A DNA stretch of 37,099 nucleotides from Pelistega sp. (GTDB lineage Bacteria > Pseudomonadota > Gammaproteobacteria > Burkholderiales > Burkholderiaceae_B): assembly GCA_030538255.1 (NCBI GenBank), contig JAUNUI010000027.1:1-37099 (forward strand), given 5' to 3'. Below the pieces are notes generated by a model that worked only from the letters and a program-made list of their open reading frames with translations, was not told the DNA's origin and did not search any database. Below, in pieces: positions 1-37,099 of the stretch. The stretch's first letter is position 1; each line of letters starts with the position of its first letter. A program made the position numbers and the translations under genes.

Positions 1-118
1 ATTAGCTTCACGCATTTCCAGGACCGTTTCAATGTGTGTTCTACGGACGCTTACGAAGTTTTTACTATACAGTCATCATATTAATTTTAATTTATTTGAT
101 AAGATTAGTGCCCATAAA
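1..118. other. Left edge, no recognised gene
   Basis: No supported gene lies left of the rpoC terminator. A short open stretch on the minus strand (roughly 1-80) could be read as a coding fragment running off the edge, but it has no ATG with a ribosome binding site and I do not recognise the peptide. AT content rises between 61 and 118. Confidence 0.4.
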
Positions 119-153
119 AAATCCCCATGCTCAAATATGAACATGGGGATTTT
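119..153 (-). terminator. Intrinsic terminator of the rpoBC operon
   Basis: An 11-bp perfect stem (AAATCCCCATG at 119-129 pairing with 142-152) has a 12-nt loop. On the minus strand it is followed by a run of T (complement of the A run at 116-121), which fits a Rho-independent terminator for leftward transcription out of rpoC. T residues at 150-153 mean that it could also work in the rightward direction. Confidence 0.75.
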
Positions 154-237
154 CAATTTTATTGCCTAGTATGAACTTTCCAATACGCTTCTTATATGCT
201 CTTAAACGAAGCTTATAAAGAACCGCTAGATCGTATA

Positions 238-274
238 AGGTCTGCTCTTAAAAATTTACCTTAAGCGCAGACCT
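238..274 (-). other. Hairpin just after rpoC stop
   Basis: The arms at 238-251 and 261-274 pair over 13 positions with one mismatch (AGGTCTGC against GCAGACCT, then CTTAA against TTAAG), with a 9-nt loop. The hairpin begins 8 nt after the rpoC stop codon. There is no T run, so it is more likely a 3' stabilising or Rho-associated structure than a terminator. The clear T-tailed hairpin is about 100 nt further on. Confidence 0.6.
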
Positions 275-282
275 AAGCGCAA

Positions 283-3200
283 CTACTCTTCTGAAGTACC
301 TTCATCGGTATCGGTCACGATCGGCGTACTGGCAAATAATGCCATAGCGCTTTCGAGTGATACTGGAGCTGATGGCTCTTCAAACGGGTTCTCTTGAGCA
401 CGTAAGGCCATACGGTCTTGTAGCTCCGCCGCCTCCTTAGCATGACGGGCATTGTGGTAAGACAAGCCAGTACCTGCTGGGATTAAGCGACCCACAATGA
501 CGTTCTCTTTCAGACCACGAAGATCATCACGTTTACCCATAATTGCTGCTTCAGTCAAGACACGGGTTGTCTCTTGGAACGAAGCCGCAGAAATGAAGGA
601 GTCAGTCGATAGCGATGCTTTAGTAATACCTAATAACACGTTATCGTAAGTGGCTTCACGTAAGTCTTCACCGCGTACACGATCGTTCTCGTTCAACATG
701 GCTGAGCGTTCAACTTGCTCACCAGGGATGAATGAGGTGTCCCCTGCATCAACGATGCTGACACGACGGAGCATCTGACGCACAATCACTTCAATGTGCT
801 TGTCGTTAATTTTCACGCCTTGTAAGCGGTACACATCTTGAACCTCATTAACGATGTACTGAGCAAGTGCTTCGATACCACGTAAGCGAAGAATATCGTG
901 TGGATCGGCTGGGCCGTCAACAATCAATTCACCTTGGTTAACCACCTGACCATCATGCACCAATACTTGTTTCTCTTTCGGAATCAAGATCTCATGACTA
1001 GTACCATCAGGACGCGTTAATACCAAGCGTTGTTTACCCTTAGTGTCTTTACCGAAAGATACGGTACCAGTCACGTCAGCCAATACGCCAGCGTCTTTAG
1101 GTGAGCGTGCTTCAAAGAGCTCTACCACACGCGGGAGACCACCGGTAATATCACGGGTTTTCTGTGATTCTTGCGGAATACGCGCAAGGACTTCACCCAC
1201 ACCCACCTCTTGACCATCACGAACCGTAATCAAAGCACTGACTGGGAAGGTAATATTCACTGAGTGTTCCGAACCCGCAATTTTCACTTCTTCGCCCGCT
1301 TCATTCAAAAGCTTGATTTGTGGGCGTTGAGCTGCTTTACCACCACGAGTCTTCGGTGTAATCACAACTAAGGTAGATAAACCAGTGACATCATCCACTT
1401 GTTTCGCAACCGTTAAACCCTCTTCGATATTTTCGAAGCGAACAGTACCTTTGTACTCAGAAATGATTGGGCGAGTCATTGGCTCCCATGTAGCTAGTAA
1501 CGTACCCGCTTTGACTTGCTCATTATCACCCACTAACACGGTCGCACCATAAGGAATACGGTGCTTCTCGCGTTCACGGCCTTGCTCATCAAACACCATG
1601 ATCTCACCAGAGCGAGAAATCGCGATACGCTCATTCTTTGCATTAGTCACATAACGCATATTGCCAGAGAAACCAACGGTACCAGCAGAACGTGTTTCAA
1701 CGGTTGAAGCCAATGAAGCACGAGACGCAGCACCACCAATGTGGAAGGTACGCATGGTTAACTGAGTACCAGGTTCACCGATAGATTGCGCTGCAATCAC
1801 ACCAACCGCTTCACCTGTATTCACTAAGTAACCACGACCTAGGTCACGACCATAACAATGGGCACATAAACCACGACGGGTTGCACATGTTAACGGTGTG
1901 CGAATCTTCACTTCATCAATACCGAGTTTGTCGATAAGCTCAACTTTATCCTCATCCAACAAGGTACCCGCAGCAATCACGGTTTCTTGTGTTTCTGGGT
2001 TAACGATATCGCTCGCTGTCACACGACCTAATACACGGTCATGCAAGGCTTCAATCACTTCACCACCCTCAAGTAGGGCTTTCATGATGTATCCATTGCT
2101 TGTACCGCAATCGTCTTCAGTAATCACTAAGTCTTGTGTCACATCAACCAGACGGCGGGTTAAATAACCCGAGTTCGCTGTCTTCAACGCCGTATCCGCT
2201 AGACCTTTACGTGCACCGTGGGTAGAAATAAAGTACTGTAATACGTTAAGACCTTCACGGAAGTTCGCGGTAATTGGTGTCTCGATAATTGATCCGTCAG
2301 GTTTAGCCATCAAACCACGCATACCTGATAGCTGACGAATCTGTGCTACCGAACCACGCGCACCTGAGTCAGCCATCATATAGATTGAGTTGAATGACTC
2401 TTGACGTACTTCTTCACCAAAACGGTTAGTCACAGGCTCAGTAGAGAGATGTTCCATCATCACTTTACCGACCTTATCACCGGCCTTACCCCAAATATCC
2501 ACCACGTTGTTATAACGCTCTTGCGCAGTCACCAAACCTGAAGAGAACTGTTTATCAATCTCTTTCACTTCAGCACTAGCTTGTTGCAAGATTTCTTCCT
2601 TGGCTTTAGGCACTAACATATCACCCATGGCAATAGAAATACCAGCACGGGTCGCTAAGCGGAAACCAGATTGCAAGAGTTTATCGGCAAAGATTACTGT
2701 GTCGCGTAAACCGCAACGACGGAATGATTGGTTAATCAAGCGAGAAATTTCTTTCTTCTTAAGTGCTTTGTTTAAGACGCTAAAAGGCAAGCCTTTAGGC
2801 AGAATCTCAGACAACATCGCACGACCAACCGTGGTTTCAAAGCGACGTAAGACAGCTTGGAATTCACCGTTCTCGTCTTTTTCGTATTCATTTAAGCGCA
2901 CAGTGATACGGCTTTGTAGACCCACTTGTCCGCTGTTATACGCACGTAGCATCTCTTGGATATCCGCAAAGAACATGCCTTCGCCTTTACCGTTGATACG
3001 CTCACGGGTTGTATAGTACAAGCCTAAAACAATATCTTGAGAAGGTACGATTGATGGCTCACCACTGGCTGGGAACAGCACGTTGTTTGAGGCTAACATC
3101 AAAGTACGAACTTCCATCTGTGCTTCTAAGGATAGAGGCACGTGAACCGCCATCTGGTCACCGTCAAAGTCAGCGTTAAAGGCCGCACAAACCAGTGGGT

Positions 3201-4548
3201 GCAACTGAATCGCTTTACCTTCAATCAGTTGAGGCTCGAACGCTTGAATACCTAGACGGTGCAGGGTAGGAGCACGGTTAAGCATGACTGGGTGTTCGCG
3301 AATAACTTCTTCAAGAATATCCCATACGACAGGCTCTTGCTGCTCAACCAATTTCTTCGCCGCTTTAAAGGTTGAGGCTAAGCCCATCGATTTAAGGCGG
3401 TTGAAAATAAACGGTTTAAATAGCTCAAGCGCCATTAATTTAGGTAGACCACATTGGTGTAGTTTCAATTGTGGACCCACCACAATTACTGAACGACCAG
3501 AGTAGTCAACACGTTTACCCAAGAGGTTCTGACGGAAGCGACCACTCTTACCTTTAATCATATCGGCAAGTGATTTCAATTGGCGCTTGTTAGGACCTGT
3601 CATGGCTTTACCACGACGACCGTTATCCATTAAGGAGTCAACGGCTTCTTGTAGCATACGCTTTTCGTTACGTAGAATGATTTCCGGGGCTTTCAGCTCG
3701 ATCAAGCGCTTTAAGCGATTGTTACGGTTAATCACACGACGGTATAAATCGTTAAGATCTGAAGTCGCAAAGCGGCCGCCATCTAGTGGCACTAATGGAC
3801 GTAGATCCGGTGGTAGCACCGGCAATACTTCCATAATCATCCACTCAGGTTTAATCCCTGATTTTTGGAAGCCTTCGATGACTTTCAGACGCTTAGAAAT
3901 TTTCTTAACTTTCGCATCAGACTTGGTGGTGTCTAAAGAGCTACGTAATTGTTCTGCTTCACGATCAATATCAATGGTGCGCAGCAATTCACGAACCGCT
4001 TCCGCACCCATCAGTGCGGTAAAGTCGTCGCCGTATTCTTCAGTCTTAGCCACATAATCATCATCGGTCATGATCTGACCACGTTTAAGTGGAGTCATAC
4101 CTGGATCGATTACGCACCATGCTTCAAAGTAAAGTACACGCTCAATATCACGCAAGGTCATATCAAGAACCATACCTAAACGAGAAGGTAAGCTCTTCAA
4201 GAACCAAATATGCGCAACAGGGCTGGCCAACTCAATATGACCCATACGTTCACGACGTACTTTAGTCACAGTGACTTCAACACCGCACTTTTCACAAATC
4301 ACACCGCGGTGTTTTAAGCGCTTATATTTGCCACAAAGACACTCATAGTCTTTTACTGGACCAAAAATCTTGGCGCAGAATAGACCATCGCGCTCTGGTT
4401 TAAAGGTACGGTAGTTAATCGTTTCTGGTTTGCGAACTTCACCAAACGACCATGAGCGAATTTTATCAGGAGAGGCGATGCCAATTTTAATGGCATCGAA
4501 CTGCTCATCCGTCGAAATTTGTTTATAGAGGTTAATTAATCCATTCAT
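283..4548 (-). CDS. rpoC: RNA polymerase subunit beta'
   Basis: This is the largest catalytic subunit of RNA polymerase, cytoplasmic, 1421 residues, close to the usual betaproteobacterial length of about 1400. The N-terminal zinc site is Cys70, Cys72, Cys85 and Cys88. The catalytic Mg loop NADFDGD is at 458-464, giving Asp460, Asp462 and Asp464. The C-terminal half holds the trigger-loop/bridge-helix region and a second cysteine cluster ([15 protein letters not shown]). The ATG at 4546-4548 overlaps the rpoB stop as ATGA, and a GGAGGG sequence inside the rpoB end serves as ribosome binding site, so translation is probably coupled to rpoB. It is the last gene of the operon and is followed by two hairpins. 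The C-terminus after the conserved core is a short acidic tail ending in TSEE. Confidence 0.98.
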
Positions 4549-7500
4549 TTTTTACCCTCCAGTTCCATATCCAATGCCAACGAGCGAATCTCTTTGACTA
4601 ATACATTAAATGATTCTGGCATACCAGCATTGATCACATGGTCACCTTCAACAATGTTTTCATACACTTTGGTACGACCAGCGATGTCATCCGATTTAAC
4701 CGTTAACATCTCTTGTAGCGTGTAAGCTGCGCCGTAAGCTTCAAGTGCCCACACCTCCATCTCACCGAAACGCTGACCACCGAACTGAGCTTTACCGCCC
4801 AATGGTTGTTGCGTAACAAGCGAGTAAGGACCAGTAGAACGGGCATGCATCTTGTCATCCACTAAGTGATGGAGTTTCAAGTAGTGCATATAACCAATCG
4901 TTACTGGGCGCTCAAACGGCTCACCGGTACGGCCATCAATTAGATACGCTTGGGTACGAGAGTCAGTTAAACGTAGTTTATCTTTGATCTCTTGTGGGTA
5001 AGCAATATCAAGCATTAACTTAATTTCTTCCTCAGTCGCACCGTCAAATACTGGCGTTGCGAACGGCACACCATTCTTCAGGTTATGCGCTAAGGTAATG
5101 ATCTCATCATCACTTAAGTTATCAAGTTGCTCAGACTTACCTGTAGAGTTATATACAGTCGCTAAGAACTCACGTAGTTGTGCCACTTGAACATTGCGCT
5201 CATCACGCAACATATCGGCAACACGGTGACCAAGACCCTTAGCCGCCCAACCTAAGTGAACCTCAAGAACCTGACCAATGTTCATACGTGATGGAACGCC
5301 TAATGGGTTCAATACGATGTCCGCAGGGGTACCATCAGCCATATGCGGCATATCTTCAACAGGGGTAATACGTGAAACCACACCCTTGTTACCGTGACGA
5401 CCCGCCATCTTATCACCAGGTTGTAAGCGACGCTTAACGGCCAAGAACACCTTAACCATCTTACGCACGCCTGGAGGTAACTCATCACCTTGCGTGAGTT
5501 TCTTACGCTTTTCTTCAAAAGCTAAATCAAACTCATGACGTTTTTGCTCAATTGACTCTTTCGCTTGCTCTAGCGCAACCGCTGTGTCTTCATCAGCAAG
5601 GCGCACATCAAACCAGTGCCATGGCGTAATTAAGTCGAGGTATTCCTCGGTTAATTTGCTGCCTTTTGCTAATTGCTTTGGACCACCATTGGCGACTTTA
5701 CCAACGAGGGTACGGCGCAAACGGTCAAACATATCGTCTTCAACAATACGTAGCTGCGAGTTCAAGTCTAGGCGGTAGCGACGTAGCTCATTATCAATAA
5801 TTGACTGGGCACGCTTATCACGCTCAACGCCTTTACCCGTTAATACTTGAACGTCAATCACGGTACCTACCATGCCTGATGGCACACGTAGTGAGGTGTC
5901 TTTCACGTCAGAAGCTTTCTCACCGAAAATCGCACGTAATAGCTTCTCTTCAGGTGTTAACTGAGTTTCACCTTTAGGAGTTACCTTACCGACTAAAACG
6001 TCATCCGCACGAACTTCAGCACCGATATGAACGATACCTGAATCGTCTAGACGATTTAATTGAATTTCAGCTAAGTTTGAAATATCTCGGGTGATTTCTT
6101 CATTGCCCAATTTAGTTTCACGCGCAACCACTGACAACTCTTCAATATGCACAGAGGTATAACGATCGTCGGCAACGATTTTCTCTGAAATAAGAATCGA
6201 GTCTTCGAAGTTATAGCCGTTCCATGGCATAAAGGCGATCAACATATTTTGACCAAGCGCTAACTCACCTAAATCGGTCGAAGCACCGTCAGCTAATACG
6301 TCACCACGCGCAACATGGTCACCAATCTTCACGATTGGACGTTGGTTAATATTGGTGTTTTGGTTCGAACGTGTGTACTTAGTGAGGTTATAAATATCCA
6401 CACCAACGCCACCTGTCGTATTCTCATCGTCATTCACGCGAATCACAATACGCTCAGCATCAACGTAGTCAACAAGACCACCACGTGTCGCTTGTACTGT
6501 GGTACCCGAGTCGACCGCTACAGTACGCTCAATTCCAGTACCCACTAATGGTTTCTCTGGACGTAAGCAAGGTACGGCTTGACGTTGCATGTTGGCGCCC
6601 ATCAATGCACGGTTCGCGTCATCATGCTCTAGGAATGGAATCAATGAAGCCGCTACCGATACAATCTGTGATGGTGCCACGTCCATATACTGAACTTTAT
6701 CAGGTGACATCAACATAGTTTCGCCAGCTTCACGACAAGCGATTAGGTCATCAACAAAACGATGCTCTTCGTCTAATTCCGCGTTAGCCTGTGCAATCAC
6801 ATAGTGGCTTTCTTCAATCGCCGATAGATACTCGATATCATCACTGACTTGACCATCAGTCACTTTACGGTATGGTGTTTCAAGGAAACCATAGTGGTTC
6901 AAGCGCGCATAAAGCGCCATTGAGTTAATCAAACCAATGTTCGGACCCTCAGGTGTCTCAATCGGACATACACGACCATAGTGTGTCGGGTGTACGTCAC
7001 GTACCTCAAAGCCTGCACGTTCACGGGTTAAACCACCCTGACCTAGTGCTGATACACGACGCTTGTGAGTAATTTCAGAAAGCGGGTTAGTTTGGTCCAT
7101 AAACTGTGACAGTTGATTAGAACCAAAGAACTCTTTAATCGCAGCTGAAATGGGTTTAGAATTGATTAAATCATTCGGTAAAAGATTATCTGCTTCAGCT
7201 TGGCCTAAGCGATCTTTAACCGCACGCTCAACGCGTACTAAACCAGCACGGAATTGGTTCTCTGCCAACTCACCAACACAACGGACACGACGATTACCTA
7301 AGTGGTCAATATCGTCAATCACACCGCGGCCATTACGTAGGTCAACAAGGATCTTAATCGTGTCTAAGATATCCTCATCGGTCAAGGTCATAGGACCTGC
7401 AGTGTCCTCACCACGACCCAAGCGGCTATTCACTTTCATACGACCTACATTCGATAGGTCATAGCTTTCTTCGCTATAGAATAGGCGTTGGAATAAGGCT

Positions 7501-8660
7501 TCAACAGCTTCTTCGGTTGGTGGTTCACCAGGACGCATCATACGGTAGATGGCAACACGCGCAGCCATTTGGTCGGCGGTTTCATCGGTACGTAATGTCA
7601 TTGAAATATACGCACCCTTATCCAACTCATTGGTAAAGATGGTTTCAAATTCTTTGATTTCAGCAACACGTAGATTGTTGAGTAAACCTTCAGTGATTTC
7701 ATCATTAGCATTCGCCAACACTTCACCTGTATCAGGGTCAGTAATGGTTTTAGCAATCACGCGGCCGAGTAAGAAATCTTCTGGTACTGATACCGTCTGG
7801 ATACCGGCATTACCAAGATCGCGCAAATGCTTAGCATTAATGCGCTTATCTTTCTCGATAATGACTTTACCGCTCTTATCAGTAATATCAAAACTGATCA
7901 CTTCACCCTTCAAGCGCTCAGGAATAAGCTCCATAACTGCGCCTTCGTCTTTCAGATCAAACACATCGGTTTCAAAGAAAGTCGATAAAATGCTATCTGG
8001 TGTCATACCAATAGCTTTAAGAAGAATCGTCACTGGCATTTTGCGGCGACGGTCAATACGGAAGAATAAAATATCTTTCGCATCAAACTCAAAGTCCAAC
8101 CATGAACCACGGTAAGGAATAACGCGCGCAGAGAACAATAGCTTGCTTGAGCTATGGTTTTTACCACGGTCATGTTCAAAGAACACGCCTGGAGAACGGT
8201 GTAACTGAGAAACAATAACACGCTCAGTACCGTTAATAACGAAAGAACCTGTGTCCGTCATCAGGGGAATATCACCCATATAGACTTCTTCTTCTTTCAT
8301 TTCTTTAACGGTAGGCTTGCTCGCTTCACGGTCATACAACTCAAGGCGAACCTTGGCGTAGAGCGAAGCTGCATAGTTTAAACCACGTAGTTGACATTCT
8401 TTAACATCAAAAACAGGGTCACGTAGGGTATAGTTAACAAACTCTAACCGCGCCATGCCATTGGCACTGACGATCGGGAAGATTGAATTAAAGGCAGATT
8501 GCAAACCATCGTTAATGCGCTCTTGCGCAGCAGTATCTTGCTGCAAGAAAGCACGATATGAATGCAATTGAGTTTCTAACAAGTAAGGAACATCCTGAAC
8601 TTCTTCGCGCTTAGCAAAGCTTTTACGGATACGTTTTCTTTCTGTGTACGAGTAAGGCAT
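4545..8660 (-). CDS. rpoB: RNA polymerase subunit beta
   Basis: This is the beta subunit of RNA polymerase, which forms the catalytic cleft and the rifamycin pocket; 1371 residues from the chosen start. An in-frame GTG lies two codons upstream (8664-8666), but the ATG at 8658-8660 gives the usual [15 protein letters not shown] start and has GGAG five bases before it. The rifampicin region reads [19 protein letters not shown], so the residues equivalent to E. coli Asp516, His526 and Ser531 are wild type. Just after it the sequence is SALGQGG where E. coli and most relatives have SALGPGG. The stop TGA overlaps the rpoC ATG. A terminator-like hairpin lies between rplL and this gene and probably adjusts its expression. 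Confidence 0.98.
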
Positions 8661-8795
8661 GAGCACTCCGACTCGAGAGGTTGTGGAATTATGGCCGATT
8701 CATAATTCTAGGGATTTACGGCTTCAGAAAAAATCACTTTTCTGCGGGCCATCGCAGCGATTCGGATGGACTTAAAATGTTTTTTTCGGAAGACA

Positions 8796-8832
8796 CAAAA
8801 ACCCGAAGGGAGTATAAATACTCTCTCCGGGT
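8796..8832 (-). terminator. Attenuator between rplL and rpoB
   Basis: On the minus strand ACCCGGAGAGAGTAT pairs with ATACTCCCTTCGGGT (arms within 8801-8832) and is followed by TTTTTG, so it looks like an intrinsic terminator. In E. coli a partial terminator at the same place lets ribosomal protein mRNA exceed rpoBC mRNA. The same role is inferred here, since no strong promoter for rpoB is evident in the 187-nt gap. Confidence 0.75.
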
Positions 8833-8847
8833 ATCCTAAAGGACGAA

Positions 8848-9228
8848 TTACTTAAGTTCGACTTTAGCGCCAGCTTCTTCAAGCTTTTTCTTAGCTTCTT
8901 CAGCTTCAGCTTTAGCAACACCTTCTTTAACTGCTTTAGGTGCGCCGTCAACTAGGTCTTTAGCTTCTTTCAAGCCTAAACCAGTGATTTCACGAACAGC
9001 TTTAATTACGTTAACTTTAGAAGAACCAGCTTCTGTTAGAACAACTGAGAATTCAGTTTGCTCAGCAGCAGCAGCACCAGCGTCGCCGCCAGCTGCAGGT
9101 GCAGCAACAGCAACAGCGGCAGCAGCAGCTGACACGCCAAATTTCTCTTCCATTTCTGTGATTAACTCAGACAATTCAAGCACAGTCATGCTAGCAATTG
9201 CGTCTAGGATTTCAGCTTTAGTAGCCAT
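8848..9228 (-). CDS. rplL: 50S ribosomal protein L7/L12
   Basis: This is the acidic stalk protein of the large ribosomal subunit. It recruits translational GTPases such as EF-Tu and EF-G. It is 126 residues, the usual length. The N-terminal dimerisation domain (about 1-34) is followed by an alanine-rich hinge (about 35-57) and the C-terminal globular domain with the conserved [20 protein letters not shown] stretch. It lies 82 nt after rplJ in the same transcript, with which it forms the L10-L12 complex. A ribosome binding site (GGAGTTCTTATA before the ATG) supports the start. Confidence 0.98.
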
Positions 9229-9310
9229 TATAAGAACTCCAAATATAAATTTTTAAATTAATGCCAGGGTTTTGTATCGCTTTGTCTTTAATGACAAGTC
9301 CAACCACTGC

Positions 9311-9835
9311 TTACGCAGCTTCTTTTTGATCACGCACAGCAGCAAGGCCACGCACGAATTTAGTTGGAACTTCATTAAGCGTACGCACAAATGTTGCAAT
9401 CGGTGCTTGCATAGTACCCAACAATTTTGATAACAACTCTTCACGAGAAGGCATAGTTGCCAAGGCTTTAACGCCATTAACGTCTAAAACTGAACCTGGT
9501 AAGGCACCAGCTTTAATAACGATTTTCTCATTGGTTTTAGCAAAATTGGATAGTACTTTAGCTGCCGCTACTGGGTCTTCACTAATCGCATAGATTAATG
9601 GACCAGTTAATTGATCGCTAATACCTGAAAATTCGGTCTCAGCAATCGCGCGACGAACTAATGTGTTCTTAAGAACACGTAGATACACACCAGATTCACG
9701 TGCAGTTTTGCGCAATACGGTGACAGAAGCAACGTCAATACCACGGTACTCAGCAACAACCACAGATTGAGCATTAGCTACTTGAGCTGATACTTCTTCA
9801 ATGACTGCCGCTTTCTCATTACGATTGAGACTCAC
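9311..9835 (-). CDS. rplJ: 50S ribosomal protein L10
   Basis: L10 anchors L7/L12 dimers to the ribosomal stalk base and, in many bacteria, represses its own mRNA by binding the leader. It is 174 residues with the typical start [20 protein letters not shown], a conserved VVAEYRGI segment and a C-terminal helix used for L12 binding. The 223-nt untranslated stretch upstream (9836-10058) is the natural place for L10 autoregulation. rplL follows in the same operon. Confidence 0.97.
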
Positions 9836-10058
9836 GGTTTGAACACTCCATCAAATGACACGGTCGAAAAGGTTTTTCGTGTGTGTCGTTCCATATGCGG
9901 CGTACCTGGTCGAGCTCATTATTGAATTCTTCCATGGGACGCCATCTACGCGGGATCTAGTTTATAAGCTAGTTTTAAGCCTTATAGGCTCCTGCGGTCT
10001 TTGATAGCAGTGCTTAGTAGTCAGGCCACCAAGCACAGCCCAAAGTTCTTTTTAAAGT
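9836..10058 (-). promoter_or_regulatory. Probable L10 leader of rplJL
   Basis: This 223-nt gap between rplA and rplJ has no gene. On the minus strand it carries GC-rich blocks typical of the structured rplJ leader, including CTGACTACTAAGCA and GACCGCAGGAGCCT near its start. By position and composition it should be the RNA that L10(L12)4 binds to repress rplJL translation, and it may also hold a secondary promoter. I did not fold it, so the exact structure is unproven. Confidence 0.55.
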
Positions 10059-10754
10059 TTAAGCGCTTAGAGAAGCAACTTCAACTTTTGCACCACCACC
10101 CATTGTTGATGATACAGCGATCTTACGTAGGTAGATGCCCTTAGCAGCTTGTGGACGTGCTTTGTTTAACGCATCAATTAAAGCATTCAAGTTTTCTTGT
10201 AATTGCTCTACATTGAAAGACGCACGGCCGATAGTAGCGTGAATAATACCTGCTTTGTCTGTACGATATTGTACTTGACCAGCTTTGGCATTCTTAACCG
10301 CTGTAGCTACATCAGGAGTTACAGTACCTACTTTAGGGTTCGGCATTAAACCACGTGGGCCTAATACTTGACCTAAAGTACCAACAATACGCATTGTGTC
10401 TGGAGACGCGATCACGATATCAAAGTTAAAGTTGCCTGCTTTGATTTCGTCCGCTAAGTCTTCCATACCAACGATTTCAGCACCAGCTTCTTTAGCTTGC
10501 TCAGCTTTTTCGCCTTGAGCAAATACCGCTACACGCACTGATTTACCAGTACCAGCAGGAAGCACAACTGAACCACGTACGATTTGGTCAGATTTCTTAG
10601 GATCTACACCAAGTTGAACAGCAACGTCGATTGACTCGTCAAATTTAGCTGTTGCACATTCTTTAACAAGCGTGATAGCTTCGTTAACTGGGTATAGTTT
10701 ATTGCGATCGATTTTTGCAGCAATAGCGGCTGCGCGCTTACCTAGTTTCGCCAT
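10059..10754 (-). CDS. rplA: 50S ribosomal protein L1
   Basis: L1 forms the mobile L1 stalk near the ribosomal E site and in many bacteria represses its own rplKA mRNA. It is 231 residues, the usual length, starting [21 protein letters not shown] and containing the conserved [15 protein letters not shown] segment. It starts 2 nt after the rplK stop, so the two are almost certainly co-translated. Next downstream is the rplJ leader. Confidence 0.98.
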
Positions 10755-10756
10755 GA

Positions 10757-11188
10757 TTAGATACCCTCAACGTTAATACCCATGCTACGTGCTGTACCAG
10801 CAATGGTACGTACGGCGGCATCTAGGTCAGAGGCTGTTAAGTCAGGCTCTTTAGTTTTTGCGATTTCTTCAGCTTGTGCACGTGTTAATGTACCTACTTT
10901 ATCTAAGTGAGGACGCGCAGAACCTGATTGAATACCAACAGCTTTCTTGATAAGAATCGTTGCTGGAGGGGTTTTCATCACGAAAGTGAATGATTTGTCT
11001 GCAAAAGCAGTAATTACTACTGGAATTGGTAAACCTGGTTCCATGCCTTGTGTTTGGGCATTGAACGCTTTACAGAATTCCATAATGTTTAGACCACGTT
11101 GACCTAATGCAGGGCCAATTGGAGGTGATGGGTTGGCTTTACCAGCTGGTACTTGCAGCTTAATGAAGCCGACGATTTTCTTCGCCAT
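10757..11188 (-). CDS. rplK: 50S ribosomal protein L11
   Basis: L11 is part of the GTPase-associated centre and is needed for RelA activation in amino acid starvation. It is 143 residues. The N-terminal proline-rich segment [19 protein letters not shown] is the thiostrepton/23S contact region; the C-terminal domain binds 23S rRNA. It lies 50 nt after nusG, with GGAGCATATT before the ATG as ribosome binding site. Confidence 0.98.
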
Positions 11189-11238
11189 AATATGCTCCTT
11201 ACGGGTAGTTGCGCCTTACGGCTCCCCGGGGTTAAAAA

Positions 11239-11775
11239 TCAGATTGTTTTTTCAACCTGGCTAAAATCCAGTTCAACAGGTGTGGCACGACCAAAGATCA
11301 TGACATTCACGCGAACCTTGTTTCTTTCGTAATTGACTTCTTCAACGCTACCATTAAAGTCCGCAAATGGACCTTCTTTGATACGTAAGACTTCGCCAAC
11401 TTCGAATAAAATTTTTGGGCGTGGTTTTTCACCACCCTCTTCAATTTGAGAGAAAAGACGTAGCACTTCTTTCTCAGGAATCGGTGTTGGACGAGAGCCC
11501 GTACCACCTAAGAAACCTGTTACACGATTAGTACTCTTCACCAAGTGCCATGCTTCGTCAGAAAACTCCATCTCAACTAATACGTAGCCTGGAAAAATTC
11601 GACGCTCAGTCACAGCACGTTGGCCACCGCGACTTTCAATCACTTCTTCAGTAGGCACGAGGATTCGACCAAATGAAGATTGCAAACCAGCGCGCTCAAT
11701 ACGTTCTTGCAAAGAACTTTGAACTTTCTTCTCCATACCAGAGAAAACATGTACTACATACCAACGCATACTCAT
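11239..11775 (-). CDS. nusG: Transcription elongation factor NusG
   Basis: NusG binds RNA polymerase, raises processivity, links transcription to translation and recruits Rho. It is 178 residues with the NGN domain (about 4-120, starting [15 protein letters not shown]) and a C-terminal KOW domain (about 125-175) containing [17 protein letters not shown]. The first of two nearby ATGs (11773-11775) was kept because MSMRWYVVH matches the usual N-terminus. It begins 9 nt after the secE stop; secE-nusG is a classic pair. Confidence 0.97.
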
Positions 11776-11784
11776 AAGTTGTCC

Positions 11785-12168
11785 TTAGTTCCAACCCAGC
11801 AAGACACCATAAATAAGCCAACCAATTAGCTTATCCATGAGCCACAGCACAATTGCCATTACAGTCACGAATGCGAAGACAATACCTGTCATCTGTAAGG
11901 TTTCTTTGCGAGTCGGCCACACAACACGTTTCATCTCATTGTATGAACCGGTTGCAAAACCTAGAATGCGCTTGCCACTATCACTTAGCCATAGCAATAA
12001 TGTCGCCACAGCTAGACCACCGATAAACATACCTACACGGGCGTAGATATTAAGATCGCTAAAAAAGGAATAAGCAAATATTCCGGCAATAAGCACGATA
12101 ACCGCTAAGGTAATCTTGACCTTATCGGCTGAGCTTGTGATGGTTTCGACTTGGCTTTTATTTGACAT
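11785..12168 (-). CDS. secE: Preprotein translocase subunit SecE
   Basis: SecE clamps SecY in the inner-membrane protein export channel. It is 127 residues from the ATG at 12166-12168 (MSNKSQVETITSS). Three membrane segments are visible: about 16-38 (ITLAVIVLIAGIFAYSF), 45-65 (VGMFIGGLAVATLLLWL) and 97-122, with the conserved cytoplasmic amphipathic stretch YNEMKRVVWPTRKETLQ before the last one. The open frame runs 41 codons further upstream, but that part is tRNA-Trp read in sense and is not protein. It is co-oriented with nusG. Confidence 0.95.
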   Translation of the reverse strand: MSNKSQVETITSSADKVKITLAVIVLIAGIFAYSFFSDLNIYARVGMFIGGLAVATLLLWLSDSGKRILGFATGSYNEMKRVVWPTRKETLQMTGIVFAFVTVMAIVLWLMDKLIGWLIYGVLLGWN

Positions 12169-12205
12169 ATTATACTTGCGGTAAGTGATGAGTCCGCTTA
12201 TTTTG

Positions 12206-12281
12206 TGGCAGGGGCAGTAGGAATCGAACCTACAACCTTCGGTTTTGGAGACCGACGCTCTGCCAATTGAGCTATACCCCT
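12206..12281 (-). tRNA. tRNA-Trp (anticodon CCA)
   Basis: This is a 76-nt cloverleaf read on the minus strand. The acceptor AGGGGTA pairs with TGCCCCT, the anticodon loop is TCTCCAAAA with anticodon CCA, the T arm is GTAGGTTCGAATCCTAC, and the 3' CCA is encoded. It lies between tuf and secE, the usual place in betaproteobacteria. Confidence 0.97.
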
Positions 12282-12312
12282 GTATTTCCAACGCAAACCT
12301 TGAAGGTGCGTA

Positions 12313-12333
12313 CGGGCAGTCTAAGACTACCCG
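12313..12333 (-). other. Hairpin in tuf 3' spacer
   Basis: CGGG and AGTC arms pair over nine positions with one mismatch (12313-12321 with 12325-12333), 25 nt after the tuf stop and before tRNA-Trp. There is no T run, so it is not a standard terminator. It may mark a processing site that frees tuf mRNA from the tRNA-secE part of the transcript. Confidence 0.4.
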
Positions 12334-12357
12334 GATTTACTACTCTTATCTTAGATC

Positions 12358-13548
12358 TTACTTAGAGATCTTAGCAACAACACCGGCGCCAACAGTACGG
12401 CCACCTTCGCGAATCGCGAAACGTAGACCTTCTTCCATCGCGATCGGTGCAATCAACTCAACGTCCATTGACACGTTATCGCCTGGTAGAACCATTTCTT
12501 TGTCCGCTGGCAAGGTGATTGAGCCAGTTACGTCCGTTGTACGGAAGTAGAACTGTGGACGGTAACCTTGGAAGAATGGTGTGTGACGACCACCTTCTTC
12601 TTTAGACAAGATATACACCTCAGCCGAGAAGTTAGTGTGTGGCTTGATTGAACCTGGTTTAGCCAATACTTGACCACGCTCAACGTCTTCACGCTTCGTA
12701 CCACGTAGTAATAGACCTACGTTGTCACCTGCTTGACCTTCGTCAAGAAGTTTACGGAACATTTCAACGCCAGTACAAATTGTCTTCACAGTATCACGGA
12801 TACCGACGATTTCAATCTCTTCACCCACTTTAACAATACCACGCTCAATACGGCCTGTTACTACTGTACCACGACCAGAAATTGAGAATACGTCTTCAAC
12901 AGGCATCAAGAATGTACCGTCAACAGCACGCTCAGGTGTTGGGATGTAGCTGTCTAGGGCTTCAGCTAATTGAAGAATCGCTTGCTTACCCAAAGGACCT
13001 TCGTCGCCTTCAAGTGCTAATTTTGCAGAACCCTTGATGATTGGGGTGTCGTCGCCTGGGAAGTCATACTTCGACAACAACTCACGCACTTCCATCTCAA
13101 CCAACTCTAACAACTCTTCGTCGTCAACCATGTCAGCTTTGTTCAAGAATACGATGATGTAAGGAACACCAACTTGACGTGACAATAGGATGTGCTCACG
13201 TGTTTGTGGCATTGGGCCGTCAGCGGCCGAACACACAAGAATCGCGCCGTCCATCTGTGCAGCACCGGTAATCATGTTTTTAACATAGTCCGCGTGACCT
13301 GGGCAGTCAACGTGAGCATAGTGACGGTTTGCAGTTTCATACTCAACGTGTGAGGTATTAATCGTAATACCACGTGCACGCTCTTCTGGTGCCGCGTCAA
13401 TCGCGCCGTAGTCACGTGCTTCACCACCGAATTCTTTCGCTAATACGGTTGTAATCGCTGCTGTCAATGTTGTTTTACCGTGGTCAACGTGACCGATCGT
13501 ACCTACGTTAACGTGCGGTTTGGTACGTTCAAACTTACCTTTTGCCAT
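12358..13548 (-). CDS. tuf: Elongation factor Tu
   Basis: This GTPase delivers aminoacyl-tRNA to the ribosome A site. It is 396 residues, the standard betaproteobacterial length. G1 is GHVDHGKT at 19-26, followed by the switch I region [15 protein letters not shown]3 DCPGH near 81-85, G4 NKAD near 136-139 and G5 SAK near 174. Domains 2 and 3 are complete and end in VVAKISK. It follows three tRNA genes from one promoter (13950-13978) and is followed by tRNA-Trp and secE. The ribosome binding site is AGGAG before ATG 13546-13548. Confidence 0.98.
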
Positions 13549-13595
13549 GACCGACTCCTGAAGATTGGTGCTGGAATTAATGGAAATATTTTATT

Positions 13596-13670
<75 letters not shown>

Positions 13671-13690
13671 GAATAATGATCACTACTTAG

Positions 13691-13764
13691 TGGAGCGGGC
13701 GAAGGGAATCGAACCCTCATCATCAGCTTGGAAGGCTGTTGCACTACCATTGTGCTACGCCCGC
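13691..13764 (-). tRNA. tRNA-Gly (anticodon TCC)
   Basis: This is a 74-nt minus-strand cloverleaf. The acceptor GCGGGCG pairs with CGCCCGC, the anticodon loop is CTTCCAA with anticodon TCC, the T arm is GAGGGTTCGATTCCCTT, and the 3' CCA is encoded. It lies 20 nt upstream of tRNA-Thr. Confidence 0.97.
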
Positions 13765-13848
13765 GGCAAAATTCTCTTCACCTGCCCTCTTATTCGTTAT
13801 TGTGGCTAATGTAAGGCTCGACAAAGAACAAATAAAAGAAAAAGTTTT

Positions 13849-13934
13849 TGGTGGTGGAGGCTGGATTCGAACCAGCGTAGGCGTTAGCCAACAGATTTAC
13901 AGTCTGCCTCCTTTAGCCACTCGGACACTCCACC
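13849..13934 (-). tRNA. tRNA-Tyr (anticodon GTA)
   Basis: This is an 86-nt class II tRNA with a long variable arm (GGCTAACGCC region). The acceptor is GGTGGAG, the anticodon loop is CTGTAAA with anticodon GTA, the T arm is GCTGGTTCGAATCCAGC, and the 3' CCA is encoded. It is the first gene after the promoter at 13950-13978. Confidence 0.97.
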
Positions 13935-13949
13935 CCAAAGGAATGTTAA

Positions 13950-13978
13950 ATTATGAAGATATTTTATTACTAAGTCAA
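13950..13978 (-). promoter_or_regulatory. Promoter of tRNA-Tyr/Gly/Thr-tuf operon
   Basis: On the minus strand TTGACT (13973-13978) and CATAAT (13950-13955) are separated by exactly 17 nt, a near-ideal sigma70 promoter. Transcription should begin near 13943, about 9 nt before tRNA-Tyr. AT-rich sequence with A/T tracts upstream of the -35 box (13980-14006) could act as an UP element. Confidence 0.75.
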
Positions 13979-14234
13979 GTCTAGTTTGTATTTAACGTAA
14001 AAAACAGGCTGTTTGTTGTTGTTTTTCGACGCTAAATCGAGTTCTTGTTGTTTAAATGTGCTGAATATACAGAATTACGACTGTTTTTTGCGTTAGCCAT
14101 ACGCTAAATCTGGGGTATGGATAGGCAATTTTTGCTTTGATTTTCAGGACTCTGCGTAAATCTCGTCCATCAGGACGAGGCGAACGCAAATCTTAAAGCT
14201 ACCTTATCTATTCTTGGTAATTCGTCTATCCATA
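13979..14234. other. Spacer between parB and tuf promoter
   Basis: No gene is seen. Two structures stand out: an inverted repeat of 15 bp with one mismatch (13993-14007 and 14081-14095, TAACG-A6-CAG type) just upstream of the tuf promoter, and a short perfect hairpin CTCGTCC-ATCA-GGACGAG at 14162-14179 downstream of parB. The latter has no T run but may take part in ending the parAB transcript. Confidence 0.5.
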
Positions 14235-15308
14235 TTAATCCTCAAAAACACTGCTTAAGCCCTGCTTCTCAAGTAAGGCATTCAGGTGTTCCCAATCATT
14301 AAAATCAATAATCAATTGTCCACGATCTTTCTTAATCATTTTAAAGCTGACTTTGGTAGCCAAATAGTCGGCGATTTTCTCTTGTAGGCGTTCTAAGTCA
14401 CGGTTTACAGGTTTGTTGTTGCGGCTTTTACCGAGATTATCTTCCTGACTCAGTGCGTCACGTACGAGTTTTTCTGTTTCACGCACGGATAGGCGCTTTG
14501 CCACGACCTGGTTGGCTAAAAGAATCTGCTGCGCTAGGTCACTGACGCCAAGTAAGGTACGCGCATGCCCCATATCAATATCACCAGCGGTCAGCATGGT
14601 TTGAATCGGTTGCGCTAAATTTAAAAGGCGCAGTAAATTCGCTGTCCCCGAGCGTGAACGACCAATCGCTTGAGCGGCTTGTTCTTGGGTAAAGTCAAAC
14701 TCACGCATTAAGCGCTGTACACCCTGAGCTTCTTCTAGCGGATTGAGATCTTCGCGTTGCATGTTCTCAATCAAGGCCATAATGGCAGCATTCTGATCGC
14801 TGACGTCTTTGATTAAGACGGGGATTTCAGTTAAACCCGCGATCTTCGCTGCTCTAAATCGGCGCTCACCAGCGATAATCTCGTAGCTCTTCTCACTATC
14901 CGTAATTGGACGCACTAAGATTGGCTGCATCAAGCCTTGTTCTTTAATCGATTGGGCAAGCTCAGCTAAGCTTGTCTCATCCATATGCGTACGTGGCTGA
15001 TACTTACCGGCCTGCATTAAGTCTAAACTTAAAATACTTATGCCTTCTGAATTTACGGAGTTACTGGCGCTATGACTTTGTTGTAAAGAACCGATCACAT
15101 CAAAATCATCGCCCAATAGATTACCTAAGCCCCGGCCTAATCCTTTCGCTGGTTTTTTGCTAGCCGCTTTACTCGCTGCTGTTTTATTTGCCGTCGTCTT
15201 GCTTAAGACGGCTTTACCCAAGCCGCGTTGTGTTGTCTTGCTAGTTGCCGAACCGATTTTTTTAGCGGCGGTTTTGGCTGGTGCAGTTTTTGTTGATTTA
15301 GTAACCAT
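14235..15308 (-). CDS. parB: Chromosome-partitioning protein ParB
   Basis: ParB is a parS-binding CTPase clamp that spreads from parS and loads SMC. It is 357 residues, longer than usual (about 290-300), because of a Lys/Ala/Thr-rich N-terminal tail (1-55) before the ParA-activating motif KGLGRGLGNLLG (55-66). The CTP-binding box GERRFRAAK is at 147-155, ENMQREDLNP at 181-190, the helix-turn-helix at about 206-230, GHAR at 247-250 and a C-terminal dimerisation domain at about 303-357. The ATG overlaps the parA stop by one base. Five parS sites lie beyond mnmG at 18681-21165, so the system is complete in this window apart from SMC. Confidence 0.96.
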   Translation of the reverse strand: MVTKSTKTAPAKTAAKKIGSATSKTTQRGLGKAVLSKTTANKTAASKAASKKPAKGLGRGLGNLLGDDFDVIGSLQQSHSASNSVNSEGISILSLDLMQAGKYQPRTHMDETSLAELAQSIKEQGLMQPILVRPITDSEKSYEIIAGERRFRAAKIAGLTEIPVLIKDVSDQNAAIMALIENMQREDLNPLEEAQGVQRLMREFDFTQEQAAQAIGRSRSGTANLLRLLNLAQPIQTMLTAGDIDMGHARTLLGVSDLAQQILLANQVVAKRLSVRETEKLVRDALSQEDNLGKSRNNKPVNRDLERLQEKIADYLATKVSFKMIKKDRGQLIIDFNDWEHLNALLEKQGLSSVFED

Positions 15309-16087
15309 TACTTTTTATCCATTGCTTTAACGCGCTTAATCACTTCTGCACCAAAGCTTGTATAAGCTTGGGCGCCGCGCGAACTCTTATCGTAGAAAAT
15401 TCCTGGGATGCCATGACTAGGAGCTTCAGCAAGTCGTACATTGCGTGGCACGATGGTTTTAAATACATTATCACCAAAGTGCTCAACTAATTGCTCTGAT
15501 ACTTGCTGTTGTAAGGTAATGCGGGGATCAAACATCACACGCAATAAACCGATCAAGGTCAATTCAGGGTTAATATTCTTATTCACACGCTTGACTGTAT
15601 TTACCAAATCAGAAAGTCCTTCAAGTGCGAAATATTCGCATTGCATTGGAATAATAACCCCATGTGCACATGCTAAACCATTCAAGGTTAAAAGGGATAA
15701 GGTCGGTGGACAATCGATTAATACAAAATCATAATCATCCATCACATCGGCTAAGGCATTCTTAAGACGGCGCTCACGTTGATCTAATTGAATTAAATCA
15801 ATCTCCGCACCTGATAACTCACGATTGCCTGGCAGCACGTCAAAGCCACCTGATTCGGATGCCACACTGGCTTGTTTGACAGTGGCTTGACCAATTAATA
15901 CATGATAAATATTTAAATCTAAGGCATTCTTATCAATACCGCTACCCATGGTGGCATTACCTTGTGGGTCTAGGTCAATTAATAAAACGCGTTTCTTGTG
16001 AGTGGCTAAACTGGCCGCTAAATTAATAGCCGTTGTGGTTTTACCAACACCGCCCTTTTGGTTTGCGATACAAAAGATTTTTGCCAA
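15308..16087 (-). CDS. parA: Chromosome-partitioning ATPase ParA
   Basis: ParA is the Walker-type ATPase that binds the nucleoid and moves ParB-parS complexes. It is 259 residues. The deviant Walker A KGGVGKTT is at 11-18, the A' box [11 protein letters not shown] covers Asp38 and Asp40, and Walker B is LIDCPP with Asp125. It lacks the N-terminal DNA-binding domain of plasmid type Ia ParA, so it is of the chromosomal Soj type. The start codon is TTG (16085-16087), supported by AGAGGA seven bases before it and by the family start [13 protein letters not shown]. It begins 1 nt after the rsmG stop and overlaps parB by one base. Confidence 0.96.
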
Positions 16088-16088
16088 T

Positions 16089-16775
16089 TTAATTTCCTCT
16101 TTTAACTAAGTTTTTTCTGTGTAAATAGATTAAACAACGTTGTGCATCAAGTTGCGGTACCAGAATATTCTCATAGGATTCGACTTGCCAATCACTACGC
16201 GCACTTAATTCTTCAACTTCGGACTCAATATAGTGTCCTTTCATAGCGATTAAATGACCATCATTGGCAACATGATGCCCAGACCAGTTAGCAAAATCTA
16301 CCAATGAGGCAAACGCTCTTGAAATCACTAGATCAACGGGCTCAATCACTAATTTTTCAATTCTGGAATGCTTTCCACTCAGGTTTTTTAAGTTTAAAAT
16401 ACCTGAGCTAAGCGTAATGAAAGTGGTTTTTTTCTCAACCGCATCAACACACATTACTTGCCAGTCTGGGTTCATTATAGCCAGTACCACACCAGGTAAA
16501 CCACCACCTGAACCAACATCAAGTACTGAGATAGCCACTTTATGAGAAAATTTACGACGCAACGGAGCTACGACTGCCAAGCTATCAAGAATATGATGGC
16601 TAAGCATCTGCTCATCGTCTTTAATAGCAGTCAAGTTATAGGTTTTATTCCAGCGCTTTAATTGCTGCATATACTGTAGCAAAGCATGCTCCTGCTCCGC
16701 ACTTAAGTCTAAGCCTAAGGCTTGACTACCCTCTCGTAATCGCTGAGAAATTTCAGTTTGCACTACATTCTCCAC
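16089..16775 (-). CDS. rsmG: 16S rRNA m7G527 methyltransferase
   Basis: RsmG (formerly GidB) methylates N7 of G527 in 16S rRNA using S-adenosylmethionine; its loss gives low-level streptomycin resistance in other bacteria. It is 228 residues. The family signature [14 protein letters not shown] lies at 40-53 and the SAM loop [12 protein letters not shown] at 84-95. The start is GTG (16773-16775), sharing a base with the mnmG stop TAG; no in-frame ATG lies nearby. It sits between mnmG and parA as in many proteobacterial origin regions. Confidence 0.95.
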
Positions 16776-18670
16776 TAAACAGATTGTTGCAAGCGCTTTA
16801 ACTGGATGAGTAATAAGGAAATCGCCGCTGGTGTCACCCCTTGAATTCTCGTGGCTTGTCCAATCGTCTCAGGACGATGGCGCTTGAGTAAATCACGCGC
16901 TTCAAAGGATAAATTCGTCATTAAATCATAATCCATATCACTCGGGATCTTCTGATTTTCATAGTGCAGATGACGATCAACTTCAACCTTCTGTCGCGTA
17001 ATGTATCCAGCATACTTTAAGCGAATTTCAATCTGCTCAATTTCAGTCTCACTTAAGCTCTCACTACTGCCGAAATCTTCATCTGAAGCCAAATTCATGA
17101 TCTGTTCATATGAAATATTCGGACGTTTTAACAGATCAGCCAATAGATAATCACGCTCTAAAGGCTTACCAAATAATTCTGTTGCCGCGGCTTTATTAAA
17201 AGTTTTAGGATGAACACGGATTGAGGATAAGCGATCAATTTCATTATTGATATTATCGCGCTTGCGTGAATAGGCTTCCCAACGCGTATCATCCACCAAG
17301 CCCATTTCACGGCCAATTTCAGTTAAACGATAGTCTGCATTGTCTTCACGTAAACTCAAGCGATACTCAGCGCGTGAAGTAAACATACGATAGGGTTCTG
17401 TCACGCCACGTGTAATTAAATCATCAATCAGGACACCAATATAAGCTTCATCACGACGTGGGGTCCAAGGCTCTAAGCCCTTTACAAATCGTGCCGCATT
17501 AAGCCCTGCAATCAGCCCTTGGGCCGCCGCCTCTTCATAGCCTGTTGTGCCATTAATTTGACCAGCAAAGAATAAACCACGAATCGATTTCGTCTCTAAA
17601 CTTGACTTAAGTGATCGTGGATCAAAATAATCATACTCAATCGCATAGCCTGGACGAAGAATATGGGCATTCTCCAAACCTGGCAAAGAATGTACTAATT
17701 CTAATTGCACATCAAATGGTAGGCTGGTTGAAATACCATTAGGATAGATCTCATGGGTTAATAAGCCCTCAGGCTCCAAAAAAACTTGATGTGATTCTTT
17801 ATCCGCAAATCGATGAATTTTGTCCTCAACGGAAGGACAATAGCGTGGACCAACACCATCAATCACGCCTGTGTACATAGGTGATCGATCTAAACCACCA
17901 CGAATGATATCGTGTGTTTTCTGATTGGTATGGGTAATCCAACATGAAACTTGCTGTGGATGCATATCCGCACTACCCATATACGAAAACACAGGAATCG
18001 GGTCGGTATCACCAGCTTGTTCTGTTAATTTAGAGAAGTCTATAGTACGTGCATCAATTCTTGGCGGTGTTCCCGTTTTCAATCGACCTTGTGGTAGTTG
18101 CATCTCTTTCAATCGATGCGCCAAGCTGACCGATGGTGGATCACCTGCGCGGCCAGCAGAATAATTGCTTAAACCAACGTGAACTAAACCATTTAAGAAT
18201 GTGCCCGCGGTTAGAATAAGCGCCTTACCACGAAAGCGAATACCAATCTGCGTAACAGCGCCTACGACCTTATCGCCCTCAAGTATTAAATCATCAACCG
18301 ATTGTTGAAAGATAAACAAATTTTCCTGATTTTCCAAGCGTCCTCGAATCGCTTGCTTATATAGCAAGCGATCAGCCTGAATACGCGTTGCGCGCACGGC
18401 AGGACCTTTCGAAGCATTCAATATACGAAACTGAATCCCAGCCTCATCAGCGGCGAGCGCCATAGCGCCACCCAAGGCATCTATTTCCTTAACTAAATGT
18501 CCTTTACCAATCCCACCAATTGAGGGATTACATGACATCTGTCCAAGTGTTTCAATATTATGCGTCAATAATAGGGTTTTGGCTCCAGTACGCGCCGCTG
18601 CTAAAGCGGCCTCAGTACCAGCGTGACCACCACCAACTACGATCACGTCAAATTCTTCAGGGTAATTCAT
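16775..18670 (-). CDS. mnmG: tRNA modification enzyme MnmG (GidA)
   Basis: MnmG is the FAD-dependent subunit of the MnmE-MnmG complex that installs carboxymethylaminomethyl groups on wobble uridine (U34) of tRNA. It is 631 residues, the usual length. The N-terminal FAD motif [12 protein letters not shown] is at about 11-22, followed by the signature [20 protein letters not shown] near 46-65 and a second GIDA signature ([20 protein letters not shown]) near 375-394. The C-terminal helical domain for MnmE/tRNA binding is complete. Its start lies 11 bp from a parS site (18681-18696), so ParB binding could affect its transcription. It is historically linked with oriC (gid, glucose-inhibited division). 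Confidence 0.97.
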
Positions 18671-18680
18671 TTTGACTCAA

Positions 18681-18696
18681 TGTTCCACGTGGAACA
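18681..18696. promoter_or_regulatory. parS site 1
   Basis: TGTTCCACGTGGAACA is a perfect 16-bp palindrome and fits the bacterial parS consensus TGTTNCACGTGNAACA. It lies 11 bp upstream of the mnmG start codon, so ParB bound here would sit in the mnmG leader or promoter. Confidence 0.95.
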
Positions 18697-19470
18697 ATCA
18701 ATTAATTAGAGAGACTAGTAAGCTAAACTCTTACTGTAGTGGAAATTAGCATATTTAAATGGGAACTTATTATTCAATATACTGAACAAACATTTGTTCG
18801 TATTTTAACACTATATTTTAGATAGTAATGTTGGTGGAATATTATTTACATTACTTCAGCGTTATTCTTTACTTAATTACACTTAATTCTGCATATTTAT
18901 GAGTTTTCGGCTTAGCATTATTAATAAATAATTATTTCCTTAATCTTTCTTTTTCTTATTGTTTCAGACATATCTTCATTAATACCTTAATTTTTAGCTG
19001 GACCCTACAATATAATTATTATTACTTCTTGCTGCTTAATCATTAATGCATTTCAGATTTATCGCTGATCTAAAGTTATGCTACTAGCCAAGTGAAATAT
19101 TATCTATCAATTTTGCTTATAAAACTTGAATAATAAATTTTACTCAATTTCTAAGTAAATGTTTATTAACAGGGATTAAGTAATATATCGAATATAAATA
19201 CACTCGGTATATACTCTATATCCCGCATTAAGTTGTTATTGTGTAATAATTCCTGTGGCTTTATAAGTACATCCTAGTTACTATTTCATCGCACACTATT
19301 GTTAATTTACCTTGCTCATACATGTCTTGTTCACTAGCTATCGGTATGCTTAATCTCTATTCCGTTCAAACTGTGTATTCATGCATAATCGTTCTTGTAT
19401 CAATCAACAATACTGAAAATATCCTATCGTTAAATTTCACAGTGTGACTAAGCTATAAACTCATTATCCT

Positions 19471-19486
19471 TGTTCCACGTGAAACA
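19471..19486. promoter_or_regulatory. parS site 2
   Basis: TGTTCCACGTGAAACA fits the parS consensus. It is a hybrid form with one C half (TTCCAC) and one A half (GTGAAA), so it has one mismatched palindrome position that parS consensus tolerates. Confidence 0.93.
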
Positions 19487-19941
19487 ATTCAAAAATCATG
19501 TCTTACTAAGTGAAGATACTAGCTAGATACTGATAATAGTTAAGTGCTAATAATTGTTAAGTGCTAAACATTAGTTTGACTCTGACCAAAGTCAATTCTA
19601 AGACGAGGCAGACTCGTAGATTATTCAATGAATAGTAAGTATCTAATTAAATCACTATCTCTTATTACCATACACTGTGGAGTAATAATCATATTTTCTA
19701 GTATTTCATCCAGCGATGCTCAATTTAACGAAAATTGACTCACTTATATGTATATTATTCAATGCAGTATTATCAAAATTTTCTGCAACACAATGCTAAA
19801 TGACTAGTTATTAACATTTATTGAACTGTGATCAAGTTTTAACTGAAGCTAATTAATAGCGAAATATTATCAATCTACTTAAAGATATAACGCGCAAATC
19901 CACTCGAATACGATTGTTTATTCCAGACTAACACTGGATTC

Positions 19942-19957
19942 TGTTCCACGTGGAACA
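19942..19957. promoter_or_regulatory. parS site 3
   Basis: TGTTCCACGTGGAACA is a perfect 16-bp parS palindrome identical to sites 1 and 5, in gene-free DNA. Confidence 0.95.
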
Positions 19958-20372
19958 TTATAAATTATCTAGCTAAGCTAAATTGATTGTAAGCCAATAC
20001 ATGATTACTGGCTAATCATTATTAAATTCATTAATAAATTACTGAGCAGCATCCATATGGAATTATTTTAAGAAGAATAATATTAATGATAGATCACTTA
20101 AACACATTACTTATTTATGCATAACTATATAAATTGTGCAAATTCAGATTCATTAAAACTTTATTCAACCAAACTCATTGTGAACAATAAATCTTATCGA
20201 ACCTAATTTATAAGCACAGAGTCCTATCTAATCACTTATCAAGAATGGGACTCTAGAATCTTAAGTATTTGCATTGTTCTAGCTGATTGCTATCCTAGCT
20301 CATCTATTAGATGATATCTGTTAGGTAATATTCTTAAGAAAGATGTGCTTTAGAAGATAAACTTATTAGCTA

Positions 20373-20388
20373 TGTTCCACGTGAAACA
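20373..20388. promoter_or_regulatory. parS site 4
   Basis: TGTTCCACGTGAAACA is the same hybrid form as site 2, in gene-free DNA. Confidence 0.93.
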
Positions 20389-20758
20389 AAGTATCAGCTT
20401 ATACATATGAATTTCTTGGTATCTGATTAAATTCTAAATAAATCCATTAATAATCACAATATGAACAACTCAAGTAATTTTCTATTACCATCGACCTGAG
20501 TTGTCTATAGACAGAGCCATAACTATAGTGAATACTCTATGCATACGACAAAACTATAATTTATATCTAAACAATAAACAAAACATAATTCAGATAAACC
20601 TACTTTACCAACTCACTCTTAATTCACACATGTAATTAACATAATCAATCATACTTTAAACCATGCAGTGCAAATATATAATGGCAGCATCATTGATTAT
20701 TCTTATAGATCCACAATACAACATCAGACATAGATAAACCTCAGAGTTATCATTGTTC

Positions 20759-20789
20759 CTCAATATTGATGCCAAGGCTCAATATTGAG
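20759..20789. repeat. Hairpin from repeated CTCAATATTGA
   Basis: CTCAATATTGA occurs at 20759-20769 and again within the perfect 12-bp palindrome CTCAATATTGAG at 20778-20789. The two copies can pair as an 11-bp stem with a 9-nt loop. The following TTGTTT gives a weak terminator look in the rightward direction. Function unknown. Confidence 0.5.
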
Positions 20790-21149
20790 TTGTTTATTAG
20801 CAATACTCAGTCATTTGTTAACGTTATTAAGCCAGTATGCTTTAAGACAATATTCAGAACACAGAACCTTGCTTTAGAAACACTCTAAATGATAGAAATA
20901 CGTTTCACTCATTATTAATTATAAGACATTATATTTATTGAACCTACTGCATATAATGTTACTCAATATTAGCTCCATATTTACATCACTTAATTTATTG
21001 AATATTTATTACCTACATTAGCATTATCCTCAACTCTTTATTATCTACTAAGATCACTGATTAGGATTGGTGCATAAACACAATATTCATTAACTATCTA
21101 AATCTATTAATTTTGGATATATATCCATAGAAAGAAATCATTTTTTCGA

Positions 21150-21165
21150 TGTTCCACGTGGAACA
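21150..21165. promoter_or_regulatory. parS site 5
   Basis: TGTTCCACGTGGAACA is a perfect parS palindrome at the right end of the gene-free stretch, 80 bp before the first DnaA box and about 220 bp before the aminotransferase gene. Confidence 0.95.
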
Positions 21166-21242
21166 TTTAGTTTTATATCGTCTTCAGTAGAAATCGCGCT
21201 TGAATTATTAGTGCATGAATAGACTTTTTAAATATCCTATAA

Positions 21243-21300
21243 GCTGTGGATAAGTCTGTGTAAAATTATGTATAAAGCTTTGGATAAGTCGGTATAAAAT
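21243..21300. repeat. Iteron-like direct repeat with DnaA boxes
   Basis: Two 24-bp units (21243-21266 and 21277-21300, period 34) match at 21 of 24 positions. Each holds a DnaA-box-like core: TGTGGATAA at 21245-21253 is the perfect reverse complement of TTATCCACA, and TTTGGATAA at 21279-21287 is one base off. Both face the same way. This fits a DnaA-binding part of the origin. Confidence 0.7.
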
Positions 21301-21386
21301 GGTGATATCATTAAAAAAGCCTATTATTAATAAAGACTTAATATGTGAATTAAGTTTTGTAACCATTTTTCAGGACTGTGAATAAT

Positions 21387-22553
21387 ATGATTCAATCAAA
21401 ATTACCCGATGTAGGAACAACGATATTTACAACAATGAGTAAGTTGTCAGCCGAACACCAAGCCATTAATCTAGGTCAAGGTTTCCCAGAGTTCGATCCT
21501 GACGATAAATTGATTGAACTGGTTCATCAGGCGATGAAACAAGGTCATAATCAATACCCATATATGCCAGGTGTTGAAATTCTTAGGCAACAAATTGCTG
21601 TAAAAATAAATCGACTTTATTTTGCAGAATACAACCCGGAAACAGAAGTTACCGTTACGAATGGCGCTACTGAAGCACTTATGTCAGCAATTTTATCTGT
21701 CGTTCATGCTGGTGACGAGGTTATTGTTATTGAACCATGCTATGACTCGTATGCGCCGAGTATACGTCTAGCTGGTGGTATACCTGTCTATGTCCCTTTA
21801 GAAGCCCCTAATACTTCGCACAATAGCTTTAAAATTGACTGGGATAGGGTAGAGCAGAGTATTAGCGCAAAAACTAAACTAATGATCCTCAACTTTCCGC
21901 ATAATCCAACTGGCATTACATTAAATTCTTCTGATTTAGATTCCATTGAAGCAATTTTATCTCGGCACAATATTTTACTGATTAGTGATGAAGTCTATGA
22001 ACATATTGTTTTTGATGAAAAGCCATTTCTCAGTTTGTCAACCCGTCCTGCTATTGCTTCGCGAACTTTCATAATTTCTTCATTTGGTAAAACTTACCAT
22101 ACAACAGGCTGGAAAGTTGGTTACTGTGTTGCCCCAGCAGTACTTACTAGTGAATTCCGACGCATCCATCAATTTGTGGTTTTCACCGTTAGCTCTCCTA
22201 TGCAATATGCTTTCGCAGAATATATGCAAGATCCTACAACATATGAGAAATTATCGTTCTTCTATCAAATTAAACATGATTTCTTATTCGAAGCTTTATT
22301 ACAGACCCCATTTAAACCTATTAAAAGTGATGGTACTTTCTTTTTACTGGCAGATTACAGTGCGATTTCTACTGAAGATGAATTAAGTTTTGTGAGAAAT
22401 TTAACCATAGATCATGGTGTTGGTTTAATCCCAGTTTCTGCATTTTATAAAAATCCTCAAAGTAAGGAAGCAAATAATTTTCTTGTTCGTTTTTGTTTTG
22501 CTAAAACACAAGAAACCCTAGAAAATGCGATTTTACGTTTGCAGGCTCTATAA
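21387..22553 (+). CDS. ybdL: PLP-dependent aminotransferase, YbdL type
   Basis: This is a class I/II fold-type I aminotransferase, 388 residues, strongly resembling E. coli YbdL (methionine aminotransferase, acting on methionine and some aromatic amino acids). Shared stretches include QSKLPxxGTTIFTxMS at the start, NQYPYMPGVxxLR, NFPHNPTG (about 171-178), ISDEVYEHI (about 199-207) and SSFGKTYHTTGWKVGYC with the PLP lysine at about 235. The frame opens with a GTG at 21378, but AGGA lies only two bases before it; the ATG at 21387 has AGGA 11 bases upstream and gives the family N-terminus, so it was chosen. DnaA boxes lie on both sides of this gene. The exact substrate is inferred from similarity. 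Confidence 0.88.
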   Translation: MIQSKLPDVGTTIFTTMSKLSAEHQAINLGQGFPEFDPDDKLIELVHQAMKQGHNQYPYMPGVEILRQQIAVKINRLYFAEYNPETEVTVTNGATEALMSAILSVVHAGDEVIVIEPCYDSYAPSIRLAGGIPVYVPLEAPNTSHNSFKIDWDRVEQSISAKTKLMILNFPHNPTGITLNSSDLDSIEAILSRHNILLISDEVYEHIVFDEKPFLSLSTRPAIASRTFIISSFGKTYHTTGWKVGYCVAPAVLTSEFRRIHQFVVFTVSSPMQYAFAEYMQDPTTYEKLSFFYQIKHDFLFEALLQTPFKPIKSDGTFFLLADYSAISTEDELSFVRNLTIDHGVGLIPVSAFYKNPQSKEANNFLVRFCFAKTQETLENAILRLQAL

Positions 22554-22847
22554 TTATGTATATCTATATAAATAATAAGTAATTATAATAATACTCTGTG
22601 GATAAGTTGAACAAAGCTTAATTATTCTTTAAGATCAATCGCTTAGAATAAATTTTAGTTTTTGAAAAGCTAAGTTTTATTGATTGGATAGAATTTAATA
22701 AGTTTTTCTAAATTTAATAAACCAACTTAATTACAATTTTGTGGACAAGTTATTCACAGAAGCTGTTTATAGAGATTATCCACAAGGCATTTTTATAGTT
22801 ACTTCTTTATTTGCCATTTTTTTACTTTTAGTCATCTAGGGAAATTT
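22554..22847. other. DnaA-box cluster, candidate oriC
   Basis: This 294-bp AT-rich gap holds four DnaA boxes: TGTGGATAA at 22597-22605 (perfect, reversed), TGTGGACAA at 22740-22748 (reversed, one base off), TTATTCACA at 22750-22758 (fits TTWTNCACA) and TTATCCACA at 22776-22784 (perfect). An AT-only-like stretch at about 22660-22735 could be the unwinding element. The last three boxes lie within 45 bp. With the parS cluster, mnmG and the strand switch, this is the best oriC candidate in the window. Confidence 0.7.
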
Positions 22848-23273
22848 ATGAATTACGATCCAAATAATGTTTTTGCCCGTATATTACGTGGTGATTTGCC
22901 TTCTTTTAAAGTTTATGAAGATGATAAAACTTATGTCATGATGGATATCATGCCGCAAACTAAGGGGCATTTATTGGTCTTAACTAAAGAACCAGCACCT
23001 ACATTATTTGATTTAAGTGTGGAAGGTGCTCAAGCATGTGTTGCTACAGCAAAGAAAATTGCACCTGCATTAATGCAAGCTACCGGTGCTGATGGTATGG
23101 TATTTAGCCAATTTAATGGTGAGGTTGCTGGACAGACTGTCTATCATGTGCATTTTCATCTTGTGCCTCACTATGAGGGACAGGATGTTAAAGTTCATGC
23201 TCATATTAAGGGTGATATGGAAGAGATTAAATCTTTGGGTGAGAAAATTGCGTCTTTACTTAATTCTTTCTAA
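22848..23273 (+). CDS. HIT family nucleotide hydrolase
   Basis: This is a histidine triad protein of 141 residues, cytoplasmic, binding nucleotides and probably hydrolysing adenosine or guanosine phosphoramidates or dinucleotides (Hint/Fhit-like superfamily). The triad HVHFHLV is at 100-106 with the catalytic histidine at 104. The N-terminal signature is NVFARILRGDLPSFKVYEDD and the mid-region PQTKGHLLVLTKEP is typical. It starts at an ATG after GGGAAATTT and ends before a strong bidirectional terminator, so it is probably a single-gene unit. The substrate cannot be told from sequence. Confidence 0.9.
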   Translation: MNYDPNNVFARILRGDLPSFKVYEDDKTYVMMDIMPQTKGHLLVLTKEPAPTLFDLSVEGAQACVATAKKIAPALMQATGADGMVFSQFNGEVAGQTVYHVHFHLVPHYEGQDVKVHAHIKGDMEEIKSLGEKIASLLNSF

Positions 23274-23276
23274 TTA

Positions 23277-23641
23277 AACTTATATTTCTATATGCTTATT
23301 AAGTTTTGAAACGATAAATTTTTTTAATAAAAAAGGTTGATTTCATTTTGAAATCAACCTTTTTTGTTATTAGTTAGACTTAATCAAATCATATAGTTCA
23401 ATAAGGAAACGCTATTGCTAGTGTTTTTTTACAACATTTTGATTTTATAAATTCAAAATAACATTTAAAATATGTCAATTAACACATATAGAATTTGCTA
23501 AATCAAACATTTATATAATGAATTCAATGCTTTTTAATTATTATAATGATTATTGTATTTGTCTATACTGCTTATAATTTTTAGTAATAAGATATTTTAC
23601 TGCCTGAATAAATAAAAATTCCAATTGGAGTTACGTAGACA
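23277..23641. other. Spacer between HIT gene and regulator 1
   Basis: This 365-bp AT-rich stretch holds the HIT terminator (23329-23365) and a candidate promoter for the downstream regulator: TATAAT at 23573-23578 with a weak -35 (TTATTG) 17 nt upstream. A GGAG sequence about 11 bases before the regulator ATG would be its ribosome binding site. No other element was recognised. Confidence 0.5.
23329..23365 (+). terminator. Bidirectional intrinsic terminator
   Basis: AAAAAAGGTTGATTTCA (23329-23345) pairs with TGAAATCAACCTTTTTT (23349-23365) over 17 bp with a 3-nt loop. A runs on one side and T runs on the other make it able to stop transcription in both directions; it ends the HIT gene. Confidence 0.9.
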
Positions 23642-24412
23642 ATGAAAAAAAACAGTACATTACTACTTAGCAAAAACTTAGCCAAGATTTCAAACTTAGT
23701 GAGTATTCTAAAATATAGTTTTCCTGAATTATATATTGCTTATGATGAATCAACCGTTTATGAAACGATATCGAAAGATAAACCCGATTTAATTGTTATT
23801 GATGCTATGAGCATCAAGAATACATCAATTTGTGTGAGACTTATAAAGAATCATACGTCGCTTATGGATTGTCCTATTGTCATAATTACAGAGGACGATA
23901 ATTCTGATGAAGGAGTTGCCTCATTACGTGAAGGGGCTGCTGATTATTTTTCTATTAGTGTTTGTGATGAAGAGTTTTATCTAAGAATTTCTACACATCT
24001 TAATGATCGTTTAACAGTCACGGCTGATGAAGAAGAGTTAGTTGAGACATTTTCTACAGTTTTTCCTATCGAGGATCGTGATATATTGATACGTTCTGAG
24101 CGCTATTTAAGTAATTTTATGGAAGAGGTTAGGAATGTATCTGATTTATGTTTAGCTATCGGAATTAGTGAACGTAAAATTAATGACATTTTTAAGTTTC
24201 ATCTTGGTGTTTCAACAGCTGAATATATTCGTAATAAGAAAATTCTGAAATCTAAGGAGCTATTAAAAACAACTAGAATGTCTATGTGTGAAATAGCAGT
24301 TGAAGTAGGGTATTCAAGTGCAGCTAATTTTTCGACTGCATTTAAACAATCAATAGGTTTAACACCAAGTACATACAGATCAAAAAATAGAATGTATAAA
24401 TATAATCAATAA
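23642..24412 (+). CDS. Pseudo-receiver AraC-family regulator 1
   Basis: This is a predicted transcription regulator of 256 residues. Residues 1-120 resemble a response-regulator receiver: Asp54 (LIVIDAMS) sits at the phospho-acceptor position and Thr83 (IIT) at the conserved Thr/Ser. The N-terminal acidic pair is replaced by Ser10-Lys11 and the conserved Lys by Ile105 (DYFSIS for DYLTKP), so normal phosphorylation is unlikely. Residues about 160-250 form a double AraC helix-turn-helix, ending IAVEVGYSSAANFSTAFKQS and GLTPSTYR. It precedes the adhesin gene by 309 bp and has its own terminator. A gap-free paralog of equal length lies at 30543-31313. Control of the adhesin modules is inferred from position. 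Confidence 0.85.
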   Translation: MKKNSTLLLSKNLAKISNLVSILKYSFPELYIAYDESTVYETISKDKPDLIVIDAMSIKNTSICVRLIKNHTSLMDCPIVIITEDDNSDEGVASLREGAADYFSISVCDEEFYLRISTHLNDRLTVTADEEELVETFSTVFPIEDRDILIRSERYLSNFMEEVRNVSDLCLAIGISERKINDIFKFHLGVSTAEYIRNKKILKSKELLKTTRMSMCEIAVEVGYSSAANFSTAFKQSIGLTPSTYRSKNRMYKYNQ

Positions 24413-24721
24413 GCGAGCAAGGTTTTAAGGCAGGCAATTTATATTATTAAATTGCCTGCTTTTTTATGTTTAAGCGATTATCCAAATCATAAAATGCGAA
24501 TTAACAACGATAATTTAGACTTAACAATTATTAATAATATGAGTTTTTATAAACTGACATTAATTTTTTAATTTATATCAAATAATATTATTTATTAACA
24601 ATTTAAATAATTGATAGAACTAAATAAAAATAGCTTTCACATCACCAGATATATTACAAAAAAATTATAGAGATCAAATATCTGTGCATGAAATGCAGCA
24701 GAATTATAAAAGGTGAGTGAA
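24413..24721. other. Spacer upstream of adhesin 1
   Basis: This 309-bp stretch, very AT-rich, holds the regulator terminator (24430-24465), a one-mismatch DnaA-like word TTATCCAAA at 24478-24486 and presumably the adhesin promoter. I see no clear -35/-10 pair; CTGACA at 24554-24559 is a possible -35. The ribosome binding site AAAGGTGA at 24709-24716 is just before the adhesin ATG. Confidence 0.5.
24430..24465 (+). terminator. Intrinsic terminator after regulator 1
   Basis: GCAGGCAATTTA (24430-24441) pairs perfectly with TAAATTGCCTGC (24448-24459), 12 bp with a 6-nt loop, followed by TTTTTT. It separates the regulator transcript from the adhesin transcript. Confidence 0.92.
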
Positions 24722-27700
24722 ATGAATAAAGCTTATAAAAGTGTGTATAACGAAAGCTTAGGGAGTTATGTTGCAGTTCCTGAACTAGCGAATGCTAAGG
24801 GTAAGAAAATAAGTTCAGCGCGTGGTTTGATGCAAAGTAAAACTTCTATATTTGCGACTGCAGTATTAAGTACAGCATTAAGTATGTTATCGTCTAATGT
24901 GTTTTCTGCAGTAGGTACAGGAGGTGGTACAGGATATGGTACTGCGATTTCGCATAATTATAATTATTATAATTGTAAAAATGAAGCACAAGCGAATTTT
25001 TTTAGTAGTATAGCAATTGGTTGCGGTTCCGTTGCAGAGCTTCCTAATGATACTCGTACATTATTTTTTACCAGAGATAATCCCTTTAATACTGAAATTC
25101 GAACAGATTTAGAGTTTTATGCAACAGCCATTGGTCATAATGCAAAAGCATATAAAGGTGGTACCGCAATTGGTGACGGTGCACAAGCAGCAGATAAAGA
25201 TAATGAAGGAATAGCCGCTTTAGGTGTTGCTATTGGTGCCCAAGCAATGTCTAGGAATGTTGCTTCGGTAGCTATTGGCCCTGGCGCTTTGGCTACAGGA
25301 AATACTGCTTTAGCAATAGGCCGTCAGACCGCAGCAACCGCTGATTTTGCCCAAGCTATTGGTAATGTGGCTGCAGCAACGGCTAAAGGCTCTTTAGCTA
25401 TTGGCCACTCGGCAACTGCGACGGGCTATCGCGCGATTGCGATTGGTGCCGCTGATATTGAGACTGCAAGCAGTACGGGTGAACAAGCTGGGGTTGTTTA
25501 TCAACCTGCATTACGTTCATATGCAACAGGACGTGATTCGATTGCTTTTGGTGGCGGTGCGAATGCAACGAAAAATAATGCTTTAGCAATTGGTGCGTTC
25601 TCTAAATCTGAGGGTGAGAAATCAGTAGCAATTGGTACAGGTTCAGTCTCTACAGGTTCAGAATCGGTTGCTATTGGTAATCTCTCGAAAACAGCCACTG
25701 GTGCAGTGTCTATCGGTGCTGGTTCAGATGGTTCAGGTAATAATTCAGTGTCCATTGGACGTAATTCAGGTGCTACAGGTGCCAATTCGGTGTCTATCGG
25801 TGAGAATGCTAAAACCATTGCAGGTGGTGTTGCAGTCGGTAAGGATTCGGAAGCTGAACTAGCGAACTCTATTGCCTTAGGTCAAAGTGCAAAAGTTACC
25901 GCAGTTGGCGGTATTGCCTTGGGCCAAGGTTCTCTAGCAGCGATTGCAGGCAATGTGGCTGGTTTTGAGCCAAACTATGCTGATGCCGCTGATAAAGCAG
26001 CGATTTCAGCTACCAAGAGTACATCTGGTGCATTAAGTGTAGGTAGTGTAGCAGTGGGCAATACACCAGCTATTCGTCGTCAAATTTCTAATGTTGCAGC
26101 AGGTACTTTAGATACCGATGCCGTCAATGTTGCACAGTTGAAAGGAGTCGCTAATACTCCATTAAAATTCAAAGGTGATAATGCTACAGTAATTAATCGT
26201 CAGTTAGGTCAACTATTAAATATCCTTGGTGGTGCCACGGCCGCAACGACTGAGCGTAATATCGTGACCACGGGTAATGCGGATGGATCGATCCAACTGG
26301 ATTTGGCTAAAGATCTCAAAGACTTAAGTAGCGCCCAGTTTAAGAATAATACAATACCTACCGTGAAGATCGATGGGGTTGTGGGTGATATCACAGGCCT
26401 GACGAACAAAACCTTAAACGCGGCTGATTTTGCGACTAAAGGGCGTGCGGCGACGGAAGAGCAGTTAAAGCTAGTTAGTGGTACAGCAGGTAAGGGTTGG
26501 AATATCAGTGCCAATGGTGCTACCGCCGCGAATGTGGCACCTGGTGCTCAGGTGGACTTCAGCAGTAGCGATAGCAATATCGTCGTGAACCGTACTGACA
26601 CCAATATTAAACATGGCCTAGCCGCTGATTTAACGATTGGTAATTCCATCACCGTCGGTAATACCACGATAAATACGACATCCGTCACAACCACGAATGT
26701 GAATAGCACGAACGTGAACACGACGAACCTGACTGCCACTGGTGAAACGAAGTTAGGCGATAACTTTATCGTGAATAATGACGGCAAAGTGACCTATAAC
26801 ACGTATGAATTGGCGACACAAAATGACGGTTTGAAGTTTGCGGGCGATAACAAGGCGGTGGTAATTAACCGTAAGTTGAATGAACAATTGAATATCCTTG
26901 GTGGTGCCGCGGCCGCGACGACTGAGCGTAATATCGTGACCACGGGTAATGTAGATGGGTCGATCCAACTGGATTTGGCTAAAGATCTCAAAGACTTAAG
27001 TAGCGCCCAGTTTAAGAATAATACAATACCTACCGTGAAGATCGATGGGGTTGTGGGTGATATCACAGGCCTGACGAACAAAACCTTAAACGCGGCTGAT
27101 TTTGCGACTAAAGGGCGTGCGGCGACGGAAGAGCAGTTAAAGCTAGTTAGTGGTACAGCAGGTAAGGGTTGGAATATCAGTGCCAATGGTGCTACCGCCG
27201 CGAATGTGGCACCTGGTGCTCAGGTGGACTTCAGCAGTAGCGATAGCAATATCGTCGTGAACCGTACTGACACCAATATTAAACATGGCCTAGCCGCTGA
27301 TTTAACGATTGGTAATTCCATCACCGTCGGTAATACCACGATAAATACGACATCCGTCACAACCACGAATGTGAATAGCACGAACGTGAACACGACGAAC
27401 CTGACTGCCACTGGTGAAACGAAGTTAGGCGATAACTTTATCGTGAATAATGACGGCAAAGTGACCTATAACACGTATGAATTGGCGACACAAAATGACG
27501 GTTTGAAGTTTGCGGGCGATAACAAGGCGGTGGTAATTAACCGTAAGTTGAATGAACAATTGAATATCCTTGGTGGTGCCGCGGCCGCGACGACTGAGCG
27601 TAATATCGTGACCACGGGTAATGTAGATGGGTCGATCCAACTGGATTTGGCTAAAGATCTCAAAGACTTAAGTAGCGCCCAGTTTAAGAATAATACAATA

Positions 27701-29566
27701 CCTACCGTGAAGATCGATGGGGTTGTGGGTGATATCACAGGCCTGACGAACAAAACCTTAAACGCGGCTGATTTTGCGACTAAAGGGCGTGCGGCGACGG
27801 AAGAGCAGTTAAAGCTAGTTAGTGGTACAGCAGGTAAGGGTTGGAATATCAGTGCCAATGGTGCTACCGCCGCGAATGTGGCACCTGGTGCTCAGGTGGA
27901 CTTCAGCAGTAGCGATAGCAATATCGTCGTGAACCGTACTGACACCAATATTAAACATGGCCTAGCCGCTGATTTAACGATTGGTAATTCCATCACCGTC
28001 GGTAATACCACGATAAATACGACATCCGTCACAACCACGAATGTGAATAGCACGAACGTGAACACGACGAACCTGACTGCCACTGGTGAAACGAAGTTAG
28101 GCGATAACTTTATCGTGAATAATGACGGCAAAGTGACCTATAACACGTATGAATTGGCGACACAAAATGACGGTTTGAAGTTTGCGGGCGATAACAAGGC
28201 GGTGGTAATTAACCGTAAGTTGAATGAACAATTGAATATCCTTGGTGGTGCCGCGGCCGCGACGACTGAGCGTAATATCGTGACCACGGGTAATGTAGAT
28301 GGGTCGATCCAACTGGATTTGGCTAAAGATTTACAAGGGCTCAACAGTGCCATCTTTACCGCTGGCGGCAATACCACGACACTGAATTCAAGCGGCTTGA
28401 GCATCGCTAATGGCCCAAGCATCACCAATGTCGGTATCGATGCGGGTAATAAAGTGATCACAAATGTGGCACCAGGCGTGAATGGCACGGACGGTGTTAA
28501 TGTCAGCCAACTGAAAGAAATTGAAGCGATTGCCAACAAGGGTTGGAATGTCAGTGCCAATGGTGCTACTGCGGCGAAAGTAGTCCCAGGCGCGACGGTG
28601 GACTTCAGCAATAGCGATGGCAATATCGTGGTGAGTCGCGAAGACACCCAGCTTAAACATAATCTAGCCGCTGATCTCACGATTGATAATTCAGTCACTG
28701 TTGGGGATACGATTATCAATAAGACATCAGTCACAACGACGAACCTAAACACCACCAACCTTAGCGTCTCAGGTGAAACCCAATTAGGGGATAACTTCTG
28801 GGTAACGAAAGAAGGCGATGTGCATTATAACGGCCCAATTACAGGTGACACCCATATTGTCAATAAGAAGTATGTTGATAATAGTATTGGGGAAGTTACA
28901 ACAATTGCCAGTAAGGGTTGGAACATCAGTGTTAATGGTGCTACCGCCGCGAAAGTCGCCCCAGCTGCGACGGTAGATTTAGGCAATAACGATGGCAATA
29001 TCGTCGTGAGCCGTGTCGGTACCGAGGTTAAACACGATCTGAGTTCAAATCTGAAGATTGGTGAAAGCATTACTATTGGTGAGAATACATCGAATCAAAC
29101 GATTATTAAGCAAGGTGGTATTAGCTCAAATACGGTAAATGTTGGTGGTGGTACTTTCAACGTTAAACCAGGTTCAGTATCAATTAAAGAAGGCACCACT
29201 ATTGATATGGGCGGCAATCGTGTGACGAATGTGGCTGAAGGCGTCGCAGGCACGGATGCAGTGAACGTAAATCAACTTAAGGCCGCGATTAGCAACAATA
29301 CGAACTTCCATAGCGAACTTAATCGCGTAGATCGTGATGCGCGTGCGGGCACAGCTTCAGCTGCTGCCATGGCGAATTTACCTCAAGCCTATCTTCCAGG
29401 TAAAAGTATGTTTGCAATTGCCACAGCTGGACACCGTGGTGAACAAGGCTATGCTGCTGGTTTATCAACAATTTCGGAAGGTGGTAAGTGGGTCTTAAAA
29501 GGTTCAGTGTCGGGCAATAGCCGCGGTGACGTCACTTACGGTGCTGGTGTAGGTTACCAGTGGTAA
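24722..29566 (+). CDS. Trimeric autotransporter adhesin 1 (YadA/Hia type)
   Basis: This is a type Vc secreted surface adhesin of 1614 residues, predicted to form a trimer anchored in the outer membrane. An extended signal peptide (MNKAYKSVYNESLGSYVAV, 1-30) is followed by a hydrophobic segment (42-63). The YadA-type head repeats (xAIGxGAxA) span about 96-430. A neck (ISNVAAGTLDTDAVNVAQLK) is near 450-475. The stalk has five KGWN-type modules, three of them in identical 672-bp repeats (about 522-1193). The last neck (TNVAEGVAGTDAVNVNQL) is near 1500 and the YadA anchor ends in GAGVGYQW at 1614. A GTG three codons upstream is possible, but ATG 24722 has AAAGGTGA before it and gives the standard extended signal. 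Cys85 and Cys101 are unusual in such passengers. The TpgA-like gene follows 90 nt later. Confidence 0.95.
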   Translation: MNKAYKSVYNESLGSYVAVPELANAKGKKISSARGLMQSKTSIFATAVLSTALSMLSSNVFSAVGTGGGTGYGTAISHNYNYYNCKNEAQANFFSSIAIGCGSVAELPNDTRTLFFTRDNPFNTEIRTDLEFYATAIGHNAKAYKGGTAIGDGAQAADKDNEGIAALGVAIGAQAMSRNVASVAIGPGALATGNTALAIGRQTAATADFAQAIGNVAAATAKGSLAIGHSATATGYRAIAIGAADIETASSTGEQAGVVYQPALRSYATGRDSIAFGGGANATKNNALAIGAFSKSEGEKSVAIGTGSVSTGSESVAIGNLSKTATGAVSIGAGSDGSGNNSVSIGRNSGATGANSVSIGENAKTIAGGVAVGKDSEAELANSIALGQSAKVTAVGGIALGQGSLAAIAGNVAGFEPNYADAADKAAISATKSTSGALSVGSVAVGNTPAIRRQISNVAAGTLDTDAVNVAQLKGVANTPLKFKGDNATVINRQLGQLLNILGGATAATTERNIVTTGNADGSIQLDLAKDLKDLSSAQFKNNTIPTVKIDGVVGDITGLTNKTLNAADFATKGRAATEEQLKLVSGTAGKGWNISANGATAANVAPGAQVDFSSSDSNIVVNRTDTNIKHGLAADLTIGNSITVGNTTINTTSVTTTNVNSTNVNTTNLTATGETKLGDNFIVNNDGKVTYNTYELATQNDGLKFAGDNKAVVINRKLNEQLNILGGAAAATTERNIVTTGNVDGSIQLDLAKDLKDLSSAQFKNNTIPTVKIDGVVGDITGLTNKTLNAADFATKGRAATEEQLKLVSGTAGKGWNISANGATAANVAPGAQVDFSSSDSNIVVNRTDTNIKHGLAADLTIGNSITVGNTTINTTSVTTTNVNSTNVNTTNLTATGETKLGDNFIVNNDGKVTYNTYELATQNDGLKFAGDNKAVVINRKLNEQLNILGGAAAATTERNIVTTGNVDGSIQLDLAKDLKDLSSAQFKNNTIPTVKIDGVVGDITGLTNKTLNAADFATKGRAATEEQLKLVSGTAGKGWNISANGATAANVAPGAQVDFSSSDSNIVVNRTDTNIKHGLAADLTIGNSITVGNTTINTTSVTTTNVNSTNVNTTNLTATGETKLGDNFIVNNDGKVTYNTYELATQNDGLKFAGDNKAVVINRKLNEQLNILGGAAAATTERNIVTTGNVDGSIQLDLAKDLQGLNSAIFTAGGNTTTLNSSGLSIANGPSITNVGIDAGNKVITNVAPGVNGTDGVNVSQLKEIEAIANKGWNVSANGATAAKVVPGATVDFSNSDGNIVVSREDTQLKHNLAADLTIDNSVTVGDTIINKTSVTTTNLNTTNLSVSGETQLGDNFWVTKEGDVHYNGPITGDTHIVNKKYVDNSIGEVTTIASKGWNISVNGATAAKVAPAATVDLGNNDGNIVVSRVGTEVKHDLSSNLKIGESITIGENTSNQTIIKQGGISSNTVNVGGGTFNVKPGSVSIKEGTTIDMGGNRVTNVAEGVAGTDAVNVNQLKAAISNNTNFHSELNRVDRDARAGTASAAAMANLPQAYLPGKSMFAIATAGHRGEQGYAAGLSTISEGGKWVLKGSVSGNSRGDVTYGAGVGYQW
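26288..28330 (+). repeat. Three identical 672-bp tandem repeats
   Basis: The units 26288-26959, 26960-27631 and 27632-28303 each encode 224 residues and appear identical at the base level where compared. A partial fourth unit runs on to about 28330 (TCGATCCAACTGG through GGCTAAAGAT) before diverging. Upstream of the first unit the match continues imperfectly to about 26217. Each unit carries a KGWN module, a T/N-rich coil segment (TTSVTTTNVNSTNVNTTNLT) and a KFAGDNK-LNILGG segment. Since 672 is divisible by 3, gain or loss of units keeps the frame and changes stalk length. Confidence 0.95.
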
Positions 29567-29588
29567 TACGCTACTAGCCAAGACATAA

Positions 29589-29625
29589 CTTGGGCCATTA
29601 CATGCTATGCATAAGATGGTCCAAG
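29589..29625 (+). other. Hairpin between adhesin 1 and tpgA-like 1
   Basis: CTTGGGCCAT (29589-29598) pairs with ATGGTCCAAG (29616-29625) over 10 bp with one G-T wobble and a 17-nt loop. No T run follows, so it is not a standard terminator. It may stabilise or process the shared mRNA and set the ratio of adhesin to lipoprotein. Confidence 0.5.
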
Positions 29626-29656
29626 GCAATATACTCGAAACGATTAAGGAAAAATA

Positions 29657-30472
29657 ATGAAACCATTTAAATTCAAAGCTATTTTAGTGGCACTTGCTTG
29701 CTCCGTAAGCTTAGTTGCATGCGGTAATATAAGTAAAGTGAGTAGTGATGGTAGTATTGAGGAACCCGTTTGGCCCAAAGTTAAAAGCGTAACGTTTGAT
29801 AAGGGTATGGGAACTTTTCCAAATATAGAAGCTCTTAAACAAGTGAAAGCTGGGATGAGCAAAGATCAGTTGTATTACTTGATTGGTCGCCCCCATTTTT
29901 CTGAAGGCATTTGGGGTGTACGTGAATGGGACTATCTATTCCATTTTCACACTCCTGGGCAAGGCACGAATAATGTGACGACGTGTCAGTTTAAAGTAGC
30001 ATATGATCAGTCAAGTTTAACGCGTAACTTCTTCTGGAAACCTGTCGACCCTGTGGATGGTGTTTGTCCTCCAGGTGCTGGTCCACAGCGTTACACGCTT
30101 GAGGCGGATGCCATATTTACCTTTGACCGCTCTGAGCTCAACTCAATGAATGCACAAGGTCGTGCTCGTTTAGATCAGCTCGTTGCAACGATTAAGGGCT
30201 TTGATCAGTTAAAAGGCGTTACGGTCTATGGCCATACCGATCGCTTAGGCGACGATCGCTATAACCAAGGTTTATCTCAACGCCGTGCCGAGACAGTACG
30301 CCAGTACTTAGTACAAAGCGGGGTTCCTGCACAGCTGATTAGTGCACAAGGCATGGGTGAATCACAGCCTGTTGTGCAATGTAATGAAGCGAATCGTGCA
30401 GAACTTATACGCTGCTTAGCACCTAACCGTCGCGTTGAGGTCAGTGTTGATGGCTCAGGACAATCGCATTAA
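29657..30472 (+). CDS. tpgA: TpgA-like BamE/OmpA lipoprotein 1
   Basis: This is a predicted outer-membrane lipoprotein of 271 residues. The signal peptide ends in lipobox LVAC with Cys22, and Gly at +2 does not signal inner-membrane retention. Residues about 52-130 resemble the BamE/SmpA fold (GMSKDQLYYLIGRPHF, WDYLFHF); about 150-266 is an OmpA-like peptidoglycan-binding domain with GHTDRLGDDRYNQGLSQRRA (Asp195, Arg210) and NRRVEV. Acinetobacter TpgA has this architecture and tethers the adhesin AtaA to peptidoglycan; the same role is inferred here from architecture and from the adhesin gene 90 nt upstream. Two cysteine pairs (110/137 and 242/253) could form disulfides. Its paralog is at 32282-33118. 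Confidence 0.85.
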   Translation: MKPFKFKAILVALACSVSLVACGNISKVSSDGSIEEPVWPKVKSVTFDKGMGTFPNIEALKQVKAGMSKDQLYYLIGRPHFSEGIWGVREWDYLFHFHTPGQGTNNVTTCQFKVAYDQSSLTRNFFWKPVDPVDGVCPPGAGPQRYTLEADAIFTFDRSELNSMNAQGRARLDQLVATIKGFDQLKGVTVYGHTDRLGDDRYNQGLSQRRAETVRQYLVQSGVPAQLISAQGMGESQPVVQCNEANRAELIRCLAPNRRVEVSVDGSGQSH

Positions 30473-30487
30473 AATTCTTAGCTCAGC

Positions 30488-30518
30488 AAAAAAAGACAGT
30501 CTATTAAATTAGGCTGTC
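30488..30518 (-). terminator. Intrinsic terminator of regulator 2
   Basis: On the minus strand GACAGCCT pairs with AGACTGTC (30495-30502 with 30511-30518, one G-T wobble) and is followed by a run of seven T (30488-30494). It ends the leftward regulator 2 transcript just beyond the convergent tpgA-like gene. Confidence 0.8.
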
Positions 30519-30542
30519 CATTATATTGTCAATCTATGATGT

Positions 30543-31313
30543 CTAAAGTGAATTGCGTAAATTATTTTTATATTGACTTGGTGTAATACCTTCAGCATGC
30601 TTAAAGGCCGTGGAAAAATTGGCGGCATTAGAGTATCCCACTTTAACAGCAATCTCATACATATTCATACGGGTTGTGGAGAGCAGGTCTTTTGCTTTCT
30701 TTGTTTTGCTGTTTCGAATATATTCTGCAGCGGTGAGTTGTGTGTGTTGCTTATAAAGTTCATTTAATTTTCGTTCTGTGATACCAACACCAAGTGCCAA
30801 ATCTGCAACATTCTTGATTGCTTCCATATGTGATGTTAAATACTCCATAGAAGCGAGTAATTTTTCTCTATCTTCAAGTGGATATATGGATTCAAAAGGG
30901 CTAGTTTGTGGTTCTTGCCGCTGTTCTTCTTTAGGTGTATTTTGATGAAGCTCTAATTGACGCTGAGCTCTTAAAAGGAACTCTTCATCACTAATATTGA
31001 TCGATATATAATCGGAGGCTCCATCACGCAAATAAGCAACGCCTTCATCTGAAATTTCATTATGTGTAATGACAATAATCGGACAGATTTTTACCGCCAT
31101 TCTATTTTTAATGAAGCGAAGAATGAGAGGTGAGTTTTGTAGGCTTATAGAATCAATAAGAATAAGATTAGGTCTAGGTGTAGCGATAATCTCAGACAGG
31201 GTAGTCTGATCATTACTAATAGAGACTATATGACAATTGGATTTTAAAATATCAACAAATCTGGAAATATTTGTTAAGTCTTTACTCAATATCAGCGCAT
31301 TAAAGTTTTTCAT
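30543..31313 (-). CDS. Pseudo-receiver AraC-family regulator 2
   Basis: This is a paralog of the regulator at 23642-24412, also 256 residues and alignable without gaps over the first 120. Asp54 (ILIDSIS) and Thr83 (VIT) are kept; the acidic pair is Ser10-Lys11 and the conserved Lys is Ile105 (DYISIN), so the receiver is degenerate in the same way. A Gln/Glu/Pro-rich linker (124-140) precedes the double helix-turn-helix, ending IAVKVGYSNAANFSTAFKHA and GITPSQYK. The open frame reaches 31478, but the ATG at 31311-31313 gives the paralog start (MKNFNALILSKDL) and the extra 55 residues are AT-rich spacer. It faces away from the tpgA-like 2/adhesin 2 pair, as a divergently placed regulator would. 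Confidence 0.85.
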   Translation of the reverse strand: MKNFNALILSKDLTNISRFVDILKSNCHIVSISNDQTTLSEIIATPRPNLILIDSISLQNSPLILRFIKNRMAVKICPIIVITHNEISDEGVAYLRDGASDYISINISDEEFLLRAQRQLELHQNTPKEEQRQEPQTSPFESIYPLEDREKLLASMEYLTSHMEAIKNVADLALGVGITERKLNELYKQHTQLTAAEYIRNSKTKKAKDLLSTTRMNMYEIAVKVGYSNAANFSTAFKHAEGITPSQYKNNLRNSL

Positions 31314-32281
31314 AAGATAGCTAAGATAATAAAGTCTATAAAATTTATTCAATGATGATAATACTGAAAAGTTTATAGCTTGAATTATTGAAATAAGAAA
31401 AGCATAGACACAAAAAGTGTTGAGATTCTTTCTGACGTTAAACTTTACTACAGATAAATCATAGCATGAACTTGCCAAATAGTATTTAAAATTTAATGAG
31501 TAACATTTGAATAGAATAGGAACTTATTGAATAAGTAAATATATAATAAAAGCGAATTAATTTTCCTAATCTTAAATGTTATAAGCATGATCAGACGTTC
31601 ATTAATAGTGAAGAGGTGCAGAATAGCTGGATGATTATTTTTAATGATTAAATAACCTTTATAGTTATTTTTAATTGAAATACATAAAATCAAATAGCAT
31701 AACACTATGACAATAATTATTATGTTAGCTAATTCATAATAGTCCTTATAAAAATTCTTATCAACAGTATAAACACGCGTGTTCTTATTCTATAAATCGC
31801 ATTTAGGGTAATAAGTTCAAAGGTCTCTTAATATTGAGATGACATAAATTACGGTAACACGCTCACCCAGGCAATACCTAAAAATTACACATTTTCTGTG
31901 CGCATATTAGTAATTTATGCCTTTTTTGTCCTTCACAAAGCATTCTTTATTCATTAAAGTAATAAATAGACCACTTCCGACTGTTGTAATTTAGTAATTT
32001 TTCTAAAAATCACTATTTCTAGTGATATCTAACAAAATTTATTTGATATAGAATATAATAAAGGTTTCTAATAATAATCAAATGTAAATGTAGATTTATA
32101 AAAAAACAGCTTTAGAAAAAACATAACATATAGATTCATTTTAGTAACCTTCCCAAGGGGACAAAAGACCTAAAAGGATTTTTAAAGCAATTTTCTTATG
32201 CATAGTGATTGTTCCGGCATTTGATAATGTTTCTTTAGATTTTGTTTATCCACAATAGTATTCTTACAAGATAGGTGGGTT
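31314..32281. other. 968-bp spacer between regulator 2 and tpgA-like 2
   Basis: This very AT-rich stretch should hold the divergent promoters of regulator 2 and of the lipoprotein-adhesin pair. I see no credible gene. A short inverted repeat ATCACTA/TAGTGAT (32009-32015 and 32020-32026) could be an operator. TTGATA at 32221-32226 with GTTTAT 17 nt later is a weak candidate promoter. A perfect DnaA box TTATCCACA lies at 32246-32254. The size of the gap, about three times that upstream of adhesin 1, suggests extra regulation or decayed DNA. Confidence 0.5.
32246..32254 (+). promoter_or_regulatory. Lone DnaA box upstream of tpgA-like 2
   Basis: TTATCCACA matches the DnaA box exactly and lies 28 bp before the lipoprotein start codon. 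It could let DnaA affect this promoter, or be chance in AT-rich DNA. Confidence 0.4.
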
Positions 32282-33118
32282 ATGAGCAAGTACCAAGTAA
32301 GTAGGACTGATTATAAATATAAAGCAAAATTAGCAGCTATTATGGCGGCGCTAACATTAGCCGCCTGTGGCAATCTCAGTAAGGTAAGTTCTGAGGGCAT
32401 GACTGAAGATCCAATCTGGCCAGACCCAACGCAAGTGGGTATGAATAATGGTAAGGGTACATTTCCTGATAGAGATGCTTTGAAAGAAGTTGAAGCAGGG
32501 ATGACGAAAGATCAGCTCTACTACTTAATTGGTCGCCCGCATTTTCGTGAAGGGATCTGGGGCGTGCGTGAGTGGGATTACCTCTTTCATTTCCATACTC
32601 CTGGGCAAGGCACGAATAATGTGACGACGTGTCAATTTAAAGTGCTTTATGACAAGAACTTGTTTACACAAAGTTTCTTCTGGAAGCCTGTTGACCCAGT
32701 GGATGGCGTCTGCCCTCCAGGCGCAGGTCCACAGCGTTACACGATTGCGGCAGATGCCTTATTCGCCTTTAACCGCTCAGACCTCAATTCAATGAATGCA
32801 CAAGGTCGAGCCCGATTAGATGAGCTAGCTAGCACGATTAAGGGCTTTGATCAGTTAAAAGGCGTTACGGTCTATGGCCATACCGATCGCTTAGGCGACG
32901 ATCGCTATAACCAAGGTTTATCTCAACGCCGTGCCGAGACAGTACGCCAGTACTTAGTACAAAGCGGGGTTCCTGCACAGCTGATTAGTGCACAAGGCAT
33001 GGGTGAATCACAGCCTGTTGTGCAATGTGATAACGCTAATCGCACAGAACTCATCCGCTGCTTAGCACCGAACCGTCGTGTGGAAGTCAGTGTTGATGGC
33101 TCAGGACAATTGAAATAA
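32282..33118 (+). CDS. tpgA: TpgA-like BamE/OmpA lipoprotein 2
   Basis: This second predicted outer-membrane lipoprotein of the TpgA architecture has 278 residues. The N-terminus is longer (MSKYQVSRTDYKYKAK) before the hydrophobic stretch and lipobox LAAC with Cys29, Gly at +2. The BamE-like domain (about 58-137) has GMTKDQLYYLIGRPHFREGIWG; the OmpA-like domain (about 157-273) repeats GHTDRLGDD and NRRVEV. Positions 32834-33028 are identical in DNA to the first copy (30188-30382). AGGTGG before the ATG supports the start. It precedes adhesin 2 by 149 nt, the reverse of the order in module 1, and is inferred to tether that adhesin to peptidoglycan. Confidence 0.85.
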   Translation: MSKYQVSRTDYKYKAKLAAIMAALTLAACGNLSKVSSEGMTEDPIWPDPTQVGMNNGKGTFPDRDALKEVEAGMTKDQLYYLIGRPHFREGIWGVREWDYLFHFHTPGQGTNNVTTCQFKVLYDKNLFTQSFFWKPVDPVDGVCPPGAGPQRYTIAADALFAFNRSDLNSMNAQGRARLDELASTIKGFDQLKGVTVYGHTDRLGDDRYNQGLSQRRAETVRQYLVQSGVPAQLISAQGMGESQPVVQCDNANRTELIRCLAPNRRVEVSVDGSGQLK

Positions 33119-33233
33119 ATAGATAAATTTCACTTTTAAATTATCGACCGTTAATATATTTTATTAAGTTACTTTAATTTGTAAATAATAAGTAGAGCTT
33201 ATTCAGTAGAGTAAGGCTTAACGGTTTTTTGCA

Positions 33234-33260
33234 CCCTTTTCCTACTAGAAAGGGGGGGAG
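33234..33260 (+). promoter_or_regulatory. SD hairpin and G7 tract before adhesin 2
   Basis: CCCTTTTC (33234-33241) can pair with GAAAGGGG (33248-33255) over 8 bp with one wobble and a 6-nt loop. The right arm overlaps the strong ribosome binding site, a run of seven G at 33252-33258 followed by AG, nine bases before the ATG at 33268. The structure could hide the site, and G-tract length change would alter both pairing and spacing. Confidence 0.5.
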
Positions 33261-33267
33261 AATAGCC

Positions 33268-36200
33268 ATGAACAAGACATTTCGTAGTATTTACAATGAA
33301 TCGCTAGGTGCTTGGGTTGCCGTTTCTGAGCATGATTCGGCCAAGGGGAAGAAGTCAGGATCTGCAGTGAATGCAAGTGCAGGGGCTAGGAGTAAGACTT
33401 TCAATCTTAAGGCTATATGTTCAGTGTTTGTAGTGCTGGGTGCATTTGCAATACCTGAAATTAGTGCTGCACAGACTCCCTGGACGCCACCGAGCTCTTT
33501 AATTTGTCGTTCAGGTCAATATTTGAATAGTTTTTATTGTGATCCCACGATTTCCCCCAGTGTGACTCCACCAATGCCTGATTATGCGATTGGAATTGGT
33601 GCTGGAAGTACAGAGCATATAGTTGCTCATGGAGCAAGTTTTGGTTCTGGCAGTATCGCCAATCGTGCAGCTATTACAGCAACAGACACATACGTCGGGA
33701 AAGGTACGGCAGAAGTGGATGCAACCGTAGCAAGTACACGAGCGGCTTTCTCAGTGGGTAGTGATGGTGCAGGCGACCCAACGAAAGCATTTACCCGTCA
33801 AATTACGAATGTCGCTGCAGGTAGTGCCGATACTGATGCGGTGAACGTGGCGCAGCTGAAAGCCTTAACGCTGAGCAGTGGTGATATGCACTACTATAGT
33901 GTCATTTCAGTTGAAACAGGTGCAGGCTCTAATTATGCTAATGATGGGGCGTCTGGGACGAATTCCTTAGCGGCAGGGGTGCGTACTAAAGCCGAAGGCA
34001 CGAATGGCCTAGCCATTGGCACGGGTGCTTATGCAGGCAAGAAAGATGGGACGTATACGCAAGCCCCAAGTACACCTGGTGGAAGCACGATAGTTGATGT
34101 ATCCAGTCAGCCTAATAATACGATTGCGATTGGTGCTGGTGCTCAATCAAGTGCCGGCAATGGCATTGCTATTGGTACAGATGCCAAAACTTATCAAGGG
34201 TGGAACTATGATAAAGGAGGTAAGCCATGGGCGAACAACTACGGTATTGCCATTGGTACTGAAGCCACCGCGATTAATAATAATATCGTCGTTGGTAATG
34301 TAGGTGCTGAAAATCTGAAAGCCGCGGGCAGTGAAACGAATCCAAGAAATATTAATAATATTACGCTTGGTAATGGTGCGGGTGTCGGTGTTTCGGGTAA
34401 TGAAAATATTATCTTCGGCTACCAAGCAGCGCAGGGCTTAAGTAGTTATGGTGGCAACGTGGCGATTGGTGCAAGCGTGGCTACTAATGCGACCCTAGCC
34501 AGTAGTGTAGCTATAGGCTCGAATGCTGGTTCGAATGCAAAAGGCAGCGGTAATGTATTAGTTGGCGCGAGTGCAGGTACCAATATCCGCCCCTCATCCG
34601 AGGTTGCAGGTGTGACGATTACTTGCTCGTATTGGGACTATTACTGCCAAGGTGCAACAGGTGATGGCAGCAACAATACCATGATTGGTCCAAGTGCAGG
34701 ACGGGATAGTGCAGGTGCTGTGAATGTCAATATTGGCTTTACTGCAGGGCAGAATTCTGTTGGTATGAATAATGTGAATATTGGCTCTGCAGTGGCGACC
34801 AAGGCCCAGGGTATTGCTAACGTATGGATTGGTACACAATCAGCTGAAGGCTCCAAGGGTAATACGAACACGGGTGTAGGTAATTATTCGGGCTCTTGGG
34901 TACAGGGTAATAGTAATACCGCTTTAGGTAATGGATCGGGTGGTAGTGTTAAGGGTGATAGCAATACGGGTATCGGCCGTGCAGCGGGCTCAAGTGTGAC
35001 GGGTCATCATAATACGGCGATAGGTGCTGCTTCTGGCGGAACAGTAAGTGGTGATTACAACTTCGCCGCTGCTTTTAATGCGGGTCGCTTTGTTGTTGGT
35101 CATGAGAATGTTGCAATCGGTCGTGGTGCTGGCCAGGGAACGTCAAGCGCAAAGCTTGAAATTAATAGGACTGTTGCAGTGGGTCAGTCATCCAAAGCGC
35201 AAAGTAATGATGCCATTGCAATTGGTACTGGCGCCATTGCTGGCCAATCAAGCACGGGTATAAATTCAATTGCTATAGGCCGTAGCACACAAGCAACTGG
35301 TGCTAGTGCACTTGCTATGGGTGATGGTGCACAAGCTACGGGCAGTAACTCAATTGCCATTGGTACAGGCACGAAAGTGTTTGCGAACAATGCAGGTGCC
35401 TTTGGTGATCCAACGGAAATTAAGATTGGTGCAGATGGAGCGTACTCAGTCGGTAACGATAATACCGTGACTAAAGAGAATATCTTTGTCATGGGTAATA
35501 ATGTCACCGCCGATTTAGCAGGTTCTGTAGTATTAGGTAATGCCGCTGATGGTACTGTGGCGAGTAAATACGTACAAACCACAAGTGCAACACTGAATGG
35601 CTTGACTTATGGTGGCTTTGCGGGCTCTGGTGTGTTGACTGATGGTGCCGTGGTGTCGATCGGTGCAGCGGGTGCTGAGCGCCAAATTAAGCATGTCGCT
35701 GCTGGGCAGATTAGTGAAACAAGTACGGATGCGATTAATGGCAGTCAACTCTATGCGACCAATAAAGTTTTAGGCAATGTCGCCAATAGCACGAAAAATA
35801 TTTTAGGCGGTAATGCGACCTTAAATATTGATGGCTCGATGACGATGAGCGATATTGGTGATACAGGTGAAAATACCGTCCATGATGCGATTAAAAAGGT
35901 GAAAACAGACATTACGAATGTTGAAATTATTGCGACTAAGGGTTGGAATGTTAGTGCGAATGGTTTAGCAAGTGCGAACGTTGCACCCGGGGGTCTTGTT
36001 GACTTCGGTAATAATGATGGCAATATCGTGGTGAGTCGCTCAGGAACCAATCTTAAGCATGATCTGAATGCCGATTTAAAGATTGATAACTCGATTACCG
36101 TAGGTGATACATTTATCGATAAGAGCTCGGTAACAACGACCAACCTCACCGTGAAAGAGGAAACCAAATTAGGGAATAATTTCTGGGTGACGAAAGAAGG

Positions 36201-36951
36201 CGATGTACACTATAACGGTCCTATCACCGGTGACACCCATATTGTCAATAAGAAGTATGTTGATAGTAGTATTGGAGAAGTTAGTGAGATCGCCAATAAG
36301 GGTTGGAATGTGAGTGCCAATGGTGCTGCAGCAGAAAAAGTCGCTCCTGGGGCAACAGTCGATTTTGGCAATAATGATGGCAATATCGTGGTGAGTCGCG
36401 TGGGCACGGATATTAAACATGATCTGAGTGCAAACCTTAAGGTTGGTGAGAGCCTCACTATCGGTGGTGATACGACGAACCAGACGATTATCCAGCATGG
36501 CAATATTAGCTCAAATTCGATGAATGTTGGTGGTGGCACCTTGACGGTTAATCAGGGATCGGTATCGGTTAAGGAAGGCACGACAGTGAATATGGGCGGT
36601 AACCGTATTACGAATGTTGCCGAAGGGGTAGCGGGTACGGATGCGGTGAATGTAAATCAACTTAAAGCCGCGATTAGCAATAATACTAACTTCACAGGAG
36701 ATTTGAACCGTATTGACCGTGATGCACGTGCGGGTACAGCAGCCGCTGCAGCGATGGCGAACTTACCGCAAGCCTACTTACCAGGTAAAAGTATGTTTGC
36801 CATTGCCACAGGTGGTCACCGTGGTCAGCAAGGTTATGCAGTGGGTTTATCAACTATCTCCGACGATGGTGATTGGGTCTTAAAAGGCTCCGTCTCTGGT
36901 AATAGCCGTGGCCATGTCACCTATGGTGCAGGTGTTGGTTATCAGTGGTAG
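33268..36951 (+). CDS. Trimeric autotransporter adhesin 2 (YadA/Hia type)
   Basis: This second type Vc adhesin has 1227 residues. The extended signal peptide MNKTFRSIYNESLGAWVAVSE is followed by a hydrophobic segment (about 47-68). An early neck (ITNVAAGSADTDAVNVAQLK) lies near 175, before a long head of AIGxGA and less usual NTGxGxxSG repeats (about 234-710). A second neck (IKHVAAGQI...TDAINGSQLYATNKVL) lies near 804. There are two KGWN modules (about 890 and 1010), and the YadA anchor ends in GAGVGYQW. The last 270 residues or so match adhesin 1; the long repeat stalk is absent, so it should be shorter and head-rich. An in-frame ATG at 33229 was rejected in favour of 33268, which has the G-rich ribosome binding site and gives the standard signal. 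The mature passenger has several cysteines. Confidence 0.95.
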   Translation: MNKTFRSIYNESLGAWVAVSEHDSAKGKKSGSAVNASAGARSKTFNLKAICSVFVVLGAFAIPEISAAQTPWTPPSSLICRSGQYLNSFYCDPTISPSVTPPMPDYAIGIGAGSTEHIVAHGASFGSGSIANRAAITATDTYVGKGTAEVDATVASTRAAFSVGSDGAGDPTKAFTRQITNVAAGSADTDAVNVAQLKALTLSSGDMHYYSVISVETGAGSNYANDGASGTNSLAAGVRTKAEGTNGLAIGTGAYAGKKDGTYTQAPSTPGGSTIVDVSSQPNNTIAIGAGAQSSAGNGIAIGTDAKTYQGWNYDKGGKPWANNYGIAIGTEATAINNNIVVGNVGAENLKAAGSETNPRNINNITLGNGAGVGVSGNENIIFGYQAAQGLSSYGGNVAIGASVATNATLASSVAIGSNAGSNAKGSGNVLVGASAGTNIRPSSEVAGVTITCSYWDYYCQGATGDGSNNTMIGPSAGRDSAGAVNVNIGFTAGQNSVGMNNVNIGSAVATKAQGIANVWIGTQSAEGSKGNTNTGVGNYSGSWVQGNSNTALGNGSGGSVKGDSNTGIGRAAGSSVTGHHNTAIGAASGGTVSGDYNFAAAFNAGRFVVGHENVAIGRGAGQGTSSAKLEINRTVAVGQSSKAQSNDAIAIGTGAIAGQSSTGINSIAIGRSTQATGASALAMGDGAQATGSNSIAIGTGTKVFANNAGAFGDPTEIKIGADGAYSVGNDNTVTKENIFVMGNNVTADLAGSVVLGNAADGTVASKYVQTTSATLNGLTYGGFAGSGVLTDGAVVSIGAAGAERQIKHVAAGQISETSTDAINGSQLYATNKVLGNVANSTKNILGGNATLNIDGSMTMSDIGDTGENTVHDAIKKVKTDITNVEIIATKGWNVSANGLASANVAPGGLVDFGNNDGNIVVSRSGTNLKHDLNADLKIDNSITVGDTFIDKSSVTTTNLTVKEETKLGNNFWVTKEGDVHYNGPITGDTHIVNKKYVDSSIGEVSEIANKGWNVSANGAAAEKVAPGATVDFGNNDGNIVVSRVGTDIKHDLSANLKVGESLTIGGDTTNQTIIQHGNISSNSMNVGGGTLTVNQGSVSVKEGTTVNMGGNRITNVAEGVAGTDAVNVNQLKAAISNNTNFTGDLNRIDRDARAGTAAAAAMANLPQAYLPGKSMFAIATGGHRGQQGYAVGLSTISDDGDWVLKGSVSGNSRGHVTYGAGVGYQW

Positions 36952-37013
36952 AACGAAACTTGGTAAGCCTCTAGTTGATTATTTAATATAAGTTTTCAAG
37001 GCCAAGCATAAGT

Positions 37014-37047
37014 CAAAAAAATACCGCTCTAGAATTTCTAGAGCGGT
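37014..37047 (-). terminator. Terminator for leftward transcription
   Basis: ACCGCTCTAGA (37023-37033) pairs with TCTAGAGCGGT (37037-37047), 11 bp with a 3-nt loop. On the minus strand a T-rich tail (complement of 37014-37022) follows, so it probably ends a leftward gene lying beyond the right edge. Confidence 0.7.
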
Positions 37048-37059
37048 CAGACTGCTGAC

Positions 37060-37086
37060 AAAGGTCTAGCTTCGGCTAGGCCTTTT
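37060..37086 (+). terminator. Intrinsic terminator of adhesin 2
   Basis: AAAGGTCTAGC (37060-37070), a TTCG tetraloop and GCTAGGCCTTT (37075-37085) form an 11-bp stem with one G-T wobble, followed by T. It lies 109 nt after the adhesin 2 stop and should end the lipoprotein-adhesin transcript. Confidence 0.85.
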
Positions 37087-37099
37087 ATATTAGAATATA

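Follow-up and report, generated by a model that had tools for sequence, protein, structure and literature searches.

A probably duplicated and rearranged locus for trimeric autotransporter adhesins and TpgA-like lipoproteins with AraC-type pseudo-receiver regulators in Pelistega sp.

The window analysed here comprises 37,099 nucleotides from Pelistega sp. (assembly GCA_030538255.1, contig JAUNUI010000027.1, positions 1 to 37,099 of the forward strand). It contains a locus of six genes, R1, T1, Lp1, R2, Lp2, and T2, all of which are intact open frames at the positions that a first-pass annotation of this DNA had given them. R1 (23642-24412, plus strand) specifies a 256-residue AraC-type regulator with a pseudo-receiver, as judged from its sequence, Pfam, the pocket columns, and a structural model. 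It is followed on the plus strand by the gene of a trimeric autotransporter adhesin (TAA), T1 (24722-29566), and by that of a TpgA-like lipoprotein with BamE and OmpA domains, Lp1 (29657-30472). R2 (30543-31313), which sequence and Pfam mark as a paralogue of R1 and which also has 256 residues, is located on the minus strand, where it points towards Lp1 and away from Lp2; its start is the ATG at 31313, in an open frame that extends to 31478. An AT-rich intergenic region of 968 bp (31314-32281) separates it from Lp2 (32282-33118, plus strand), which specifies the second BamE and OmpA lipoprotein and is followed by the second TAA gene, T2 (33268-36951, plus strand). The two halves had been described as two like three-gene modules. 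They do contain the same kinds of genes, but their layouts differ: R1, T1, and Lp1 follow each other on the plus strand, whereas R2 is divergent from Lp2 and T2. Likewise, Lp1 lies 90 bp downstream of its adhesin gene while Lp2 lies upstream of T2.

A consensus scan revealed an intrinsic-terminator-like hairpin of 15 pairs between R1 and T1 (24427-24462, plus strand) and a second terminator-like hairpin 3' of Lp1 (30495-30518, plus strand), among a total of 14 such sites in the region versus 10.0 ± 2.5 in shuffled sequences. As a consequence of the first hairpin, R1 is probably transcribed alone, while the closely spaced T1 and Lp1 may form one operon. A promoter scan was uninformative (37 sites versus 35.7 expected) and an Rfam scan revealed four tRNAs and nothing else. 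The first-pass annotation had suggested that the regulators may select between the two adhesins. No operator-like 16-mer (at most two mismatches, at least five G/C) common to the promoters of the two modules was found. When six intergenic regions were compared, using three simple shuffles per pair as background, one weak 16-mer overlap was seen, between the R2-Lp2 region and the region upstream of R3, a third regulator gene of this genome that is discussed below.

The ESPR, YadA_head, YadA_stalk, and YadA_anchor domains all scored above the Pfam cut-off in T1 as well as T2, and by this domain content both are classed as type Vc TAAs. T1 has 1614 residues counted from its ATG, the open frame opening at a GTG at 24713, and T2 has 1227 residues from its ATG. 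Their last 330 residues are identical at 260 of 334 aligned positions. The earlier distinction between a long-stalk and a head-rich adhesin holds in so far as T1 has a long repeated stalk and T2 the longer head region, with a short stalk; T1 also carries a YadA-type head, which precedes its stalk. The repeats in the T1 stalk (26288-28330, plus strand), detected by self-identity, consist of approximately three identical units of 672 bp, the sequence matching itself exactly for 1371 bp when shifted by 672. The copy number of this repeat may be variable, or repeats may have been collapsed in the assembly.

Both lipoproteins have BamE and OmpA domains above the Pfam cut-off, and a lipobox was read by eye in each of them (LVAC in Lp1, LAAC in Lp2). 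TpgA was the top NCBIfam family for Lp1 and Lp2, with scores of 158.5 and 156.2 bits, respectively, below the equivalog cut-off of 350 bits, and the N-terminal part of Lp1 matches the solved TpgA structure 9vnj_B (E 1e-11). Judged by these matches, the two proteins are TpgA-like rather than members of TpgA proper, and the pairing of adhesin and TpgA-like lipoprotein that had been noted before is borne out. A similar pair is AtaA-TpgA of Acinetobacter sp. Tol 5, in which the TAA gene is followed by that of a periplasmic protein with BamE(SmpA)-like and OmpA-like parts. According to the accessible part of the source, the TpgA of AtaA is without a lipobox Cys (PMC5861075), unlike Lp1 and Lp2, and the parts of the AtaA-TpgA accounts available to us mention no regulator, whereas the locus described here has R1 and R2. 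Salmonella SadB-SadA also combines a TAA with an accessory lipoprotein that serves it; SadB is an inner-membrane trimeric lipoprotein to which TpgA has no similarity, as stated in the part of the report at hand (PMC8151025).

Lp1 and Lp2 are identical at 215 of 278 aligned positions (77 %). Within the OmpA domain, a tract of 195 bp (30188-30382 in Lp1, plus strand; 32834-33028 in Lp2) is the same in both genes, while the stretches flanking it are 57 to 70 % identical at third positions. The presence of an identical tract inside diverged genes makes gene conversion of the peptidoglycan-binding OmpA domain probable. R1 and R2 are identical at only 121 of 259 aligned positions (47 %). The divergence of the regulators is far above that of the lipoproteins and the gene order differs, so the locus did not arise simply by the recent tandem copying of a block of three genes. 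A stand-alone, full BamE-OmpA lipoprotein with 53 % identity to Lp1 was also seen at L026 4110-4931 (G000:C16), adjoining tpiA-like and secG-like genes and some 30 kb from a TAA on that contig.

In R1 and R2, HTH_18 (73 and 72.3 bits) and HTH_AraC scored above the Pfam cut-off, while Response_reg, with 23.1 and 19.7 bits, remained under its cut-off of 30.2 bits. In the model of R1 (mean pLDDT 93.5, pTM 0.61), a receiver fold in which five strands alternate with helices is connected to an AraC HTH, and Foldseek matched the receiver and AraC domains of this model separately. The pocket residues, in the order acidic pair, Asp, Thr/Ser, and Lys, are SK/D/T/I in R1 and R2 and SK/D/T/Y in R3. Thus, the β3 Asp (D54 in R1) is retained in all three, and the acidic pair and the Lys are lost. 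Together with the fold of the R1 model, this upholds the degenerate receiver ascribed to R1 and R2. AraC-type response regulators paired with 7TMR-DISM kinases have the same receiver-AraC architecture and are homologous to them over nearly the full length. R1 and R2 share with these the HTH and the receiver fold and lack the phospho-pocket and the adjacent kinase: in a BLAST search with one 7TMR-DISM kinase as query, R1, R2, and R3 all lacked a match at a distance of 2.5 kb or less, and no kinase was noticed by eye among the open frames of the window.

The genome specifies three full-length regulators of the R1 type, R2 and R3 being 48 and 49 % identical to R1, respectively. R3, which is closest to R2 and has kept the conserved columns, is located on another contig, and no adhesin or adhesin remnant was found in the 36 kb searched around it. 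Upstream of R3 (L025 3957-5281), 1.3 kb without a frame of at least 100 residues was seen by eye to contain many degenerate TTTTTCATGC-like repeats.

Outside the window, genes were called mechanically. Of 200 genomes of the family, 49 contain a relative of the regulator (E ≤ 1e-20), 50 a relative of the lipoprotein (E ≤ 1e-28), and 69 a YadA anchor. With the 150 anchors that were listed, at least 53 of the 65 lipoprotein matches lie within 3 kb of a YadA anchor and at least 14 of the 67 regulator matches no more than 10 kb from a TAA anchor, versus 0.49 expected. Three of these 67 matches are from the genome studied here, and the 60 stretches inspected account for 63 of the remaining 64, all but G074:C2:131994. 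Among the anchors listed, eight of the 53 lipoprotein-TAA pairs had one of the 67 regulators at a distance of at most 12 kb, and some of the other pairs have weaker or receiver-less AraC-type genes nearby.

A same-strand AraC-HTH gene at most 1.5 kb upstream was present for 10 of 26 TAAs versus none of 302 other open frames (Fisher p 1.5e-12), where the 26 are the assessable TAAs from loci that had been selected for their lipoprotein and anchor and the controls are mechanical open frames of at least 150 residues from the same loci, some of them surely spurious. The other 16 TAAs have no AraC-HTH gene upstream. A receiver-like domain was present in five of the 10 upstream genes, and no receiver was recognised in the other five. 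When the loci chosen by regulator were included, an AraC-type gene was located upstream in 17 of the 31 pairs of TAA and lipoprotein, from 10 genera, and 12 of these 17 regulators, from eight genera, have a receiver-like domain; the 31 are those of the 53 pairs that remained after short contigs, unfetched relatives, and unclear frames had been left out. With 17 of 31 pairs, the arrangement is recurrent, not universal. The order regulator, TAA, BamE/OmpA lipoprotein was also found in relatives, among them Paenalcaligenes niemegkensis, Pusillimonas caeni, and a Castellaniella MAG. In two loci (L155 and L252), the TAA-side regulator has an intact pocket, and a further small AraC-type gene lies between it and the TAA.

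The search for this neighbourhood in related genomes, which the first-pass annotation had called for, thus established that the link between regulator and adhesin recurs in other genera. That a dedicated regulator accompanies each pair is not supported as a rule. R3 has no adhesin nearby, and no AraC-type gene was found upstream of the three readable ones among the five other TAAs of this genome, which has 7 YadA anchors. In addition, the six other genomes of the genus have 4 to 11 YadA anchors each, and a regulator of the R1 type is absent from all six at E ≤ 1e-15. Nor are regulators of this type confined to the company of adhesins, as R3 illustrates, an outcome that the first-pass annotation had itself set against its proposal, though R1 and R2 do sit in an adhesin locus.

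In a tree of the family, R1, R2, and R3 cluster with the TAA-upstream regulators of P. niemegkensis, P. caeni, and the Castellaniella MAG (support 100/99), and R2 is the sister of R3 rather than of R1 (support 100/95); the tree program warned of long branches meeting, the R1-R3 clade among them. When 268 genomes of the family were searched with a profile of the six clade members, no additional close relative came up. The six scored at least 360 bits and the next protein 148 bits, a gap that is partly there by construction since the six are the profile's own rows. A common four-gene unit of regulator, TAA, lipoprotein, and regulator, shared with G083 and G105, was considered and rejected, because the second regulator in those two genomes is kinase-paired and belongs to another clade while R2 groups with R3 and R1.

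The phospho-pocket, made up of the acidic pair, Asp, Thr/Ser, and Lys, is complete in 22 of the 24 kinase-adjacent members of the family, unlike in R1, R2, and R3. Adjacent here means at most 2.5 kb from a kinase of the 7TMR-DISM type, which was assigned by Pfam for one representative and by BLAST for the rest. A complete pocket was found in two of the 15 members directly upstream of a TAA, 11 of which have kept the β3 Asp, and in seven of the 34 members that lack both an adjacent kinase and a TAA directly downstream, a class to which R2, R3, and two regulators next to decayed TAAs belong. As 27 of these 34 are degenerate as well, loss of the pocket follows the missing adjacent kinase and not the presence of a TAA. 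The L157 regulator, which has an internal stop, is included in these counts and was left out of the tree. A tree-based test of pocket loss using independent pairs yielded too few informative pairs. In a second, named set, a 7TMR-DISM-type kinase was present near 30 of 48 receiver-AraC proteins.

Members of the family also occur beside other adhesion genes, examples of which were chosen by eye from the maps and do not represent a count. A chaperone-usher operon adjoins the members in L104 and L131, pga-type genes adjoin those in L105 and L152 (in L152 according to sequence clustering), a BapA-like giant adhesin adjoins the L110 member, and the L119 member lies next to an RTX adhesin and the ABC transporter that belongs to it. 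In Cupriavidus numazuensis and a Rhodocyclaceae MAG, members with a kinase lie beside large ESPR-bearing proteins that have no YadA anchor match. Many other members have housekeeping or unrelated genes as neighbours. The adhesion examples support a frequent role of the family in the regulation of adhesion and an action of its TAA-side members on the adjoining TAA.

Another published system that comes close is the BCAM0218-BCAM0228 cluster of B. cenocepacia. In the part of the report available, its three TAAs are accompanied by a lipoprotein, two histidine kinases, and three proteins named response regulators, and the kinases and regulators are proposed to control the TAAs (PMC3404963). Its TAAs are organized in divergent units, one of them co-transcribed with the lipoprotein, and two of the regulators are transcribed singly between the units, as described in the same part of that report (PMC3404963). 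The regulators of the two loci are likened here by description only, and the B. cenocepacia cluster has two kinases (PMC3404963, accessible part) while none was found in the locus of the window, which has the other parts. No account of an AraC regulator with a pseudo-receiver that accompanies a TAA was found in the accessible parts of the open-licence literature, a body of work that misses most subscription journals; a combination of TAAs, a lipoprotein, and regulators has been published. The adhesin and its helper are a pair of a known kind, and the regulators apparently form a recurring group beside adhesion genes that has not been described.

We consider it fairly probable that the six genes constitute a TAA-TpgA-like adhesion locus that was locally duplicated and rearranged and that would be run by kinase-independent AraC-type pseudo-response-regulators. 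R1 and R2 share their ancestry, along their whole length, with the 7TMR-DISM-paired AraC-type response regulators, several of which lie beside adhesion operons. With no adjacent kinase and with the acidic pair and Lys lost, the receiver probably serves as a platform for dimerisation or for the sensing of a ligand or protein, and not as a phospho-switch. A phospho-switch would have to be operated by an orphan kinase located elsewhere that phosphorylates the β3 Asp. The retention of this Asp in R1, R2, R3, and most of the TAA-adjacent members agrees with such a role, which is nevertheless improbable given the change of the acidic pair to SK and of the Lys to I, I, and Y in R1, R2, and R3, respectively, at positions that nearly all kinase-adjacent relatives keep.

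Judged by gene position, R1 most likely controls the directly downstream T1-Lp1 and R2 the divergent Lp2-T2. By analogy with TpgA, Lp1 and Lp2 would tie the adhesin barrels to the peptidoglycan and aid surface display. R1 and R2, and maybe R3, could instead govern a wider biofilm regulon and have come to lie beside adhesins when an entire adhesion cluster was copied or relocated as one, without being dedicated to either pair. The lack of an adhesin near R3 and of a common module-specific motif would suit such regulators, as would the pga, chaperone-usher, BapA-like, and RTX adhesin operons that adjoin some family members. The immediate upstream position on the same strand in 10 genera, which was not seen for a single one of the 302 control frames, speaks against it, and we regard a wider regulon as rather unlikely. 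It is very improbable that one of the modules is a decaying duplicate with the second regulator as a functionless by-product. The lack of an R1-type regulator in the six other genomes of the genus and the far greater divergence of R1 and R2 than of Lp1 and Lp2 could be read in that way, but all six open frames are intact, the AraC HTH of R2 is above the cut-off, and R3 has kept its conserved columns.

A broader proposal can be put forward, albeit tentatively and as a possibility that we would not call likely. The receiver-AraC family would provide portable regulators of adhesion operons (TAA-TpgA, chaperone-usher, pga, and BapA/RTX) in Burkholderiales and beyond. Where the 7TMR-DISM kinase was lost, the receiver would have decayed into a pseudo-receiver that senses something else, possibly the state of assembly of adhesin and lipoprotein, and thereby acts as a kinase-free local switch for each giant adhesin. 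To our knowledge, the timing of the display of giant adhesin fibres by cells is poorly understood, and a recurring class of upstream regulators that is often without kinase and pocket provides a testable handle on the control of TAAs, together with a natural series that leads from an intact two-component system to a kinase-free regulator.

Some minor observations were made in the related loci. Further regulator-like proteins are specified downstream of the TAA cassettes at L144 17142-17948, L257 7504-8319, and L249 7456-7932; two of the three have a DNA-binding domain of the OmpR type (Pfam Trans_reg_C), and one, of 158 residues, has no Pfam match and is receiver-like by eye. A small lipoprotein-like protein of approximately 190-220 residues (cluster c32), the Pfam match of which is below the cut-off, is specified at L100 2484-3089 and at the equivalent place in L112, L113, L144, and L148, after the TAA or its lipoprotein. 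The regulators at L247 4735, L262 7168, and L264 7316 start with MNQTYKSIWCERT or close variants of it, which by eye resemble the ESPR start of the downstream adhesin; from their sequences, these regulator starts look as if they had been copied from the 5' end of the adhesin gene.
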